Assembly: GCA_030725745.1 (NCBI GenBank)
Contig: JANRFH010000041.1
Span: 1 to 64,000, forward strand
Source of the DNA: Akkermansiaceae bacterium
GTDB lineage: Bacteria; Verrucomicrobiota; Verrucomicrobiia; Verrucomicrobiales; Akkermansiaceae
DNA length: 64,000 bases
Direction of reading: 5' to 3'
How positions within the stretch are numbered: the first letter of the stretch is position 1; each line of letters opens with the position of its first letter. Below the pieces are notes generated by a model, which was given only the letters and a program-made list of their open reading frames with translations, was not told where the DNA came from and did no database searches. The position numbers and the translations under genes were made by a program. Below are positions 1-64,000 of this stretch, piece by piece.

Positions 1-2
1 AA

Positions 3-79
3 TGGTACACTCGAAGGGATTCGAACCCCTGACCCCCTGATTCGTAGTCAGGTGCTCTATCCAGCTGAGCTACGAGTGC
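3..79 (-). tRNA. tRNA-Arg (anticodon ACG)
   Basis: Read on the minus strand, a complete 77-base cloverleaf can be drawn. It has a seven-pair acceptor stem (GCACTCG with CGAGTGT, first pair a G-U wobble), a D arm, a TTCGAATCC T arm, and an anticodon loop CTACGAA on a CTGA/TCAG stem. The ACG anticodon decodes CGU-type arginine codons, normally after A34 is deaminated to inosine. The 3' CCA is encoded in the DNA. Confidence 0.97.
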
Positions 80-157
80 GTTTCCGTTAGCTGCGGGCGG
101 GAAAGAAACCACCGTTGATGGCCTCATGTCAAGGATATCAGGTGATTTACAAAATTT

Positions 158-799
158 TCACGGACGACTGTCGAGGGAGAAGATTTGACCGGAGGTGTGC
201 GGCATACGCTCATGGAGGAAACGGATAAACTCGGCTGCGCTTTGGGAGGTGTTGAGTTCGCCGAGAAAATGGAGGCTTTTGACGATTTCTCGGCGCTTTT
301 CAGAAACGGTGGAGGTCATGGGTGTTTCGAGAAAACCGGGTAAGACTGCATTGACGCGGATTCCGTTGCTGCCGTGGGCTTCAGCCAGTGCTTTCGTCAG
401 TCCGTGCAGAGCCGCCTTCGCTGTGGTATACGCCGCTTGGCCGATGGCTGGGTGCTCGGCGGCGTAGCTGGAAATGAAAATGATGTGGCCTTTGCCTTTT
501 TCCGCCATTGCTGGGATAGCGGCGCATGCGCAATCACGGGCGGCGGTGAAATTCACTTTGAAAACCTCGTCCCAAGCATCCACTTCCATCCTGGAAAGGG
601 GCTGATCCCGTATCATTCCAGCAGCGCAAATGAGCAGATCGCACTTTTCCGCTGAAAAAAAGGTCTTCAGGGCATCACGGTCGCCGAGGTCTAGATTTTT
701 CCGTCCGAGCTGAAGGACATCCCAATCAGCATCGGATAAGCAGCTGGCAATCGCACTGCCCAAGCCTCCAGTTCCGCCAGTTATAATCGCCCTTTCCAC
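158..799 (-). CDS. SDR family NAD(P)-dependent oxidoreductase
   Basis: Classical short-chain dehydrogenase/reductase of 213 residues. The Rossmann glycine motif TGGTGGLG lies at residues 7-14, the structural Asn in KVNF at 83, the catalytic Ser in the ISSY stretch at 110-111, and Tyr124/Lys128 in YTTAK. The C-terminal VLPGFLETPM segment fits the substrate-lid region. It is slightly shorter than the usual 240-250 residues, mainly because the nucleotide-binding half is compact. The substrate cannot be predicted. It stands alone between the tRNA and a divergently read protease gene, so the neighbours give no pathway. Confidence 0.9.
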   Translation of the reverse strand: MERAIITGGTGGLGSAIASCLSDADWDVLQLGRKNLDLGDRDALKTFFSAEKCDLLICAAGMIRDQPLSRMEVDAWDEVFKVNFTAARDCACAAIPAMAEKGKGHIIFISSYAAEHPAIGQAAYTTAKAALHGLTKALAEAHGSNGIRVNAVLPGFLETPMTSTVSEKRREIVKSLHFLGELNTSQSAAEFIRFLHERMPHTSGQIFSLDSRP

Positions 800-1138
800 G
801 CCACAATTCTCACACCCAACAAGCTGTGAATAAAGGCCGAAAAACTTGTGATAACCCGGCTACATCCGTTTCGGCTACCTTAAGCAAGCGGGCTTGTGGC
901 ACAGCTCCCGAGAGAAAAGCCCAACTTATCATTCCCGTGGAACGCCCGTGCTAGAACTGAGGAACAGGCCATTTTGAGGGTTATGAACATGATTATGATG
1001 AAGATCTTATGAGGTCAAAAAATAACATACTCATAAAGAAAGCGCATTTCGGCACGTATTCTTCTGTGTCTGCCGCCATTCCATTGGCACTTGGAAAATC
1101 GCTCGAAAGTGCCATCTTTCAAGGACTTTCACCCACCC
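800..1138. other. Intergenic region between divergent SDR and HtrA genes
   Basis: This 339-base non-coding stretch must hold the promoters of both flanking genes. It is more AT-rich than the flanking genes. A single TGTGAATAA (825-833) matches one DnaA-box type sequence but has no companions. An open frame can be read from a TTG at 1091 into the protease, but the ATG at 1139 follows AAGGA (1121-1125) and starts a normal signal anchor. I see no RNA gene or convincing small gene here. Confidence 0.6.
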
Positions 1139-2641
1139 ATGCCTTCTGCTCTAAAACGTTTCTTTGCGCTCCTGCTAGTTTTCCTCGTGTTCTTCCTGTC
1201 GGTCACGGCACTGAGGACGTGGCAATCCGGAGGAGATCTGAGTTCGTTCCTCCCGGATTTTCTCTGGAAAAAGAAATCAGGAAATAGCGAATCATTCACT
1301 CCTTCTGATAGACCCGCGCTGGAGCTAAGCGATGTGGAAATGATTTCCCGTCTGAATGAGGAATACGCGCGGCTCACTAAAGCGGTAGTGCCCTCAGTGG
1401 TCAGCATCGATACCTCGGGCATACGTACGGAGCGGATGATGAACGTCTGGGGAGAGTCCCGCACGCATAGCTACCCCTCTCAGGGGCAGGGCTCGGGTGT
1501 GATCGTGAGCAAGGAGGGCCACATCATCACGAATCACCACGTCATTGCAGGGCAGAATAACCAGATACGCGTCACTCTCCACAGCGGGAAAACCTATGAC
1601 GCTGAGTTGATCGGCGAGGATTCGCTGCTCGACATCGCGGTCATCAAGATCGAACGAAAAGAATTGTTCATCCCTCTCAAGTTGGGGGATTCCTCGCAGG
1701 TCGAGGTTGGGCAACTCGTTTTCGCTGTCGGAAATCCTTTTGGCCTAGGCGAGAGCGTGACCCAAGGCATTATTTCTGCGAAAGAGCGCTCGATCTCCGA
1801 CAACCAACGCAACCTTTTCCAGACAGATGCAGCAATCAATCCCGGGAACTCGGGTGGCCCCTTGGTCAACCTTACGGGAGAAATCATCGGCATTAATGCT
1901 GCCATTTCCACGCTGGATAAGGACAAGCCAGGCTTTCTGGGTGTTGGTTTTTCGATTCCCTCGAACGATGTGAAGGAAGCTCTCGAGCAGATCATCGAAC
2001 GCGGTAGGCCAATTCGCGGCTACCTCGGCGTGCAGATGAGAGATCTCAATCCTGCAATCCGCACGCACTTGAATTATGAGGGGGAAACTGGCTCTGCCGT
2101 CTCTGGGGTGACACCTGATGCTCCAGCGGACAAGGCGGGCCTCAAGCAGGGTGATATCGTGGTCGCCTATGATGGCCAAACGATACGCGATATGGCTCAA
2201 CTGATCGCGATGGTTCAGAGATCGAAAATAGGGATTGATGTGAAAATCGCCGTTTGGCGTTCTGGGAAAACTCTCGAACTTATCGCCAAGATCACAGAGG
2301 CGTCCAAGCCACCGGAAGTGATTTTCAGCCCAGAGAATCAGGAGGCGCGAGACAACGCGGAGATCTTAAAAGCTGTTGGCGTAGAGGTGCGTGATCTTTT
2401 ATCTAGCGAGAGCCAACAAGGCTTCCGGGGCGTCGTTGTGACTTCCGTATTGTCCGGTAGGTTGGGGGAAGGCATTCTTGAGGAAGGCGATCTGATCCGA
2501 GCACTGAACAACTCTCAGATTGCCAGCAGCTCCGAATTTTACCTACATCTCGCTGCCTCCGCAGCCGTCCAATCCACGAGCCTAAACATCATCCGCCAGG
2601 GGCAACCGCTTCTCGTAAGCCTCCCTTCTCCGGCACCATGA
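1139..2641 (+). CDS. Deg/HtrA-type serine protease with two PDZ domains
   Basis: Periplasmic quality-control protease of the trypsin-like S1C family, 500 residues from the ATG chosen here. A hydrophobic signal anchor spans about residues 8-25. The catalytic triad is visible as His134 (TNHHVI), Asp165 (LLDIAV) and Ser238 (NPGNSGGP). Two PDZ domains follow, at about 315-405 and 415-490, the first marked by GYLGVQM and the second by the FRGVVVTSV strand. Domain order is that of DegP/DegQ/DegS-like proteins. The next gene, an OmpA-domain envelope protein, starts 22 bases downstream, so the two are probably co-transcribed and envelope-related. Confidence 0.93.
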   Translation: MPSALKRFFALLLVFLVFFLSVTALRTWQSGGDLSSFLPDFLWKKKSGNSESFTPSDRPALELSDVEMISRLNEEYARLTKAVVPSVVSIDTSGIRTERMMNVWGESRTHSYPSQGQGSGVIVSKEGHIITNHHVIAGQNNQIRVTLHSGKTYDAELIGEDSLLDIAVIKIERKELFIPLKLGDSSQVEVGQLVFAVGNPFGLGESVTQGIISAKERSISDNQRNLFQTDAAINPGNSGGPLVNLTGEIIGINAAISTLDKDKPGFLGVGFSIPSNDVKEALEQIIERGRPIRGYLGVQMRDLNPAIRTHLNYEGETGSAVSGVTPDAPADKAGLKQGDIVVAYDGQTIRDMAQLIAMVQRSKIGIDVKIAVWRSGKTLELIAKITEASKPPEVIFSPENQEARDNAEILKAVGVEVRDLLSSESQQGFRGVVVTSVLSGRLGEGILEEGDLIRALNNSQIASSSEFYLHLAASAAVQSTSLNIIRQGQPLLVSLPSPAP

Positions 2642-2663
2642 ATCCCCGACCATTTCAATTTTA

Positions 2664-3992
2664 ATGAAATCTAACAAAATTCCTTATTTCTTCCTCGGTC
2701 TCGCCGCCGTGCTCGCCATTGCTGCCCTTGCGCTGCTGATTTACCGCCCTGGCTCAGAACAACCTACGCCTGCACCAGCTTCAGAGAAAAATGACAGCGT
2801 CACGGAGGAGAAATCTGATCCTGACCCGATCAAAGGTCTCGATGAACCCGTGCCGGAGCAAACCCCAGAAGAAATCCTTGAGAAACTCGGGGCAGGCATC
2901 GCTACGGTAGATCCCGCAGAGCTTCTCGAACGTATCGGCGAGGCTCTTGAAAAAGGTGATCTCGCAGCGGTTTCTAAGCTCATTGGCAAAGACGCGCTTG
3001 ATACCGAAACGATTGCGAAACTTGATGCACTCGCCAAAGGCGGCAAGCTCCGCCTTCGCAAACCCGGTGGAGTCCGCGAAATCGGTGAGCTGGAAATGAA
3101 CCGCCGCTCCCGCTGGGTCATCGAACTTGAAGGCCGCGAGGAGGGCCAAGACAGGATCGTCTTCGACCTCCGAAAAGAACAAGGAAAGTGGAGTATCGAG
3201 AGAATGCTTCTTCTCCCGGCTCCGGGTGAGGGCTCCGTCCAAAACGCTAATGTCGACCCGTTGGGTGTCGCCGATGATTTCCTGCAATCCGTGCTGCGCC
3301 AGGACTTCGAAACCGCCCGCAATTTCGTGGATGTGGAGACAGTTTCCGAAGCAAAAATCGCTGCTCTCTGCATCCTTTTCGAAGAGGGAGATTACCGCAT
3401 GCGCCCCGAGAAACCGATACGTGCTATGTTCCGCCGCGAAGACGTCGCCGGCTTCATCGCGAATGTCGAAACGAGCGACGGCAGCCAGCCAGCGCAATTC
3501 GGCATGAATCTCCGCCAGCCGGAGGGGGGGGAAAAGTGGATCGTTTCAGAAATCAACCTCGACGACCTCATCGCCGACTATGCGAAACGTTTTGCAGGTG
3601 GTGATGTTTATTACTCACCACTCGTGGAAAATCCTGCGGGTGGCGAAACGTTGGCGCTCTACTTCGAGTTCGACGAAGACGCCATGAGTCCGCGCACTAG
3701 TCGCCAATTGGAGATCGTCGCCGCGATGTTGCGCAGTGATTCCGCGAAAAAAATCACCCTCAGCGGCCATACCGACGCCCTCGGCAGCGATGACTACAAT
3801 GACAAGCTCTCCGCCAACCGCGCCGATACCGTCCGCGATTTCCTGGCCGCCGCCGGGGTTTCTCCGGAGCAGATCGTCACCGTTGCCAAAGGCGCCAGCC
3901 AACCCCGCCGCCCGAACCTCACTGAATCCGGGGAGGATAATCCAGACGGCCGCCGCGCCAACCGCCGCACCGAGATCTACTTGGATTTTTAA
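2664..3992 (+). CDS. OmpA-family protein with N-terminal membrane anchor
   Basis: A 442-residue protein with one transmembrane segment at about residues 7-27, an acidic Pro/Glu-rich linker to about 75, a central region of about 250 residues with no fold I recognise, and a C-terminal OmpA-like peptidoglycan-binding domain (about 325-442). That domain has the expected FEFD start, the SGHTDALGS motif, the LSANRADTVRDFL helix and an NRRTEIYL end. Family knowledge predicts binding to peptidoglycan meso-diaminopimelate. It probably tethers an inner-membrane or periplasmic module to the cell wall. Its location just downstream of the HtrA-type protease supports an envelope role. Confidence 0.88.
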   Translation: MKSNKIPYFFLGLAAVLAIAALALLIYRPGSEQPTPAPASEKNDSVTEEKSDPDPIKGLDEPVPEQTPEEILEKLGAGIATVDPAELLERIGEALEKGDLAAVSKLIGKDALDTETIAKLDALAKGGKLRLRKPGGVREIGELEMNRRSRWVIELEGREEGQDRIVFDLRKEQGKWSIERMLLLPAPGEGSVQNANVDPLGVADDFLQSVLRQDFETARNFVDVETVSEAKIAALCILFEEGDYRMRPEKPIRAMFRREDVAGFIANVETSDGSQPAQFGMNLRQPEGGEKWIVSEINLDDLIADYAKRFAGGDVYYSPLVENPAGGETLALYFEFDEDAMSPRTSRQLEIVAAMLRSDSAKKITLSGHTDALGSDDYNDKLSANRADTVRDFLAAAGVSPEQIVTVAKGASQPRRPNLTESGEDNPDGRRANRRTEIYLDF

Positions 3993-4096
3993 GTCTCAAA
4001 TTTGCCTGTGGGCTATGAGATGTGGCTTCGCGGAGGTTTTCTAGCTCGCTATGCTCACAGGTCATTCAACTTCCAACTAGCAGGGGGAGAGGGCTG

Positions 4097-4123
4097 AAAG
4101 GAGCCGCGAATTGAAATCGCGAC
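4097..4123. repeat. Decayed half of the 53986-54078 inverted repeat
   Basis: The 27 bases beginning AAAGGAGCCGCG and ending AAATCGCGAC closely match one arm of the perfect inverted repeat at 53986-54078, with a one-base length difference and a few substitutions. There is no second arm nearby, so it looks like a lone, degenerate REP-like unit between the OmpA gene and the toxin-antitoxin pair. Confidence 0.6.
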
Positions 4124-4191
4124 GGCAAGTGGGATGAGTTTGTGGGTAAAAATAGTTTGTAGGACGAGGAGTGTCACTTTAGTATCACTGG

Positions 4192-4449
4192 ATGAGGACA
4201 GAGCTAGTGACCACATTGAAGCGGAAGGCGACAGACATCATTTCTGAAATCAATCGTGAGCATGAGCCGGTTCTCATTACACAGCATGGCCTTCCCGCAG
4301 CCTACTTGGTGGATGTTCAGTCTTACGAAGGGATGGAGGCGCGGCTAAAGCTCCTAGAAGGGATAGCGAAGGGTGAGAAGGCGATCCAAGAGGGTCGGGT
4401 GGTTAGCCATGCAAACGCAAAGCAGAGGATGTCCAGATGGCTCGACTGA
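4192..4449 (+). CDS. Phd/YefM-family antitoxin
   Basis: An 85-residue protein with the Phd/YefM pattern: an N-terminal DNA-binding half (LVTTLKRKATDIISEINREHEPVLIT with the HGLPAAYLV strand at about 30-43) and a charged C-terminal tail that would wrap the toxin. It binds and neutralises the downstream RelE/ParE-type toxin and normally represses its own promoter. The two genes overlap by 13 bases, a common arrangement for coupled antitoxin-toxin synthesis. The tail ends in RMSRWLD and is not obviously truncated. Confidence 0.88.
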   Translation: MRTELVTTLKRKATDIISEINREHEPVLITQHGLPAAYLVDVQSYEGMEARLKLLEGIAKGEKAIQEGRVVSHANAKQRMSRWLD

Positions 4450-4760
4450 TCTGGACTGAACCCGCTTTGCAGGATCTTGAGCAGTTGGCAGACTATATTT
4501 CCCTCGACGATGATTCAGCTGCAAGGCGCTTGGTGAAGAAGGTATTTGAGCAAGCGGAACTTCTCGAGTCGTTTCCAGAAATGTGCCCGCATCCCCATGA
4601 CCTGCCCGATACGGCTTATCGGCACCTCGTCGTCAATCCACTGAGGATATTTTACCGGATTGAAAATGACATCGTTTATATCGTTTACGCGATGAGGCAT
4701 GAGAGGCTTCTGCGATTGGCAGATATCGAAGCGCGAGACGGCGCTCACCCGCCCAGATAG
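4437..4760 (+). CDS. RelE/ParE-family toxin
   Basis: A 107-residue protein of the RelE/ParE superfamily. The start IWTEPALQDLEQLADYI, the central LVKKVFEQAELLESFP helix, and the LVVNPLRIFYRIENDIVYIVYAMRHERLL sheet region are typical of ParE/YoeB-like toxins that act on gyrase or on ribosome-bound mRNA; the sequence does not decide which. It is coupled to the upstream Phd-type antitoxin. Its last 16 bases overlap the end of the convergent moaA gene, so both C-termini share the same DNA. Confidence 0.88.
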   Translation: MARLIWTEPALQDLEQLADYISLDDDSAARRLVKKVFEQAELLESFPEMCPHPHDLPDTAYRHLVVNPLRIFYRIENDIVYIVYAMRHERLLRLADIEARDGAHPPR

Positions 4761-5743
4761 CTCATCTCGGCCTTCTTCATTTCCACCTTCCCGCGTAGCT
4801 CGGAGTAGCGGTCTTCGCGGGATGTCCAGATAGTGCGTATCGATTGGGTTAGGCCTGTATCGTCCGCGCCGCTGCGGAGGATTTCCCGGATGTCATGGCC
4901 ATGCTCGGCGAAGAGGCAGGTGAAGAGTTTTCCATCCGCTGAAAGCCTGATGCGCTGGCAATCCGCGCAGAACGGGGCGCTGACGGAACGGATGAGGCCG
5001 ATCTCGTTTTCCGATCCTTCGTGACGCCAGTTGACGGCGACTTCGCCGCGGTAGGCTTGGTCACGAGGTGTGAGCTGAAATTCTGTGGAGAGGATTTCGA
5101 GGATTTCACCGCCAGTGACGACTTCGGCCATGTTCCAGCCGTTGGTTTCGCCGACGTCCATGTATTCGATGAAGCGGAGATCGACGCCGGTCTCGCGTGC
5201 CCAGCAAGCGAGTGGGAGAATCTGACTTTCGTTGACGCCGCGCTGTATGACGGCGTTGACTTTGACGGGCAGGCCGAAGTTTTTCGCGGCCATGATGCCG
5301 GAGATGACGCGCTCCACTTTGGCGCCGGTGCCGTTCATTTTTCCGAAAATCTCCGGGTCGAGGGCGTCGAGCGAGACGGTGACGCGGTTCATCCCGGCAA
5401 GGGCGAGCTCCTCGGCATGGTGGGCGAGGAGGACGCCGTTGGTGGTCATGGCGAGATCCTGCACGCCATCGATGGCGGAAATCATCGCCACGAGATCCGC
5501 GATGCCGCGCCGCAGCAGTGGCTCGCCGCCGGTGAGGCGTATTTTCCCGACACCGAGCGGGACGAAAAGCTGCACGAGCCTCACCAGCTCCTCGAAGCTG
5601 AGGAGATGATCCTTCGGAAGAAATGCGTAGCCGGGGCCGAAGATTTCTGCAGGCATGCAGTAGCGGCAGCGGAAATTGCAACGATCCGTCACAGAGATAC
5701 GCAGATCGCGCAGTCCCCGGCCGAGTTTGTCTGTCATTTCCAT
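4745..5743 (-). CDS. moaA: GTP 3',8-cyclase MoaA (molybdenum cofactor synthesis)
   Basis: Radical SAM enzyme that converts GTP to 3',8-cH2-GTP, the first step of molybdopterin synthesis. The radical SAM cluster motif CNFRCRYC lies near the N terminus, the KIRLTGGEPLLR segment is typical of MoaA, and the C-terminal cluster appears as FCADCQRIRLSADG followed by a third Cys in LFTCLF. The protein ends in Gly-Gly, the conserved tail known to matter for MoaA catalysis. Starts at 5743 (MEMTDK) or 5737 (MTDK) are likely; a longer frame to 5785 adds residues without family support. No other moa or mog gene is in the window. Confidence 0.95.
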   Translation of the reverse strand: MEMTDKLGRGLRDLRISVTDRCNFRCRYCMPAEIFGPGYAFLPKDHLLSFEELVRLVQLFVPLGVGKIRLTGGEPLLRRGIADLVAMISAIDGVQDLAMTTNGVLLAHHAEELALAGMNRVTVSLDALDPEIFGKMNGTGAKVERVISGIMAAKNFGLPVKVNAVIQRGVNESQILPLACWARETGVDLRFIEYMDVGETNGWNMAEVVTGGEILEILSTEFQLTPRDQAYRGEVAVNWRHEGSENEIGLIRSVSAPFCADCQRIRLSADGKLFTCLFAEHGHDIREILRSGADDTGLTQSIRTIWTSREDRYSELRGKVEMKKAEMSYLGG

Positions 5744-5789
5744 GGGCTTAACCAAAGCACGTTGCGTTCCCGCTACAAGCCCCATCCCA

Positions 5790-5816
5790 TTGACATTGCA
5801 AGGGCGCTTTGATAAT
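5790..5816 (+). promoter_or_regulatory. Possible sigma-70-like promoter for the GYF-domain gene
   Basis: TTGACA at 5790-5795 and GATAAT at 5811-5816 are separated by 15 bases, shorter than the usual 17. The site lies just upstream of the GYF-domain/MenH-like gene pair and in the short gap between it and the divergent moaA gene. Confidence 0.4.
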
Positions 5817-5839
5817 CAACACGCATGGAGGAACCGGAG

Positions 5840-6613
5840 ATGGCGAAGGAGTGGTATGTCACTCATGAGGGGAAGCAGTTCGGGCCCGTCTCCCTGGATG
5901 ACCTCAAATACGAGGCCGAGCGCGGCGAGCTCAACCCCCGGCTCGACATGGTCTGGAAGGCGGGGATGGAGGACTGGATGCCAGCAGGTGATCTGGAAGC
6001 GATTTTTGAGAAAAACAAGGAGGCTGAGAAGAAGGAGGACGCGGGCAGCAGCTTCAGTAATACTCAGCCAGAAGAGATCAAAGAAACCAAAAAAAAGCGG
6101 GTGAGCACCCATGGAAAATGGGGAGGAGCCTCGCGAAGCAGCTTCATTTTCCTCTGCTACATCTTCCCCATCCTGTGGGTCGTGGGGATTGCCTACGGTG
6201 CCACTTTTCTACAGGGGAAATTTGATGAGAAAACGCTCGGAATGGCCACGATGGCGCTTTTTCTGGTGCCTGTGATCATCTCCTTAGTGGTGGTGTTGCA
6301 GCGGTTCCGCAACCTTGGGATGACTGGTGCGTGGTTTCTCGGACTCATCGTGCCGATCCTCAACTGGTGGCTCGGCTATCGCCTGATTGCATGCCCCGAG
6401 GGCTACGCCGAACACAAGAAACTCGATGGTATCGGCTGGGTGCTGGCCATCCTTTACTGGCTGCCCTTCGCCGCCGTGGTGCTGGCCGGGGTTTTCGCCG
6501 CCGTCGTCCTATCGAACTCAGGGCCCGACGATCCCTACCGCGTTGCGATCGAGAGCTACATCCACAAGATCGAGGAAATGCGCCCTCGTCATATTTCCAC
6601 CCCGGCCGAGTGA
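5840..6613 (+). CDS. GYF-domain and DUF805-like membrane protein
   Basis: A 257-residue protein. Residues about 1-50 are a GYF_2-type domain (WYVTHEGKQFGPVSLDDL, then a tryptophan-rich end), a small putative peptide-binding module. A charged Lys/Glu linker follows, then three or four transmembrane segments containing QRFRNLGMTGAWF, which resembles the signature of DUF805 proteins. The start at 5840 is preferred because GGAGG (5828-5832) sits seven bases upstream; the in-frame ATG at 5825 has no such site. The stop overlaps the next start in a GTGA junction. The function is unknown; a membrane scaffold role is only a guess. Confidence 0.8.
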   Translation: MAKEWYVTHEGKQFGPVSLDDLKYEAERGELNPRLDMVWKAGMEDWMPAGDLEAIFEKNKEAEKKEDAGSSFSNTQPEEIKETKKKRVSTHGKWGGASRSSFIFLCYIFPILWVVGIAYGATFLQGKFDEKTLGMATMALFLVPVIISLVVVLQRFRNLGMTGAWFLGLIVPILNWWLGYRLIACPEGYAEHKKLDGIGWVLAILYWLPFAAVVLAGVFAAVVLSNSGPDDPYRVAIESYIHKIEEMRPRHISTPAE

Positions 6614-7422
6614 TCCAGACCTCGAAACAGACCGACGAGTGGCGACAGGCCTCGGGCGCATGGTCAAAGGCATCCGAAAAGGCCGCAGCTCCTACGGAAT
6701 GCTGGTGCTTGCACGGAGCAGTCGGTGCGGCATCGGATTGGAGAGTGCTGGCGGCAAAGCTCGCGGAAGGAGGGTTAGCCACACGCGCCGTCGATCTCTG
6801 GCGTTTTCTCCAATGTGAAAGTGTGCCGATGCCGGAATTTGCGAAACTTCTCAATGCGGAAGCCGCAGGAGAAGTCGCACGCGGGCAGAAGCGAATCCTC
6901 GTCGGCTACTCGATGGGTGGGCGGCTGGCGATGCATGCACTGTTGGACGGGGGGCCATGGGATGCGGCGGTGATCATTTCCGCAAATCCCGGCATTCGCG
7001 ACCCCGCAGAATCTTCGGCAAGGCGCAGCACGGATGCGCTCTGGGCAACGCAGGCACTAACGCTTGGCTGGGATGATTTCCTGACAAAATGGAGCGCCCA
7101 GGCCATCCTCAACGGAGCCATCCGCGACGAGAGGGAGGACAAAAAGCTCATCCAGCGCCGTCGCGAAATCGCGCGCAGTTTTGTCGATTGGTCGGTTGGA
7201 AATCAAACACCGCTGTGGGACAGGCTTTCCTCCATCACAATTCCAGTGCTCTGGGTTGCGGGCGAGAACGACACAAAATTCTGCGCTTTCGCACAAGAGG
7301 CCGCCGCGCTCGCAGAGAATTTCCAAATCGCCATCGCCCCAGAAACAGGACACCGCGTCCCATGGGAACGCGGTGACTGGCTTGCAGAACGTATCCGCGA
7401 GATGGTAGCGAAACTTGCTTAG
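6610..7422 (+). CDS. menH: Alpha/beta hydrolase, probable MenH (SHCHC synthase)
   Basis: Alpha/beta-hydrolase fold protein of 270 residues. The oxyanion-hole region HGAVG lies at 35-39, the nucleophile Ser101 in VGYSMGGRLA, Asp221 in GENDTKF and His248 in TGHRVPWE. The VGNQTPLWDRL segment followed by a PVLWVAGENDTKF strand closely resembles MenH, which eliminates pyruvate from SEPHCHC in menaquinone synthesis. A GTG at 6610 is the first workable start and overlaps the stop of the GYF-domain gene, so the genes are translationally coupled. The first 25 residues are extra relative to typical MenH. A menA gene lies far away at 61960-62850. A general esterase remains possible. Confidence 0.72.
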   Translation: MIQTSKQTDEWRQASGAWSKASEKAAAPTECWCLHGAVGAASDWRVLAAKLAEGGLATRAVDLWRFLQCESVPMPEFAKLLNAEAAGEVARGQKRILVGYSMGGRLAMHALLDGGPWDAAVIISANPGIRDPAESSARRSTDALWATQALTLGWDDFLTKWSAQAILNGAIRDEREDKKLIQRRREIARSFVDWSVGNQTPLWDRLSSITIPVLWVAGENDTKFCAFAQEAAALAENFQIAIAPETGHRVPWERGDWLAERIREMVAKLA

Positions 7423-8801
7423 AAGTGGATCGCGTGCCCTTCCGCCGCGAGGGTTGCCTCGTGGATGACCTCCGACATGGTCGGGTGTGCGTGGATGGTA
7501 GCGTGGATCTCATCGATGGTGAGTTCCTGATCGAGGGCGAGTCCCATTTCTGCGATGAGCTCAGTGGCGTTGTCGCCGATGATGTGCGCGCCGAGTAGCT
7601 CGCCGTGTTTCTTGCCGTAGAGGAGTTTCGCGAAGCCGTCGGTCTCGGATGCAGCGACTGCTTTGCCGATGGCGACGAAAGGAATTTTCCCAACGACGTA
7701 ATCGACGCCTTCTTCCTTGAGGGCGCGCTCGGTTTTTCCGACGGAGGCGACTTGTGGGTGGCAGTAGGTGCAGCCGGGGAAATTGTTGACCTTGCGTGGG
7801 GTGAAGCCTTCGACAAAGAGGCCGTCAACGCACTGGAAAGCCTCGAAGGAAGCAACGTGGGCGAGCCATGGCGGGCCGTTGATATCGCCGATGGCGTATA
7901 CACCCGGGAGATTGGTTTCGTAGCGGTCGCCGACGGTGATGTAGCCGCGCTCGCCGAGTGTTGGCTGATGTCCGCCAGGGAGGACTGGCTGGATGCCGAT
8001 GGCGACGAGGCAGACATCGGCCGTGATGGTGCCCTTTTCCTTTGGCCCCTCGACGGTGATTTCGACGCTGTTGCCGTTGTCCTTGGTCGCGGTGACTTTG
8101 GTGTTCGTAAGGCAGCGGATGCCTTGCTTGGTGAGAGATTTTTCAAGGGCTTCGCCGACTTCCGTGTCTTCTACTGGAAGGATGTTTGGAAGCATCTCTA
8201 CGAGTGTGACCTTTGTTCCGAAGGCGTTGTAGATGTAGGCGAATTCCACGCCGATGGCACCGGCGCCGATGATGATCATTTCCTTCGGCTGTTCGGCGAG
8301 CACCATGGCTTCTTTCGAGCCGATGACGGATGTGCCGTTGAAAGGAAGAGGAGGGAGGGGTCGGGAAACGCAACCGGTGGCGATGATGATGTTCGCGCCT
8401 TCGATGACTTGTTGTGAGCCATCAGCTGCAGTGACGCCGACTTTGCCTTCGGATTCGAGTGAGCCGTAGCCTTTGATGTAATCGACGCCGTTTTTCTTGA
8501 AAAGGAATTCGATGCCGCCAGCGAGGCGATCCGAGACTTTGCGGGAGCGACCAACAACGGTGCCCCAATCGTAGGAGAGTCCTTCGATTTTCAGCCCCAT
8601 TTCGGCGGACTTGTGGAGGAGGGTCTGGTAGAGCTCGGCGTTTTTCAGGAGAGCCTTGGTTGGAATGCAACCCCAGTTGAGGCAGGTGCCTCCGGCGCGG
8701 TCTGCTTCGACACACGCTACTTTTTTTCCATGTTGAGCCGCGCGGATGGCGGCTACGTATCCGGCAGGGCCGCCACCAATAACAATGAGATCGTAAGCCA
8801 T
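7419..8801 (-). CDS. lpd: Dihydrolipoyl dehydrogenase (E3)
   Basis: FAD-dependent disulfide oxidoreductase that reoxidises lipoyl groups of 2-oxoacid dehydrogenase or glycine cleavage complexes. From the ATG chosen, 460 residues contain the FAD motif GGGPAG (9-14), the redox pair Cys40/Cys45 in GGTCLNWGC, the NAD-binding GAGAIGVEFA segment, and the C-terminal HAHPTMSE motif with the catalytic His-Glu pair. An upstream in-frame extension to 8858 lacks the family start. The E1 and E2 genes are not adjacent. The stop overlaps the end of the convergent MenH-like gene by four bases. Confidence 0.96.
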   Translation of the reverse strand: MAYDLIVIGGGPAGYVAAIRAAQHGKKVACVEADRAGGTCLNWGCIPTKALLKNAELYQTLLHKSAEMGLKIEGLSYDWGTVVGRSRKVSDRLAGGIEFLFKKNGVDYIKGYGSLESEGKVGVTAADGSQQVIEGANIIIATGCVSRPLPPLPFNGTSVIGSKEAMVLAEQPKEMIIIGAGAIGVEFAYIYNAFGTKVTLVEMLPNILPVEDTEVGEALEKSLTKQGIRCLTNTKVTATKDNGNSVEITVEGPKEKGTITADVCLVAIGIQPVLPGGHQPTLGERGYITVGDRYETNLPGVYAIGDINGPPWLAHVASFEAFQCVDGLFVEGFTPRKVNNFPGCTYCHPQVASVGKTERALKEEGVDYVVGKIPFVAIGKAVAASETDGFAKLLYGKKHGELLGAHIIGDNATELIAEMGLALDQELTIDEIHATIHAHPTMSEVIHEATLAAEGHAIHF

Positions 8802-8872
8802 ATATTTTTCTTTAAAAAGGTTCGCGGGCAGCGTGTGGCGCGTCGGGGAGAATGTCAAAGGGGGAAAGTGAT

Positions 8873-9361
8873 TTACGGGTAAGTTGCCGCTGTAATTTCT
8901 TTGGAGGCCATGACTTCGCCTTCAAAGACGAATTTCCCCAGCAAGCTCTGGCCATCAAGCACGAGCGGGAGCCAATGGCGGTCGTCCTCCCACATGCGGT
9001 TGTAAGGAATTTCATCCGAGGGAGTCCAGAGCGGCACCGCCTCATCCGTTTCGGTCGGTGTGCCCTCGTATTCTTCCGCGATAAATACATGGCAGAGTAT
9101 GCTGGGATAATCCGACATCTGGAACCACAGCTCGGCTACCTTCCGTGGGTTTTTTACGGAAATGTGCAGCTCCTCCTCGGTCTCGCGTACGGCACACTCC
9201 AGCGGTGTCTCACCGGGATCGATCTTGCCGCCGGGGCCGTTGACCTTGCCTTCTCCGTGACCACGCTTTTTCTCGATCAGAAGAATTCTCCCCGCCTTCA
9301 CCACGAACATCAGTGTCGCCTTCACCTCACCCTGCCATCCCGTCCAGTCGAACCCATCCAT
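8873..9361 (-). CDS. Nudix hydrolase, MTH1-like 8-oxo-dGTP diphosphatase
   Basis: A 162-residue Nudix protein. The Nudix box runs from Gly45 (GKIDPGE) through RETEEEL at about 59-65, with His where the usual late Gly is found. Outside the box, RGHGEGKVNGPGGK, the EGTPTETDE stretch, and the MWEDDRHWLPLVLDGQ segment match the MTH1 (NUDT1) pattern very closely, more than the bacterial MutT pattern. MTH1 removes oxidised purine nucleotides such as 8-oxo-dGTP before they enter DNA, and that is the inferred role. The gene stands alone, 71 bases upstream of lpd on the same strand. Confidence 0.87.
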   Translation of the reverse strand: MDGFDWTGWQGEVKATLMFVVKAGRILLIEKKRGHGEGKVNGPGGKIDPGETPLECAVRETEEELHISVKNPRKVAELWFQMSDYPSILCHVFIAEEYEGTPTETDEAVPLWTPSDEIPYNRMWEDDRHWLPLVLDGQSLLGKFVFEGEVMASKEITAATYP

Positions 9362-9611
9362 GACTTGTATCTGGGGATATACCTTGGCTCTTGTCGAGCA
9401 TTGCTCCGTGAGGGCAGCGTGTATTGTAAAAAGGCTCGGCCAGCTAACTTGCTTATTATCAAGGAGTCGGGTCTAAAATGGAGCATTTTTTGCGGAGCTT
9501 CTGCAAAGAATCGCTCCTTGCAAATGACCCTTCCTTGTGATACAAGAAAAGCAGCGACTTCAGTTGGTTCGGGTTTCCCCCTATCATAAAGCGCATCACC
9601 AATTACACACC

Positions 9612-10733
9612 ATGCTACGCATCCCATTCGACCGCGTGAACTGGATCACCTCCAGTTTCCTCATCGGCACCGCCCTAATAGCACTCATCGGCGCGCCCAT
9701 CTATCTCTTCCATCACGGCCTGGATCTGTTCCAGTTCGGAATGTTCTTCTTCTACCTCTGCGCGACGATGATGAGCATCACCGTCGGCTACCATAGGCTT
9801 TTCTCCCACCTTTCCTTTAAGGCGAAGAAGCCGGTGAAATTCTTCACTCTCATCTTCGGAGCATGCGCTTTTGAAAACTCCTGCCTAAACTGGTCTTCCG
9901 ATCACCGCCGTCACCACAAGCACGTTGATCACGACGAGGATCCCTATGACATCTCCAAAGGCTTCTTCTGGGCGCACATCGGCTGGCTCCTCTTCAAGCT
10001 CGATCCTGAACCGCCCTTGGACAATGTCGCCGACCTCCGCAAGGACAAGCTCGTTATGTGGCAGCACAAATACACGCATTGGATCGCTGTAGTGGTAGGT
10101 CTCGCATTGCCTGCGGCTCTTGGATACGGTTACAATTCCATGATGGGGCTAGATCCCATGGTTGGTGCCCTTGGTGGTTTCCTCATCGCCGGTGTTACCC
10201 GCGTTGTGATCGCTCAGCACTGCACCTTTTTCATCAATTCCCTCTGCCACACCGTTGGCAGCCAGCCATATTCGAACAAGCACTCCGCACGTGACAGCGC
10301 TGTGATGGCTGTGCTCACCTTCGGCGAGGGCTACCACAATTATCACCACGAGTTCCAACACGACTACCGCAACGGCGTGAAGCCATGGCAGTGGGATCCC
10401 TCGAAATGGACGATCTGGACGCTCTCCAAACTCGGCCTCGTCGAAGGTCTCCGCCGAGTGCCTGACAGCAAGATCCTTCTCGCTGAAATGGGTGAGTCCA
10501 AGCGCCATGCCGAGGAAAAGGTGAAAGAGATCATGGCCACCAGCGGCTACTGCCAGAGGACGGTCGATGCCCTCAATCAGTTGGTCGAAAAACTCGCCGC
10601 AAACTATCAGGAGCTCGAAAAGGCCGTTGCGGATCGTGTCCAGCTTTCAAAGGAAGCCCTTCAGAACTGGCAGGATGAGACACGCGCTCTCATGCGCCAG
10701 CTATCACAGATCGGTAAGCCCGCGCTTGCCTGA
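9612..10733 (+). CDS. Delta-9-type acyl-CoA/acyl-lipid desaturase
   Basis: Membrane diiron desaturase of 373 residues. The three histidine boxes are HRLFSH (61-66), HRRHH (98-102) and EGYHNYHH (239-246), as in stearoyl-CoA desaturases. Hydrophobic pairs of segments flank them. A C-terminal tail of about 60 residues is predicted to be helical and charged. The reaction is insertion of a cis double bond into a saturated acyl chain using O2 and an electron donor not seen here. The ATG at 9612 is preferred; a frame from GTG 9537 adds 25 unrelated residues. It differs from the second desaturase at 51070-51990 in box spacing and family. Confidence 0.93.
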   Translation: MLRIPFDRVNWITSSFLIGTALIALIGAPIYLFHHGLDLFQFGMFFFYLCATMMSITVGYHRLFSHLSFKAKKPVKFFTLIFGACAFENSCLNWSSDHRRHHKHVDHDEDPYDISKGFFWAHIGWLLFKLDPEPPLDNVADLRKDKLVMWQHKYTHWIAVVVGLALPAALGYGYNSMMGLDPMVGALGGFLIAGVTRVVIAQHCTFFINSLCHTVGSQPYSNKHSARDSAVMAVLTFGEGYHNYHHEFQHDYRNGVKPWQWDPSKWTIWTLSKLGLVEGLRRVPDSKILLAEMGESKRHAEEKVKEIMATSGYCQRTVDALNQLVEKLAANYQELEKAVADRVQLSKEALQNWQDETRALMRQLSQIGKPALA

Positions 10734-10756
10734 TCACGCGGCAAACCACCAATCAC

Positions 10757-10790
10757 GAAAAGGAGGCAGAAATGCCTCCTTTTTCATTTT
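10757..10790 (+). terminator. Rho-independent terminator of the desaturase gene
   Basis: A perfect ten-pair stem (AAAAGGAGGC at 10758-10767 with GCCTCCTTTT at 10774-10783) closes a six-base loop and runs into a T-rich tract. The left arm contains AGGAGG and the loop begins an ATG at 10772, so the hairpin could also sequester a ribosome-binding site of the next gene. Confidence 0.85.
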
Positions 10791-10798
10791 TACAAACC

Positions 10799-11344
10799 AT
10801 GGCTAATCCGATCTTGCGTACCATCGTCCGCACCCGCTTCCGACTCACCTCTCATGAAGCTGTGTTGAAACAAACCAAGAATGCGTTGCACGAATACCTT
10901 CAGCTCGCCAATGGTCTGGATGAAATCAAGGGCAGCACAGCTGTCACGGTTCCGCGCATGCTAGGCGTCGATGAGGACATGCGCGGCTGGTCGTTCTTCA
11001 TGCTCCTACGCCACAACACGATTGTGAACCAGGCGATCACGGCGAATATTTCGCGCCTCGCGCTGGGAGAGCCCGAGCCGATTCAGAAGTTTGATGTGAA
11101 AAAAGATGTCATGCCAGACGAGGAGTGCGGTATCGAACAAATTGCCCTCTTCAAGGCATCCGTCATTTCTCATTTAGACTCCCTGAAGATGCTCGGAAAT
11201 CTCAAAGGAACCCGCACGACAGAGCACCCACTCTTCGGCTTCTTCGATGCTCACATGTGGAACTGCATGTTCGCCTTCCATCTCAAGATCCATCTCAAAC
11301 AAGCAGGGCTGATACGTAAAGCCGTGCTGCCGGAAGCGGACTGA
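10799..11344 (+). CDS. DinB-like four-helix protein
   Basis: A 181-residue protein from the ATG at 10799, giving MANPILRTIVRTRFRLTSHE. The His residues in FMLLRHNTIVNQ, the region around EHPLFGFFDAHMWNC and the helical pattern fit the DinB/YfiT metal-binding superfamily, with HxxxN- and HxxxxC-type positions rather than a fully canonical triad. The family includes thiol-transferases and metal-dependent hydrolases; no substrate is evident. An upstream in-frame ATG at 10772 has the best Shine-Dalgarno match nearby (AGGAGG, five bases away) but lies inside the terminator hairpin, so the start is uncertain by nine codons. Confidence 0.7.
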   Translation: MANPILRTIVRTRFRLTSHEAVLKQTKNALHEYLQLANGLDEIKGSTAVTVPRMLGVDEDMRGWSFFMLLRHNTIVNQAITANISRLALGEPEPIQKFDVKKDVMPDEECGIEQIALFKASVISHLDSLKMLGNLKGTRTTEHPLFGFFDAHMWNCMFAFHLKIHLKQAGLIRKAVLPEAD

Positions 11345-11346
11345 GC

Positions 11347-11820
11347 TCAGCCTTGTGGCAGATCTTCCCATTCGGAAAACGCAGCTGCCTGTCCAATCTT
11401 CCGGCCTGCCGCGTCCGAGACGTTCCACACCGTTGCATTGCGGATCACGAAACGCCTTCCATCAGCAGCGATGCGTATGCCAGAGTAATCGTCGATGTAT
11501 CCGTTTTCGGTGACGCGCTTAAGCAATGATTCCCGTTCCGCCTGGTTCGGTGCTTCCGCAGTGAATCGCGAGGGTGTGCTCGTCAGCCTGTCCCATGTCA
11601 TTGCGAAAAGTCGCTGTCCACTACGATTGCCGTAGTTCAGAATGGGGTCTTGTTCCATCCCGTGAGAGAGTAGAACGAAGGGTGCGTCGTATGCGGCTTT
11701 CGCCATCTCGGTTTTATGATCCGGGGCTATGAGATGTTTCCCTGTCAGTGCATGATAGCTGTCTAACAAAAGGCTGACGTGATCCGGCATGAAGCCGTTT
11801 TCTTCCGAAGGCTCGTGCAT
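11347..11820 (-). CDS. MEKHLA domain protein (PAS-like)
   Basis: A 157-residue protein that is almost entirely one MEKHLA domain: FVLLSHGMEQDPILNYGNRSGQ, the MTWDRLTSTPSR stretch, and GYIDDYSGIRIAADGRRFVI with a C-terminal AAAFSEWEDL are characteristic. MEKHLA is a PAS-like fold that may sense small molecules; in plants it is found in HD-ZIP III regulators. Its bacterial function is unsettled. The gene begins four bases after the stop of the gspF-like gene, so it is probably made with the secretion/pilus proteins. Its end nearly touches the end of the convergent DinB-like gene. Confidence 0.85.
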   Translation of the reverse strand: MHEPSEENGFMPDHVSLLLDSYHALTGKHLIAPDHKTEMAKAAYDAPFVLLSHGMEQDPILNYGNRSGQRLFAMTWDRLTSTPSRFTAEAPNQAERESLLKRVTENGYIDDYSGIRIAADGRRFVIRNATVWNVSDAAGRKIGQAAAFSEWEDLPQG

Positions 11821-11824
11821 CGGT

Positions 11825-13105
11825 TTACTGGCCGAGGTTCGAAATCGTCTGGAAGATCGCCGTGATCATGAGATAGGCGAAGGAGCCGATCAGCACCGCC
11901 ATCATGATCAGCACCGCAGGCATGATCAGCGCCATGACGCGCTGGAGATCCTTATCCAACTCTTTGTCAAAACGCTCCGCCGCACGCCTCAGTGATTGGT
12001 CGATTTTTCCTGTCTGCTCGCCGACCGCGATCATGTCGATCAGCAGGGGTGGGAAGCTGTCACTGCGTATCATCGCTTTCGAAAACGCACGCCCGTCGCC
12101 CACTTGGTCGATGACGCTGTTGAGGTTACTGCGCAGTGAATGATTTTGTGTCGCATCGCGGGAGAGCTCCAGTGCTCGCAGTAGCGGTAGCCCGTTTCCT
12201 ACTAGGTTCGCCATGGTTTCAAGGAACTGGACATAGAAGCGGGAAGAAATCACCGCGCCTATGAGAGGAAGTTTTAGCTGCATCTCATCCCATTTAGGCT
12301 TGTTGTCCTCGTTGTCCGTCCAGGCCTTGAAGAAAAGCCCAGCTCCGACGACGGCCAGCGTGATCACGATCCACCACGCTTTTATAAAATCCGTGAAGTT
12401 CATCATCATCTGGATCGCGAAAGGGATTTTCCCACCAGGTGTGTTTTTGATTAGCTCCGTTAGCTGTGGAATGAGAGTCGTGACGAAAACAACAGCTACA
12501 CCCAGCCCGACAAGAATCAGGAAGGCCGGGTAAATCATCGCTAGAATCAATCTGCTCTGAAGCTCGGCGAGAGTTTTCAGGTAATGCGCCTGGCGCTTCA
12601 GAATTGTGTCCAATGCGCCAGATGCCTCACCGGCGGCTGCAAGTGAGCAATACAACGGCCCGAAGCTTGGGCTCACTTTTTTCAGCGCGACCGAGAAGTT
12701 CACCCCATCTCGAACGATCTCACGGATGCGTTGGGAGACGGCTTTGAGACTGCCAAGTTCTTGGCGGTTCTCCATGGACTTCAAGGCCGGCTCGAGTTGC
12801 AGCCCCGCCCCGAGCATGTCGGAAAGCTCCTCTGTAAAAAGAATCACCTCCGCCCGTTTCAGTTTCAGCGGACCGTCCGGAATGCCGTCTTCCTTCTCGG
12901 ATGATTTCTCTCTCCTTTTCGGGACGGTTGACTCCTTCTTATTCGCGGATTTTACCGGAGCCGCTTTTGAGGATTCTTTTAGGTTCACGGGCTGCAAACC
13001 ACGCTTGTCTAGCACCCGCATCGCCTCCGGACGATCCGATGCCTCGATCTCACCCGTCGCAACGGTGCCATTCGTGGACAGAGCTTTATATGAGAAAAGA
13101 GGCAT
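11825..13105 (-). CDS. Type II secretion/type IV pilus inner-membrane protein (GspF/PilC)
   Basis: A 426-residue protein with an N-terminal soluble stretch (FSYKALSTNGTVATGEIEASD is the family start) and two T2SSF domains, at about 95-220 and 300-420, each preceding membrane segments (about 195-220, 250-270 and 390-415). GspF/PilC proteins sit in the inner membrane and contact the assembly ATPase. A Lys/Glu-rich linker at about 50-80 is longer than usual. It lies 35 bases downstream of the ATPase gene on the same strand. Pseudopilin and secretin genes are not in the window, so secretion and pilus roles cannot be separated. Confidence 0.92.
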   Translation of the reverse strand: MPLFSYKALSTNGTVATGEIEASDRPEAMRVLDKRGLQPVNLKESSKAAPVKSANKKESTVPKRREKSSEKEDGIPDGPLKLKRAEVILFTEELSDMLGAGLQLEPALKSMENRQELGSLKAVSQRIREIVRDGVNFSVALKKVSPSFGPLYCSLAAAGEASGALDTILKRQAHYLKTLAELQSRLILAMIYPAFLILVGLGVAVVFVTTLIPQLTELIKNTPGGKIPFAIQMMMNFTDFIKAWWIVITLAVVGAGLFFKAWTDNEDNKPKWDEMQLKLPLIGAVISSRFYVQFLETMANLVGNGLPLLRALELSRDATQNHSLRSNLNSVIDQVGDGRAFSKAMIRSDSFPPLLIDMIAVGEQTGKIDQSLRRAAERFDKELDKDLQRVMALIMPAVLIMMAVLIGSFAYLMITAIFQTISNLGQ

Positions 13106-13140
13106 GAGTCGTTCTGGAGAATTGATCCGCTACAGAGTGT

Positions 13141-14856
13141 TTATTCTACCTCAACCAGATCCGACGAGGTTACGGAGATCACTTCCTCGATGGTTGTTTC
13201 ACCTTGCATGACCTTGTGCCATCCGTAGGTGCGCATGGGGATGTAGCCGTCGCGCAGTGCTTGGGCTTTCATTTCTGCGAGTGGTCGGGAGTGGGCGACG
13301 AGTTCCTGCATCTTTTGGGTGAGGATGACGACTTCATAAATGGCGAGACGCCCTGAGAAGCCGGTCATGCGGCAGCGGTCGCAGCCTTTCGGCGCGTAGA
13401 TCTTGCCTTCGATGTCACGGGGAATCTCAAGGTCGATGATGTCTTGGGTGGAAATTTCACGCGGCACTTTGCAATGGGGGCAGAGGCGGCGGACGAGGCG
13501 CTGGGCGAGGAAAGCGCGGACAGCTGCGGAAACGAGGAACGGCTCGACGCCCATGTCAACGAGACGAGAGATGCCGCCCATCGCATCGTTCGTGTGGAGG
13601 GTGGAAAATACTAGGTGTCCAGTAAGTGAAGCTCGGATGGCGATCTCCGCTGTCTCGAGATCTCGAATTTCTCCGATCATCACAACGTTCGGATCCGCCC
13701 GGAGAATGGAGCGCAGTGCCGTGGCGAAGGTCAGGCCGATCTCGGATTTCACTGCAATCTGCATCACGCCGGGCAGCTTGTTCTCCACGGGATCTTCCAC
13801 AGTAACAATGCGCTGGTCAGGGCGGTTCACCTCGCTGAGGAAGGAGTAGAGGCTCGTCGATTTTCCGGAACCTGTTGGCCCCGTGATGAGAATGATGCCA
13901 TTGGGAAGGTGTAGGAGTGACTCGATCTTTTTCAGGACGAAGGGCTCCATCGCCAGCTTCGCGAGGTTAAATTTCTCTTGGTTGAGGAGACGTAGTGAAA
14001 CGCTCTCACCTTCTACGGTAGGCACCGTAGCAACCCGGACGTCGATGGTCTGCCCTTCGAATTGGAGGTTGATACGGCCGTCCTGTGGCACGCGGCGCTC
14101 CGCGATGTCTAGGCGCGACATGATCTTGAGGCGTGCGATCACTGAGCTTTGCAGCGCCTTGATGTTTTCCGGAACGGCAATCTCCAGTAGGCGGCCGTCG
14201 ATGCGGTAGCGAATGCGCAGGTTGTTTGCCAGAGGCTCTACGTGGATGTCAGTCGCGCGCTGGTCGAGTGCCTCGCGGATGATTTGGTTCACGAATTTCA
14301 CCACACTTGCTTCCTCGTCTTCGTCCGCGTCGATGATGTTTGCTTCGTCATCGGAATCTGAAAGCTGGTCGAAGTCCAGATCGCGCCCGTCGAGGATCTG
14401 CTCGAAAGTATCCGCGCCGACGCCGTAGAGCCTGCGCAGTGCCTCGTGGATGCGTTTCCGGGAGGCCATGCACCACTCGAAAGGGATGTTGAGTTCCTGC
14501 GCAGCTGCTTGGTGCGCAACGAGATTGAAAGGGTCGAAGGTGGCAAGGAGGATTCGGCGTTCGTCGCCTTCACCTTCGATGGCGACTGGAAGTAAACGGT
14601 GCTTGAGGGCGACTCGCGGACCGCAGGCTTCGCGTAGGGGAACGGTGTTTTCCTCAGTCGGAATTTCCGCCAGCCATGGTAGATTGAGATCGTGCGCAAG
14701 CTCGCGGAGATAGCTTTCTTCATCAACTATGGCGGCGTCGAGCAGGTCATCGATGGGGGAGCGTTGGCGCAGCGCGGCTTCGGAAAGCAATTCGCTCACC
14801 GCCGGGAGATCATCGCATCCGGAGCGCCGGGCGGGTTCGAGTAAGAGTTGGGTCAT
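13141..14856 (-). CDS. Type II secretion/type IV pilus assembly ATPase (GspE/PilB)
   Basis: Hexameric assembly ATPase of 571 residues. An N-terminal T2SSE_N (MshEN-like) region spans roughly 30-150. Walker A is GPTGSGKS at 326-333, the Asp box is TVEDPVE at about 352-358, Walker B is in VVMIGEIRDLETA, and a zinc-binding CPHC...CDRC pair follows. The family powers pseudopilus or pilus fibre assembly together with GspF/PilC. It is first in a leftward operon with the gspF and MEKHLA genes, and is divergent from argD. An acidic insert (DSDDEANIIDADEDEE) sits at about 167-182. Confidence 0.94.
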   Translation of the reverse strand: MTQLLLEPARRSGCDDLPAVSELLSEAALRQRSPIDDLLDAAIVDEESYLRELAHDLNLPWLAEIPTEENTVPLREACGPRVALKHRLLPVAIEGEGDERRILLATFDPFNLVAHQAAAQELNIPFEWCMASRKRIHEALRRLYGVGADTFEQILDGRDLDFDQLSDSDDEANIIDADEDEEASVVKFVNQIIREALDQRATDIHVEPLANNLRIRYRIDGRLLEIAVPENIKALQSSVIARLKIMSRLDIAERRVPQDGRINLQFEGQTIDVRVATVPTVEGESVSLRLLNQEKFNLAKLAMEPFVLKKIESLLHLPNGIILITGPTGSGKSTSLYSFLSEVNRPDQRIVTVEDPVENKLPGVMQIAVKSEIGLTFATALRSILRADPNVVMIGEIRDLETAEIAIRASLTGHLVFSTLHTNDAMGGISRLVDMGVEPFLVSAAVRAFLAQRLVRRLCPHCKVPREISTQDIIDLEIPRDIEGKIYAPKGCDRCRMTGFSGRLAIYEVVILTQKMQELVAHSRPLAEMKAQALRDGYIPMRTYGWHKVMQGETTIEEVISVTSSDLVEVE

Positions 14857-15013
14857 CCTTTCGCGATCAGTCTCATCCTAAATGCCCTCCGCATGCAACC
14901 TTGTCGGTGGAAACAGGTGCTGGAATGTGACTTTTACGCCCGCCGAAAGTGGTTTGCTATTTCCTGCTGGGTCGCTAGTCTCCGCCCCTTTCCGGTGGAA
15001 GCCGGAGCTAATC

Positions 15014-16264
15014 ATGAACACGTCCGAACTTTATCAAGAACACATCCTAGCGACCTATGGCCGCTTCCCAATCACGCTTGCCGAGGGCAAAGGCGTGCGT
15101 GTGCGTGATGTCGAGGGGCGTGAGTATTTGGATTTCTGCATGGGCATTGCCGTGTGCTCGCTGGGTCATTGTCATCCGCGTGTTGTTGATGCTATCTGCG
15201 CCCAAGCAGCCAAATTGATGCATGTCTCAAATCTGTATTACATTGATAATCAGGGACTTCTGGCGGAAGAGATGAACCTCGGGCATATCAAATTGCCGGG
15301 AAAAATCTTCTTTTCCAACTCCGGCGCTGAGGCGAACGACGGACTGATCAAATCAGCACGCCGATACGGCCACCACAAGCCTCAGGCGAATGGGAAACCG
15401 CGTTTTGAAGTCCTGACGTTTCAGCAATCCTTCCACGGACGCACGCTCGGCGCGATGGCTGCCACTGGCCAGGCGAAGATCCAGCAAGGTTTTGATCCGA
15501 TGCTTCCGGGCTTCCGCTATCTGCCATTTAATGACGTTTCTGCACTCGAAAACGCTGTGAGCGATGAAACTGTCGGTTTCCTTGTTGAGCCAGTGCAGGG
15601 TGAAGGCGGGGTGAACGTTGCGTCCAAGGAGTTTCTTGAAGCCCTCGATGCGCTTTGCAAAAAGCACGACCTGCTTCTCATCTTCGATGAGGTGCAGGCA
15701 GGTTTCGGCCGTTGCGGAGAAGCGATGGCCTGGCGGGTTAATGCACCCGACATCGAGCCGGACGGGATTTCCTGGGCTAAAGGCATGGGCGGAGGAGTTC
15801 CAATCGGATCCTTTTGGCTGAGCGACCGCGTTATTGACGATCAAGGCACGAAGTTTTCTTCTCTCATGGGCGCTGGGTCGCACGGATCCACCTACGGTGG
15901 AAATCCTCTGGTTTGCGCTGCTGCCCTTGAGACGCTTCGCGAAATCCGTGAAAAGGATCTGGCTTCAAATGCAATTGTGCAGGAGAAACGTATCCGTGCT
16001 ACAATCGCCTCTTGGAACCTGCCTGTCGTCACGGAGGTAAGGGGTCTCGGTCTCTTGCTCGGCATCGGCCTGAACACGGATCTCATCGAGGTTTCCGAAG
16101 GAGAAACTCCGGCTCTCAAGGTCGTCAAAGCTCTTATGGCAAAAGGATTACTCACCGTTCCTGCCGGGACTGATACCTTCCGCTTACTTCCGCCTCTGAA
16201 TGTCACGGAATCAGAAATTGACGAGGCGCTCACCATCATCAAGGACGTATTGTCCGAATACTGA
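15014..16264 (+). CDS. argD: Acetylornithine aminotransferase
   Basis: PLP-dependent class III aminotransferase of 416 residues that interconverts N-acetylglutamate semialdehyde and acetylornithine in arginine synthesis. The start MNTSELYQEHI follows GGAG about seven bases upstream; a longer frame from 14882 adds unrelated sequence. Family motifs are visible: FSNSGAEAND, LLIFDEVQAGFGR with the PLP-contacting Asp, and GISWAKGMGGGVPIG with the Schiff-base Lys. The ornithine carbamoyltransferase gene starts eight bases downstream, which strongly supports ArgD rather than another omega-aminotransferase. Confidence 0.93.
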   Translation: MNTSELYQEHILATYGRFPITLAEGKGVRVRDVEGREYLDFCMGIAVCSLGHCHPRVVDAICAQAAKLMHVSNLYYIDNQGLLAEEMNLGHIKLPGKIFFSNSGAEANDGLIKSARRYGHHKPQANGKPRFEVLTFQQSFHGRTLGAMAATGQAKIQQGFDPMLPGFRYLPFNDVSALENAVSDETVGFLVEPVQGEGGVNVASKEFLEALDALCKKHDLLLIFDEVQAGFGRCGEAMAWRVNAPDIEPDGISWAKGMGGGVPIGSFWLSDRVIDDQGTKFSSLMGAGSHGSTYGGNPLVCAAALETLREIREKDLASNAIVQEKRIRATIASWNLPVVTEVRGLGLLLGIGLNTDLIEVSEGETPALKVVKALMAKGLLTVPAGTDTFRLLPPLNVTESEIDEALTIIKDVLSEY

Positions 16265-16271
16265 ATCCATC

Positions 16272-17171
16272 ATGAAAAATCTCCTCGCCATCGAAGAACT
16301 CTCCGCCGCGCAGATCACTGCCATCGTGGATGAAGCTGTAGAATTGAAAGCCTCAAGGGGGAATCATACTTCCAAGCCATTGGACGGCCAGACTTGGGCA
16401 ATAATTTTCACGAAGTCTTCAACGCGCACGAGGGTTTCGTTCGAAGTCGGCATCCGCGAACTCGGTGGATCTCCTATGTTTCTTTCCAGTAATGACATCC
16501 AGCTTGGTAGGGGTGAGCCGATCAAGGACACCGCGCGTGTGCTTGGTAGGATGGTTCATGGGGTCGTGATCCGCACATTTGCCCAGCAGGACGTGGTCGA
16601 TTTCGCGGAGTTTTCAAAGCTTCCGGTAATCAATGCACTGACCGACGACGAACATCCCTGTCAGATTTTGGCGGATCTCCAGACGGTTCGTGAAAAGCTT
16701 GGCGGCTGGGATGGCAAGAAATTCGCCTTCGTGGGAGACGGTTTCTCGAACATGACACGCTCCTGGATGTGGGCGGCGGAAAGGCTTGGCTTCGAGCTGG
16801 TGGTCGCATCTCCGAAATCCTGTCAACCTCCTGCGGAGTTCATGGCTCAGCTCAGCTCAGGTCTTGTCTCCGTCTGCGAAGACCCGAAAGTAGCTGTGGC
16901 TGGTGCAGACGTAATCAACACTGATGTCTGGCTGTCCATGGGGCAGGAAGGGCAGAAGGAAAAGGAAGCCGAGTTTGCCGGATTCCAACTCAATTCAGAG
17001 CTGCTCGCTGATGCCAACCAAGGCCATATCGTGCTTCACTGTTTACCTGCTTATCGCGGCAAGGAGATCACGGATGAGCTACTTGAGAAGCATACAGACA
17101 CCATTTTCCAACAGGCCGAAAATAGGCTGCATGCCCAGAAAGCGGTGCTGGCGGAAGTTTCTCGCGCCTGA
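16272..17171 (+). CDS. argF: Ornithine carbamoyltransferase
   Basis: A 299-residue enzyme that makes citrulline from ornithine and carbamoyl phosphate. The carbamoyl phosphate loop STRTR is at 50-54, the HPCQ motif at 128-131, and the HCLPAYRG motif with the catalytic Cys is near residue 257. FVGDGFSNMTRSW marks the ornithine domain; the usual Asn-rich signature is altered, as in several non-proteobacterial forms, so N-acetyl- or N-succinylornithine specificity cannot be fully excluded. It follows argD and precedes cdd by 12 bases. The carB product at 26012-29206 makes its substrate. Confidence 0.92.
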   Translation: MKNLLAIEELSAAQITAIVDEAVELKASRGNHTSKPLDGQTWAIIFTKSSTRTRVSFEVGIRELGGSPMFLSSNDIQLGRGEPIKDTARVLGRMVHGVVIRTFAQQDVVDFAEFSKLPVINALTDDEHPCQILADLQTVREKLGGWDGKKFAFVGDGFSNMTRSWMWAAERLGFELVVASPKSCQPPAEFMAQLSSGLVSVCEDPKVAVAGADVINTDVWLSMGQEGQKEKEAEFAGFQLNSELLADANQGHIVLHCLPAYRGKEITDELLEKHTDTIFQQAENRLHAQKAVLAEVSRA

Positions 17172-17183
17172 TAGACTCTGGAC

Positions 17184-17576
17184 ATGCTCACGGATAAGGA
17201 ATTGATTGATATCGCCTGGAAAGCCCGGGAACAGGCCTATGCGCCCTATTCGGAGTTTCAGGTTGGTGCTGCTTTGTTGGCTGAAAACGGTCAGGTCTTT
17301 CCGGGATGTAATGTAGAAAACATCTCCTATGGGCTCACGAACTGTGCGGAACGCGTTGCCATAGGGGCGGCGGTGGCGAGCGGAAACCGTAAGTTTGAAA
17401 AGGTGGTTGTGGTTGCTGATACTAAGGAGCCGATATCGCCTTGCGGGGCTTGCAGGCAGGTTCTTGCGGAGTTTGGGGTGAAATCGATCATTCTGGCAAA
17501 CCGCGAGGGTGCGGTGATCTTTTCCCTCGAAGAACTGCTCCCTAGGGCTTCAACGGGCATACTGGATCGCCCCTGA
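17184..17576 (+). CDS. cdd: Cytidine deaminase
   Basis: A 130-residue zinc enzyme of the homotetrameric class that deaminates cytidine and deoxycytidine in pyrimidine salvage. The zinc and catalytic residues are Cys54 and Glu56 in CAERVA and Cys87/Cys90 in PCGACRQ. YAPYSEFQVGAAL at about 19-31 is the standard substrate-binding start. It is last of the argD-argF-cdd run, and its stop is directly followed by a parS-like palindrome. Confidence 0.95.
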   Translation: MLTDKELIDIAWKAREQAYAPYSEFQVGAALLAENGQVFPGCNVENISYGLTNCAERVAIGAAVASGNRKFEKVVVVADTKEPISPCGACRQVLAEFGVKSIILANREGAVIFSLEELLPRASTGILDRP

Positions 17577-17592
17577 TGTTCCACGTGGAACT
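17577..17592. promoter_or_regulatory. parS: parS-like ParB-binding site 1
   Basis: TGTTCCACGTGGAACT contains the 14-base perfect palindrome GTTCCACGTGGAAC and differs only at the last base from the parS form TGTTCCACGTGGAACA. It begins immediately after the cdd stop codon, 63 bases upstream of mnmG. A second copy of the 14-base core lies at 18409-18424. Confidence 0.8.
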
Positions 17593-17654
17593 TTTCGTGT
17601 CCACGAGTCGGAGATTGCGCACAAGTGAGTGCGTGCTAGTGTCGCGCCCCGCCT

Positions 17655-19538
17655 ATGTTCCGCTATCCCAAAGAGTATGATGTGATTGTGATCGGTGCCG
17701 GACACGCCGGTGTCGAGGCCGCCTTGTCTGCTGCAAGAATTGGCGCGCAAGTTGCCGTGCTCACCCAGAATCTCGATACGGTCGGTCAGATGTCCTGCAA
17801 CCCCGCTATCGGAGGATTGGCCAAAGGGCACATGGTTCGTGAAATCGATGCGTTGGGGGGCGCCATGGGCATCAACACAGATGCGACTGGCATCCAGTGG
17901 CGCATGCTGAACGCGTCCAAGGGGCCATCGGTTCGTGCTCCTCGCGCCCAATGCGACAAGAAGGCCTACCAGTTCCGGATGAAGATGGAGCTGGAAAAGG
18001 CGGAGGGCATCGACCTCCATCAAGGAAATGTGGCGGAGCTCATGGTCGATGGTGAAGACAGGATCACTGGGATAAGGACTTCTTTGGGTATGGAGATTGC
18101 GGGAAAATCCGTGATCCTCAGTGCCGGGACTTTCATGCGTGGACTCATGCACGTGGGTCTGAAAAATGAGAAAGGCGGAAGAATGGGGGATGCGATCTCT
18201 ACGGTTTCCGACTCCCTCAAGCTTCTAGGATTCCAAGTCGAGCGCTTCAAAACGGGTACCCCGTGCCGCCTGAACGGGCGCTCCCTGGACTTTTCCAAAT
18301 GCGAAGTCCAGCCGGGTGATGAGCCAATCCCCAAGTTCAGTTTTATGGCGGATCGCATCGAAAAGGGTGAAAACGACATCTTTACCCTCAATCCGTGGGG
18401 TGACCCGAAGTTCCACGTGGAACAAATGCCGTGCTGGGTGACCTACACGAACCCCGCCACTCACGAAATCATCACTAACAATCTCGACCAGTCACCCATG
18501 TATTGCGGTGTAATTGAGGGTGTGGGGCCGCGCTATTGCCCGTCCATCGAGGATAAGGTCGTGCGTTTCTCCGAGAAACCCCGCCATCAGGTTTTCCTAG
18601 AGCCGGAGGGTCGCCATACCCTCGAGTATTACGTCAACGGGGTTTCGACCTCTTTGCCCTACGAGGTTCAATTGAATTTCCTACGCACCATCCCCGGGCT
18701 GGAGAAATGTGAGATCCTGCGCCCCGGCTACGCGGTCGAATACGATTACTGCCCGCCGACCCAGCTTTTGCCGACTTTGGAGACCAAGCGCGTCGAGGGT
18801 CTGTATTTCGCCGGCCAGATCAACGGAACCTCTGGATATGAGGAAGCGGCAGGGCAGGGGCTAATTGCCGGAACAAACGCCGCGCTCAAGGTGCTGGGTC
18901 GGCCAGCGTTTGTGCTGGGTCGCGATGAAGCCTATCTCGGCGTGATGATCGATGATCTTGTTACTCGTGGCTGCACTGAGCCCTACCGCATGTTTACCAG
19001 CCGAGCCGAATACCGGCTTTTGCTCCGTCAGGACAATGCCGACCTGCGACTCACTCGCAAGGGTGCGGAATTCGGCCTGACCTCTGGTGAGCGGCTTGAT
19101 CGTGTTGTCCAGAAAGTCACCGAGCTAGAGCGCGCAGATGCTTGGGTGAAAAAAACCAGCTATTCTGGCGTGAAGCTCGACCAATGGCTGCGTCGCTCGG
19201 ACAGCAGCTGGAAAGATCTTCCTGAAGAAATGATCGCGGAATTCCCCAACGATCTCTGGCCGCTCATCGAAACGGATTTCAAATACGCAGGCCACCTTGG
19301 CAGGCAGCAGCAACAGATCGACCGCATGTCGCGGCAGGAAAACCGTAAAATTCCTGAGGGGCTCGATTTTTCCGCCATCCCTGCGTTGAAAAAAGAGGCT
19401 CAGGTTCGTTTTACCGAGATCCGCCCCCGCACCATCGGCCAGGCGGGCAGGATTCCCGGCATCACCCCTGCGGATGTGGCGATCCTGACCATCTGGCTGG
19501 AAAAACGGGAGAAATCGGCTGTCGAGACCGCCGAGTAA
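17655..19538 (+). CDS. mnmG: tRNA uridine-34 5-carboxymethylaminomethyl synthase subunit MnmG (GidA)
   Basis: FAD-dependent tRNA-modifying enzyme of 627 residues, the normal length. It works with MnmE to add the carboxymethylaminomethyl group to U34 of tRNAs reading two-fold codons. The FAD motif [11 protein letters not shown] is near residues 14-24, the [24 protein letters not shown] block is diagnostic, and the C-terminal helical domain ends with [17 protein letters not shown]. In many bacteria mnmG lies beside oriC with rsmG and parAB; here the neighbour genes are different, but two parS-like sites are present, one of them inside this gene. Confidence 0.97.
18409..18424. promoter_or_regulatory. 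parS: parS-like ParB-binding site 2 (inside mnmG)
   Basis: AGTTCCACGTGGAACA carries the same 14-base palindrome as site 1, with the variant base at the other end. It encodes FHVE in the MnmG product, so part of its sequence is constrained by the protein, but the exact codons chosen complete the palindrome. Confidence 0.72.
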
Positions 19539-19584
19539 ACCCATTACTACTATATCTCTAGTAATTACGGCTTCTTCCGGCTGC

Positions 19585-19778
19585 CAGGGCTACCTCATTC
19601 TGAAGAAGGAACCGCGAATGAACGCGAATGGACGCAAATCGATTGCAATTTCCGGACTATCGTCACCTACAATGGGTCAAACTTTGCTAGTTTGGTGCCG
19701 TTGAAGTTCAAATATCCACTCTTATTCGCGCCCATTGGCGTTCATTCGCGGTGGATAATTCAAAACGAGGGAGCCCTG
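19585..19778. repeat. Foldback intergenic repeat, copy A
   Basis: Inner arms at 19611-19639 and 19724-19752 are near-perfect inverted copies built from ACCGCGAATGAACGCGAATG-like units; outer arms at 19585-19599 and 19764-19778 pair at all but two positions. The 84-base centre is unrelated to that of copy B (49511-49699). It fills most of the 295-base gap between mnmG and the next gene, in which I see no coding sequence. Confidence 0.75.
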
Positions 19779-19833
19779 TTCCAGTTGGCAAAGATGGGTT
19801 GCCCGCCTAGATACATCCTGCTTTCAATGCTGC

Positions 19834-20568
19834 GTGGAAAGCCGCAAGCACCTCCCTAACAACGCCTCGCTGATCTTTTTGGTTGCGGCGAACCTGCTGC
19901 CTGTCGTCGGCGTGCTGAGTTGGGGTTGGAGCGTTTTCGAGATCGTTTCACTGTATTGGTTCGAGAATGTGGTGATCGGAGCGGTGAACGTTCTGAAAAT
20001 CATTACCTGTTGCCCGGATCCGGAACTCAAGGATGCCAAAGAGCATTTCCTGAAAGAGTCCCCGGATATGCCGGCCCACCTCCGGAGCCCGGCAGGAAGT
20101 AGCGCCCTCCACCACGGGGCGAAGTTCTTTCTCGTCCCATTTTTCACCGTGCACTACGGGATGTTTTGTTTCGTCCATGGAATTTTCGTTTTCACCCTGT
20201 TGGGAGGAGCAGGTGGAAGGATGATTTCCAGCGGCCCGTTCAGCGGCATGGGAAGGATGGTTTCAGAAATCTTCGGCTCGGGAGGGCAATGGTTTGTGCT
20301 CGCGATCATCGCCAGCCACCTCTTTTCGTTCTTTTTCAACTATCTCGGAAAGGGGGAATACCGCCGCACCGTCCCGCCGCAGCTGATGATTGCGCCATAC
20401 GGACGTATCGTGATCCTGCATGTCGCCATCATGTTCGGCGCGTTCCTTATCCTGGCGCTCGGCAGTCCGGTTTTCCTTCTTCTCCTCCTCATCGCCGGGA
20501 AAATCGCCTTAGATGTCAAACTTCACCGGCGAAGCCACGCTAAAATGGTTAAGTCGCGAATCCCCTGA
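19834..20568 (+). CDS. DUF6498-like membrane protein
   Basis: A 244-residue integral membrane protein from a GTG start. Hydrophobic segments lie at about 12-32, 38-55, 98-122, 140-165 and 188-225. The start of the second helix, EIVSLYWFENVVIGAVNVLKI, and the FFTVHYGMFCFVHGIFVF stretch are typical of a family annotated as DUF6498, whose role is unknown. The conserved tyrosines, tryptophans and histidines inside membrane segments may form a binding site. It follows the foldback repeat and precedes the small basic protein gene. No close ATG is available in frame, so the GTG is retained. Confidence 0.7.
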   Translation: MESRKHLPNNASLIFLVAANLLPVVGVLSWGWSVFEIVSLYWFENVVIGAVNVLKIITCCPDPELKDAKEHFLKESPDMPAHLRSPAGSSALHHGAKFFLVPFFTVHYGMFCFVHGIFVFTLLGGAGGRMISSGPFSGMGRMVSEIFGSGGQWFVLAIIASHLFSFFFNYLGKGEYRRTVPPQLMIAPYGRIVILHVAIMFGAFLILALGSPVFLLLLLIAGKIALDVKLHRRSHAKMVKSRIP

Positions 20569-20671
20569 CAAAGCCGAAATATCTTTTCAAAAAATTTGCC
20601 CCACTTTCGCATTGCCACCGTAGAAATTTGGCACTAGTTTCCGCGCCCCAACCGTCCAACCCCGTTCAAAG

Positions 20672-20827
20672 ATGTCCAAGCATAACTCTCTCAAATCAAA
20701 CGCCACCGTTGGCGGCAAACGCTCCGTCCTCAAACGTTTCGAGCGCGTAAAACTTCTTAAAGAACGCGGCGAATGGAAAAAGGGTGCATCGCCAATCGGC
20801 CTTCCGAAGACCAAGCACGACGCTTGA
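20672..20827 (+). CDS. Chlamydiae/Verrucomicrobia-type small basic protein
   Basis: A 51-residue, very basic protein that begins MSKHNSLKSN, has a central VLKRFERVKLLKERGEW helix and ends GLPKTKHDA. This matches the small basic protein family found almost only in Chlamydiae and Verrucomicrobia; its role is unknown, though a nucleic-acid or ribosome association is plausible from the charge. The ATG is at 20672 and the TGA at 20825-20827. It lies 71 bases upstream of a pseudouridine synthase gene. It is the clearest lineage marker in the window. Confidence 0.93.
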   Translation: MSKHNSLKSNATVGGKRSVLKRFERVKLLKERGEWKKGASPIGLPKTKHDA

Positions 20828-20898
20828 TCTGTCGGCCAGTTTTCTTGCTCCCCATTTCCAACCCCGTTGTCTGATCTGCGGGGCACCCAAGTTTCATT

Positions 20899-21600
20899 AT
20901 GCCTGAGGGAGTGCGCCTGAACAAATACCTCGCTTCGTGCGGGGTCGGATCTCGTCGTGGCTGTGAAGAGCTGATCGAGACCGGTCGTGTCGAGGTGAAC
21001 GGTGAGCCGTGCATCAAGCTCGCTACTCGGGTGAGCGATTCCGACCATGTCCGCGTGGATGGGAAACGCGTTTTTCCGAAGGCGGAAGTCGTCGTGATTT
21101 TCCACAAACCCCGGGGCTATGTCTGCACCCGCAGCGACGAGCTCGGCCGCGAGACGATCTACGATCTCCTGCCCGCCACTCTGCAAACGCTCCACCACGT
21201 CGGTCGGTTGGATGCGGATTCCGAGGGCATGCTCATCCTCACCAATGACGGAGACCTTTCCCAGCAGCTCATGCATCCATCGAAATCGGTGGAAAAGGAA
21301 TACCTCGTCACTTCCAACCAAGCTTTCGAAAACTCACACCTCGACCAGTTTCTCGCCGGGGTTTACACCGAGGAAGGGAAGCTGAAGGCGAAGGACATCG
21401 AGCGCATTTCCGCGCGCCGTATCAAAGTCGTTCTCGACCACGGTGCGAAACGCCAGATCCGCGTGATGTTTGAGTCGCTCGGCTATCAGGTGACCAAGCT
21501 CCTTCGCGTGCGCATCGGAAATCTCTGGCTCGGTGATCTTGAATCAGGCCGCTGGGCGATCCTGAATCCCAAGGAAGTCGCGATGTTGCTTGGCAAATAA
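20899..21600 (+). CDS. RsuA/RluB-family rRNA pseudouridine synthase
   Basis: A 233-residue enzyme with an N-terminal S4 RNA-binding domain (about 5-55, VRLNKYLASCGVGSRRGCEELI) and a catalytic domain with the active-site Asp in GRLDADSEGML. The KRQIRVMFESLGYQVTKLLRVRIG segment near the C terminus is characteristic. It isomerises a uridine in 16S or 23S rRNA; RluB/RluE/RluF and RsuA cannot be separated safely by eye. It lies downstream of the small basic protein gene and may be co-transcribed, which would link both to ribosomes. Confidence 0.92.
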   Translation: MPEGVRLNKYLASCGVGSRRGCEELIETGRVEVNGEPCIKLATRVSDSDHVRVDGKRVFPKAEVVVIFHKPRGYVCTRSDELGRETIYDLLPATLQTLHHVGRLDADSEGMLILTNDGDLSQQLMHPSKSVEKEYLVTSNQAFENSHLDQFLAGVYTEEGKLKAKDIERISARRIKVVLDHGAKRQIRVMFESLGYQVTKLLRVRIGNLWLGDLESGRWAILNPKEVAMLLGK

Positions 21601-21616
21601 TCCTCTGGGATTCCGT

Positions 21617-22924
21617 TCAAGAGCAACTCGGGAGCACCAAGGTTTCAACCTCCTGATCTTCAGAAACCGGTGGAGCAGAGAGTTTGCGGGTAACTGCATC
21701 GTATTCGAAGGCTTTGCCGTTGATCGGATTGGTAACGACGCCCTCCGAATCTTCCGCCCCGATCGATCCTTCCTTCCGCTCAAGAATCAGCAACTCCATC
21801 GCCGCGTCATACTGAGCAACTTTCATTGCCGCGCGGACAAATCCCTTCGCCCATGATTGGGTGCCGATCATAAAAATGTCGGCAATTTCCCGGCTCTCTT
21901 CGGAGAGATCACGGTAAAATTCGTTCGATGCGTTGCCGTCATAGGTCAACAGATCTGCGAGTTGTTTTCTGCGAATCGATTCGATCTGGAAAGAGAAGTT
22001 TGCAGCATGGGCGCGAGCCAAGTTTTCACCATCTTTGGGGGCGTTGGGCTTGGATGGATCGAGAATGATTGGATAAAGCATGTAGCGGGAACCTATGAAC
22101 CACTCTCCCCGCAAGACCTCTGCGTATGACGCTGGGGTGTATTGATGATGGTTGAGCGCCTCTTTCCACCGGACAAGATCCGCGTCTTTGCCCAGTGCGG
22201 GCAGCAAATGCTTGAATGTAATATCACGAACGCTCAGGTCGATCAATACGGCGATCGTTTCTGATAAAAGATTGGGATTCTCAATCTTGCGGTAATGGGA
22301 GCCAAGGTTCGCAGCCGCCATCACGAGCCGCAGCACTTCATCCTCATCGCCCGCTTCCGCCGCCAGCCGAGCTTTCAGCAGAAGTATACTGGTGCCGTTG
22401 TAAGGAACTCTCGCTGCGATGAATCCGATATAGTCATCCGGCATGTTGTTTGAAGAGCAGCTTTCCATCAGCGAGATATCTTCGATCCGTGAGACGAATT
22501 CCGCATGCTCCTCAAGGCATCTCCGGGCTGCTTCCGCATCTAAAGCAGCTTCCCCTTTTAACATTTCCTGAAACTCTGCGGACAACTGGGGCCCTGCAAA
22601 GCTCGACCCACCAAGCAGATACAGCTGTAGGAACGCATTTTCATCATCAGGAACGGGATGACTCGCGGCAGCTAGATTCGGAAACTCCCTGGTCAGATCC
22701 GAAATCAGATCTTCCACCACATGGCGGGTTCTTGCGAGTTGCTCCGGAGTGGGCATATCGAAATCCTGTGGTTCCTTGTATTTCAGGATCTCGAAAAAAT
22801 CCGCCTGGGCACGAACACTCATCGGCACGGAATTGAACTTTTTCCAAACCAACGCCCCAGCCACACCGGACAAAAGCATTGGCACGATACAGATCAGAAA
22901 AAGGCGGGATGGGCGATACTTCAT
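21617..22924 (-). CDS. Hypothetical membrane-anchored protein
   Basis: A 435-residue protein I do not recognise. It starts [18 protein letters not shown], a single signal anchor at about 6-28, followed by a large soluble, mostly helical region that would face the periplasm. Near the end, [11 protein letters not shown] resembles a motif seen at the C termini of other hypothetical proteins in Verrucomicrobiota and Planctomycetota. A longer in-frame start at 23158 would overlap the acs start and lacks a signal sequence. It is divergent from acs across a 136-base gap. Confidence 0.75.
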
Positions 22925-23060
22925 ACCGCGTTCTTTAATATATGTTTTTCCTAACAATCCAAGAGTATTGTCCCGGTTCGCGTTTTCGCAGTCGATGGGA
23001 AACTCGTTTCTGCGATTGCCCCCTTGGAAATGGATCTCTAACCTTTCGGCAGAAGATGCC

Positions 23061-25028
23061 ATGAGTGCAAAAAAATCGCCGAAAATCCAGAAAGACCACA
23101 GCGCAGAACTGACTGCGGTACATAAGCCTTCCAAAGAGTTTTCAAAGAAAGCCCGCATCCCATCGATGGCGGCTTATGAAAAGCTCTATAAGCATTCCAT
23201 CGACAAGCCGGAGAAATTTTGGGCGTCGGAGGCCAAGGAACTCACATGGCAAAAACCGTTTTCCAAAGTGTTGGATTGGAAGGCGCCTGATGCGAAGTGG
23301 TTCGTCGGAGGGAAAATCAATGTCGCGGAAAACTGCGTGGATCGCCATGCACTTGGCTCCCGCGCAAATAAGGCGGCGATCATCTGGGAAGGCGAGCCGG
23401 GCGACAAACGCACGATCACCTACGCCCAGCTCCACCGCGAGGTCTGCAAGTTCGCCAATGTCTTGCTCGCCCGTGGTGTGAAATCCAAAGACCGGGTGCT
23501 CATCTACATGCCGATGATCCCCGAGGCAGCCGTCGCCATGCTCGCATGCGCCCGCATCGGAGCGGTGCACAACGTGGTTTTCGGAGGCTTCGCTTCCGAG
23601 GCCATCCTCGATCGGCTTGAGGATTCGGGCGCGACGGCAATCGTCACCGCAGATGGCGGATGGAGGCGTGGCAAGGTCGTCGCCTTGAAACCCACCGTCG
23701 ATGAAGCGCTGAAAAAATACGGCAAGGTGACGAACATCTTTGTCGTGAACCGCACCGGAAACGACGTTTCCATGAAGTCGGGTCGCGACCACTGGTGGCA
23801 CGAAGAAATGGAAAACGCCTCCGCGAAGCACGAGCCGAAAGGCTTCGATTCCGAGCACCCACTTTTTATCCTCTACACCTCCGGCTCTACAGGGAAACCG
23901 AAAGGCATCCTCCACACCTCCGGCGGCTACCTCACCGGAACCTACGCGACCTGCAAATACATCTTCGATATGCGCGACGAGGATGTCTACTGGTGCACCG
24001 CCGATGTCGGCTGGATCACCGGGCATTCTTACATCGTTTACGGCCCCATGGCGAACGGTGTGACTCAGGTCATGTATGAAGGCGCGCCGAACCAGCCGGA
24101 CTTCGGGCGGTTCTGGAAAATGATCGAGGAGCACCGAGTCACCATTTTCTACACGGCACCCACCGCCATCCGTGCATTTATCAAGGCTGGCGACGAGTTC
24201 CCTGATAAACACGACCTTTCCTCTCTCCGCCTCCTCGGCTCAGTCGGTGAGCCGATCAACCCGGAAGCTTGGCATTGGTATTATAACAAGATCGGTGGGG
24301 GAAATTGCCCCATCGTCGATACCTGGTGGCAGACAGAAACCGGTGCAATACTCATTTCTCCGATCCCCGGCGCAACCCCGTGCATTCCGGGCACGGCCAC
24401 CCGGCCGTTCTTCGGGATCGATGTCGCCATCCTCGATGACGAAGGCAAGGAGTGCCCGCCAGAAGTCCAGGGTCGCCTCGTGATCCGCAAGCCATGGCCT
24501 TCGATGACGCGCACGATTTACGGCGATAAAGCCCGTTTCAAGAAAACCTATTTTGCCGACTATCCCGGCCTCTACACCGCTGGCGACGGCGCGAAACGCG
24601 ACAAAAAAGGCAATTTCTGGATCATCGGCCGTCTCGACGATGTGCTCAATGTCTCCGGCCACCGCTTGGGCACCGCCGAGATCGAATCCGCTTTGGTCGC
24701 CCACCCGGCAGTCGCTGAGTCGGCTGCTGTCGGCCGGCCACATGACCTGAAAGGCCAAGCCGTTGCCGTTTTCGTCTCTCTGAAATTAGGATACGAAGCC
24801 TCCCCCGAACTGGAATCGGAACTCCGTAACCACGTCGGAAAAGTCATCGGTGCGATCGCCAAGCCAGACGACATTCATTTCACTCCCGCCTTGCCGAAAA
24901 CCCGTTCAGGGAAAATCATCAGGCGCTTGTTGAAAGAGCTGGTCACCACCGGCACCATTTCTGGAAATGTGACCACCTTGGAAGACATGAGTGTCATCGA
25001 TCATTTGAAATCACTCTTGGCGAAGTAG
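23061..25028 (+). CDS. acs: Acetyl-CoA synthetase
   Basis: AMP-forming acetate-CoA ligase of 655 residues, the standard length. The ATG at 23061 gives [10 protein letters not shown]; a longer frame from 22749 is mostly antisense to the divergent gene. The phosphate-binding loop [11 protein letters not shown] lies near 271-281, DTWWQTETG follows, and the C-terminal [11 protein letters not shown] contains the catalytic Lys that is the usual target of regulatory acetylation. It activates acetate for central metabolism. A coiled-coil protein gene begins nine bases downstream. Confidence 0.97.
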
Positions 25029-25037
25029 CAAAAAGGC

Positions 25038-25910
25038 ATGACCCCAACCAAATATTACGTTTTCCGGATCGCGCAGATTTTCGGCTACAACCGGAAAAAT
25101 ATACGCATGGGTGCGGCTGCTACGGAAACCCATTTGCTCAAGGAGGCGGAGTCGCACCTTGGCCGGGCGATTTGGAAGAACGTTGAGAACATCGAGGGAG
25201 TTTCCGTGGAATACTGGAATCTCAGGAAGCTTGAGAATCGCCATGAGCTTCTCGCGGAAAAACTGATTCAATGTCGGGATGAGCTCACGAAAGCCCATGA
25301 GGAGCGGGCAAGTTTGCTGGAGATTTCGAACGAGCCCTTCATGGATCTCATTGAAAAACGTAAGGAAATCTTGAGGGAGATGGAAGGGTTCGCCCGTGAG
25401 AGGGATGCGGTGGTCGCAAGGGCGAGGGAGATCCGCCGCGCCTACGACGGTTTTAAGACCAAACAGGAAGTGCTTACCAAGGAGGGAAACCACGCCCCCG
25501 AGGAGTTTGAAAAAATAACGCAACGGCTTGCCAGCCTGAAAACCGAATTCTCTGCCCTGAAGCGTGAGCGCCATGATATCGCCGAAAAAATCTCTGTAGG
25601 TGACGCAAAAATCGATGACATCGATGCAGAGGTTCTTGAGCGTAAAAAAGAGCGCCGAAGCAAGGCCTCAGAAGCTTTTCAGCAGATCGGCGATGCGAAT
25701 CAAGAAATGTCTACTCTACGCAGTGAAATGGGATCACTCAACACTCAGATTGGCCTGCTCTATTCTGAAATCGGGCGGTATGTGAGCCTGAATGCCTCGT
25801 CTGATCCGTCATGCATGAAGGCCTGTGAAAAATACAGGGGCTTAGTGGATGTGATGGGAGCTCTGCGGAAGTCGATCCTCTACAATCACAAGCTTGCCGA
25901 CGAAGCGTAG
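25038..25910 (+). CDS. Coiled-coil protein of unknown function
   Basis: A 290-residue protein. After a 50-residue start (KYYVFRIAQIFGYNRKNIRM), residues about 55-235 are dominated by charged heptad-like repeats rich in Glu, Lys and Arg, predicting long coiled coils. The last 45 residues (DPSCMKACEKYRGLVDVMGALRKS) return to a globular-looking pattern with two cysteines. It has no signal peptide or ATP-binding motif, so it is not an SMC. The nine-base spacing from acs suggests co-transcription, but nothing in the sequence explains a link with acetate activation. Confidence 0.8.
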   Translation: MTPTKYYVFRIAQIFGYNRKNIRMGAAATETHLLKEAESHLGRAIWKNVENIEGVSVEYWNLRKLENRHELLAEKLIQCRDELTKAHEERASLLEISNEPFMDLIEKRKEILREMEGFARERDAVVARAREIRRAYDGFKTKQEVLTKEGNHAPEEFEKITQRLASLKTEFSALKRERHDIAEKISVGDAKIDDIDAEVLERKKERRSKASEAFQQIGDANQEMSTLRSEMGSLNTQIGLLYSEIGRYVSLNASSDPSCMKACEKYRGLVDVMGALRKSILYNHKLADEA

Positions 25911-26011
25911 ACTGACCCCCGCGTGTTTCTGGCTCAATCGACGCTGCTTTTCTTTACAATCCGGAAATCCCCTGTCACACCCCTGAAAGTTTAAGCAACA
26001 CTCGCGCGCAC

Positions 26012-29000
26012 ATGCCAAAAGACACCTCGATCCACAAAATTCTCGTCATCGGCTCCGGCCCCATCGTTATCGGCCAAGGCTGCGAATTTGACTATTCTGG
26101 CGTCCAAGCCTGCAAAGCCCTGAAAGAAGAAGGCTACGAGGTCATTTTGGTGAACTCGAACCCCGCCACGATCATGACCGATCCGGAGTTCGCGCACCGC
26201 ACCTACATCGAGCCGATCACCCCAGAAGTCGTCGAAAAAATCATCATCCGCGAGAAGCCCGATGCCCTCCTCCCGACCCTCGGTGGTCAGACGGCGCTGA
26301 ACACCTCGATGTCGCTTTTCAAAGCCGGCATCCTCGAAAAGCACGGCGTGAAAATGATCGGTGCCAATGCCGAAGCCATCGACAAAGGCGAAGACCGCCA
26401 CCTCTTCAAAGAGGCCATGGAGAAAATCGGCCTCGACATGCCGCGCTCCGGTATCGCCCGCACCAAGGAAGAAGCCCGCGAAGTCGCAGCGGAAATCGGC
26501 ACTTTCCCGCTCATCGTCCGCCCCGCATTCACCCTCGGTGGCCAGGGTGGCGGCATTGCCTACAACAAGGAAGAATTCGAGGAAATCGTCCATCGCGGCC
26601 TTGATCTCTCACCCGTTTCCGAAGTCCTCATCGACGAGTCACTGCTCGGTTGGAAGGAATTCGAAATGGAAGTCATGCGTGACCGAGCCGACAACTGCGT
26701 GGTCATCTGCTCCATCGAAAACCTCGATCCCATGGGCGTCCACACCGGCGACTCGATCACCGTCGCGCCGATTCAGACGCTCACCGATCGCGAATACCAG
26801 ATCATGCGCGACGCCTCTTTCGCCGTCATCCGCGAGATCGGTGTCGAAACGGGCGGCTCGAACATCCAGTTCGCCACCGATCCAAAGACCGGCCGCATGA
26901 TCGTCATCGAGATGAATCCACGCGTCTCCCGCTCCTCCGCGCTAGCATCAAAAGCCACCGGTTTCCCCATCGCCAAAATCGCCGCGAAACTCGCCGTCGG
27001 CTACACCCTCGATGAGCTTCCGAATGACATCACCCAAGTCACTCCGGCCTCCTTCGAACCTACTATAGATTACGTAGTTACGAAAATCCCTCGCTTCACC
27101 TTCGAGAAATTCCCTACGGCAAACGAAGTCCTCACCACTTCCATGAAGTCCGTCGGCGAGGCCATGTCCATCGGCCGCACCTTCAAGGAATCCATGCAGA
27201 AATGCCTGCGCTCCCTTGAAACAGGTCGCTGGGGCTTCGGTTTCGACAAGGGCGATCCGCAATCGCCCACCAAGGACGAAATCACCCGCAAGCTTCAGAT
27301 TCCGAACTGCGAACGCATTTTCTGGCTCCAGACCGCCTTCGTCAACGGCTGGACAATCGACGAAATTTTCGATGCGACAAACATCGACCGATGGTTCCTC
27401 CGCCACCTTGAGCAAATCGCCAAAGAAGGCCAAAACCTCGCCACCCTCGACCTCAAGCAGGCCAAAAAACTCGGCTTCTCGGATCGCCAGATCGCCAAAG
27501 CCAAAGGCACCTCCGAAGACGAAGTCCGCGCCGAGCGCAAAGCCGCTGGCATCATCCCGACCTACCGTCTTGTCGATACCTGCGCCGCCGAATTCGAGGC
27601 CTTCACACCGTATTTCTACTCCACCTACGGCGACGAAAATGAAGCACGCCAGTCAGACAAAAAGAAAATCATCATCCTCGGTGGCGGCCCCAACCGCATC
27701 GGCCAAGGCATCGAGTTCGACTACTGCTGTGTCCACGCCGCCTTCGCGCTCAAAGAGCTCGGCTACGAGACCATCATGGTCAACTCCAACCCCGAGACCG
27801 TCTCCACCGACTACGACACCTCGGACAAACTCTTCTTCGAGCCACTTACCCTCGAAGACGTCCTCAACATCTGCGATCAGGAAAACCCCTACGGCGTCAT
27901 CGTCCAGTTCGGCGGCCAGACACCGCTAAACCTCGCCGCAGACCTTGAGCGCCACGGCGTTCCCATCATCGGCACCTCGCCGAAGTCGATCGAACTCGCG
28001 GAGGACAGGAAATTTTTCTCCGCCCTCCTCGACAAGCTCAATCTCAAGCAAGCCGAAGCAGGCACCGCCACCAACGAAGCCGAAGCCATAGAAATCGCAA
28101 ACCGCATCGGCTACCCGGTTCTCGTCCGCCCGTCCTTCGTCCTCGGTGGCCGTGGCATGATGATCGTCTATAGCGATTCCGAACTCACCCGCTACATGCG
28201 CGAAGCCGTCATCGCCTCGCCCGAGCGCCCCGTCCTTGTCGACCGCTTCCTCGACAACGCCACCGAAGTGGATGTCGATTGCATTTCCGATGGAGAAACC
28301 TCCGTCGTCGGCGCGATCATGGAGCACATCGAGCAAGCCGGCATCCACTCCGGAGACTCCGCCTGCGTCATTCCCTCGTTTTCTCTTTCGGATTCCATCA
28401 AAGCGGAAATCACCCGTGCCGCCATCGACCTCGCCCGCGAGCTCGAAGTGCGCGGCCTGATGAACATCCAGTTCGCCGTGAAAGACGAGCAACTCTACGT
28501 CATCGAGGTCAATCCACGCGCCTCCCGCACCGTCCCCTTCGTCAGCAAATCCACTGGCGTTTCCCTCGCCAAGCTCGCTGCGAAAGTCATGGTCGGTGAA
28601 AAACTGGCAGACATGGGCTACACCCAAACCATCGTGCCGTCACACTTCTCCGTCAAGGAAGCCGTCTTCCCATGGAACCGCTTCCCCGGCATCGACATCG
28701 TACTCGGCCCCGAAATGAAATCCACCGGAGAGGTCATGGGCATCGATACCGACTGGGGCATGGCCTACGCAAAAGCCCAGATCAGCGCCTTCAACCCGCT
28801 TCCAAAATCAGGTAACGTGTTCCTCTCCGTTTCAGACAGAGACAAAGACCGTGCCGTCAACGTCGCCCGTGACCTCCACGAACTCGGCTTCAAAATCGTC
28901 TCCACCGGCGGCACCCTCGCGAAACTTGCCGAGGCCGGCATCCCCGCAGAACGCGTTTACAAAGTCCTCGAGCAAGCCCGCCCGAACATCATCGACATGA

Positions 29001-29206
29001 TGAAAAACAATGAGATCCATTTCCTCATCAACACCCCCGCGACCCACGAGTCACGCGCCGATGAGATCCTGATCCGCTCCACCGCCATCGCCCAGAAAAT
29101 CTCCTACGCCACCAACATGGCCGCCGCCGAAGCGACCGTGAAAGGCATGCGCTCCATCAAGGAAAACGAGCTCACCGTGCAGAGCATTCAGGAGTATCAC
29201 GCGTAA
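26012..29206 (+). CDS. carB: Carbamoyl phosphate synthetase large subunit
   Basis: A 1064-residue enzyme that makes carbamoyl phosphate from ammonia (delivered by CarA), bicarbonate and two ATP. The two homologous halves each begin with the carboxyphosphate or carbamate synthetic motif: [17 protein letters not shown] near residue 15 and [17 protein letters not shown] near 555. Each half has an ATP-grasp domain with [13 protein letters not shown] or [13 protein letters not shown]. The C-terminal MGS-like allosteric domain (about 930-1064) has [10 protein letters not shown]. Its product feeds argF and pyrimidine synthesis. carA is absent from the window, unlike the common carAB arrangement. Confidence 0.97.
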
Positions 29207-29211
29207 AAAAA

Positions 29212-29270
29212 GGAGCGCTGCCTTTAGGCGGCGTGTTCTCTTTTCACTCGCCGCCTTAAAGCAGCGCTCC
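29212..29270. repeat. Inverted repeat at the carB/AAA convergence, GGAGCGC family
   Basis: A 22-base left arm (29212-29233, starting GGAGCGCTGC) is inverted at 29249-29270 with two mismatches around a 15-base loop. The right arm overlaps the stop and last codons of the convergent AAA gene. The pattern (GGAGCGC, a GC block, TTA/TTT, a GGCGGC block) resembles 59090-59189. It could act as a bidirectional terminator, although no long T-run follows. Confidence 0.7.
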
Positions 29271-30659
29271 GCAGCCGAGCCGATAGGCGTGAATTGCCGA
29301 TGGCACGAAATGGATGCCGATACCTCCGGCATGGATCTTTTCATCTACGGTTCGCGTAGTAACTGTTAGTTCCCGCAAGCCGTTTTCCCGACAGAATTCG
29401 ATCCACGGCTCCCATTCGCCGCGTTGTTTGGTGACGCGGTCGGTGTATTTCACCTCGACGGCCTCGGTGACGCGTAGTCCAGGATCAAGCACGACCATAT
29501 CGAGTTCCTGATCCTTGCTTCCCGACTTCCAGCGGGCGTAGTGGAGGTGTTGGTCGATGCGGTGGAAGCGCTGCGAAAAGATGCCGGTCTCAACAAGGCT
29601 CCCAAGGGCGGGGTTCTGCTCGCCTACGAAATTGAAAAGCCCGGTGCGGAGCGAGGGATTGGTCAGCATGACTTTGTATGCCCGATCCCGCTGGAAGCGC
29701 CCCGCTTTCTGATCCACCCGCATCACGGGGCGGATCAGGAATGCCGCTTCCAAATATTCCATGTAGCGCTTAAGAGTGTTTTTCGACACGGCAGATTTGG
29801 AAGCGAGGGCATCCAGCGAAATTTCGTTTCCGGTGTTGAGCGCGAGCATAGTGAACAGGCGGTTCAGCTCCCTTACGTCACTGATTCCATAGAGGCTTGG
29901 CAGATCCCGGAGTAGGACTTTATCGATGATGTCGGAGCGCATGAAACGCACCGCATTTTCCTGAAGTGTCTTCGATAAAGCCACTTCAGGATAGCCTCCG
30001 AAGTTCAGGTATTGGAGAAACTCGCGGTTCAGTTCTTCGATATCCGTGGCAAACCAGCCGTTTTCATCTCGCCCGATCAGGTTTCCCAGATCCCTGAGAT
30101 TGAGAAACTCCGCGAAGGTGAGGGGAGGCAAAAGAAAGTCCGTGAATCGACCCGCCCCCGACTCGCGGCTCCCCATGCCGAGTGCTGCGTTGGCGGAGCC
30201 GGAAACGATAAACCGGGTCTTCGTGCCGGCATCGTGCAGTGATTTCAAATGCACCTCCCAGTCTTTGAGATACTGGATCTCATCAAAAAAGACGTAGCAG
30301 CCTTGCGTTCTCCAATCCGTCCCGGTGACCTGTTTGAAGGAGTCCAAAATCTCAACCAAGCTTGATCCCACATAGATCGGATTATCGATCTGCGCGTAAA
30401 GTATCCGGTCTTTTTGAACCCCGCTATCTATCAGCGCTTGGATGGTATGATGAATGAGAAAGGTTTTCCCTACCCGCCTCGGCCCCAGAAGGACGATCTC
30501 TCGGCGGGGCGATTCCGATTTCACGAGTCCCATGAAATCACCCAGAAAGCCGCGTGGACGAGAGGATTGAAAGTATGGCGACACACCGAGAAGCTCTCCC
30601 CACCAGGGATTTTCCTCTCGTAAGGACTGTCCGAGCTGCTCTTGACTGATTTCGATCAC
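29256..30659 (-). CDS. AAA ATPase with DUF4143 domain
   Basis: A 467-residue protein with the AAA_14 plus DUF4143 pair. Walker A is GPRRVGKT at 59-66 and Walker B is YVFFDEIQYL at about 122-131. The central region has the winged-helix-like SLDALASKSAVSKNTLKRYMEYLEAAFLI stretch, and the end holds the DUF4143 core (VEVKYTDR). This family is widespread, often horizontally acquired, and its function is unclear; nuclease-like features in DUF4143 suggest a defence or toxin role but do not prove it. The start is a GTG. The upstream region carries repeated TTGATCTTAAT sequences. Confidence 0.88.
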   Translation of the reverse strand: MIEISQEQLGQSLREENPWWGELLGVSPYFQSSRPRGFLGDFMGLVKSESPRREIVLLGPRRVGKTFLIHHTIQALIDSGVQKDRILYAQIDNPIYVGSSLVEILDSFKQVTGTDWRTQGCYVFFDEIQYLKDWEVHLKSLHDAGTKTRFIVSGSANAALGMGSRESGAGRFTDFLLPPLTFAEFLNLRDLGNLIGRDENGWFATDIEELNREFLQYLNFGGYPEVALSKTLQENAVRFMRSDIIDKVLLRDLPSLYGISDVRELNRLFTMLALNTGNEISLDALASKSAVSKNTLKRYMEYLEAAFLIRPVMRVDQKAGRFQRDRAYKVMLTNPSLRTGLFNFVGEQNPALGSLVETGIFSQRFHRIDQHLHYARWKSGSKDQELDMVVLDPGLRVTEAVEVKYTDRVTKQRGEWEPWIEFCRENGLRELTVTTRTVDEKIHAGGIGIHFVPSAIHAYRLGCGALL

Positions 30660-30725
30660 ATTAAGATCAATAGTCTGATTTTAAATGATGTCAACGCAAT
30701 TAAGATCAACGACTTGATCTTAATT
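30660..30725 (-). promoter_or_regulatory. Repeated TTGATCTTAAT operator-like sites upstream of the AAA gene
   Basis: Two inverted 12-base arms, AATTAAGATCAA (30698-30709) and its complement (30714-30725), surround a four-base spacer and form a perfect palindrome. A third copy of the 11-base core, ATTAAGATCAA, lies at 30660-30670, directly against the GTG start. Three copies in 66 bases suggest a binding site for a regulator, possibly the AAA protein itself. Confidence 0.6.
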
Positions 30726-30784
30726 AGAGTTTGTTTTCATAGAATCAATTATTCGACGCTATTCTACTACTGCACTGAGCCGCC

Positions 30785-30798
30785 ATCCTGTACAGGAT
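30785..30798. promoter_or_regulatory. 14-base perfect palindrome upstream of vapBC
   Basis: ATCCTGTACAGGAT is a perfect palindrome between the AAA and vapBC promoters. It does not match a LexA or Fur site that I recognise. It may be a second operator. Confidence 0.4.
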
Positions 30799-30821
30799 AG
30801 AATAGGTGACATATACTCTTG

Positions 30822-30857
30822 GCATCTTGACATCAAAAATAATGTGCATCAAGATGC
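30822..30857 (+). promoter_or_regulatory. VapB operator-like inverted repeat
   Basis: GCATCTTGA at 30822-30830 is repeated in inverse at 30849-30857 (TCAAGATGC) around an 18-base AT-rich centre. It overlaps TTGACA (30828-30833), a possible -35 element, and ends five bases before the antitoxin start. Antitoxins of this type normally bind such repeats to repress their own operon. Confidence 0.6.
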
Positions 30858-30861
30858 GTAT

Positions 30862-31140
30862 ATGAGAACTACAGTGACTTTGGAGCGGGATCTGGAGCGG
30901 ATTTTGCGAGAAACTGCTGTGCGCACCCACAAGCCTTTCAAGAAAGTGCTCAACGATACGCTGCGTGCCGGGATAGAACTGACAACGAGTGCAGGGCAGG
31001 CGGAGCCTTTTGTTCTGCATTCCCGCCCAATGGGACTGCGAACCGGGCATGACCCGACCGGGTTCAACCGGCTGGCTGATGATCTCGAAGCGGAAGCATT
31101 TCTCGAAACCACCCGCAAACTCGTGGAGCAAAACCGATGA
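30862..31140 (+). CDS. vapB: VapB-type antitoxin (ribbon-helix-helix)
   Basis: A 92-residue protein from the ATG at 30862. The start MRTTVTLERDLERILRETA is the pattern of a MetJ/Arc ribbon-helix-helix DNA-binding fold, and the variable C-terminal half (after about residue 45) would bind the toxin. An in-frame ATG-like start at 30844 would begin inside the operator repeat, so the later start is preferred. The last four bases overlap the start of the PIN-domain toxin gene. Autoregulation through the inverted repeat upstream is likely. Confidence 0.85.
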   Translation: MRTTVTLERDLERILRETAVRTHKPFKKVLNDTLRAGIELTTSAGQAEPFVLHSRPMGLRTGHDPTGFNRLADDLEAEAFLETTRKLVEQNR

Positions 31141-31565
31141 TTCTGCCGGATGCCAATTTGCTGTTATATGCCTGTGATCAGAGCAGTCCGTTCCATGCCA
31201 AAGCTGCGGAATGGTGCGAGCGAATCATGAACGGCACAAACCCGGTGATCCTAGTGCCGCCTGTGGTGTTTGGTTTCGTAAGGATTTCGACACATCCAAG
31301 GGTTTTCAGCGATCCACTGTCCGTTGCCGAGGCATCCGCACATGTCCGATCTTGGCTGGGCAGAAAACAGGTGCGCCTGCATGAAATGCTGCCGGATGAC
31401 GTGGAGACGGCGCTTGCACTGTTAGAATCCGCAGGAACGGCCGGAAACTTGACGACCGACGCGCAGATCGCTTCCATCGCCCTCCGTCTCGATGCCGAGG
31501 TGCACACGGCGGATCTCGACTTTGGTAGGTTCGCGGGCGTGCGTTTCAGCAATCCGCTTGATTGA
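31137..31565 (+). CDS. vapC: VapC-type PIN-domain toxin
   Basis: A 142-residue PIN-domain RNase toxin. Acidic residues of the active site include Asp5 (ILPDANLLLY), Asp108 (LTTDAQIA), and Asp126/Asp128 (TADLDF). The second-position acidic residue usually found around 42-47 is not evident; this stretch reads VVFGFVRIS, a pattern seen in the subfamily that continues THPRVF. Such toxins cleave tRNA or rRNA when the antitoxin is lost. It is coupled to vapB by a four-base overlap and meets the BASS transporter gene convergently. Confidence 0.88.
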   Translation: MILPDANLLLYACDQSSPFHAKAAEWCERIMNGTNPVILVPPVVFGFVRISTHPRVFSDPLSVAEASAHVRSWLGRKQVRLHEMLPDDVETALALLESAGTAGNLTTDAQIASIALRLDAEVHTADLDFGRFAGVRFSNPLD

Positions 31566-31583
31566 GGGCGATCCTAAACGGGA

Positions 31584-32537
31584 TCAATCGACAGTTCCTT
31601 TCCTCCTCCACCACGCCGCTAGTGCGCTGCCGATGAGGCTGTGGAAGACGGCGGAGATGGCGGCGGGGACGGGAGCTAGGGCGATGGAGGGGAAATGCTT
31701 TGTCGCCAGTGCGGCGGCGAGGCCGCTATTTTGCATGCCGACCTCGATGGAGATCGTGCGGCGCAGGCTTTCCTTGCAGCCGGTGAGTTTGGCGAAAAAG
31801 TAGCCGAGGAAAAATCCGAAGCCGTGGAGGAGAATCACGGAGACGAAAAGTGGGACGGCTGCGGAGGCGATCTCATCCCGTTTCCCGGCGACGATGCAGC
31901 CGACGATGGCGACGACGACCAGGGCGCTGACTAAGGGGCCTATTGCATCGATACCTTCGCGCAGTTTCCGCGCATCCTTCATTTTACCGAGCAGGGTGTT
32001 CACCGAGATTCCGACGATCAGTGGAAGTAAAACGACGATGACCATGGATTTGAAAAGCGCCCACGCATCGACCGGCATCCACGCTCCTGCGAGCCAACTG
32101 GTGAGCAGGGGGGTGACAACTACTGCGGTCATCGTAGAAGTCATGGTCAGCAATACGCTCAAGGGGACATTCGCTTTTGCTAGGTGGCAGATCACGTTTG
32201 AGACCGTTCCTCCCGGGCAACAGGCGACGAGGATCAGCCCGAGCGCCAGACCCGTTTCCAAGCCGAATATTTTGGCGAGCCCCCAGCCGACGAGCGGCAT
32301 GATCCCGAACTGGGCGAAGACCCCGAGCGCGATACGTTTCGGCTCCTTGAGAACGGAGGCGAAATCCGAAAAACGTAGGGTGAGCCCCATTCCCAACATG
32401 ATCACACCGAGAGCGGGGGCGATCCAGGGCGAGAACCATGTCCAGGTGTCTGGTTGCAGCCATGCCCACACACAGCCGAGGATCAGCCAGAAGGGGAAAG
32501 CTGTCGTGAGCGTTGCAGAAATTTTCGAGAGCCTCAT
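31584..32537 (-). CDS. Bile acid:sodium symporter (BASS) family transporter
   Basis: A 317-residue integral membrane protein with about ten transmembrane segments. The two sodium-site motifs are present: LVACCPGGTVSNVICHLAKAN at about 118-138 and EVGMQNSGLAAALA at about 268-281. Substrates in the family include bile acids, pyruvate, pantothenate and other organic anions; nothing here selects one. It is the last gene of a leftward array with a metallo-hydrolase and pyrF upstream (49-base gap), whose functions do not point to a substrate. Confidence 0.9.
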   Translation of the reverse strand: MRLSKISATLTTAFPFWLILGCVWAWLQPDTWTWFSPWIAPALGVIMLGMGLTLRFSDFASVLKEPKRIALGVFAQFGIMPLVGWGLAKIFGLETGLALGLILVACCPGGTVSNVICHLAKANVPLSVLLTMTSTMTAVVVTPLLTSWLAGAWMPVDAWALFKSMVIVVLLPLIVGISVNTLLGKMKDARKLREGIDAIGPLVSALVVVAIVGCIVAGKRDEIASAAVPLFVSVILLHGFGFFLGYFFAKLTGCKESLRRTISIEVGMQNSGLAAALATKHFPSIALAPVPAAISAVFHSLIGSALAAWWRRKGTVD

Positions 32538-32586
32538 TTCTCCGCATCATCGGGAGATGAGCCCGTCCGTCCAGCTTTCGGTAAAA

Positions 32587-33489
32587 CTACCACTCGATGC
32601 CCACGCCCTCTTCCGGGATCAGCACTTTATCGCTGATTCCGAGTCGGTCTGCCTCGGTGAGAAGGCGCTCGACAGGTTCCTGAAGTGCTTCATTTCCTAG
32701 GGGGAAAGTGCCGTAGTGCATGGGGATAAGGACTTGTGCGCCGAGATCCATGAAGGCGCGGACGGCCTGCTCTGGGTTCATGTGGACGTCGCGACCGCTG
32801 GGGGATTCGTATGCGCCGATGGGCATGAGGGCGATGTCGATGTCGTGGCGTTTTCCAATCTCGGTGAAGCCATCGAAGTAGGTGCTATCGCCGCAGTGGA
32901 AGACGCTTTTGCCATCGGCTTTCACGAGGTAGCCGCCGTAATCGCGGTGGGTGTCGTGCACGTATCGTGCACCCCAGTGATGGCAGGGCGTATGGATGAT
33001 GTTCATGCCCTTGATGTTCAGTTCGTCCCAGATTTTCACTTCATGGACGGCGGGAAATCCGAGCTTTTTGACAAGTGATGCGCTGCCCATCGGGACGACG
33101 ATGCCGTCGCTGGATTGGAGAATTTTCAGGCTGGGCTTGTGGAGGTGATCGAAGTGGGCGTGGGAAACGAGCACGAGATCGACTTCCGGGACGCCCTCGA
33201 GGCGGAGTCCGGGGTGGCGTTGGCGTTTCACCGGACCGTGCCATTTCGCCCAATTCGGATCGACGACGACCGAGTTGCCGGCGAACTGGAGGAAAAACGA
33301 GGCGTGGCCGATCCAGGTGATGCGGACTTTTCCGTCCACGGGAGGATCGAGGACAGGCTCGAGCATCGCGCCGCCCATTTTGCGGAACATGCCGGGGACG
33401 ATGTGGTGGCGCAGGAATTTCGCGTTTCTCCCTGGCCAGCCCTTTTGCGGGGCGAGGCCGGAGTATTGGTTTCCTGGATGCTCGCTCAT
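32587..33489 (-). CDS. Metallo-beta-lactamase fold hydrolase (UlaG/NAPE-PLD-like)
   Basis: A 300-residue protein. The metal motif HAHFDH is at 110-115 (His110, His112, Asp114, His115), and further ligands are in THRDYGGY-type and HCGDST segments. The start ITWIGHASFFLQFAG followed by VVVDPNW and the late MHYGTFPLGNE are typical of the UlaG/NAPE-PLD group, which includes lactonases and phospholipases. A frame extending to 33711 is antisense to pyrF, so the start at 33489 is chosen. The pyrF stop lies ten bases upstream, so they are likely co-transcribed. Confidence 0.9.
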   Translation of the reverse strand: MSEHPGNQYSGLAPQKGWPGRNAKFLRHHIVPGMFRKMGGAMLEPVLDPPVDGKVRITWIGHASFFLQFAGNSVVVDPNWAKWHGPVKRQRHPGLRLEGVPEVDLVLVSHAHFDHLHKPSLKILQSSDGIVVPMGSASLVKKLGFPAVHEVKIWDELNIKGMNIIHTPCHHWGARYVHDTHRDYGGYLVKADGKSVFHCGDSTYFDGFTEIGKRHDIDIALMPIGAYESPSGRDVHMNPEQAVRAFMDLGAQVLIPMHYGTFPLGNEALQEPVERLLTEADRLGISDKVLIPEEGVGIEW

Positions 33490-33499
33490 TTTTTGAAAT

Positions 33500-34270
33500 T
33501 CAAAGCCCCGAAGAAATTTTCTCTGCCCAATGTTTGGCGCGTGCGCGGAAGCCCATTTCATCTTGTGCGTAGAGGATGCCGCGCGAGACGTTGATGACAT
33601 CCGGTGCGGTGCGCTTCGCGGCAGCGAGGGCGGAAAGATCACCTCCCTGTGCGCCGAGGCCGGGGATGAGCAGGGGTGAGTCGGGCATTTTGGAGAGCAC
33701 GTCTTCTGCATTGGTTAGACCTACGACGTAGCCGACATCGGTGGCGCGGTCTTCGGATTTCGCACGCTCGCCGAGGGCGGTGACGAGTTCGAAAACTTTG
33801 CGGCCATCAGCCAGCACCTGCTGTTGGAAATCCGCCGAGCCGGCGTTCGAGGTAACGGCGAGGAGGTAAACGGCTTTGCCTTCGTAATCGAGGAACGGCT
33901 CGATGGAATCGTAGCCAAGGAAAGGGTTCAGAGTAACGGCATCGACGTTCCAGCCGTTGAAATATCCTTGGGCGTAGTATTTTTGCGTCTCGCCGATGTC
34001 GCTGCGTTTCGCATCGAGGATGACCGGAATGTCTTCGGGGACAGAGGCGAGGATTTCCTCAAGGACGCGTATCCCCTCGATTCCCATCGCCTCAAAGTAA
34101 GCCATGTTCGGCTTGAAGGCGGCTGCCCAGACGGAGGTTTCCTCGATCACGCGGAGGAGGAAATCTTTTGCATAACCGGCACCGTGTTCGCCGGGCCTGG
34201 GATCTAGGCCTACACAAAGGCGAGACCCGCTGGCTTTCACTCTGTTTTGAAGTTTTTCGGTAAAACGCAT
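33500..34270 (-). CDS. pyrF: Orotidine 5'-phosphate decarboxylase, type 2
   Basis: A 256-residue enzyme that makes UMP from OMP, the last step of pyrimidine synthesis. The catalytic LDAKRSDIG segment places Asp86, Lys88 and Asp91. The start LCVGLDPRP and the longer length are typical of the PyrF type 2 subfamily. VPGLGAQGGD near the end is the phosphate-binding loop. It lies between a DoxX-like gene and the metallo-hydrolase, not with other pyr genes; carB (26012-29206) is on the other strand. Confidence 0.94.
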   Translation of the reverse strand: MRFTEKLQNRVKASGSRLCVGLDPRPGEHGAGYAKDFLLRVIEETSVWAAAFKPNMAYFEAMGIEGIRVLEEILASVPEDIPVILDAKRSDIGETQKYYAQGYFNGWNVDAVTLNPFLGYDSIEPFLDYEGKAVYLLAVTSNAGSADFQQQVLADGRKVFELVTALGERAKSEDRATDVGYVVGLTNAEDVLSKMPDSPLLIPGLGAQGGDLSALAAAKRTAPDVINVSRGILYAQDEMGFRARAKHWAEKISSGL

Positions 34271-34313
34271 GGCAGAGCCTTCCTCAAAATGGCGGATTCC
34301 GCAAAGGAAACCA

Positions 34314-34814
34314 TCATTCAGTGGCCAGCTTACTGCAGCCTTCAGAAACGCGAAATTTCAGGCATTCAACCCATGCGATGTAGGCGAGCGAGGCGAAATA
34401 CAAGGCGAATTCCGCAGCTTTACCCCAGTAGGAAATTTTTTCTGTTCCGCCAAGACAGCCGCAACTGATGTCCAGCCCCCGCCACCATGCGGAACCTACA
34501 GAAACCGTGAACGCGACGACCAGTCCGAACATGGCCAACCAAGCGCCTTTTTTCAGGATTCCGAGCATGAAACAGATGCCCGCGACCACCTCGAACCACG
34601 GCACGAAATAACCTGCGGCAATTGCTATTTCATCGCTCATCATGCGATAATTTCCCAGATCTGCCGCAAATTGATCCAGCCCACTGGCGAAAATCTTGAT
34701 CCCCCCCGCGTAAACGAACCACCCGCCCATGAGCACACGCAGCACCAGTGCCGCCGTTTCGTTTTTGCTCATTTTCATATTGGCAATATCTCGCACGGTC
34801 TCTGCAGATGTCAC
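34314..34814 (-). CDS. DoxX/MauE-family membrane protein
   Basis: A 166-residue protein with four transmembrane helices at about 24-45, 65-85, 90-110 and 135-155. The VLRVLMGGWFVYAGGIKI start and ISCGCLGG motif between helices 3 and 4 fit the MauE/DoxX redox-associated family, often linked with disulfide or electron-transfer chemistry. The GTG start at 34814 overlaps the stop of the DUF2007-like gene; an ATG at 34778 is an alternative. The Cys pair in CGC supports a redox function. The pathway is unknown. Confidence 0.82.
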   Translation of the reverse strand: MTSAETVRDIANMKMSKNETAALVLRVLMGGWFVYAGGIKIFASGLDQFAADLGNYRMMSDEIAIAAGYFVPWFEVVAGICFMLGILKKGAWLAMFGLVVAFTVSVGSAWWRGLDISCGCLGGTEKISYWGKAAEFALYFASLAYIAWVECLKFRVSEGCSKLATE

Positions 34815-35152
34815 GGTTTTCCGTCGTCAGGTTTCAGTGGTTTTCTTCCAAATAGCATAAATGGCGCGCCAAGCAGAAGAGTGGCAAGAAGCGCGATTGG
34901 CCAGAATTTCACGTCACCTACGGCAGAAGGATGGGCGGTTAGCGTTTTCTCATATTCTTCGTATATAGAAGCGGCATCAGCGGCATCTTCATCAGCTACA
35001 ACTACTCGAACACCACCGAATGCGATGGTGTGATGCCAGAGCCACTGAGAGATATTTTCATCAAATACATGCGCCGGAATGCCCTCAGACTCCAGATACG
35101 ATCTGAAAAGGTAGGCGTCCTCGGTTTTGTGAAATTTGGCGACGGTCTGCAT
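34811..35152 (-). CDS. DUF2007-like protein with C-terminal membrane segment
   Basis: A 113-residue protein. Residues 1-70 match the DUF2007 (putative signal-transducing) pattern: TVAKFHKTEDAYLFRSYLESEGIPAHVFDEN followed by GGVRVVVADEDAADA. One transmembrane segment follows at about 83-103. DUF2007 domains resemble PII-like ligand-binding folds but their ligands are unknown. The gene is first in the leftward array and is coupled by a four-base overlap to the DoxX-like gene. Confidence 0.78.
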   Translation of the reverse strand: MQTVAKFHKTEDAYLFRSYLESEGIPAHVFDENISQWLWHHTIAFGGVRVVVADEDAADAASIYEEYEKTLTAHPSAVGDVKFWPIALLATLLLGAPFMLFGRKPLKPDDGKP

Positions 35153-35206
35153 GAGTGGTTCCTATAAAAAAGCATTTCCACAGCCCTTCGGGAAGCCTTC
35201 GTTCGC

Positions 35207-36046
35207 TTGCGAGTTGCGATGCTCTCCCTGTGGTGCTTCAATCACGCCGTGGCCTATCTGGAAATCCGTGAGTTGCAGAAGCATTTCGTGAAAAAAGCGG
35301 GGGGCTTGCTGACCTCGCACACCGAGACCGTGAAAGCCGTGGACGGTGTCAGCCTAGAGATCCAGAAGGGCGAAATCCTCGGCCTTGTCGGTGAATCTGG
35401 CTGCGGGAAATCGACCTTTTCACGCACACTCATGCAGCTGATTCCGCCAACTTCCGGAGCGATTATCCTCAACGGCGAGAACGTCTCTGCCCTTAGCGCG
35501 AAGGAAGTCCGAAAGCGTCGGCTCGATTTCCAGATGGTTTTCCAGGATCCCTACGCCTCGCTCAACCCACGGATGACAGTGTTTTCCACCATCGCCGAGG
35601 CCATACGGCAGCGACACAAGGGCATGAAAGGTGCGGAGCTGGAAAAGAAAGTCGCTGAACTCATGGCCACCGTCGGTCTCGATGCCTCGCAGATGAAACG
35701 CTACCCGCATGAGTTTTCCGGCGGTCAGCGCCAGCGTATCGCCATCGCTCGTGCGCTCGCCCCGGAGCCGAAGCTGATCATCGCCGATGAGCCGGTCTCC
35801 GCGCTCGATGTCTCGATACAGTCGCAAATCCTCAATCTTCTAAAAGACCTCCAGCGCGATCTCGGGCTGACCATGATTTTCATCTCCCACGATCTGGGAG
35901 TCGTCCACTACATCGCCGACAGGATTGCGGTGATGTATAAGGGAAAAATTGTCGAAGTGGGCAGCGCGGACGAGGTTTTCAACCGCCCAACCGACGACTA
36001 CACCAAGCGCCTTCTCGCCTCTATCCCGAAGCTCCGGCAGGACTAG
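35207..36046 (+). CDS. Oligopeptide-type ABC transporter ATPase (OppF/DppF-like), orphan
   Basis: A complete ABC ATPase of about 265-280 residues. Walker A is GESGCGKST, the Q-loop is in VFQDPYASLNP, the signature is FSGGQRQRIAIARAL, Walker B is LIIADEPVSALD, and the switch His is in ISHDLGVV. The PYASLNPRMTV and C-terminal YTKRLLASIPKL stretches are specific to the OppD/OppF group. No permease or binding-protein gene is adjacent, so its partners must be elsewhere. Start options at 35207, 35219 and GTG 35249 all lack a good ribosome-binding site. Its stop overlaps that of the convergent lipoprotein gene. Confidence 0.9.
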   Translation: MRVAMLSLWCFNHAVAYLEIRELQKHFVKKAGGLLTSHTETVKAVDGVSLEIQKGEILGLVGESGCGKSTFSRTLMQLIPPTSGAIILNGENVSALSAKEVRKRRLDFQMVFQDPYASLNPRMTVFSTIAEAIRQRHKGMKGAELEKKVAELMATVGLDASQMKRYPHEFSGGQRQRIAIARALAPEPKLIIADEPVSALDVSIQSQILNLLKDLQRDLGLTMIFISHDLGVVHYIADRIAVMYKGKIVEVGSADEVFNRPTDDYTKRLLASIPKLRQD

Positions 36047-36354
36047 CCCATCGTAACGGCGGTGACTTTGCCTTCGTTCACCGTGAAATTTAGCCGCTCA
36101 GGGCGAAAATCTCGTGTCACGATCTGTGGTTGCCCGTCGATTTCGACTACACGGTGGGGCAATTTCCTCTCGTCACAAGCCTTCTGGGCTTTCTCTAGCG
36201 GCATTCCGACCAAGGATTTGGGGTCAAAATCCTTTTCCGCAGAATCATCAGAAGGGCGGCTCATTTTCTCCATTTCTGGCTTTTTAGGATCTTTTCCTTG
36301 GGTCTGACAGGAAACAAATGCCAGCAGCGTAATTAGCGAGAGCGCGGTTTTCAT
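36043..36354 (-). CDS. Lipoprotein resembling I78-family peptidase inhibitors
   Basis: A 103-residue protein with a lipobox, LLAFVSC (Cys16), so it is probably lipid-anchored after signal peptidase II cleavage. After a charged linker, residues about 47-103 have the I78 (potato-inhibitor-like) pattern: LVGMPLEKAQKAC, PHRVVEIDG, then VTRDFRPERLNFTVNEGKV. Members inhibit proteases or bind an unknown partner. The family assignment is by pattern only. Its stop codon overlaps the OppF-like stop in CTAG. Confidence 0.7.
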   Translation of the reverse strand: MKTALSLITLLAFVSCQTQGKDPKKPEMEKMSRPSDDSAEKDFDPKSLVGMPLEKAQKACDERKLPHRVVEIDGQPQIVTRDFRPERLNFTVNEGKVTAVTMG

Positions 36355-36445
36355 AACTCAAACCTCGCAGACGTCTGTTATTATGCAAGATTGCAGACAA
36401 AATCCGCCGTTGCAGGCAATAATAACCCAAGTATCCTCTTAAATC

Positions 36446-37732
36446 ATGAAATGGAATGCCACTAGCGTCACCGCCGCCTGCTTCGCCGTAGGCCTTGGCG
36501 GATTTGTCATCGGAAAAGTCACCAACAGCCCGGCTGGTAGCGGCGATAGTGAGACGGATGCGCTCCTTGATCGTGCGCGCCAAGTTTCCGATTCGCGCAC
36601 CACTTCCGGAGATGCCGAGGGCAGGCGCGATTCCGCTGGCCGCCCGATTCGCACCGGCGCTGATCGTACTAACGCCACCCTTGAGGAACGCCTCTTGGAC
36701 ATGGAGCAGATCGTCCGCAGCGAAAACCCCTTGGATCGCAGCCGCGCCATGCTCAAGTGGATTGATTCCCTTGCACCTGGAGATTTCGAGGACGCCGTCG
36801 CCTATTTCCGTAATCTCGGCGTGGGCGATTCCCGCCGTGGTGAATACGCCATGCTCCTCACCGCCTGGGCTCAGGTGGATCCGACCGCCGCACTTGCCTA
36901 CACCACGGAAAACACCAGCGGTGGCATGGCCACGGGCACAGTTCTGAGCGCTTGGGCTAATAAAGATCCCGAGGCCGCGATCGCATGGGCGAAATCGAAC
37001 TACGACGGCGATGGCGCAAACCCCTACATGGCCGGCATCATCCGGGGTCTTGCAGAAACAGATCTACCACGCGCCACAGAACTTCTTGCTGAGCTTCCCT
37101 ACAGCCGCGAGCGAGGCGACGCCCTTGATGCGATGCTTCCACACCTCCTTTCCCTAGGAGCAGATTCCGCAAGGGACTGGGTCTCCACCATTTCGGATGA
37201 AGCGCTCAGGGACGGGGCGATTGCCCGTCTTACTGATTCCCAGATGGCAAAAGATGATCCTGCTGGCACAGCGGAATGGCTCATGGCCAATCTCGGCGAG
37301 CGTTCGAGCCGTAGTGTCGATGAGGTTTTCCAAGAACTCGCGAAAATCGATATGAACGCCACCATAGCGGCATTCGAAAAACTGCCGTCTGACAATGAGG
37401 CGGCAAGGTCACGCGGCCTTGTTGCGATTGTTCAGGTGCAGGCGCGCGAAAATCCTACCGCCGCTGTGGCAATCATGGACAAGTATCCCGATTCGGTCAG
37501 CGACCGGGTTGTGCAGCAATTCATTTGGAGCTCGTTTGACCAGAATCCGCAGCTGGCGGTCACCCAAATCTCACGCATGAATGACGGTGGAGATCAGCGG
37601 AGAATGTATGAGCGGACGCTCAATGCATGGATGGATCGCGACCAGGCGAATGCCGTCACATGGATCAATGCGAACTCCGCCAACATTCCCGAGCAGGTGG
37701 TCAAGAACCTCGCGAGAAGGAACAACCCCTGA
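36446..37732 (+). CDS. Membrane-anchored helical-repeat protein, paralogue 1
   Basis: A 428-residue protein. It has one N-terminal hydrophobic segment (about 6-25, including FVIGKV), a charged linker, and then repeated units of about 35-37 residues marked by DPTAALAYTT, KDPEAAIAWAKS and similar phrases. The helix-pair pattern resembles TPR, Sel1 or HEAT solenoids without matching any of them by eye. Two further paralogues follow on the same strand. A periplasmic scaffold or binding role is inferred. Base composition is similar to the rest of the window, unlike the next two. Confidence 0.78.
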   Translation: MKWNATSVTAACFAVGLGGFVIGKVTNSPAGSGDSETDALLDRARQVSDSRTTSGDAEGRRDSAGRPIRTGADRTNATLEERLLDMEQIVRSENPLDRSRAMLKWIDSLAPGDFEDAVAYFRNLGVGDSRRGEYAMLLTAWAQVDPTAALAYTTENTSGGMATGTVLSAWANKDPEAAIAWAKSNYDGDGANPYMAGIIRGLAETDLPRATELLAELPYSRERGDALDAMLPHLLSLGADSARDWVSTISDEALRDGAIARLTDSQMAKDDPAGTAEWLMANLGERSSRSVDEVFQELAKIDMNATIAAFEKLPSDNEAARSRGLVAIVQVQARENPTAAVAIMDKYPDSVSDRVVQQFIWSSFDQNPQLAVTQISRMNDGGDQRRMYERTLNAWMDRDQANAVTWINANSANIPEQVVKNLARRNNP

Positions 37733-37816
37733 TTGCCGAGGTAATTCGGTGAATTTCTATATCTAAGAAATATTTGCGCCCTCCACATCTCAGAGTAATT
37801 TCTAGGTGATAGTCCT

Positions 37817-39172
37817 ATGAAAATACTCCTAGCAAGTTCTGCTCTCGTCTTGGTTCCTCTTGGATACCACTTGGGAAGTAGGGCTAGCGTCGACGAGAAC
37901 ATACAGGCTGCTACTAGAGAAGTTCGATTGGAGAGAGAACTACAAACGGGAAGGGATAGATCGTCTCCAGTAAGCTCACGCCGGGATAGAGCAGCGGTTG
38001 ATGAACAGCCACAGGATCTAGAGGAGATATACCGAAGAATTGGGTTAGCTCTAGAAAAGCCTACACGCAGGGGCATCAACGAAAGCGTGATGGCAATTCT
38101 TCAACTCAGCGCCGAAGAAGTCGAAGAACTCTTCAAATTACAACCTGATTTATTCTATCGAAATAATTCAGAGTTGGCGTCTGCTGGAATCGCCCGCCTC
38201 ATCGAACTGGATCCTGAAGTTGCGCTGAAGCTTGTCTCAGCAATCGACTTGGATTGGAGGAGGATGGAGTTCATGCAAATGATCTACAAGGAATGGGCAG
38301 CCCAGGATCCTGATACAGCTTTGGCGGCAGCCTTGTTGCTGGAAGATCCTAAAGGCAAGGAATCGGCTCTTGAAGAAATCATCAAAGTCAAAGGAGAGAC
38401 CGATCCCGAAGGGGCAATATCCATGGCTCTGGAGCTCGGTGAAGGCATTGACTGGAGCTCTGAATTTGCGGAAATCTTGAAAAGGACTGCCGCAACAGAT
38501 CCGGAGCGTGCCTTGGAAATTCAAAACTCATTTTCAAAAAGTGGATTGTTTAGTCCCAACGCAGATTATCAAACGAAGTCTGAAATCATGAGGGTGTGGC
38601 TTGAGAACGATCCAGATAAGGCGAAAAGCTATATCCAAGAAGTTGAAGATGAAGCGGATAGATCTCTCTACACCACTATTTTTGTAGCTAAGAATCTTTA
38701 CTCGGATCCGCAGACAACACTCGAATTACTGGATTCGAATAAGGATAACCTAAATAGAACAAATCTGAGCGTCATCCTGATGAAGGTGATCACAGCAGCG
38801 CCTGATCAGACCATAGAATGGATCGAAAAAACGTATACTGGTGAAGAAAAGGACTCCCTTATGAAGACTGCCATCACCAGATGGTATAATCAGGAAGAGT
38901 CCGCAGCATCAGCCTATTTCAACGAGCCACGTGATCCCGAATTAAAGCAAATAGCGGACAGCGCCAACTTATCCAACCTCCGCTCAACGAATCCCTCAAA
39001 GTATTTACAACTCTATCCTGAATTGACCGACAACAGTGATTCTGACCAAAGGCAATTTATTGCCACACTCGAAAAGTTGGCCATAAGAAGCCCGGAATCC
39101 GCCAGGGAATATATTGATCGAATCAGTGATCCGGCTGTCAAAAGTCTGGCGATGACTGTCCAGATCGACTGA
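37817..39172 (+). CDS. Membrane-anchored helical-repeat protein, paralogue 2
   Basis: A 451-residue member of the same family. The start has a short hydrophobic segment (ILLASSALVLVPLGYHLGS), an Arg/Glu-rich linker, and repeats marked by DPEVALKLVS, DPDTALAAAL, DPEGAISMAL, DPERALEIQN and DPDKAKSYIQ. AGGTG about eight bases upstream supports the ATG at 37817. Codon use is clearly more AT-rich than paralogue 1 and the neighbouring glycan genes, suggesting separate origin or relaxed selection. Function unknown. Confidence 0.76.
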   Translation: MKILLASSALVLVPLGYHLGSRASVDENIQAATREVRLERELQTGRDRSSPVSSRRDRAAVDEQPQDLEEIYRRIGLALEKPTRRGINESVMAILQLSAEEVEELFKLQPDLFYRNNSELASAGIARLIELDPEVALKLVSAIDLDWRRMEFMQMIYKEWAAQDPDTALAAALLLEDPKGKESALEEIIKVKGETDPEGAISMALELGEGIDWSSEFAEILKRTAATDPERALEIQNSFSKSGLFSPNADYQTKSEIMRVWLENDPDKAKSYIQEVEDEADRSLYTTIFVAKNLYSDPQTTLELLDSNKDNLNRTNLSVILMKVITAAPDQTIEWIEKTYTGEEKDSLMKTAITRWYNQEESAASAYFNEPRDPELKQIADSANLSNLRSTNPSKYLQLYPELTDNSDSDQRQFIATLEKLAIRSPESAREYIDRISDPAVKSLAMTVQID

Positions 39173-39212
39173 TATTTCGAACTGGAAACCCTCATAACAT
39201 CGCTACAAGAAA

Positions 39213-40328
39213 GTGAAACCCATCTACATCGTTTACCTCGGAGTGATCTTGTTTTTCCTGAGTTATTTCATAGGAAAAGCAACCAGACCCTCTGATCCCG
39301 AAGCGGAGGAGTTACTGCGGCTCTCGCAAGATAACTCTTCGACAGATCGACCGGCTGACAGGGAAGAAAGTTCAGAGGTGGTGCGGCGAACGACACCCCT
39401 TGGCAATTCCGATAGAGTCGCCAAGCTCTCGCAATCCTTGGACATCTTTCAACTTGATAGCGATGCCCTGGTAGCCCTGATCAACAGCTCCAAATTTGAT
39501 CAGGTAGGATTCACTGACACCTCAGACACTCAGCTTTTCATAGACTGTTTTTCTCGCCTCGCAGAGATAGATCCGAAACTAGCCGTTGATGTAGCTCAGG
39601 CACTAAATCCAAAGCAAACATCATTAGCCTTGGAGACTGTCTTCAAGGAGTGGGCTATCTTCGATCCGGACGCGGCACTACTTACCTCCCTAGAAGTGAA
39701 GGATTCCCGTAACCAAGCAAAAGCTATGATGTATGTCTTCAGTTCCATGGCGCAGGAAGATCCGAACAGGGCATTCGAGCTTATTCAAACTTACGGTGAG
39801 CCTCATCCTACTTTGTATAACACCATTACCGTGATAACGGCAAAAATGGCTGAGCAAGATCCCATCTCAGCATTGGAGGCAATCGACAAAGCTTCGTTTG
39901 AAAGCTCAAGAAAAAAAGGATTGATAGGCTCCCTTCTCAATGAATTAGCCAGGGAGAAACCCGAAGAGGCGATTGGTTACCTGCAAAAAGTCGAAAGTGA
40001 CTTTCTGAAGAGCAGCGTTCGGTTGTCGTTGATAACGACGTTCAGCTTTTCCAATCCGGACAAGGCTTTGGGGCTATTAAACACAGATGACACAGCATAC
40101 TCGTATGATGAATTATCAAGAACGATCACTGGCTTGGTAACCAACAGGCCGGCGGGATTGCTAGAATGGATAGACTCTTCCTACGCGGGAGATGACAGGG
40201 AAAAGTTGTTCGAAGAAGCTCTAACTTCTTGGTCTAAGAGAGACCAAGCCGCAGCCCGGAACTACTACGAAAGCCTTCCAGAATCTGACATGAAAACGAG
40301 ACTGGTTGGGGCGATTAATTTATTCTGA
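39213..40328 (+). CDS. Membrane-anchored helical-repeat protein, paralogue 3
   Basis: A 371-residue protein from a GTG start, with a signal anchor (IVYLGVILFFLSYFIGKA) and repeats marked by DPKLAVDVAQ, DPDAALLTSL, DPNRAFELIQ, DPISALEAID, KPEEAIGYLQ and NPDKALGLLN. The FIGKA phrase at the end of the anchor matches FVIGKV in paralogue 1. It is AT-richer, like paralogue 2. It lies 40 bases after that gene, so the three are likely one transcription unit. It ends convergently with the GH95 gene. Confidence 0.76.
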   Translation: MKPIYIVYLGVILFFLSYFIGKATRPSDPEAEELLRLSQDNSSTDRPADREESSEVVRRTTPLGNSDRVAKLSQSLDIFQLDSDALVALINSSKFDQVGFTDTSDTQLFIDCFSRLAEIDPKLAVDVAQALNPKQTSLALETVFKEWAIFDPDAALLTSLEVKDSRNQAKAMMYVFSSMAQEDPNRAFELIQTYGEPHPTLYNTITVITAKMAEQDPISALEAIDKASFESSRKKGLIGSLLNELAREKPEEAIGYLQKVESDFLKSSVRLSLITTFSFSNPDKALGLLNTDDTAYSYDELSRTITGLVTNRPAGLLEWIDSSYAGDDREKLFEEALTSWSKRDQAAARNYYESLPESDMKTRLVGAINLF

Positions 40329-40414
40329 ATCCCTCCAAATCGAATCGAGTGCGCAACGGTATGAAAGTAACCCGCCATCTTCTCTGTTTTGAAAGCTCCT
40401 GACCATGTAGGTGG

Positions 40415-43135
40415 TTACCTATAGGATACGACGTAGGTTTTGTTCTCTTCAGTTGGGAAGGATATGATAACTCCTTCAGCTTTCTCAGTTGGCACTACCT
40501 CATTGTCACAGGTAATCGTGAGCGCCTTATCCGAATAGATGCGGCATTCGCCACCACTGAGGGATATAATCTCTGCGGATGACATTTCACCATCCCTCCA
40601 ATTCAAATTGATCTCGAATCCACCACGAGCGCGTATTCCACGGATCTCACCGTCTGGCCAGACATCGGGCAAGGCAGGTAAGAACTGAATGCCATTCATA
40701 TGGGATTGCACTAGCATCTCACATATTCCAGCTGCGTAGCCGAAGTTTCCATCGATTTGGAAAGGAGGGTGAGTGTCGAAAAGGTTATCGTAGATATTTG
40801 CGAAGATCTGTTCTCTGAGGAGCTTGTAGGAGCGGTCGCCATCGTGAAGCCGCGCCCAGAAGCTAATCTTCCACGCTTTGCTCCAGCCAGTTCCGCCATC
40901 ACCGCGTCCGTTAAGTGTTACCTTTGCTGCTTCCGCGAGTTCGGGAGTGGTTAGCGGTGAAATTTGCCGACCGGGATGGAGGCCGACGAGCTGGGAGACA
41001 TGGCGGTGAGAATTTTTCGGATCATCGCGATCGACCATCCATTCCTGAAGTTGCCCCCATTTCCCGATCTGCGGCCCCAGCAGTTTCGATTTCATTGAGG
41101 CGACTTTTTCACGATATACTTCGTCTTCACCAAGGATCTCGGAGGCTTCGATGAAGTTCGTGAAAAGATCCCAGATGAGTTGTTGGTCGAATGAAACGCC
41201 GTCTTCGATAGGGCCGTGCTCGGGTGACCAGCCATCGGGCGAAACGAGAGAGCCGTCCGGGAGCTCTTTGAGGTGGTCTTCCCAGAATTCGCAAAGCTCC
41301 TTCATCACAGGGTAGGCGCGTGTGCGGAGATATTCTTCGTCCAGAGTGAACGCGTAGTGATCCCAGAGATTCTGTGCGATCCATGAGGAATCGCCTTTTG
41401 ACCACTTGTAGGTGGAGCCGCCGAAAATCCCGTTTTCGGCACGTGTGAGCCAGCCACGTGCGCCGAATTCCTTGTTCGTTGCTTCCTTGCGAACGTCGCG
41501 AATGGAGTTCACCCACTCGGCGAGTGGCAAGAAGCACTCGGAAAGGTTCGCTGCATCGACAAACCAGTAGTTCATCTGGATGTTTACATCCGAATGATAA
41601 TCACTGCGCCATGGTGGGCTGTTACTCTGGTTCCAGAGGCCTTGGAGGTTTGCCGGGAGAGCGCCGGGGCGTGAGCAGCTGATCATCAGGTAACGCGCGT
41701 ATTGGTAAAGCAACTCTTCAAGATCGGGATCTGGCTTTCCTCCCTTGGGATTAGTGGCTTCCGCCCCCATGTTCGTTTTCTTTGTGATCTCCACTTTCTG
41801 ACCCCGGTAGGAGTCGAGCCGTTCATTGGTGGGTTGATTGAGTGTTTCCTCCGGGCTGGTGCCGAGATCGAGTTCGAGAGTGCCGTAGAGCGATCTGTAG
41901 TCAGTCAAATGCTCCTCCATGAGCTGCTCGAAAGTCTTTGAAGATGCGGAAGCCAGCTGCTCGGTTAGTTGCTGGTGTGGGTGTTCTTTTTTCCAGTCAT
42001 TGCTACGACGGTTATCGTAGTTGGTATCTGCTACCAGCATGACTGTGATGCTATCGCAGCCTTCGAAGGTGATCCCGCCATTAGTGGAGGTAATACTTCC
42101 GCCTTCATGCTGCACTTTGACCTGTGCTTCGTAGTCGAGGAAGCGGTTGAAGCTTGTTTCGTTTTTCCCCATCTTTAATTTCACGCCTTTCAGAGAACCG
42201 GTAGAGGTAATGGTGTCGCCTTCGCTGGTGATAACTGCCCCATGCATGTCGGTGAGTTCGATGCTGCCGGTGTAGGCGCCTGGTTTGTTGGCTTTGAAAC
42301 GGAACACCAAGGCCTCCGCCGGGCGGCTGGCGAATGCCTCGCGCGTGAAAGTTGTCCCTTCTTTTTCATACTCCACTCGATGCACGGAATTTTCGATGTC
42401 GAGCTCGCGGCGGTATGAGTCCGGGGCTTTTTCCACCCCATCGCCCAGCCGGATGTCGGCGATCTGGAAATGGGTTTTTTCGGTCGGTTGGAAAACGATG
42501 CGGTATTGGGCGTAGGGGGACGGGGTACTGTCTATCTCGAAGGTTTTCACCTGCCCGCGCTTTGCGAAAGGGGATGTTTCTTTTCTTTCATCGATCTTTT
42601 TCCAGTCCGATCCGTTCGCCGAACCGTAGAGAATCCACTCCATTGGATCGCGCGCCGGAACGTCGTTGGCGCTGGTGAAAGTGTAGGAAGTCAGCGGCTT
42701 TTCAGCGAGGCTACTGCCGGCGATCTCCCAGATCACGGGTTTGCCGTTGTGCTCCATGCACCACTTTGTCGACGGGTCGCCGTCGGTGGATTTCGTGACG
42801 TCCTGGGCGGGTGTTGTGTTGTGTTTGCTGGGGTTGGTGACGCTGGTAGAGCCGCTACCGAAGCGGATGAAAAGGTCGCCGAACGCCTGGTAGGCACCGG
42901 TGTCTTTTTCATCACCGAGCCAGAGGCTGTCTTCATTGAACTGGATGCGTTCCTCAGCGATTCCGCCAAAAACCATGCAGCCTAGGCGGCCGTTGCCGAG
43001 TGGGAGTGCCTGCGTTTCCCAATCTGTGGCGGGAGCTGAATACCATAGGATGCGGTCGTTGGGTTTCGTATCGTCGGCAAGTGCGGGCACAAGCCCCAGG
43101 AGGCACACGATGGTGCCTGGGAATTTCAATTTCAT
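40415..43135 (-). CDS. GH95 alpha-L-fucosidase with an inserted discoidin-like domain
   Basis: A 906-residue secreted glycosidase. The signal peptide spans about 1-20. The N-terminal GH95 super-sandwich domain starts with LPLGNGRLGCMVFGG and NEDSLWLG, is interrupted at about 93-233 by an F5/8 type C-like segment (TKSTDGDPSTKW, EWILYGSANGSDWK, HFQIADIRLGDG), then continues (RRELDIENSVHRVEYEKEG). The alpha/alpha-barrel follows with LQGLWNQSNSPPWRSDYH and VNIQMNYW. GH95 enzymes cleave alpha-1,2-linked L-fucose, though some members act on galactose. It is last in a leftward cluster with sulfatase, galactokinase and symporter genes. Confidence 0.92.
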   Translation of the reverse strand: MKLKFPGTIVCLLGLVPALADDTKPNDRILWYSAPATDWETQALPLGNGRLGCMVFGGIAEERIQFNEDSLWLGDEKDTGAYQAFGDLFIRFGSGSTSVTNPSKHNTTPAQDVTKSTDGDPSTKWCMEHNGKPVIWEIAGSSLAEKPLTSYTFTSANDVPARDPMEWILYGSANGSDWKKIDERKETSPFAKRGQVKTFEIDSTPSPYAQYRIVFQPTEKTHFQIADIRLGDGVEKAPDSYRRELDIENSVHRVEYEKEGTTFTREAFASRPAEALVFRFKANKPGAYTGSIELTDMHGAVITSEGDTITSTGSLKGVKLKMGKNETSFNRFLDYEAQVKVQHEGGSITSTNGGITFEGCDSITVMLVADTNYDNRRSNDWKKEHPHQQLTEQLASASSKTFEQLMEEHLTDYRSLYGTLELDLGTSPEETLNQPTNERLDSYRGQKVEITKKTNMGAEATNPKGGKPDPDLEELLYQYARYLMISCSRPGALPANLQGLWNQSNSPPWRSDYHSDVNIQMNYWFVDAANLSECFLPLAEWVNSIRDVRKEATNKEFGARGWLTRAENGIFGGSTYKWSKGDSSWIAQNLWDHYAFTLDEEYLRTRAYPVMKELCEFWEDHLKELPDGSLVSPDGWSPEHGPIEDGVSFDQQLIWDLFTNFIEASEILGEDEVYREKVASMKSKLLGPQIGKWGQLQEWMVDRDDPKNSHRHVSQLVGLHPGRQISPLTTPELAEAAKVTLNGRGDGGTGWSKAWKISFWARLHDGDRSYKLLREQIFANIYDNLFDTHPPFQIDGNFGYAAGICEMLVQSHMNGIQFLPALPDVWPDGEIRGIRARGGFEINLNWRDGEMSSAEIISLSGGECRIYSDKALTITCDNEVVPTEKAEGVIISFPTEENKTYVVSYR

Positions 43136-43171
43136 CGGAGAAGTGGTGGTTTTTTTGGGAAAAATATCGGC

Positions 43172-44701
43172 TTACAGATCCGGGCGATCAGAATTCATCT
43201 GTTCCTTGAAGATCGCCTTTAACTCCGAAAGGCGTTCAGGAAATTTCGTGGCGACGTTGTGGCGTTCCTCGTTGTCCGTCTTGATGTCGTAGAGCTGGAA
43301 GGCGTCATCTTTTCTTTCGATCTCCACCAGCTTGAAGCCGTCTCTGGCGATCACCGCCGATCCGCCCATCTTCCTGTTTTCGTTGTTCACCACGACGTAT
43401 TCGTGGGTCTCGGACTGCTCCTTGCCGATGAGGGCGGGCAGGAAGGATAGGCTGTCCTTACCCTCCGGCACAGGAGCGCCGATAAGCTCCGCGATGGTGG
43501 CCATGAAGTCGTAGTTCGCTGTGAGGCGATCGCTCGTGCCGCCTGCTTTGAAGTGCCCGGGCCACCTCGCTATGAGTGGTGATTGCATGCCTCCTTGGTA
43601 ACCGCTGCGCTTCAGACCTGCGCGTCCACCTGCTCCATTGAAAATGTCACCGTCCTCTGAGGTGCGCCATTTCCTGTCCTCAAGATCCGCTTTTCCGCCA
43701 TCGGCCTTTTTCTGGCTGCCGTAGCTCCACTTGGGGCCGTAGTAGAGTTCGTGTCCGTTGTCCGAGGTGAAAAACACGGCGGTTTTGTCATCCAGGCCGA
43801 GTTCCTTGAGCTCCGCCATGATCAGGCCGACATGGTCATCGAGCATGCGCACCATGGAGGCGTATTTCTTTTCCGCGAGAGACCAGCCCTTGCGATTCGC
43901 GTAATCGGGATGCAGCTCGGGGATCGCCACAGGGCCATGGGGAAGCTGGGTCGGGTGATAGAGGAAAAATCGCTGATCCTTGTGCGAGCGGATATAACCG
44001 AGGATGCCCTCGATGAAAACATTCTGCGAGTAGGTCTTGCCACCTGCTCCGACGGGTTCGTCACCCTTTTCGCTCATCTTTCCGCAATAGGGATCGGTGT
44101 TGCCCGGAAGCTCGAATTTCTCACCGTTTCTCCACAGATACGGAGGGTAAAATCCGTGGGCACGCGTGTGGTCATAGAATCCCTCATGGAAGTCCCAGCC
44201 GTAGCGATCGACACGCTCTTTCCAGGTGGTGAAACCATTGTCGATCTTACCGAACTGAGCGGTCGCGTAGCCTGCTTCGTTCGCCACTTGTGCGAGAAAA
44301 ACTTCGTTGTCCGGGATCGGCAGAGCCTTGCGTTTGAGCTCGGCGAATTTCTTCTGGAACTCCTCTTCGGTGATTTTTCCGGCATCCCTCTGGATTACCA
44401 GACCAGATCCAGTCATGCCCCAGCCGCCCTTGCGACCGTCGTGCATCCCGGTGAGCAAGCTCCACCTCGCCGGTGCGCAATAGACACCGCCGTAGTGGTT
44501 GGTGAAACGCATGCCTTCCTCCGATAGTTTGTCGATGTGCGGGGTTTCGATGATTTTCTGCCCGTAGCAGCCAAGCAGGCCGATGCCGAGATCGTCCGCG
44601 TAGATGAGAATGACGTTAGGGCGTTCGTTATCGGCGGGGGCACCCGTTGCGATAGAGGAACCGAGGAGGGCGATGAGTGGGAAAAGGCGAAGAAAGTTCA
44701 T
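43172..44701 (-). CDS. Secreted sulfatase, family S1
   Basis: A 509-residue sulfatase with a signal peptide (about 1-21). Metal-binding Asp36/Asp37 are in IYADDLGI. Cys75 in YCAPARWSLLTG fits the C-x-P-x-R motif for conversion to formylglycine. A later TSDNGHE supplies further metal ligands. The start at 44701 gives a normal signal peptide; a frame to 44722 adds seven residues. It probably removes sulfate esters from a glycan, in line with adjacent galactokinase and fucosidase genes, but the sugar cannot be read from the sequence. No formylglycine-generating enzyme gene is in the window. Confidence 0.94.
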   Translation of the reverse strand: MNFLRLFPLIALLGSSIATGAPADNERPNVILIYADDLGIGLLGCYGQKIIETPHIDKLSEEGMRFTNHYGGVYCAPARWSLLTGMHDGRKGGWGMTGSGLVIQRDAGKITEEEFQKKFAELKRKALPIPDNEVFLAQVANEAGYATAQFGKIDNGFTTWKERVDRYGWDFHEGFYDHTRAHGFYPPYLWRNGEKFELPGNTDPYCGKMSEKGDEPVGAGGKTYSQNVFIEGILGYIRSHKDQRFFLYHPTQLPHGPVAIPELHPDYANRKGWSLAEKKYASMVRMLDDHVGLIMAELKELGLDDKTAVFFTSDNGHELYYGPKWSYGSQKKADGGKADLEDRKWRTSEDGDIFNGAGGRAGLKRSGYQGGMQSPLIARWPGHFKAGGTSDRLTANYDFMATIAELIGAPVPEGKDSLSFLPALIGKEQSETHEYVVVNNENRKMGGSAVIARDGFKLVEIERKDDAFQLYDIKTDNEERHNVATKFPERLSELKAIFKEQMNSDRPDL

Positions 44702-44791
44702 GCGGTGAATATATATTAACACCCGAATTCTTCGGATCTATTCAGTTATCTTCGGCCTGCTGATGGAATTGTTAGAAGTTGATATGCCAAC

Positions 44792-45958
44792 TTAAAGAAG
44801 CCTCGCGCCAGCGGATGGCCTGCTGGCGAAAATCTCCGGTGCGAAACCGAATTCCGCCTCGTAGGATTTCACCAAGGCTGCGGCGATATCCGCTGCCTTT
44901 CCTGCCTCGCAGAGTGTCACGGTGGAGCCGCCGAAGCCGCCTCCGGTCATCCTGGCGCCGATGACACCTTCTAATTTCGAGGCTGTTTTCACGAGATGAT
45001 CGAGCTCCGGGCAGGAGACTTCGAAATCATCGCGGAGAGAATCGTGGCTTTCATACATCAGTCGGCCGACTTCGGTGAAATCAGCCTTTTTCAGCGCTTC
45101 TACAGCTCCGATCGTGCGCGCGATCTCGCCGACGACATGGCGGGAGCGACGGAAGGTTACTTCATCCATTTTGGACTTCGCCGCGTCAACATCCGCTTGG
45201 GAAACATCGCGCCAGCTTGCCTTGCCGACGGCGGCGAGGCCGTCCTCGGTGTTTTTCCTGCGTGAGGCGTAGCCTCCGTCGGAGAGTTCGTGGGAGACCT
45301 TGGTGTTCGAGATGAGAATGGTCAGGTCGTCGCGATCGAAGGGCACCATTTCCGGCTCGCCGGAGCGGCAGTCGATGAGCACGAGCTGGCCGTCCTGCCC
45401 GAAGGCGGAGGCGTATTGATCCATGATGCCGCAGGGGACGTTGGCGAAATCGTGCTCCGCTTTCTGGGCGAGCAAGGCCTTTTCCTTGGTGCCGATTTCC
45501 GTGCCGGTAAGGCCTTCGATTAGGGTGGCGACGGCGCACTCGAGTGCAGCGGAGGAGGAAAGTCCTGCTCCGCCGGGAAGGCTGGAGATGATGAAGGCAT
45601 CGAAGCCCGGCACCTGCATTTCACGCAGATGGAAGCCGTGGATGACGCCACGCAGATAGTTCGACCACTTCGGCGAGCCTTTCGCCTGCTGTGGTAGGAC
45701 GGAGAAGGCCGCTATTTCGTCGGTGAAATCCGTCGCTGCCTGCACCGCGTCGGTGCCATTCGGCGCGGCGGCGATGATGACCGTCCGCGCGATGGCGAAG
45801 GGTAGGACAAAGCCATCGCAATAATCGATGTGCTCGCCGATGAGATTCACCCGCCCCGGAGCTGCAGCAAGAAGGGTAGCCTCCTTGCCGAAGCGTTTAC
45901 GGAATTTCTCCCCGGCGGTTTTCGCGAGGGATTCGATGGATGGGTTGGGTGATAGCAT
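44792..45958 (-). CDS. galK: Galactokinase
   Basis: A 388-residue GHMP kinase that phosphorylates galactose to galactose-1-phosphate. The galactokinase signature GRVNLIGEHIDYCDG lies at 35-49 (Arg36, Glu42, His43 and Asp45 are the substrate contacts), the GHMP ATP loop is LPGGAGLSSSAALE, and CGIMDQYAS holds the catalytic Asp. The C-terminal GARMTGGGFGGSTV motif is intact. Two substitutions in the signature (Ile and Cys for the usual Thr and Asn) are mild. It ends the SSS transporter gene's run 18 bases later and suggests galactose release from the target glycan. Confidence 0.95.
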   Translation of the reverse strand: MLSPNPSIESLAKTAGEKFRKRFGKEATLLAAAPGRVNLIGEHIDYCDGFVLPFAIARTVIIAAAPNGTDAVQAATDFTDEIAAFSVLPQQAKGSPKWSNYLRGVIHGFHLREMQVPGFDAFIISSLPGGAGLSSSAALECAVATLIEGLTGTEIGTKEKALLAQKAEHDFANVPCGIMDQYASAFGQDGQLVLIDCRSGEPEMVPFDRDDLTILISNTKVSHELSDGGYASRRKNTEDGLAAVGKASWRDVSQADVDAAKSKMDEVTFRRSRHVVGEIARTIGAVEALKKADFTEVGRLMYESHDSLRDDFEVSCPELDHLVKTASKLEGVIGARMTGGGFGGSTVTLCEAGKAADIAAALVKSYEAEFGFAPEIFASRPSAGARLL

Positions 45959-45976
45959 AGTCCTAGGCGAGGCGGA

Positions 45977-47569
45977 TCAGTTCGCGAAGAAGGCGTAGAT
46001 GCCGATTACGATGACCACGAGTAAAGCGCTGGTAAGTTTCGCGCCTTTCCAAGGCGTCATGTCGATGTCGTTGTTCGCCTCGATTTTCCACGGTGTGGCG
46101 CGTGGGGCGATAGTTCCCATGACGAGAAGGAAGGCGACCAGAAGTCCGAAGACGATACCGATGAAGTGGAAGCCGTGGATATTCGCTGCGGTGAGAGCCT
46201 TGTCGAAGGCTGGGATGAAATACCCGAGAGAGATCATCAGGATCCCGGCGATCATCGCGATCGAAGCGGCGCGCGCTGGGATGCGCGGATGAAGCATGCC
46301 TACGACGACGACCGAGAAGATCGGGATGAAGTAGATGGCATTCATTTTCTGGAGATAGCCGAAAATGGTGTCCTGTCCGGCGAGGAACGGCGCACCGATC
46401 ATTGCCGCGATGGCGACTACCACCACGAACACCTTCGCTGCCCGGACGGTTTGTTGCTCCGTGCCGGAGGGGTTGATCATGTGCTTGTATAGTCCGATGG
46501 AGAAAAGTGCAGAGGTGCTGTTCAGCGCGGCATTGAAAGAGCTGAGGATGGCGCCGATCATGACGGCGGCGAAGAAACCGGTGAGGGGTTTCGGGAGAAG
46601 GTCTTTCACCAAGGTGCCGTATGCCTGGTCGTTAGGCATATCCGTTCCCGCGTAAAGCTGGTAGGCGACCAAGCCCGGAAGAACCAGATATAGTGGCCCG
46701 AGAAGTTTGAGTCCACCGGTGAGCAGCACGCCTTTCTGTCCTTCCGCGAGGCTGGAGGCTCCGAATGTGCGCTGGATGATCTGCTGGTTTGTGCACCAGT
46801 AGAAGAGGTTCAAAAGCGCAACGCCGGTGAAGAGTGTCGAGAAAGGGACTTCGGAGCCGGGAGCACCCATGGAGTTGAGGCGTTCTGGCTGTCCTTCCTT
46901 CAAGCTCTGCCAACCTGCTGCGATACCGTTGCTGTCGCCTGCTGCGTTTAGCGCGAAATAGCAGACAAGCAGTCCACCTACGAGAAGCCCGATGCCGTTG
47001 ATCGTATCCAGCACTGCAAGCGTGCGCAGTCCGCCGAAGCGCGAATATAACATCCCAAGAACACCGATCAGGACAACGGTGCAGCGAAGGAGCGTGGTGT
47101 CGTCTTCAATGCCGGTGAGGCTTTTCAAATCGATCATGCTGATCAGTCCGACTGCGCCACTGTAGAGAATGATGGGGATCAGGATGAAAGTGTAGGCCAA
47201 AAGAAAGATCGTATTGGCGATGGATTGCGTAGTGCGGTCGTATCGCAGCTCAAGGAACTGGGGGACAGTGGTGATCCCGGTTTTTAGGAAACGCGGCAGG
47301 AAAAAGATCGCCATCAATACCAGTGCGACAACGGCTACCACTTCCCAAGCCATCACGCTGAGACCATGTGCGAAGGCCGCGCCATTTAGCCCAACCATCT
47401 GCTCGGTGGAGAGATTCGTCAGCAGCAGCGAGCCCGCGATGATCGGGAATGTCAGGCTACGTCCGCCAAGGAAGAAGCCATCTGAGGTCGATTTCTCATC
47501 CTTGCGGGTGATATACAAGGTGAGCCCTGCTGCCAGCAGGGTAAACAGGATGAAGGATGCAATGATCAT
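45977..47569 (-). CDS. Sodium/solute symporter (SSS family), likely sugar transporter
   Basis: A 530-residue protein with about 14 transmembrane segments. The start IIASFILFTLLAAGLTLYITRK, the DGFFLGGRSL segment after the first helix, and PQFLELRYDRTTQ are typical of SGLT-like proteins. The order symporter-galactokinase, with a sulfatase and fucosidase downstream, suggests galactose or a related monosaccharide as substrate. A longer frame to 47650 adds residues with no family match, so the ATG at 47569 is used. It is the first gene of the leftward glycan cluster and divergent from the rpiB-glyA gene. Confidence 0.93.
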   Translation of the reverse strand: MIIASFILFTLLAAGLTLYITRKDEKSTSDGFFLGGRSLTFPIIAGSLLLTNLSTEQMVGLNGAAFAHGLSVMAWEVVAVVALVLMAIFFLPRFLKTGITTVPQFLELRYDRTTQSIANTIFLLAYTFILIPIILYSGAVGLISMIDLKSLTGIEDDTTLLRCTVVLIGVLGMLYSRFGGLRTLAVLDTINGIGLLVGGLLVCYFALNAAGDSNGIAAGWQSLKEGQPERLNSMGAPGSEVPFSTLFTGVALLNLFYWCTNQQIIQRTFGASSLAEGQKGVLLTGGLKLLGPLYLVLPGLVAYQLYAGTDMPNDQAYGTLVKDLLPKPLTGFFAAVMIGAILSSFNAALNSTSALFSIGLYKHMINPSGTEQQTVRAAKVFVVVVAIAAMIGAPFLAGQDTIFGYLQKMNAIYFIPIFSVVVVGMLHPRIPARAASIAMIAGILMISLGYFIPAFDKALTAANIHGFHFIGIVFGLLVAFLLVMGTIAPRATPWKIEANNDIDMTPWKGAKLTSALLVVIVIGIYAFFAN

Positions 47570-47757
47570 GTCGGATTTTTGTGTTATTGGGTTTGTGGGG
47601 TTGTTTCTACGCAAGAAATACCACCGGGCGAAAGCACAATTCTCAAACACTCAAAAACCGAATTTCATGACAAGGCGATGGCTGGTGCGCATTTTCCCAA
47701 AGTTTCCGGTTTCCAAGCCGCATATGCCGTCGTTCAATCTCCGCACGTCCCCGCATT

Positions 47758-49431
47758 ATGAGCCAATCCCCACTCCGCATCGCTGTCGGCGCCGATCATG
47801 GCGCTTTTGAAATGAAAAACGCCATCGTCGCCCACCTCCGTGGGGCTGGCTACGAAGTCGAGAATTTCGGCACCAACACCCCGGATTCCGTTGACTATCC
47901 CGATTTCGCGAACGCCGTCGCCCGCAACGTCGCCGATGGCACCTTCGATTTCGGCATCCTCGCCTGCACCTCTGGCGTCGGCATGTGCATCGCTGCGAAC
48001 CGCTACATTCATGTCCGCGGCGCGAACGTCCGCGATGTGGAGGAAACCGTCACCACCCGCCTGCATAACGACTCAAACGTCCTTTGCCTGAGCGGTAAAG
48101 CCATCGACTTGGAAACAGCCAAGGAAATGGCCATCGCCTTCGTCACTACGGAATTCGAAGGCGGCCGCCACCAGCGCCGCGTCTGCAAATCTTCCGGCAG
48201 CCACATCGCCGTTTCCGATCCGGAAATCTACGAAGCCATGGTCGGCGAGGAGCACCGCCAGCGGAACCACATCGAGCTCATCGCCTCGGAAAACTTCGCC
48301 TCCCCTGCCGTCATGGAAGCGCAAGGCTCCCTCCTTACCAACAAATACGCCGAAGGTTATCCCGGACGACGTTGGTATGGTGGCTGCGAATACGTCGATG
48401 TCGTCGAAACCCTCGCCATCGAGCGTGCGAAAGAACTTTTCGGAGCCGATCACGCCAACGTCCAGCCGCACTCCGGCTCACAGGCAAACACCGCCGTTTA
48501 TTTCTCCGTGCTCAAGCCCGGTGACAAAATTTTCACCATGGATCTCGCCCACGGCGGCCACCTCACCCACGGCCACAAAGCGAACTTCTCCGGCCGTTTC
48601 TATGATGTCACCCACTATGGAGTCTCCCCAGATGATGAGCGCATCGACTACGCGGAGCTGGAAAAAACCGCCCGCGAGCTGAAGCCAGCCCTCATCACCG
48701 TCGGCGCATCCGCTTACTCACGCATCATCGATTTCGAGCGCATGGGCAAGCTCGCCCGCGAAGTCGGCGCCTACCTCTTCGTCGATATGGCGCACATCGC
48801 CGGCCTCGTTGCAGCGGGTGTCCATCCGTCGCCAGTCCCGCACGCGGATTTCGTCACTTCCACCACTCACAAATCCCTGCGTGGTCCACGCGGCGGCATC
48901 ATCCTGTGCAAAGCGGAGTTCGCGAAGAAAATCGACTCCCAGGTCTTTCCCGGCATCCAGGGCGGCCCGCTCATGCATGTCATCGCCGCGAAAGCCGTCT
49001 GCTTTGGTGAGGCACTCAAGCCCGGCTTCAAGGAATACCAAGAGCAGGTCGTCAAGAACGCCCAGGCCATCGCCGCGCGCCTTACTCACCACGGCTTCCG
49101 CATCTGCTCGGATGGCACGGACAACCACGTCATGCTCGTCGATCTCCGCCCGAAAGGCCTCAACGGTTCCGAGGCGTCACTCGCCCTCGATGAAGCCGGC
49201 ATCACCGTCAACAAAAACGGCATCCCCTTCGACACCGGCAGCCCGATGAAACCCTCCGGCATCCGCATTGGCACCCCAGCCATCACCACACGCGGGATGA
49301 AAGAGAAAGACGTCGAGCAAGTCGCCGACTTCATCGCCGAAGCCCTCGCGGATCACACCAACGAGGAAAAACTCCACGCTATCCGCGACAAGGTCTTCGC
49401 CTTCAACCGGGCGTTTCCGTTGCCTTGGTAA
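47758..49431 (+). CDS. rpiB-glyA: Fused ribose-5-phosphate isomerase B and serine hydroxymethyltransferase
   Basis: A single 557-residue protein with two full enzyme domains. Residues about 5-145 are RpiB-like: GADHGAF (Asp13, His14), ILACTSGVG (Cys70), RLHNDSNVL (His103) and EGGRHQRR (Arg137, His138). Residues about 150-557 are [28 protein letters not shown], and [13 protein letters not shown] with the PLP lysine at Lys372. No stop or frameshift separates them, and the linker is only a few residues. RpiB interconverts ribose and ribulose 5-phosphates; SHMT supplies glycine and one-carbon units, both feeding nucleotide synthesis. A hairpin terminator follows. Confidence 0.95.
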
Positions 49432-49453
49432 GGTTTGTCCGAGATCATCTCAT

Positions 49454-49490
49454 GGGGGTAACTGCGCTTGTAGTTACCCCCTGTTTTTTT
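49454..49490 (+). terminator. Rho-independent terminator after rpiB-glyA
   Basis: GGGGGTAACT (49454-49463) pairs perfectly with AGTTACCCCC (49472-49481) around an eight-base loop and is followed by seven T residues at 49484-49490. It lies 22 bases after the stop codon. Confidence 0.92.
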
Positions 49491-49510
49491 GCCAAAAATA
49501 GCCACTCCCA

Positions 49511-49699
49511 GGGTTGTCCAGCTAGGGAATTACCTGTCCACATTTCTAAAGATTCAACCGCGAATAAACGCGAATGGACGCTAATCCAGTTCAGGTTGCG
49601 CAAAATTTCGGTTCTTGCTCACAAACTGTTTTCACTAAACCCAAGATTTGCGTTCATTCGCGTCCATTCGCGGTTTTTTTATCCCTAGCTGGATGACCC
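49511..49699. repeat. Foldback intergenic repeat, copy B
   Basis: Outer arms at 49511-49528 and 49682-49699 pair at most positions (shared core TCCAGCTAGGGA). Inner arms at 49557-49585 and 49650-49674 are built from the same ACCGCGAAT and GAATGGACGC units as copy A at 19585-19778. The inner right arm runs into seven T residues. It occupies most of the 330-base gap between rpiB-glyA and higB, which holds no gene otherwise. Confidence 0.75.
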
Positions 49700-49761
49700 T
49701 GTAGCCACTCCAAGCTCTGCGTTCTTGACGCCATTACCATTTTGGATAATGGTTCCCTCAG

Positions 49762-50043
49762 GTGATCGAGAATTTCAATTGCAAGGAAACCTCAAAGATC
49801 TTTGCTGGCCAGCACTCTCGGAAAATCCCGGGAGATATTCAGCCGAGGGCACTTATGAAACTTCGCCAGCTTCATAAAATCGTCTCCATCGATCAACTCC
49901 GCGCTCCGCCTTCCAACCGTCTCGAATCGCTCTCCGGAAATCTCAACGGATTCTGGAGTATCCGCATTAACCAACAATGGCGCGTCATTTTCCGTTGGAA
50001 TGGCAGCAACGCCTCCGATGTCCAGATTACCGATTATCACTGA
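49762..50043 (+). CDS. higB: HigB-type toxin
   Basis: A 93-residue RelE-superfamily protein of the HigB group, from a GTG start. IPGDIQPRALMKLRQLHKI, the SLSGNLNGFWSIRINQQWRVIFRW stretch, and a C-terminal VQITDYH are diagnostic. HigB toxins cleave mRNA on the ribosome. The toxin gene precedes the antitoxin gene, as is normal for higBA and opposite to the other two modules here. The foldback repeat lies directly upstream. Confidence 0.92.
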   Translation: MIENFNCKETSKIFAGQHSRKIPGDIQPRALMKLRQLHKIVSIDQLRAPPSNRLESLSGNLNGFWSIRINQQWRVIFRWNGSNASDVQITDYH

Positions 50044-50052
50044 ACCTCTGTC

Positions 50053-50358
50053 ATGAAAAAGAAACCGAAACTAATTCCACTTCTCAATTTCTTTGCGGAA
50101 ACCCTGCGCGAAACCCTTGAGGATTCCGATCTTTCTCAAGCTGAAATTGCCCGTCGCTGCGGAATCCCAGCACCCCATCTCACACAGATGAAACAGGGTA
50201 AGCGCCGTTGTACGCCGGAATACGATCTCCGTATGAGTGCTTTTTTTGGCATAACACCCGGCATGTGGATGAATCTCCAGCTCGACTACGAGCTCATGCG
50301 CACCGAGCGCGAGAAGGGCGAAGCCATCCGCAAAGAAGTCCAGCCCTCCGCGGCTTGA
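50053..50358 (+). CDS. higA: HigA-type antitoxin
   Basis: A 101-residue antitoxin with an XRE-type helix-turn-helix at about 24-60 (LSQAEIARRCGIPAPHLTQMKQGKR), followed by FFGITPGMWMNLQLDYEL, a typical HigA end. It binds HigB and usually represses the higBA promoter. It begins nine bases after the toxin stop. The downstream HDO gene starts 28 bases later, so read-through from this module into the lipid-type operon is possible. Confidence 0.92.
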   Translation: MKKKPKLIPLLNFFAETLRETLEDSDLSQAEIARRCGIPAPHLTQMKQGKRRCTPEYDLRMSAFFGITPGMWMNLQLDYELMRTEREKGEAIRKEVQPSAA

Positions 50359-50386
50359 AAAACCTTTTCCGAGCGACAAAAACACA

Positions 50387-51073
50387 ATGACTCTCACCAA
50401 AACTGAGACCTCTGCCATCGGTTTGCTTTCCGCTGCGCCCATCCTCAGCAATGGCTATTTCCGCGCGCTTACAGGTGGAAGCATGGCCAAGGCGGATTTC
50501 GTGAGGTCGCAGGTGCAGTTCTTTTACGCCGTAGGATTTTTTTCCCGAAACCTTGCGACCCTTGCCGCGCGTCTCCCCACTTCTGCGGGGCGTGCGGTGC
50601 TGGTGCACAATTTGTCGGAAGAGCACGGGCTTGATGAAGACAATCCTTCGGAAGGCTTCCGACCGCAGCTCGCGCATGACCAGACATTCACTAGATTTCT
50701 GGAAACTCTCGGTGTGGAGAATTTGTCGGAATGCAATGCTGAGCCGCCAGTGCAGGCGTTCAACCTTGCTCTCATGGGCGCGTGCGCTTCTGAATCGCCC
50801 GGCTTCGCTTTGGCCGCGCTGGGCATGATCGAATATGCCTTCGCGGACATCAGTGCGCTGATCGGGGAGCGGGTGGTGGAGCTGGGTTGGGTGAAATCCG
50901 ATGAACTTGTGCATTACAGCCTCCATGCGGAAATCGACAAACGCCATGCTGCCGAGCTTTTTGAAGCTGCGGAGGATACGGGTGAGGCGGAGGCCTCCTT
51001 GCTTGGCGGGCTGGCCTTCGGGCGTTATATATTCGACCGCTTATATATGGATTTCAATCAAACGGTGAAATGA
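50387..51073 (+). CDS. Haem-oxygenase-like diiron oxidase/oxygenase (HDO) family protein
   Basis: A 228-residue all-helical protein of the Haem_oxygenas_2/HDO group. Likely iron ligands can be read: Glu78 or Glu79 (NLSEEHG), His97 (LAHDQTF), Glu149 (GMIEYAF), His176 or His180, Asp184 and His187 in HAEIDKRH. The E-H-E-H-D-H order is that of HDO enzymes such as UndA, SznF and BesC, which oxidise fatty acids, amines or amino acids with O2. The substrate is unknown. Its TGA overlaps the desaturase ATG in ATGA. It is the first gene of the operon. Confidence 0.82.
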   Translation: MTLTKTETSAIGLLSAAPILSNGYFRALTGGSMAKADFVRSQVQFFYAVGFFSRNLATLAARLPTSAGRAVLVHNLSEEHGLDEDNPSEGFRPQLAHDQTFTRFLETLGVENLSECNAEPPVQAFNLALMGACASESPGFALAALGMIEYAFADISALIGERVVELGWVKSDELVHYSLHAEIDKRHAAELFEAAEDTGEAEASLLGGLAFGRYIFDRLYMDFNQTVK

Positions 51074-51990
51074 CAGAAACCGTAAAACCGCGCTTAGATG
51101 CCGATTCCATGCGATCACTGCACCAGCTTTCGCATGCGTCCACGGCCCTGAGATTTGTGGCCTTCCTCTGCCTCTACTTTATCGGTGCAGTTGCTGCGGT
51201 ATTCCTTGCGGGGAAATTCGGATGGGCGGCCTCCATACCATTCTGGATACTTGCCGGAGCCTCGCTGCATGGGATCAGCCTCTTCACCCACGAGGCGGTG
51301 CATGGGACGCTGGCGAAAAACAAGGTGATCAATGCCTGTCTCGGAGCAGTCTGCGCGTGGCCAGTGCTGCAGAATTTCTCCGCCTACAAAGTCCTCCACC
51401 TCGCACACCACGCGGATCTCGGTGGCGAGCACGATCCCGATCATTATGAGAACTACACGCGCTGGACATGGGGAGTTTTCACCCTGAACTGGCTGCGCCT
51501 GCTCATCGGCTACCCAGTCTATATCACCGCCATTCCCGTTCTCGGCTGGAAGCATGGCTCGTGGAAAGAGCGCGGATGCATCGCGGTGGAATGCGCCTGC
51601 TGCGTGGTGCTTGCGGTGATCGTTTGGAAAATTTTCCCCATATCATGGCTGCTCCATGCGTGGCTAGGGCCCATGCTTTTCATCAATACCATGGTGAACA
51701 TACGTGGCATGAGCCAACACACGCTTCTCGAGCACTCCGACGATGAAATCCTAGGCACCCGCAGCATCCTGACCGGGCCGGTGGTGCGGTTTTTCATGTG
51801 CAATGAGAACTACCACCTCGAGCACCATCTCTACCCAGGCATTCCTTGGTATAGGCTGAAAACGGCGCACCACATTCTTGCTCCGGAGCTCCGCGAGCGA
51901 GGCGCACCTTTCATCACATCCTACACATCCTTCGTGCGAGAATTCATTCGTCACAGTTTTCAGCGCGGCCCATGGAGGCGTAGTTCGTGA
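51070..51990 (+). CDS. Membrane fatty acid desaturase/hydroxylase family protein
   Basis: A 306-residue membrane diiron protein. Histidine boxes are HEAVH (74-78), HLAHH (110-114) and HLEHH (249-253) in NENYHLEHHLYPGIPWY. A further His217 precedes box 3. Four membrane segments flank the boxes. The box spacing differs from the delta-9 protein at 9612-10733 and fits the acyl-lipid desaturase/hydroxylase/carotenoid-type superfamily, so desaturation and hydroxylation are both possible. It is coupled on both sides by overlaps (ATGA upstream, TGATG or GTGATG downstream). Confidence 0.85.
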   Translation: MTETVKPRLDADSMRSLHQLSHASTALRFVAFLCLYFIGAVAAVFLAGKFGWAASIPFWILAGASLHGISLFTHEAVHGTLAKNKVINACLGAVCAWPVLQNFSAYKVLHLAHHADLGGEHDPDHYENYTRWTWGVFTLNWLRLLIGYPVYITAIPVLGWKHGSWKERGCIAVECACCVVLAVIVWKIFPISWLLHAWLGPMLFINTMVNIRGMSQHTLLEHSDDEILGTRSILTGPVVRFFMCNENYHLEHHLYPGIPWYRLKTAHHILAPELRERGAPFITSYTSFVREFIRHSFQRGPWRRSS

Positions 51991-53072
51991 TGGCACCGGA
52001 TGATTGGGCAATGGAGGCAGCAGGGTTGCCGCTGGCCTTCTCGCAGGTGCGCGAGGATCCGAGGCTAGATCTGGAGATCGCAAAGCGCCTGCCTGCGGGT
52101 GCCAAGGTGATGATGGTAGCCTCTGGTGGAGAAACCGCCGTCTGCCTCGCGCGTCTGCCGCTCGCACAGCTGTCTCTCGTTGATATCAATCCTGCACAGC
52201 TAGCCCTTACGCGTTGCAAGTTTTACCTCGCGAGCCATGTGGGCGAAGAGGAAAGCTTGGCTCTACTTGGTCACTCCGCCATGCCCTCAGATGTGCGTGG
52301 GAAAAAATGGGAGGCCATTTTTCGCGACCTCGGCCTAGCAGATGACGTGCTCGCGGAGCCCTCGCTCATAGCCGCTCTCGGCCCCGATCACTGCGGGCGC
52401 TATGAAATGGCATTTGCGGAGCTGCGTCGCATTCTTGCACCGCAGAAGGATGAAATATCACAGTTTCTCCGCGCTACAGACGCAGCCAGCGCGTCAGCAA
52501 TGATCGCGGCCGAGACTAAGATGGGCACCGCTCTCGATACCGCCTTTGCCTCCGCGCTACGCTTGGAAAACCTGATCGCACTTTTCGGCGAGGGTGCCAC
52601 CCACAATCCTCGCCGACCCTTCCACAGTCATTTCATCGCCCAGCTACGCGACATCACCGCACGTCAGCCACCTTCGGAAAACCCATGGATCTGGCAAATC
52701 CTTGAGGGAAATTTCCCCCCATCCACTCTGCCGGACTGGCTGCAAGGACACGCGCCCATCATCACCCAACCAGAATACATTCACTCCACGATGATGGAGG
52801 CGCTCGCAGCGACTCCACAGGCATCCATGGACTTCATCCACCTCTCCAACATTCTCGACTGGCTCCCGCAAGAAGAAGCAAAGGCAACGCTTGCCGCCGC
52901 GCACCGCGTCCTCAGGCAGGGCGGATACCTCATCATCCGCCAGCTCAATTCCAGTCTCGAAATCCCATCGCTATTCCCATCTCTGAAATGGCAGCCGAAG
53001 GAAGCTCACCGTCTCCAGCTCGCAGACCGGAGCTTTTTCTACCCTGAAATCTTGCTCGCCACACGGTCATGA
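51987..53072 (+). CDS. BtaA-like DUF3419 aminocarboxypropyl transferase
   Basis: A 361-residue protein (GTG start at 51987, or ATG one codon later) that resembles BtaA: FSQVREDPRLD at 18-28, the SAM-site phrase MVASGGE at 43-49, DINPAQL at 66-72, and a late HLSNILDWL with a methyltransferase-like RQGGYLIIRQL end. BtaA moves the 3-amino-3-carboxypropyl group of SAM to diacylglycerol to give a homoserine-ether betaine-lipid precursor. This protein is somewhat shorter than BtaA, and no btaB-type N-methyltransferase is adjacent. The substrate may therefore differ. It overlaps the next gene by four bases. Confidence 0.82.
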   Translation: MMAPDDWAMEAAGLPLAFSQVREDPRLDLEIAKRLPAGAKVMMVASGGETAVCLARLPLAQLSLVDINPAQLALTRCKFYLASHVGEEESLALLGHSAMPSDVRGKKWEAIFRDLGLADDVLAEPSLIAALGPDHCGRYEMAFAELRRILAPQKDEISQFLRATDAASASAMIAAETKMGTALDTAFASALRLENLIALFGEGATHNPRRPFHSHFIAQLRDITARQPPSENPWIWQILEGNFPPSTLPDWLQGHAPIITQPEYIHSTMMEALAATPQASMDFIHLSNILDWLPQEEAKATLAAAHRVLRQGGYLIIRQLNSSLEIPSLFPSLKWQPKEAHRLQLADRSFFYPEILLATRS

Positions 53073-53977
53073 AAATCCACCGGATTACCGACACGCCACC
53101 GCTTGACCTTGCTCCGAAGCTTGCGGATTTTGAAAAGGAATTCATCTACCCGCTAGGCTCATCCGCTTCGTTCACGATCTCGCATGGCGCTGACTACTCG
53201 CTTTTTTTCCGGGGTATGGGAAAGGCCTGTGTTTATCTTGCGGAAACATCAGGCGAAATCGTCGGCGCACAGGCCGTGGTAGAGCGGTCGGTCTCGCTGG
53301 CAGATGGAGGCGAGATCCCGGCATCATATTTCTGTGATACCAAAATTGTTTCACGAATGCGCGGCAGGATGGTTCTGGGTAGGCTGGCAATGGCCGCTTG
53401 CAAGGACACCCTGGCAGCGGGAATCAACGCAGGATTCTCCGTGGTCATGGATGGCTCGAAAACCACCGATCAGCACACCGGCAGGCTGGGCATCCCGCAA
53501 TTCGATGAACTCGCGAGGCTTGTGATCCTGCGTTTTGATACCGCCGCTGAATTCAAGGGGTTTCCCATAGATGCGACTCGCACAATCGGAAATTGGCACC
53601 GCCCGCACGGGGGAGACCCAGCAATCAGCTCGGAAATGGAACCGCGCGAACTGGCGGTGAACGGAGCCAGTGGTCTTCTGGTGGATACGCGGCGTGGGAA
53701 GCGTTTGTGGAAATCCGATGGCACCGAGATGGTCTCTGCACACCTCACCTCTCTGGAATTTTCCTCAGTCAGCGCACTATCATTATTGGTTCAGGATGCC
53801 TTGGAAGTGTCACATGAAATGGAGATACCGGGGCTTTTTCTTGCGCTGCCTGAGAAGACCTTAGCCGACGAAGCCCTAGCGAAAGCGGTAGCTGGCTGCG
53901 CCACGATCGCAGGAGCCACAATTTTCGGAACCGGCCTGCCCGAAGGCGATTGGATGATCAATACCTCGGAGATTTGA
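53069..53977 (+). CDS. GNAT-like protein of the lipid-type operon
   Basis: A 302-residue protein I cannot assign confidently. Its N-terminal half has an acetyltransferase look: VYLAETSGEIVGAQAVV, then CDTKIVSRMRGRMVLGRLAMAA, similar to the acyl-CoA-binding motif A of GNAT enzymes. The C-terminal half (after about 170) has no clear family. In context it could acylate the amino group made by the BtaA-like enzyme, but this is inference. It is the last of the four coupled genes, followed by a perfect inverted repeat nine bases after the stop. Confidence 0.62.
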   Translation: MKIHRITDTPPLDLAPKLADFEKEFIYPLGSSASFTISHGADYSLFFRGMGKACVYLAETSGEIVGAQAVVERSVSLADGGEIPASYFCDTKIVSRMRGRMVLGRLAMAACKDTLAAGINAGFSVVMDGSKTTDQHTGRLGIPQFDELARLVILRFDTAAEFKGFPIDATRTIGNWHRPHGGDPAISSEMEPRELAVNGASGLLVDTRRGKRLWKSDGTEMVSAHLTSLEFSSVSALSLLVQDALEVSHEMEIPGLFLALPEKTLADEALAKAVAGCATIAGATIFGTGLPEGDWMINTSEI

Positions 53978-53985
53978 TGGAGAAA

Positions 53986-54078
53986 GGAACCGCGATTCCG
54001 AAATCGCGACCTGCATCGGAATTGGCAACACCGGCAGGAGCTTCGCCGTGCGAGTCGCGATTTCGGAATCGCGGTTCC
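53986..54078. repeat. Perfect 25-base inverted repeat (REPIN-like)
   Basis: A 25-base arm at 53986-54010 beginning GGAACCGCGATTCCG is exactly inverted at 54054-54078 around a 43-base centre. Each arm contains a short internal palindrome. The layout of two inverted REP-like units fits a REPIN. A decayed single unit lies at 4097-4123. It sits between the two lipid-type operons and may terminate or stabilise the upstream transcript. Confidence 0.82.
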
Positions 54079-54106
54079 CCTCTCTCTTTCAGATAAATCT
54101 TGATTC

Positions 54107-54140
54107 TTCGTTGTTTTCAGTAAATACTGAAAACAACGAA
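54107..54140. promoter_or_regulatory. Perfect 15-base-arm palindrome before the DCC operon
   Basis: TTCGTTGTTTTCAGT (54107-54121) is perfectly inverted at 54126-54140 around AAAT. It ends 11 bases before the ATG of the DCC-like gene, so it is either an operator for a dimeric regulator or an RNA hairpin beside the ribosome-binding site. No T-run follows. Confidence 0.7.
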
Positions 54141-54151
54141 AGCAAAGAGTC

Positions 54152-54604
54152 ATGAAACTAGAACCAACCGAAAGAATAGAAGTCTACTACGATGGGCGCT
54201 GTGGGATGTGTTGCAGCTTCCATGAGTGGATCAACAGGCAAGCACGAGCCTTCCAAATTGATTTCATCCCCTATCAGGCGGCGCACGCTGAGCAGAGATT
54301 TCCCGGTCTGGGGACGCTGGATCCGGCTCGCGAAATGATTGTGAGGACAACGGAGGGTGAAGTTTTCAGAGGCGCGGAGGCTTGGGTCTGGTGTCTGTAT
54401 AGTTGCCGGAATTTTCAAACGACGGCACGCAGGTTGGCGGGGCCGGGGTTACTACCCGTGGCGGTGCAGGCTTGCCGTGTGCTTGCTGCGAATCGTCATG
54501 CAATCAGCAAGGTTTTCTTTAGGAGGAAGGACAAGATTGTGAGGGATGAGCTTCACCACATGGATGCGGCGGACTGCGAGGGTGAGTTTTGTGTGGTGAA
54601 ATGA
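54152..54604 (+). CDS. DCC-family (DUF393) thiol-disulfide oxidoreductase-like protein
   Basis: A 150-residue protein with the DCC start IEVYYDGRCGMCC (Asp14, Cys17, Cys20, with an extra Cys21). The family is related to thioredoxin-like proteins and named for the conserved Asp and Cys pair. FIPYQAAHAEQRFPGL and the FRGAEAW stretch fit the family, and the end is rich in charge. The reaction is unknown; members often lie beside membrane proteins. It begins the second four-gene operon, overlapping the next gene if that starts at 54601. Confidence 0.85.
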   Translation: MKLEPTERIEVYYDGRCGMCCSFHEWINRQARAFQIDFIPYQAAHAEQRFPGLGTLDPAREMIVRTTEGEVFRGAEAWVWCLYSCRNFQTTARRLAGPGLLPVAVQACRVLAANRHAISKVFFRRKDKIVRDELHHMDAADCEGEFCVVK

Positions 54605-55032
54605 GATCAAACGGAAAACCTAAAATCATGAGCACATTCACATTGGAACTCGCACTACGATTCGCAGGAATGATCCTGACCGGCTTGGTGCTGGCAAATT
54701 TTGTCGCGGCGAAGAGGTGGCGGTATGCGGAGAATCTTGCAGGTTCTACAGTGATCGTACGGCAGGTATTTTATGTCCACTGCGCTTACATCGTAGTCAT
54801 CATTGCGGCTCTTGCACTGCTATGTCTGGGCTGGCCGGGATTGCTTTTAAAGGGAGAGATGAGCCGAGTTCTATGTGTTTTCTTCGCCCTTTTCTGGGGA
54901 AGTCGGGTGGTGGTGCAGCTCACCTACTATGATCGCGAGTTGCGCCGCGCAGACCGTGGGTGGGACATCTTTTTCCTCGGGGTCTTTCTGGTGCTGAGCG
55001 CCGTTTTCACTCTAGCTGCTGTCTTCCAATGA
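54601..55032 (+). CDS. Four-helix membrane protein A (tandem paralogue)
   Basis: A 143-residue protein with four predicted membrane segments. The ATG at 54601 overlaps the DCC stop (ATGA); an internal ATG at 54628 is an alternative. The stretch from FYVHCAYIVVI through FFALFWGSRVVVQLTYYDREL aligns with the next protein by shared aromatic, Trp-Arg and Asp positions, so the two arose by tandem duplication. No known family was recognised. Its position between DCC and MBOAT genes suggests a membrane complex. Confidence 0.75.
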   Translation: MRSNGKPKIMSTFTLELALRFAGMILTGLVLANFVAAKRWRYAENLAGSTVIVRQVFYVHCAYIVVIIAALALLCLGWPGLLLKGEMSRVLCVFFALFWGSRVVVQLTYYDRELRRADRGWDIFFLGVFLVLSAVFTLAAVFQ

Positions 55033-55472
55033 GAGAATTATTAGAAATCGGACTGCTAATCGGTGGCTATTCGCTTGTAGCACTGTGCATTGGGAGCTTC
55101 TGGATTCCCAAAGCTCTCGGCTGGCGTGAAAAGCTCGCCGGTCTTAGTCCACTGATGCGTGAGCTGTGGTGGACTTACTCGATCTACGTGTGGAGCAGTC
55201 ATGTGTTTTTTGCGGTCTTGGCACTTGGCTTCGGTGATTGGCTGATGGGCGGGACGGGGTCGGCGAAAGCGATGTGCACGTTTATCTTACTCTGGTGGTC
55301 GGTGCGGCTGTATCTTCAGTTTTTTGGGTTCGATCTGAGTGAGGTAGAGGGGACGATGAGTAATAAAGTGGGCAAGCATTTGCTGACTCTTCTCTTCGTG
55401 GGCTTGGTTGTTCTCTTCGCAGGCTTGCTCTGCTGGAATACCGGGCTGATAGGGGCAGGAGGCTTGAGATGA
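55029..55472 (+). CDS. Four-helix membrane protein B (tandem paralogue)
   Basis: A 147-residue protein with four membrane segments, starting MRELLEIGLL at an ATG that overlaps the preceding stop (ATGA). LWWTYSIYVWSSHVFFAVLAL and CTFILLWWSVRLYLQFFGFDL mirror the corresponding helices of the preceding protein, with conserved W/Y-rich starts, an Arg in helix 3 or 4, and an Asp after it. Its stop overlaps the MBOAT start. Function unknown. Confidence 0.75.
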   Translation: MRELLEIGLLIGGYSLVALCIGSFWIPKALGWREKLAGLSPLMRELWWTYSIYVWSSHVFFAVLALGFGDWLMGGTGSAKAMCTFILLWWSVRLYLQFFGFDLSEVEGTMSNKVGKHLLTLLFVGLVVLFAGLLCWNTGLIGAGGLR

Positions 55473-56383
55473 TATGGATCGTCATTTCATTGGTGCTTTT
55501 AGGGATCGTCGCCGGGCGGCTTTTGGCAAACCTTAGGCCTCTGTGGTTAAAGAGGCTAATGGGTTGGCTCCTGCTTGGCGCGATAGTTGTGGGCGCGGAT
55601 TTTACTCTCGCCGCAGTGGAGCCATTGTGGCGGATGGTGGGGATCTGCTGCGTGCTTCTCGGCGGGATGAAGGGCTTGGTTTATGCAGAGTGGGCAGGGC
55701 TGCATAAGCTCAGCTGGTTGCGTTACGGCGTGTTCTCCTTTCTGTGGTTCGGGATGGATGTGGGGAGTTTTCAAACGCGACGCGAGGGACTGAGCTGGAA
55801 AGGTGATGTGAAATTGGGGTTATTACTGATGCTCCTCGGCACGCTTGGCGCATGGCTAGTATGGGCGATGGAGTGGCGGCAGATCCTGATCATGTTCTTG
55901 CCGATGAGCTTGGGATTTCACTTCGGAGCCCTGCGTGTGCTGAAAGGTGGATTGCGCGCGAAGGGCTTTCCCGTGAGGACTCTTTTCCCAAATGTCCTAG
56001 CGACACAAGGGATAGGGGATTTCTGGAGCAGGCGCTGGAACGTCGGCTATTCGCAAATGATGCAACGCCTTGTCGGAAGGCCAGTGGAAAGATGGTTCGG
56101 AGCCAGCGCGGGAGCGATGGCGATCTTTGTTGGTTCCGGATTGCTGCATGAGCTTGCCATTACGCTTCCAGTCCGCGCTGGATACGGCCTGCCGACTCTG
56201 TATTTCACCGCACATGGTGTGCTGGTTCTTTTAGAAAAAAAGTGGGGACGATCGATTGGCAAAATACCCGCATTGCTCGCCGTGACCGTGCCGCTGGGAT
56301 TTCTCTTTCCGCCTGCGTTCCAGAGCGAAGTCATCGCAAAATGCCTCGGTGTATTCGAGATTTGGGCACCTCTCTCTCCTTGA
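55469..56383 (+). CDS. MBOAT/wax-synthase-like membrane acyltransferase
   Basis: A 304-residue protein with about eight membrane segments. The MBOAT_2/wax-synthase pattern is visible: DFWSRRWN at 184-191 and FVGSGLLHELAI with the predicted catalytic His227. The DVGSFQTRR stretch and the YFTAHGVLVLLE segment also fit. MBOAT enzymes transfer acyl groups to hydroxyls of lipids, proteins or glycans; plant-type wax synthases esterify alcohols. The acceptor is unknown. It is the last gene of the second coupled operon. Confidence 0.82.
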   Translation: MIWIVISLVLLGIVAGRLLANLRPLWLKRLMGWLLLGAIVVGADFTLAAVEPLWRMVGICCVLLGGMKGLVYAEWAGLHKLSWLRYGVFSFLWFGMDVGSFQTRREGLSWKGDVKLGLLLMLLGTLGAWLVWAMEWRQILIMFLPMSLGFHFGALRVLKGGLRAKGFPVRTLFPNVLATQGIGDFWSRRWNVGYSQMMQRLVGRPVERWFGASAGAMAIFVGSGLLHELAITLPVRAGYGLPTLYFTAHGVLVLLEKKWGRSIGKIPALLAVTVPLGFLFPPAFQSEVIAKCLGVFEIWAPLSP

Positions 56384-56513
56384 TAGGGGCTTTCAAGCAC
56401 ATTGATCGTCCCGGGAGGGAGATCGTTCACGATTCTCATGAGCCACTTTCCGCCCGTGAGGTATATTTTACCTTCCTGCGGCGCGGGCTTTGCTGTGAAC
56501 TGATCACAGCGCC

Positions 56514-58046
56514 ATGAATAATCCGTTCCGCGAAGATTTTGTCTCTAGAAACCGTCCTGAGCCCTGCACCGTCGTCATCTTCGGTGCTACAGGTGACCTC
56601 ACGCACCGCAAGCTCATCCCTGCTCTCTACAACCTTGCTGTGGATGGCGAGTTGCCGACTGGGGTGAACATCATCGGCTTCGCACGCCGCGAGAAATCCG
56701 ATGAGGAATTCCGCGCCGGGCTGGAGGAGCTGAATAAGAAGGTCTCCCGCAGTGGGCAGGATGATGAAATCTGGGGGAATTTCATCCAGAGCGTCACCTA
56801 TCACCAATCCGAGTTCACCGACTTGGAGGGCTACGCCTCTCTCGCAAGGCGGCTGGATGAAATCGACGCAGGGCGCGGTGGCGCGGGAAATCGCCTGTTC
56901 TACATCGCCTCTGCCCCTGAGTTTTTCGACGATATCCTCCTGCATCTTAAAAGTGCTGGCCTCAACCAGTCAAAGGAAGGCTGCTGGGCGCGCGTGATCG
57001 TTGAGAAACCCTTCGGCACGGATCTTGCGACGGCGAAGCATCTCAACCAAGTGGTTAACGAGACTTTTGAGGAAAAAGACACCTACCGCATCGATCACTA
57101 CCTCGGCAAAGAAACCGCGCAAAACCTCATGGTACTGCGCTTCGCCAATGCGATTTTTGAGCCTCTCTGGAACCGCAAGTACATCGGCCACATCCAGATC
57201 ACCTGTTCCGAGAACCTTGGCATGGAGGGTGGACGCGGCGGCTACTACGAGAAATCCGGAGCCCTGCGCGACATGGTGCAGAACCATCTTCTCCAGCTCC
57301 TCAGCCTCGTTGCCATGGAGCCGCCGACCGATCTTTCCGCCGACGGCGTTCGCGATGAGAAGGTGAAAATCATCCGCTCCCTCCGCCAGTGGGACACCCC
57401 GGAAAAAGTCGCCGCGAACGTCATCCGCGCCCAATACACCGCCGGTCACATCGATGGAAATTCCGTCCCCGGCTACCGCGAGGAAGACCGCGTTTCGCCG
57501 ACTTCCGAGACCGAGGCCTACGTCGCCGTGCGCCTGATGATCGATACCTGGCGCTGGAGCGGAGTTCCTTTCTACATCCGCATGGGCAAACGCCTTCCTA
57601 AGAAATCCACAGAGATCTCCATCCATTTCAAAGACGCGCCTTCTGTGCTCTTCAGCGCGCTTCCCGGCGGCGTCCCCGGCGGCAACGTGCTCGTCATCCG
57701 TATCCAGCCAGATGAGGGGATTTCGCTGCGAATGGTCTCGAAAATTCCCGGCACCAGCCTGCGCCTTGAGCCGGTGAAAATGGATTTCCACTACTCCACC
57801 AGTTTCGGAAAAGGCAGCCCGGAGGCCTACGAGCGCCTCATCCTCGATGCGATGGCCGGCGATGCCACGCTCTTCGCACGCCGCGACGAAGTGGAAGAAG
57901 CCTGGCGTTTCATCGACCATATCGAGCGCGCCTGGCACGAGTCCGACAACAAGCCGCCGATGGCGGAATTCGTTGCCGGCTCATGGGGGCCGAAGGAGGC
58001 CGATGAAATGATCAAAGCGGACGGTTTCGACTGGCGCAGACTTTGA
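56514..58046 (+). CDS. zwf: Glucose-6-phosphate 1-dehydrogenase
   Basis: A 510-residue NADP-dependent enzyme, first step of the oxidative pentose phosphate pathway. FGATGDLTHRK at about 23-33 is the nucleotide-binding loop, and RIDHYLGKE near residue 192 contains the catalytic His and Lys. Further conserved blocks are LRDMVQNHLLQLL and the SETEAYVAVRL stretch. It precedes opcA with a four-base overlap. Together with the RpiB domain it feeds pentose phosphates. Confidence 0.97.
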   Translation: MNNPFREDFVSRNRPEPCTVVIFGATGDLTHRKLIPALYNLAVDGELPTGVNIIGFARREKSDEEFRAGLEELNKKVSRSGQDDEIWGNFIQSVTYHQSEFTDLEGYASLARRLDEIDAGRGGAGNRLFYIASAPEFFDDILLHLKSAGLNQSKEGCWARVIVEKPFGTDLATAKHLNQVVNETFEEKDTYRIDHYLGKETAQNLMVLRFANAIFEPLWNRKYIGHIQITCSENLGMEGGRGGYYEKSGALRDMVQNHLLQLLSLVAMEPPTDLSADGVRDEKVKIIRSLRQWDTPEKVAANVIRAQYTAGHIDGNSVPGYREEDRVSPTSETEAYVAVRLMIDTWRWSGVPFYIRMGKRLPKKSTEISIHFKDAPSVLFSALPGGVPGGNVLVIRIQPDEGISLRMVSKIPGTSLRLEPVKMDFHYSTSFGKGSPEAYERLILDAMAGDATLFARRDEVEEAWRFIDHIERAWHESDNKPPMAEFVAGSWGPKEADEMIKADGFDWRRL

Positions 58047-59083
58047 ACCAATACCAAGCGATGGACAAATACGCAGAGCTAGGCATGGAGGTGGCGGTTT
58101 CCCAGATCGATGGGGAACTGAAGAAACTTTGGGAGCAGGACGACGCGAGCACGAACGCCTCGCTGATGAATCTTGTCGTTTTCACAGAAAAGGAAGGCGG
58201 CCTGCTGGAGAACTCCCGCATCATCAACGATCTCACCCGTGAGAACGCCTGCCGCGCGATACTCGTGGAGATCAACAGCGAAGCGGATCCGTCTATCCGC
58301 GCGTGGATCACCGCGCACTGCCACCTTTCCGGCGGGAAGAAATCGGTCTGCTGCGAGCAGATCTCCTTTTACCTCACGGGGCGTGTCACGGGTCGCTTCC
58401 GGAACACAGTTTTCTCCCATCTCAACTCTGATCTCCCACTCGTCTTCTGGTGGCAGGGAGAGCTTTCGGACGTTTTCACCGAGCGACTCGTCAGCGTCAT
58501 TGATCGGCTGATTGTGGATAGTTCCGCTTGGCAGAATCCCAAAGCTTCTTTCTCCCGGATTCTGGAAAGCGTAGACGACAACACGAAGTTGACAGTGCAG
58601 GATCTCGCATGGACGCGCTGCTGGCAATTCCGCGCGAGCATCGCGGGCTTGTTCGATGATAGCGTGGCACAAACGATCATCGGCAACATCGAGAAGGTGA
58701 AGATCACCCACCATGCCTCAGATCGGAATACCGCGCTTCAGATCCTCGCATGGCTCGCCGTTCAGGCGGGATGGAAGTCCACCGGGAAACTTCTTTTCGA
58801 GACTCGGAACGGCACCAAAATCATCGCAGAGATCGAGGCTTCGGAAGATTCCGCGCCGATCAGCTTGGTTGAAATTTCTGCAGGCGAAACGGTCGTCCGC
58901 GTTAGCCGTGAAAAGGACTCTGCGCACCTTTTGCGTGAGATACAGTCAGGTGACTATCATGTCAGCTCACTCTCTCCGGCAGATCCCGAGCCTTCCGCAG
59001 ATCTTGTGGCAGAGCAGCTCGCACGTGGTGGGAAAAACTCACTCTTCCTCAAGATTCTTCCGCAGTTTCTAGAATTGATCTGA
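58043..59083 (+). CDS. opcA: OpcA-like glucose-6-phosphate dehydrogenase assembly protein
   Basis: A 346-residue OpcA-family protein. LMNLVVFTEKEGG, the helix to ENACRAILVEIN, and LPLVFWWQGEL at about 132-142 are typical. OpcA activates or assembles G6PDH in cyanobacteria and actinobacteria. The TTG at 58043 overlaps the zwf stop (TTGA); an ATG at 58061 is also possible, and neither has a strong ribosome-binding site, as expected for translational coupling. It ends convergently with malQ across an inverted repeat. Confidence 0.88.
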   Translation: MNQYQAMDKYAELGMEVAVSQIDGELKKLWEQDDASTNASLMNLVVFTEKEGGLLENSRIINDLTRENACRAILVEINSEADPSIRAWITAHCHLSGGKKSVCCEQISFYLTGRVTGRFRNTVFSHLNSDLPLVFWWQGELSDVFTERLVSVIDRLIVDSSAWQNPKASFSRILESVDDNTKLTVQDLAWTRCWQFRASIAGLFDDSVAQTIIGNIEKVKITHHASDRNTALQILAWLAVQAGWKSTGKLLFETRNGTKIIAEIEASEDSAPISLVEISAGETVVRVSREKDSAHLLREIQSGDYHVSSLSPADPEPSADLVAEQLARGGKNSLFLKILPQFLELI

Positions 59084-59089
59084 GACTAT

Positions 59090-59189
59090 GGAGCGCGGCT
59101 TTGTAAGCCGCTGTCTTACGGCTCGATCCACATTAGCGTAGCGCAAGAATGAAACAGCCGCAACCAAGCGGCTTACAAAGCCGCGCTCC
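59090..59189. repeat. Perfect 22-base inverted repeat between opcA and malQ, GGAGCGC family
   Basis: A 22-base arm at 59090-59111, beginning GGAGCGCGGC, is exactly inverted at 59168-59189 around a 56-base centre. Another short hairpin (GTAAGCCGC with GTCTTAC) can form at the left. The outer pattern resembles 29212-29270. It fills the gap between convergent genes and could act in both directions, but there is no T-run. Confidence 0.8.
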
Positions 59190-59194
59190 CCACG

Positions 59195-61855
59195 TCACCT
59201 CCCGGAGTCTGAGATGAGTTCGGAGAGGGTCGCATTGAATTTCGCCGCCGCTGAGAGTTCGCTGACTGTCGGCTTCATACGCCATCTCCAGTAGTAAGGG
59301 ATAATTGCAGGCACATTGATGCGCTCGCCCTCGATGTCCTCGTCGCGGAGGCGCTCGTCGATGGCCAGCAGATCTTGGAACGGGAACACCGCCCACATAG
59401 CAGGCGAGTGAAGGTGCTGCGCTAAGATGCGCGAGGCCATCTCGCCGCTGAGTTCCTTCTCAGGTAAAGAGATTCCGAACATTTCCCAAGCAAAGCGTGA
59501 GCGCACCAGCTCGTCATCGCGCCACCAGCTACGCAGCGTTTCCATATCGTGGGTGCCTGTGGAGACAACGCTCATGTATGGCGCGTGATCCGGGCGGAAA
59601 AACTCGCTTGTTGTTGCTTTCGGCCAGCGCTGGATCTCCAGCGAAAGCATGCCCATATCTCTCATCACACCTGGCACACATGCTGGCACCATGCCGAGAT
59701 CCTCTCCGCAAAGGAGCATATCGCTCGCCGCGCGCATGGCGGGAAGTTTCTCCAGCGCCTTCGCTTCCCAGAATTTTTCCTGCCTACTATAGAAGTAGTC
59801 GTTGTAGAGATCTTTCAGCTTGTTCCGGGTGTCCTCATCGAGGTTTTTGAATGACACCGTGTCGGTCATCGACATGCGCGGGTGGAATTCCTTCCCACCG
59901 GAACCCGGAACCTCGAAGAACAGAACCTCGCCCACAAGATCCATCAAAGCTTCCTTGATCCAGTCCTTGTTCGCCCAATCGCCCGGTTTGAGTTTTGCAA
60001 AGAACCCTTCAACGCCTTTTTGAGTGGCAAAGGCCTCCCTCAGTCCATAGCAGCCGAGCCCCCAGTCGATCATGAAGTCTTGGCGTATGCCGTCGGCGAG
60101 ATTCCCGAAAGTTTCCTTGAGCGAGTCCTCGCGGATGTAGGGCTTGCAGAAGCGATCGTAGTCGAAATTGATGCCGCGTTCCGCGAACTCTTCGATCCTC
60201 ACTGGCAGCGCGGGATCGAAGGTGCCAAGCAGTCCCTCGATGTGCTCGATGGGCACCTGCCAGATACGGAAGAAGCCGAGGATATGGTCGATGCGGTAGG
60301 CATCAAAGTAGCGGCTGAGTTTTTCAAAACGCGAGCGCCACCACGCGTAGCCGTCCTTCGCCATGACATCCCAGTCGTAGGTCGGGAAGCCCCAGGTCTG
60401 GCCTTTTTTCGCAAAGCCATCCGGCGGAGCACCGGTCTGTGCATCCATTTTGAAAAGGTGTGGTGCTGACCATGCGTCCACCGACTCTCGGTCGATGCCG
60501 ATGGGTAGATCGCCTTTCAGCGCTACGCCGATGGAGTGCATGTATGCCACGGCATCCGAAAGCTGGAGATCCAGCTCATACTGGAGCCAGGTGAAATACA
60601 TGACGTCGGCATTGATTTCGAGGGCGGCGGTGTTGCGGTCGTATGGCGTTTCCTCACCCCATTTGGTGAAATCGGCAGTGCCGTATTCATCGCGTTTCAC
60701 GGAGAAGAACGCGTAGTCGATCACCCAGTCCCAATTTGCTTTCAGGAAATTCCTGAACACAGGGCTTGCCATGATGGCGTCACGATTTGCATCGAAAACC
60801 TCGCGGGTGAGTTTCCATTTCACATCCATTACCGCCTCATAATCGACCTGCTTCAGCTTGTTGAGTTTGTTGCGGGATTTTACGAAATCTGCGTCGTCAG
60901 GAAGCGGGAAGCTTAGTGCATCTAGCCGCAGGTAGATCGGATGGAGGGCATATACACTGATCGCTGAGTAAGGGTAGCTATCTGTCCAAGTGCGGGTGGA
61001 AGTGGTGTCGTTGATCGGCAGGATCTGGAGCATTTTAAGCCCAGTTGCCGCCGCCCAATCCGCCATCGGCTTGAGATCTGCAAACTCCCCCACCCCGCAG
61101 CCCTCCTCGCTGCGCAGTGAAAACACCGGGATGGCCATTCCCGCTCCGCGGAACATCAGATCATGGGTGCGGTGGTACTGTTCATCGGTAACGCGTGTGA
61201 AAGCTGCGCCGTGGCGGTGATCCAGTGCACGGTTCCCGCCGTTCTCGATTTTTATCAGCTTCCCCTGAGCGAGATCATAGAGGCCGTATTTGTATTCAAT
61301 GTGCCAATCCGCAGGGATATCGAGCCGTATGCTCCAGAAATTCTGCCCACTGTTTTTTAGCGGTAAAGCGCGTTGGTAATCCCAATCGCCAAAAGCATCC
61401 AGCCCGCCGGTGATGCACGGCACGAGACCCTCGGGAACGCGCGACATGTGCAAGCGTATCTCATGGTTCCCCTTGCCTAGAGGCTCTTCCTTACAGGCAG
61501 AGGTGTCATCGGCTATCGCTCCGAAAACTTTTGCCTCATAGACCCGGTCGATGGCGCCGGCAGATCTCCAGTCGTCGAGGAAAACGATTTTCTCACCTGA
61601 TGTTTCGTTGATTTCAAAGCTACGCAGGCCACCCCATTCCTTGAGTTTCACATCGCCCCGCCGGAGAGAGAATCCGTAATCCAAGCGCGCACTTCCGCGC
61701 ACCTCTGCCTCTACCTCCGCCTGCCAATGCCCGTCATCCGCCCAATGCATGGGCATCACATGGCGCATCGATCCGCCCTCGGATTCCAACGCCATTTCCA
61801 ACCAGACCGATTCCCCGATCACCGTCCCGTATGCCACCCTGAATTTCCAAATCAT
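59195..61855 (-). CDS. malQ: 4-alpha-glucanotransferase, DPE2-type, with starch-binding domains
   Basis: An 886-residue GH77 enzyme with two N-terminal CBM20-like domains (about 1-115 and 130-235; FGDWDYQRALPL marks the second). The GH77 barrel follows, with FSLRSEEGCGVGEFADL, the nucleophile Asp in RIDHILGFFRIW, Glu in CGEDLGMVP and Asp in STGTHDMETL. Two CBM20 domains and the length fit plant and bacterial DPE2 (amylomaltase that uses maltose and a glycogen-like acceptor) rather than E. coli MalQ. It is read toward opcA and downstream of menA in the same direction. Confidence 0.94.
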   Translation of the reverse strand: MIWKFRVAYGTVIGESVWLEMALESEGGSMRHVMPMHWADDGHWQAEVEAEVRGSARLDYGFSLRRGDVKLKEWGGLRSFEINETSGEKIVFLDDWRSAGAIDRVYEAKVFGAIADDTSACKEEPLGKGNHEIRLHMSRVPEGLVPCITGGLDAFGDWDYQRALPLKNSGQNFWSIRLDIPADWHIEYKYGLYDLAQGKLIKIENGGNRALDHRHGAAFTRVTDEQYHRTHDLMFRGAGMAIPVFSLRSEEGCGVGEFADLKPMADWAAATGLKMLQILPINDTTSTRTWTDSYPYSAISVYALHPIYLRLDALSFPLPDDADFVKSRNKLNKLKQVDYEAVMDVKWKLTREVFDANRDAIMASPVFRNFLKANWDWVIDYAFFSVKRDEYGTADFTKWGEETPYDRNTAALEINADVMYFTWLQYELDLQLSDAVAYMHSIGVALKGDLPIGIDRESVDAWSAPHLFKMDAQTGAPPDGFAKKGQTWGFPTYDWDVMAKDGYAWWRSRFEKLSRYFDAYRIDHILGFFRIWQVPIEHIEGLLGTFDPALPVRIEEFAERGINFDYDRFCKPYIREDSLKETFGNLADGIRQDFMIDWGLGCYGLREAFATQKGVEGFFAKLKPGDWANKDWIKEALMDLVGEVLFFEVPGSGGKEFHPRMSMTDTVSFKNLDEDTRNKLKDLYNDYFYSRQEKFWEAKALEKLPAMRAASDMLLCGEDLGMVPACVPGVMRDMGMLSLEIQRWPKATTSEFFRPDHAPYMSVVSTGTHDMETLRSWWRDDELVRSRFAWEMFGISLPEKELSGEMASRILAQHLHSPAMWAVFPFQDLLAIDERLRDEDIEGERINVPAIIPYYWRWRMKPTVSELSAAAKFNATLSELISDSGR

Positions 61856-61959
61856 CCTTCAGGATTCAAAGGTGAAACCCGGCACTCCGCCACCGAAAAA
61901 GGAGATTACTGACGCGTGTTCCTGAGTGTGCCCTCTCGCTCTCCGGCTGTTAGAGCCTC

Positions 61960-62850
61960 TCAGAAAAATGCTGCCACAGCATGAAATACCCCGGCGAAGA
62001 GAACGAGCTGAAGTGCGCCCAGCGCGAGCAGGCGGTTCATGCGAGCATCGGCGGGGAGTGTGAGGATTCCCCAGATGATGCGCATGCCTAGCACGAAGAC
62101 CGGCAGACTGGCGAGGCCAAAGAGAGGATAGCCCATCACCAGCCAGGCGATGCCAAGTAACGCGGCGACTTTGATTTCAAGCCAGATGATCGCGGCGGCA
62201 ACTTTGGGGCCGAGGCGGACGGCGAGAGTGTTTTTCCCGACCTTCGCGTCCTCCTCACGGTCGCGGAAATTGTTCACGGAAATGAGCACTGCGGAGAGTA
62301 AGCCCACCTGCCCGCCAAGAATGGCGGCTTCCGGAAGCCACTGCCCGGTTTGCACGAAGACGGTTCCCATCACCGCGACGAGGCCGAAGAAGAGGATCAC
62401 GAAAAGCTCGCCCATGCCACGGTAAGCCAGCGGAAAGGGTCCGCCGGTGTAGCCGTAGGCGAGGAAGAGCGAAGGAATGCCGATGGCGATCATCGGCCAA
62501 CCGCGAGCTGACCAGAGGAAGAAGCCGAAGAACGCCGCGCCGAGGAGGAACAATGCTCCGAGAGTTATCACTTGCTTGAAGGACACATCGCCAGTGCCGG
62601 TGAGGCGGCGGGGGCCGGTGCGCTTTTCTCCGTCCGCGCCCTTTTTCCCGTCCACTGCGTCGTTGAAGAAATTCGTGGCAATCTGGATGCAGAGCGCACC
62701 GAAAAGTGTGCAAAGCCACAGCCAGAGATCGAAGCTACCCGAGAGTTTCCACGCCAGCACCCCACCCACCCACACCGGGACAATCCCCGCCGCCAATGTT
62801 TTCGGCCTCGCCCCGGAGGCGACGGTGCGCATCAGTTTTCCTGCATCCAT
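61960..62850 (-). CDS. menA: 1,4-dihydroxy-2-naphthoate polyprenyltransferase
   Basis: A 296-residue UbiA-superfamily membrane enzyme with about eight segments. It attaches the prenyl tail to DHNA in menaquinone synthesis. The two aspartate-rich prenyl-diphosphate motifs are NFFNDAVDGKKGADG and NNFRDREEDAKVGKNTLA, both typical of MenA. It agrees with the MenH-like gene at 6610-7422, although the genes are unlinked. No other men genes are nearby. Confidence 0.94.
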   Translation of the reverse strand: MDAGKLMRTVASGARPKTLAAGIVPVWVGGVLAWKLSGSFDLWLWLCTLFGALCIQIATNFFNDAVDGKKGADGEKRTGPRRLTGTGDVSFKQVITLGALFLLGAAFFGFFLWSARGWPMIAIGIPSLFLAYGYTGGPFPLAYRGMGELFVILFFGLVAVMGTVFVQTGQWLPEAAILGGQVGLLSAVLISVNNFRDREEDAKVGKNTLAVRLGPKVAAAIIWLEIKVAALLGIAWLVMGYPLFGLASLPVFVLGMRIIWGILTLPADARMNRLLALGALQLVLFAGVFHAVAAFF

Positions 62851-62945
62851 ATTCCGGCGGGAGTGAAACGGCGGAAGCGGCGAGGTGCGACACCAAATTT
62901 ACGGCAGGAGTGCCGGATCGCCCGAAACACCAAGGGGGAAGATGC

Positions 62946-63713
62946 CTACGGCATATCCTGCAACGCGACCATTCGGAGCGGGGTGGCTCCCATGGAGGTT
63001 CGCTCTTCGCTTGGAAAACATATGAATATCGCTCGTCGTCCAGGAATGAGCCGGAGCCTTTTGCTAGCCATGATTTTGGTTTCCCCTTTGTATTGCATGA
63101 CAATTTTTGCGGAAGTGTAGGAGTCCCTCCCCGCATTCCGGTATCCGTAGCGAACCTCGGAGAGCGGCTTGACGATCAATTGGGAGGTATCGATCTGCGC
63201 TCCTAGGGTGGCTGGTGTTTCATTGAGGATGAAAATGTGGTCAGCAGGGTAGTTGGAGCTGTTCAGGTTGAGGGCTTTGGAGGCGATCGCGCCGCCTTCC
63301 TTTTTCCTCAGCAGAATCAGGAAGTTGTCTCCCGCGCCTGTGAGGGCTTGTTTTACAACCTGAACGTATTCCTCTTCGCCCTCTTCGTTTTCGATGAGAT
63401 TGAAGAGTTCGAACATGCGGCTGGCACCAATGGGGAAATCCTGCGAAAGGCTCTCTCCAATGACGGGGAATTCCTGGTATGCGCCATCAACTTTGAGAAA
63501 GAAGGGCTTTTTCGGGTCGGGTTTGAAAGTGCTGACGTATCGGCATCTGAGATCACCCTCCTCCACTCTGGGAACTTCGGGCCGTTCCTCCTCATCTACC
63601 GGGGGCGGGGTGTCATCCTGTGCCATGGCCGGAAGCGGTACGAAGGCAAACAAGCAGAACAGGGCGAGGGAAGGTATTTTCCCGAACCGGGCGGTGAGTG
63701 GGTTGTTTTTCAT
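62946..63713 (-). CDS. Hypothetical secreted protein
   Basis: A 255-residue protein from the ATG at 63713, with a signal peptide ending near AMA at 29-31. A Pro/Glu-rich acidic stretch follows (DDTPPPVDEEERPEVPRVEEG). The rest is soluble with no recognised domain; a YRNAGRDSYTSAKI and LIPGRRAIFICFP region suggests a beta-rich fold. A longer in-frame start at 63836 would run into the next gene. It lies 28 bases downstream of the Verru_Chthon-type protein gene and may belong to that cassette. Confidence 0.7.
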   Translation of the reverse strand: MKNNPLTARFGKIPSLALFCLFAFVPLPAMAQDDTPPPVDEEERPEVPRVEEGDLRCRYVSTFKPDPKKPFFLKVDGAYQEFPVIGESLSQDFPIGASRMFELFNLIENEEGEEEYVQVVKQALTGAGDNFLILLRKKEGGAIASKALNLNSSNYPADHIFILNETPATLGAQIDTSQLIVKPLSEVRYGYRNAGRDSYTSAKIVMQYKGETKIMASKRLRLIPGRRAIFICFPSEERTSMGATPLRMVALQDMP

Positions 63714-63741
63714 GGTTTTAGTGAGGTGCCTTGGGGTTATC

Positions 63742-64000
63742 CTATTGCACGATGGCTTCGTCCTGCGAGTAAGGCTGAACCTCATCTTGGCTGAGCCAGC
63801 GGAAACTGACAATTTTGAACTGGCGGCCGAATCCATCCGCGCCGGGTGCCTGTGGCTGGATCAACATGGCGTCCGACCCATCCCAATCCACCGGTTCCGC
63901 CACACGCTGGACGACGGCCTCGCACCATGCTTTTGCGGCGATATCTCCATCCTTATCAAGGGAGTCGCCATATGAGCGGATGACGAAGGTATCTCCGCGG
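63742..64000 (-). CDS. Verru_Chthon cassette protein A-like, C-terminal part (runs off window)
   Basis: The last 85 residues of a larger protein continue beyond the window. RGDTFVIRSYGDSLD, AKAWCEAVVQRV and FGRQFKIVSFRWLSQDEV resemble the C terminus of the Verru_Chthon cassette protein A family, named for Verrucomicrobium and Chthoniobacter, whose members form pilin-like or surface-protein cassettes of unknown role. The assignment is by recall and partial. The stop is the TAG read at 63744-63742. Confidence 0.6.
   Translation of the reverse strand, partial: RGDTFVIRSYGDSLDKDGDIAAKAWCEAVVQRVAEPVDWDGSDAMLIQPQAPGADGFGRQFKIVSFRWLSQDEVQPYSQDEAIVQ

Follow-up and report, generated by a model that had tools for sequence, protein, structure and literature searches.

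The window analysed here, a 64,000-nucleotide stretch of DNA from an Akkermansiaceae bacterium (contig JANRFH010000041.1), carries at positions 50387-53977 four ORFs, all on the + strand, each sharing four bases with the next (ATGA, GTGA and ATGA at the three junctions; Table 1). The second overlap shrinks to one base if the DUF3419 gene begins at the ATG rather than the GTG, and the ORFs confirm the original observation that all three junctions overlap by one to four bases. Pfam assigned the first three ORFs to known families, with DUF3419 scoring 89.9 bits against a cut-off of 28.2, while the sole match for the fourth, Acetyltransf_9, was sub-threshold (17.5 bits, cut-off 25). We refer to the encoded proteins as HDO, DES, BTA and the NMT-like protein. 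We weighed the upstream HigBA pair and the downstream DCC1/MBOAT_2 genes as further members of the cassette and dropped them, as neither recurs beside it in relatives.

Table 1. Genes and predicted functional sites of the cassette, in window coordinates
Feature	Position	Strand	Evidence
HDO: heme-oxygenase-like diiron oxidase, CADD/BesC-like; core gene	50387..51073	+	Haem_oxygenas_2 2.8e-13; PDB profile matches CADD 3.7e-13, BesC 2.9e-5
HDO: six predicted iron ligands E79, H97, E149, H180, D184, H187 (span)	50621..50947	+	Alignment with CADD; essentially invariant in 66 homologues
DES: membrane desaturase/hydroxylase, three His boxes; accessory gene	51070..51990	+	FA_desaturase 2.2e-43; NCBIfam GntB
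DES: His boxes HEAVH (74-78), HLAHH (110-114), HLEHH (249-253) (span)	51289..51828	+	Kept in 39-41 homologues
BTA: DUF3419 protein, putative SAM 3-amino-3-carboxypropyl transferase, clade apart from BtaA; core gene	51987..53072 (GTG 51987 or ATG 51990)	+	DUF3419 2.5e-25; clade support 100/99; weak Foldseek rank 2 match, 8zhu
BTA: SAM-site motif VMMVASGG (41-48) to VD (65-66)	52107..52184	+	Near-invariant in 71 homologues
NMT-like N-acyltransferase, double GNAT fold; core gene	53069..53977	+	AlphaFold2 pLDDT 88.0, pTM 0.87; Z 18.1 against human NMT1, residues 1-302
NMT-like: C-terminal Thr-Ser-Glu-Ile and stop codon; predicted catalytic carboxylate	53963..53977	+	Acidic/Gln-Ile (once Glu-Val) at C-terminus of complete homologues; coincides with NMT C-terminal residue

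The same genes travel together in many other genomes. An alignment-based scan of 84,980 species genomes, whose peptide patterns came solely from the DUF3419 protein, gave 72 loci; this set was therefore selected by one gene only, and the partners were then sought by profile searches. The NMT-like gene was found at 69 of these loci, HDO at 65, DES at 42 and PAP2_3, a membrane enzyme, at 18, and when the 13 loci near contig ends were set aside, linkage rose to 57/59 for the NMT-like gene and 58/59 for HDO. In contrast, none of the four partner families occurred within ~5 kb of 20 control DUF3419 loci, which comprised canonical BtaA and a third clade. Gene orders vary (HDO-DES-BTA-GNAT, BTA-GNAT-HDO, GNAT-BTA-HDO, DES-HDO-BTA-GNAT and others, with GNAT denoting the NMT-like gene), indicating that the linkage persists despite rearrangement, and family distances are correlated (Spearman 0.64-0.76, exceeding all 200 label shuffles). 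Closer to the window, eleven related genomes that have a DUF3419 gene of the cassette type were compared by BLAST: nine have the four genes together, one lacks a nearby desaturase and one is cut by a contig end; several of these contigs recur among the 72 loci. Strong NMT-like matches number seven among 286 genomes from the class, and the genomes that have them are exactly the seven with cassette-type DUF3419. In Legionella worsleiensis, BTA and HDO occur without an NMT-like gene in the vicinity, and the HDO frame is apparently N-terminally shortened. Given linkage of this extent against 0/20 in the controls, and its survival through changes of gene order, we regard as refuted, and as extremely improbable, the idea that the neighbourhood is an accident of genes without a common pathway. 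The concern that the four families might rarely be adjacent elsewhere is strongly contradicted, adjacency being near-universal.

The core of the cassette is the DUF3419, GNAT-like and HDO genes, and the desaturase is optional. DES was not seen at 30 of the 72 loci, so the original four-gene unit has to give up the desaturase as an obligatory member. PAP2_3 is confined to loci that have DES (18/42 vs 0/30, Fisher p = 1.2e-5), and had no match in the window genome.

Members come from at least nine phyla: Verrucomicrobiota, Planctomycetota, Pseudomonadota, Vulcanimicrobiota (Eremiobacterota), Chlamydiota, Dependentiae, Elusimicrobiota, Lentisphaerota and Cyanobacteria/Melainabacteria, many of them as metagenome bins whose species titles are not to be taken literally. 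On a plasmid of Mycobacterium riyadhense, an RND/MmpL transporter comes after BTA-HDO-NMT-like. In the DUF3419 tree the phyla are intermingled, which suggests that the cassette has been spread horizontally among them.

The BTA protein was originally described as a BtaA-like transferase. Membership of the DUF3419 family stands, but a maximum-likelihood tree places BTA outside the BtaA clade, with the cassette proteins, BtaA and a third clade each forming one group (support 100/99). Gene neighbours separate these groups as well. Of the nine BtaA loci inspected, five carry, immediately downstream, an ORF resembling a methyltransferase (four Pfam-confirmed), as expected for BtaB, and the third clade neighbours PPDK_N/PEP-utilizer and cytidylyltransferase-like genes. 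The cassette, unlike the BtaA/BtaB pathway of DGTS synthesis with which it shares a DUF3419 protein, has an N-acyltransferase and an HDO instead; the earlier remark that a btaB-type methyltransferase is missing was correct, both for the window operon and in that none recurs across the 72 loci. Tree and neighbours together rule out BTA as a true BtaA. The BTA model (pLDDT 93.8) has a methyltransferase-type core, and its structural matches are to generic methyltransferase folds, with moderate Z values that reach 12.8 at most. Among 71 homologues the SAM motif VxMxASGG...VD hardly varies. BtaA takes its aminocarboxypropyl group from SAM, and isonocardicin synthase NAT likewise uses SAM, placing its 3-amino-3-carboxypropyl group on a small molecule (PMC10491745). 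The nocardicin ACP transferase structure (8zhu) is the second Foldseek match of the BTA model, at a low TM-score of about 0.2; NAT uses a beta-lactam substrate and belongs to another gene cluster. Aminocarboxypropyl transfer is the likely reaction of BTA, mainly on the strength of its homology to BtaA.

This homology, and the contrast between a cassette with no BtaB-like neighbour and the methyltransferase-like ORF at five of nine BtaA loci, could also be read as a variant of the betaine-lipid pathway, in which BTA would act on diacylglycerol as BtaA does and N-acylation would take the place of N-methylation by BtaB. However, the BTA clade is distinct from BtaA with full support and betaine-lipid synthesis has nothing that corresponds to HDO, and we consider this variant unlikely. 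It is a special case of the explanation we prefer, an N-acylated amino amphiphile made from SAM, and its probability overlaps with that of the general case.

N-myristoyltransferases are a family known mainly from eukaryotes. The AlphaFold2 model of the fourth protein has the two-domain GNAT fold and, along its full length, matches N-myristoyltransferases at Z 17-18 (for human NMT1, rmsd 3.8 over 262 aligned residues). The model's C-terminal residue aligns with the chain-end residue of these enzymes, e.g., 496 in human NMT1, and in complete homologues across phyla, Mycobacterium included, the codons immediately 5´ of the stop codon specify Glu/Asp/Gln-Ile, once Glu-Val. In contrast to this shared architecture, sequence identity is ~9%, Pfam scans of 12 members gave no match to the NMT families, and the cassette protein is bacterial and encoded in a biosynthetic operon. 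NMT employs its C-terminal carboxylate as general base, a feature that a review describes as unique to NMT (PMC4964394). The C-terminal carboxylate of the cassette protein is likewise predicted, from the model and the conserved motif, to be catalytic. Since the fold and the conserved carboxylate both point the same way, the assignment of this protein as an amine acylation enzyme is strongly supported, and the original GNAT-like acyltransferase returns in a more specific, NMT-like form. Mycobacterial Eis, an acetyltransferase with a related GNAT fold, also uses its C-terminus in catalysis, through a water molecule (PMC8556138). By analogy with Eis, the acyl chain transferred by the NMT-like protein could be short, and Acetyltransf_9 is also its sole Pfam signal. 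Eis differs in its lower Foldseek TM-score against the model (0.47-0.50 vs 0.55-0.62 for NMT) and in bearing an extra C-terminal sterol-carrier domain.

The NMT fold and carboxylate motif would also fit an enzyme with protein or peptide substrates, a bacterial N-myristoylation in which BTA and HDO would modify the same polypeptide. We think this very improbable, given that BTA and HDO resemble small-molecule enzymes and that the ORFs of at least 90-100 codons next to the cassette include no conserved gene for a peptide or other substrate, though a short peptide gene could escape that limit.

HDO belongs with CADD and BesC in the HDO family. CADD, the pABA synthase, is its nearest solved relative, BesC follows and UndA reaches only E 0.05 in the profile search. 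All six 3H/3C ligands are present, retained in 64-66 of 66 homologues. At the alignment positions of Tyr27 and Lys152, the residues that CADD sacrifices (PMC11965152), the cassette HDO has Phe/Leu and Ile, and against TIGR04305 it scores 22.7 bits where the cut-off is 200. With the Tyr and Lys replaced, HDO is expected to act on an external substrate rather than on itself by CADD chemistry. In the five 3H/3C HDOs solved with substrate bound, the substrate donates ligands to one iron (PMC13108848). A serine hydroxymethyltransferase gene lies near HDO in the window and in three sister genomes; it was not seen beside the more distant cassettes compared, and for that reason the pABA-synthase reading, already contradicted by the missing Tyr and Lys, was rejected despite this neighbour.

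For DES, the three His boxes are kept in 39-41 aligned homologues, and no sequence relative was found among solved structures at E 0.1. All 10 members scanned against NCBIfam match GntB, an arginine hydroxylase, which is also the best match for the window protein, although its 92.5 bits lie far under the equivalog cut-off of 380. RtxC, the rhizobitoxine desaturase, acts on a homoserine ether, which it desaturates. Because HDO resembles enzymes that act on amino acids and DES is nearest to GntB, the oxidised acyl chain of the original prediction is not supported.

The same likenesses bring up a product that would diffuse and not be a membrane lipid, either an N-acyl amino acid or a natural product of the oxyvinylglycine type, for which BTA would form a small homoserine ether or cyclise SAM and DES and HDO would desaturate the amino-acid side chain. 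The proximity of HDO to CADD and BesC rather than UndA, the proximity of DES to GntB, and a three-gene minimum that requires just SAM, an acyl donor, O2 and one common acceptor all fit such a compound. We nonetheless judge it improbable, though far from negligible, as PAP2_3 at 18 loci and MmpL in Mycobacterium indicate a lipid, and the NMT fold suits long acyl chains.

Starting from what sequences and models provide, namely the gene linkage, the folds, the metal and SAM motifs, and the C-terminal motif, we infer a pathway: its reactions, the order of steps, the acceptor, acyl donor and chain length, the oxidation, and the product. The simplest scheme is transfer, N-acylation and diiron oxidation, for which the minimal core would need SAM, an acceptor, an acyl donor and O2. 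Most likely, SAM would donate its 3-amino-3-carboxypropyl group, through BTA, to an acceptor with a hydroxyl, leaving a homoserine-ether head whose amine is free. That amine would be acylated by the NMT-like protein with a fatty acyl-CoA or acyl-ACP as donor, and the enzyme's own C-terminal carboxylate would help to deprotonate it. HDO, using O2 at its diiron site, may then oxidise the amino-acid part by decarboxylation, desaturation or hydroxylation, and DES, where present, may carry out a second oxidation. In some hosts, PAP2_3 or MmpL-type neighbours could process or export the product.

On balance, we see about an even chance that the cassette, widely conserved and apparently horizontally spread, makes an N-acylated amino amphiphile from SAM. 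That the product is a lipid is supported indirectly, by the NMT fold and by the PAP2_3 and MmpL neighbours; the amino-lipid of the original prediction keeps this much, while its diacylglycerol acceptor and oxidised chain find no support. More tentatively, at a little less than an even chance, we propose a new class of bacterial lipid, an N-acyl homoserine-ether amphiphile oxidised by HDO and made by a three-gene core that includes a bacterial counterpart of eukaryotic NMT.

To our knowledge, the three core enzyme families have not been reported to act together, and in the open-access literature we found no paper describing the combination. Ornithine-lipid pathways (OlsBA, OlsF and the planctomycete OlsHI; PMC12493201) likewise make N-acylated amino-acid membrane lipids, but have no SAM-derived head group and no HDO, and OlsH is a GH3-like enzyme. 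The cassette gives two orphan clades, one of DUF3419 proteins and one of HDOs, a common context with a bacterial NMT-like enzyme in at least nine phyla. If the proposal is true, it would add a further class of amino amphiphile to bacterial envelopes, widen the chemistry of aminocarboxypropyl transfer, and bear on the origin of the N-myristoyltransferase fold.

The four-gene operon is preceded by a HigB/HigA toxin-antitoxin pair, which is probably an insertion, since the spacing at this site in the three sister genomes (L053, L054 and L056) is too tight to hold the pair. Further upstream, a single ORF appears from its sequence to fuse an RpiB-like isomerase to serine hydroxymethyltransferase (SHMT); this fusion-like ORF is also present in L053, with 84% identity.

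On the 3´ side, the arm sequence of the long inverted repeat matched 20 sites in the genome at ≤2 mismatches, while the reversed control matched none, and the repeat is therefore a dispersed REP-like element. The gene run that follows, from the DCC1-like gene to MBOAT_2, was not found adjoining the cassette in the relatives compared.

Two related loci in other genomes are arranged differently. In Legionella worsleiensis, the diiron oxidase (HDO) has an apparently shortened N-terminus, and there is no N-acyltransferase (NMT-like) gene near the cassette-clade DUF3419 gene (BTA) and HDO. A further arrangement is carried on a plasmid of Mycobacterium riyadhense.

A third DUF3419 clade, found in Verrucomicrobia (loci L156-L166), has its own setting: the gene is flanked on one side by a PPDK_N/PEP-utilizer protein of about 810-950 aa, and on the other by a cytidylyltransferase- or dolichol-kinase-like membrane protein of about 440 aa. 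This is another undescribed conserved neighbourhood.

Features flanking the operon and related loci in other genomes
Feature	Coordinates	Location
RpiB-like/SHMT ORF	window 47758-49431	5´ of operon
HigB/HigA pair	window 49762-50358	between SHMT gene and operon
Long inverted repeat	window 53991-54073	after operon
Separate run: DCC1-like, two small membrane proteins, MBOAT_2 acyltransferase	window 54152-56383	downstream of operon
PLP-decarboxylase-like, BTA, HDO	L123:6414-9871	Legionella worsleiensis
BTA, HDO, NMT-like, then MmpL family transporter and integrase genes	L155:8010-13671	Mycobacterium riyadhense plasmid
Third DUF3419 clade neighbourhood (examples)	L160:2712-7562; L165:3395-8255	Verrucomicrobia
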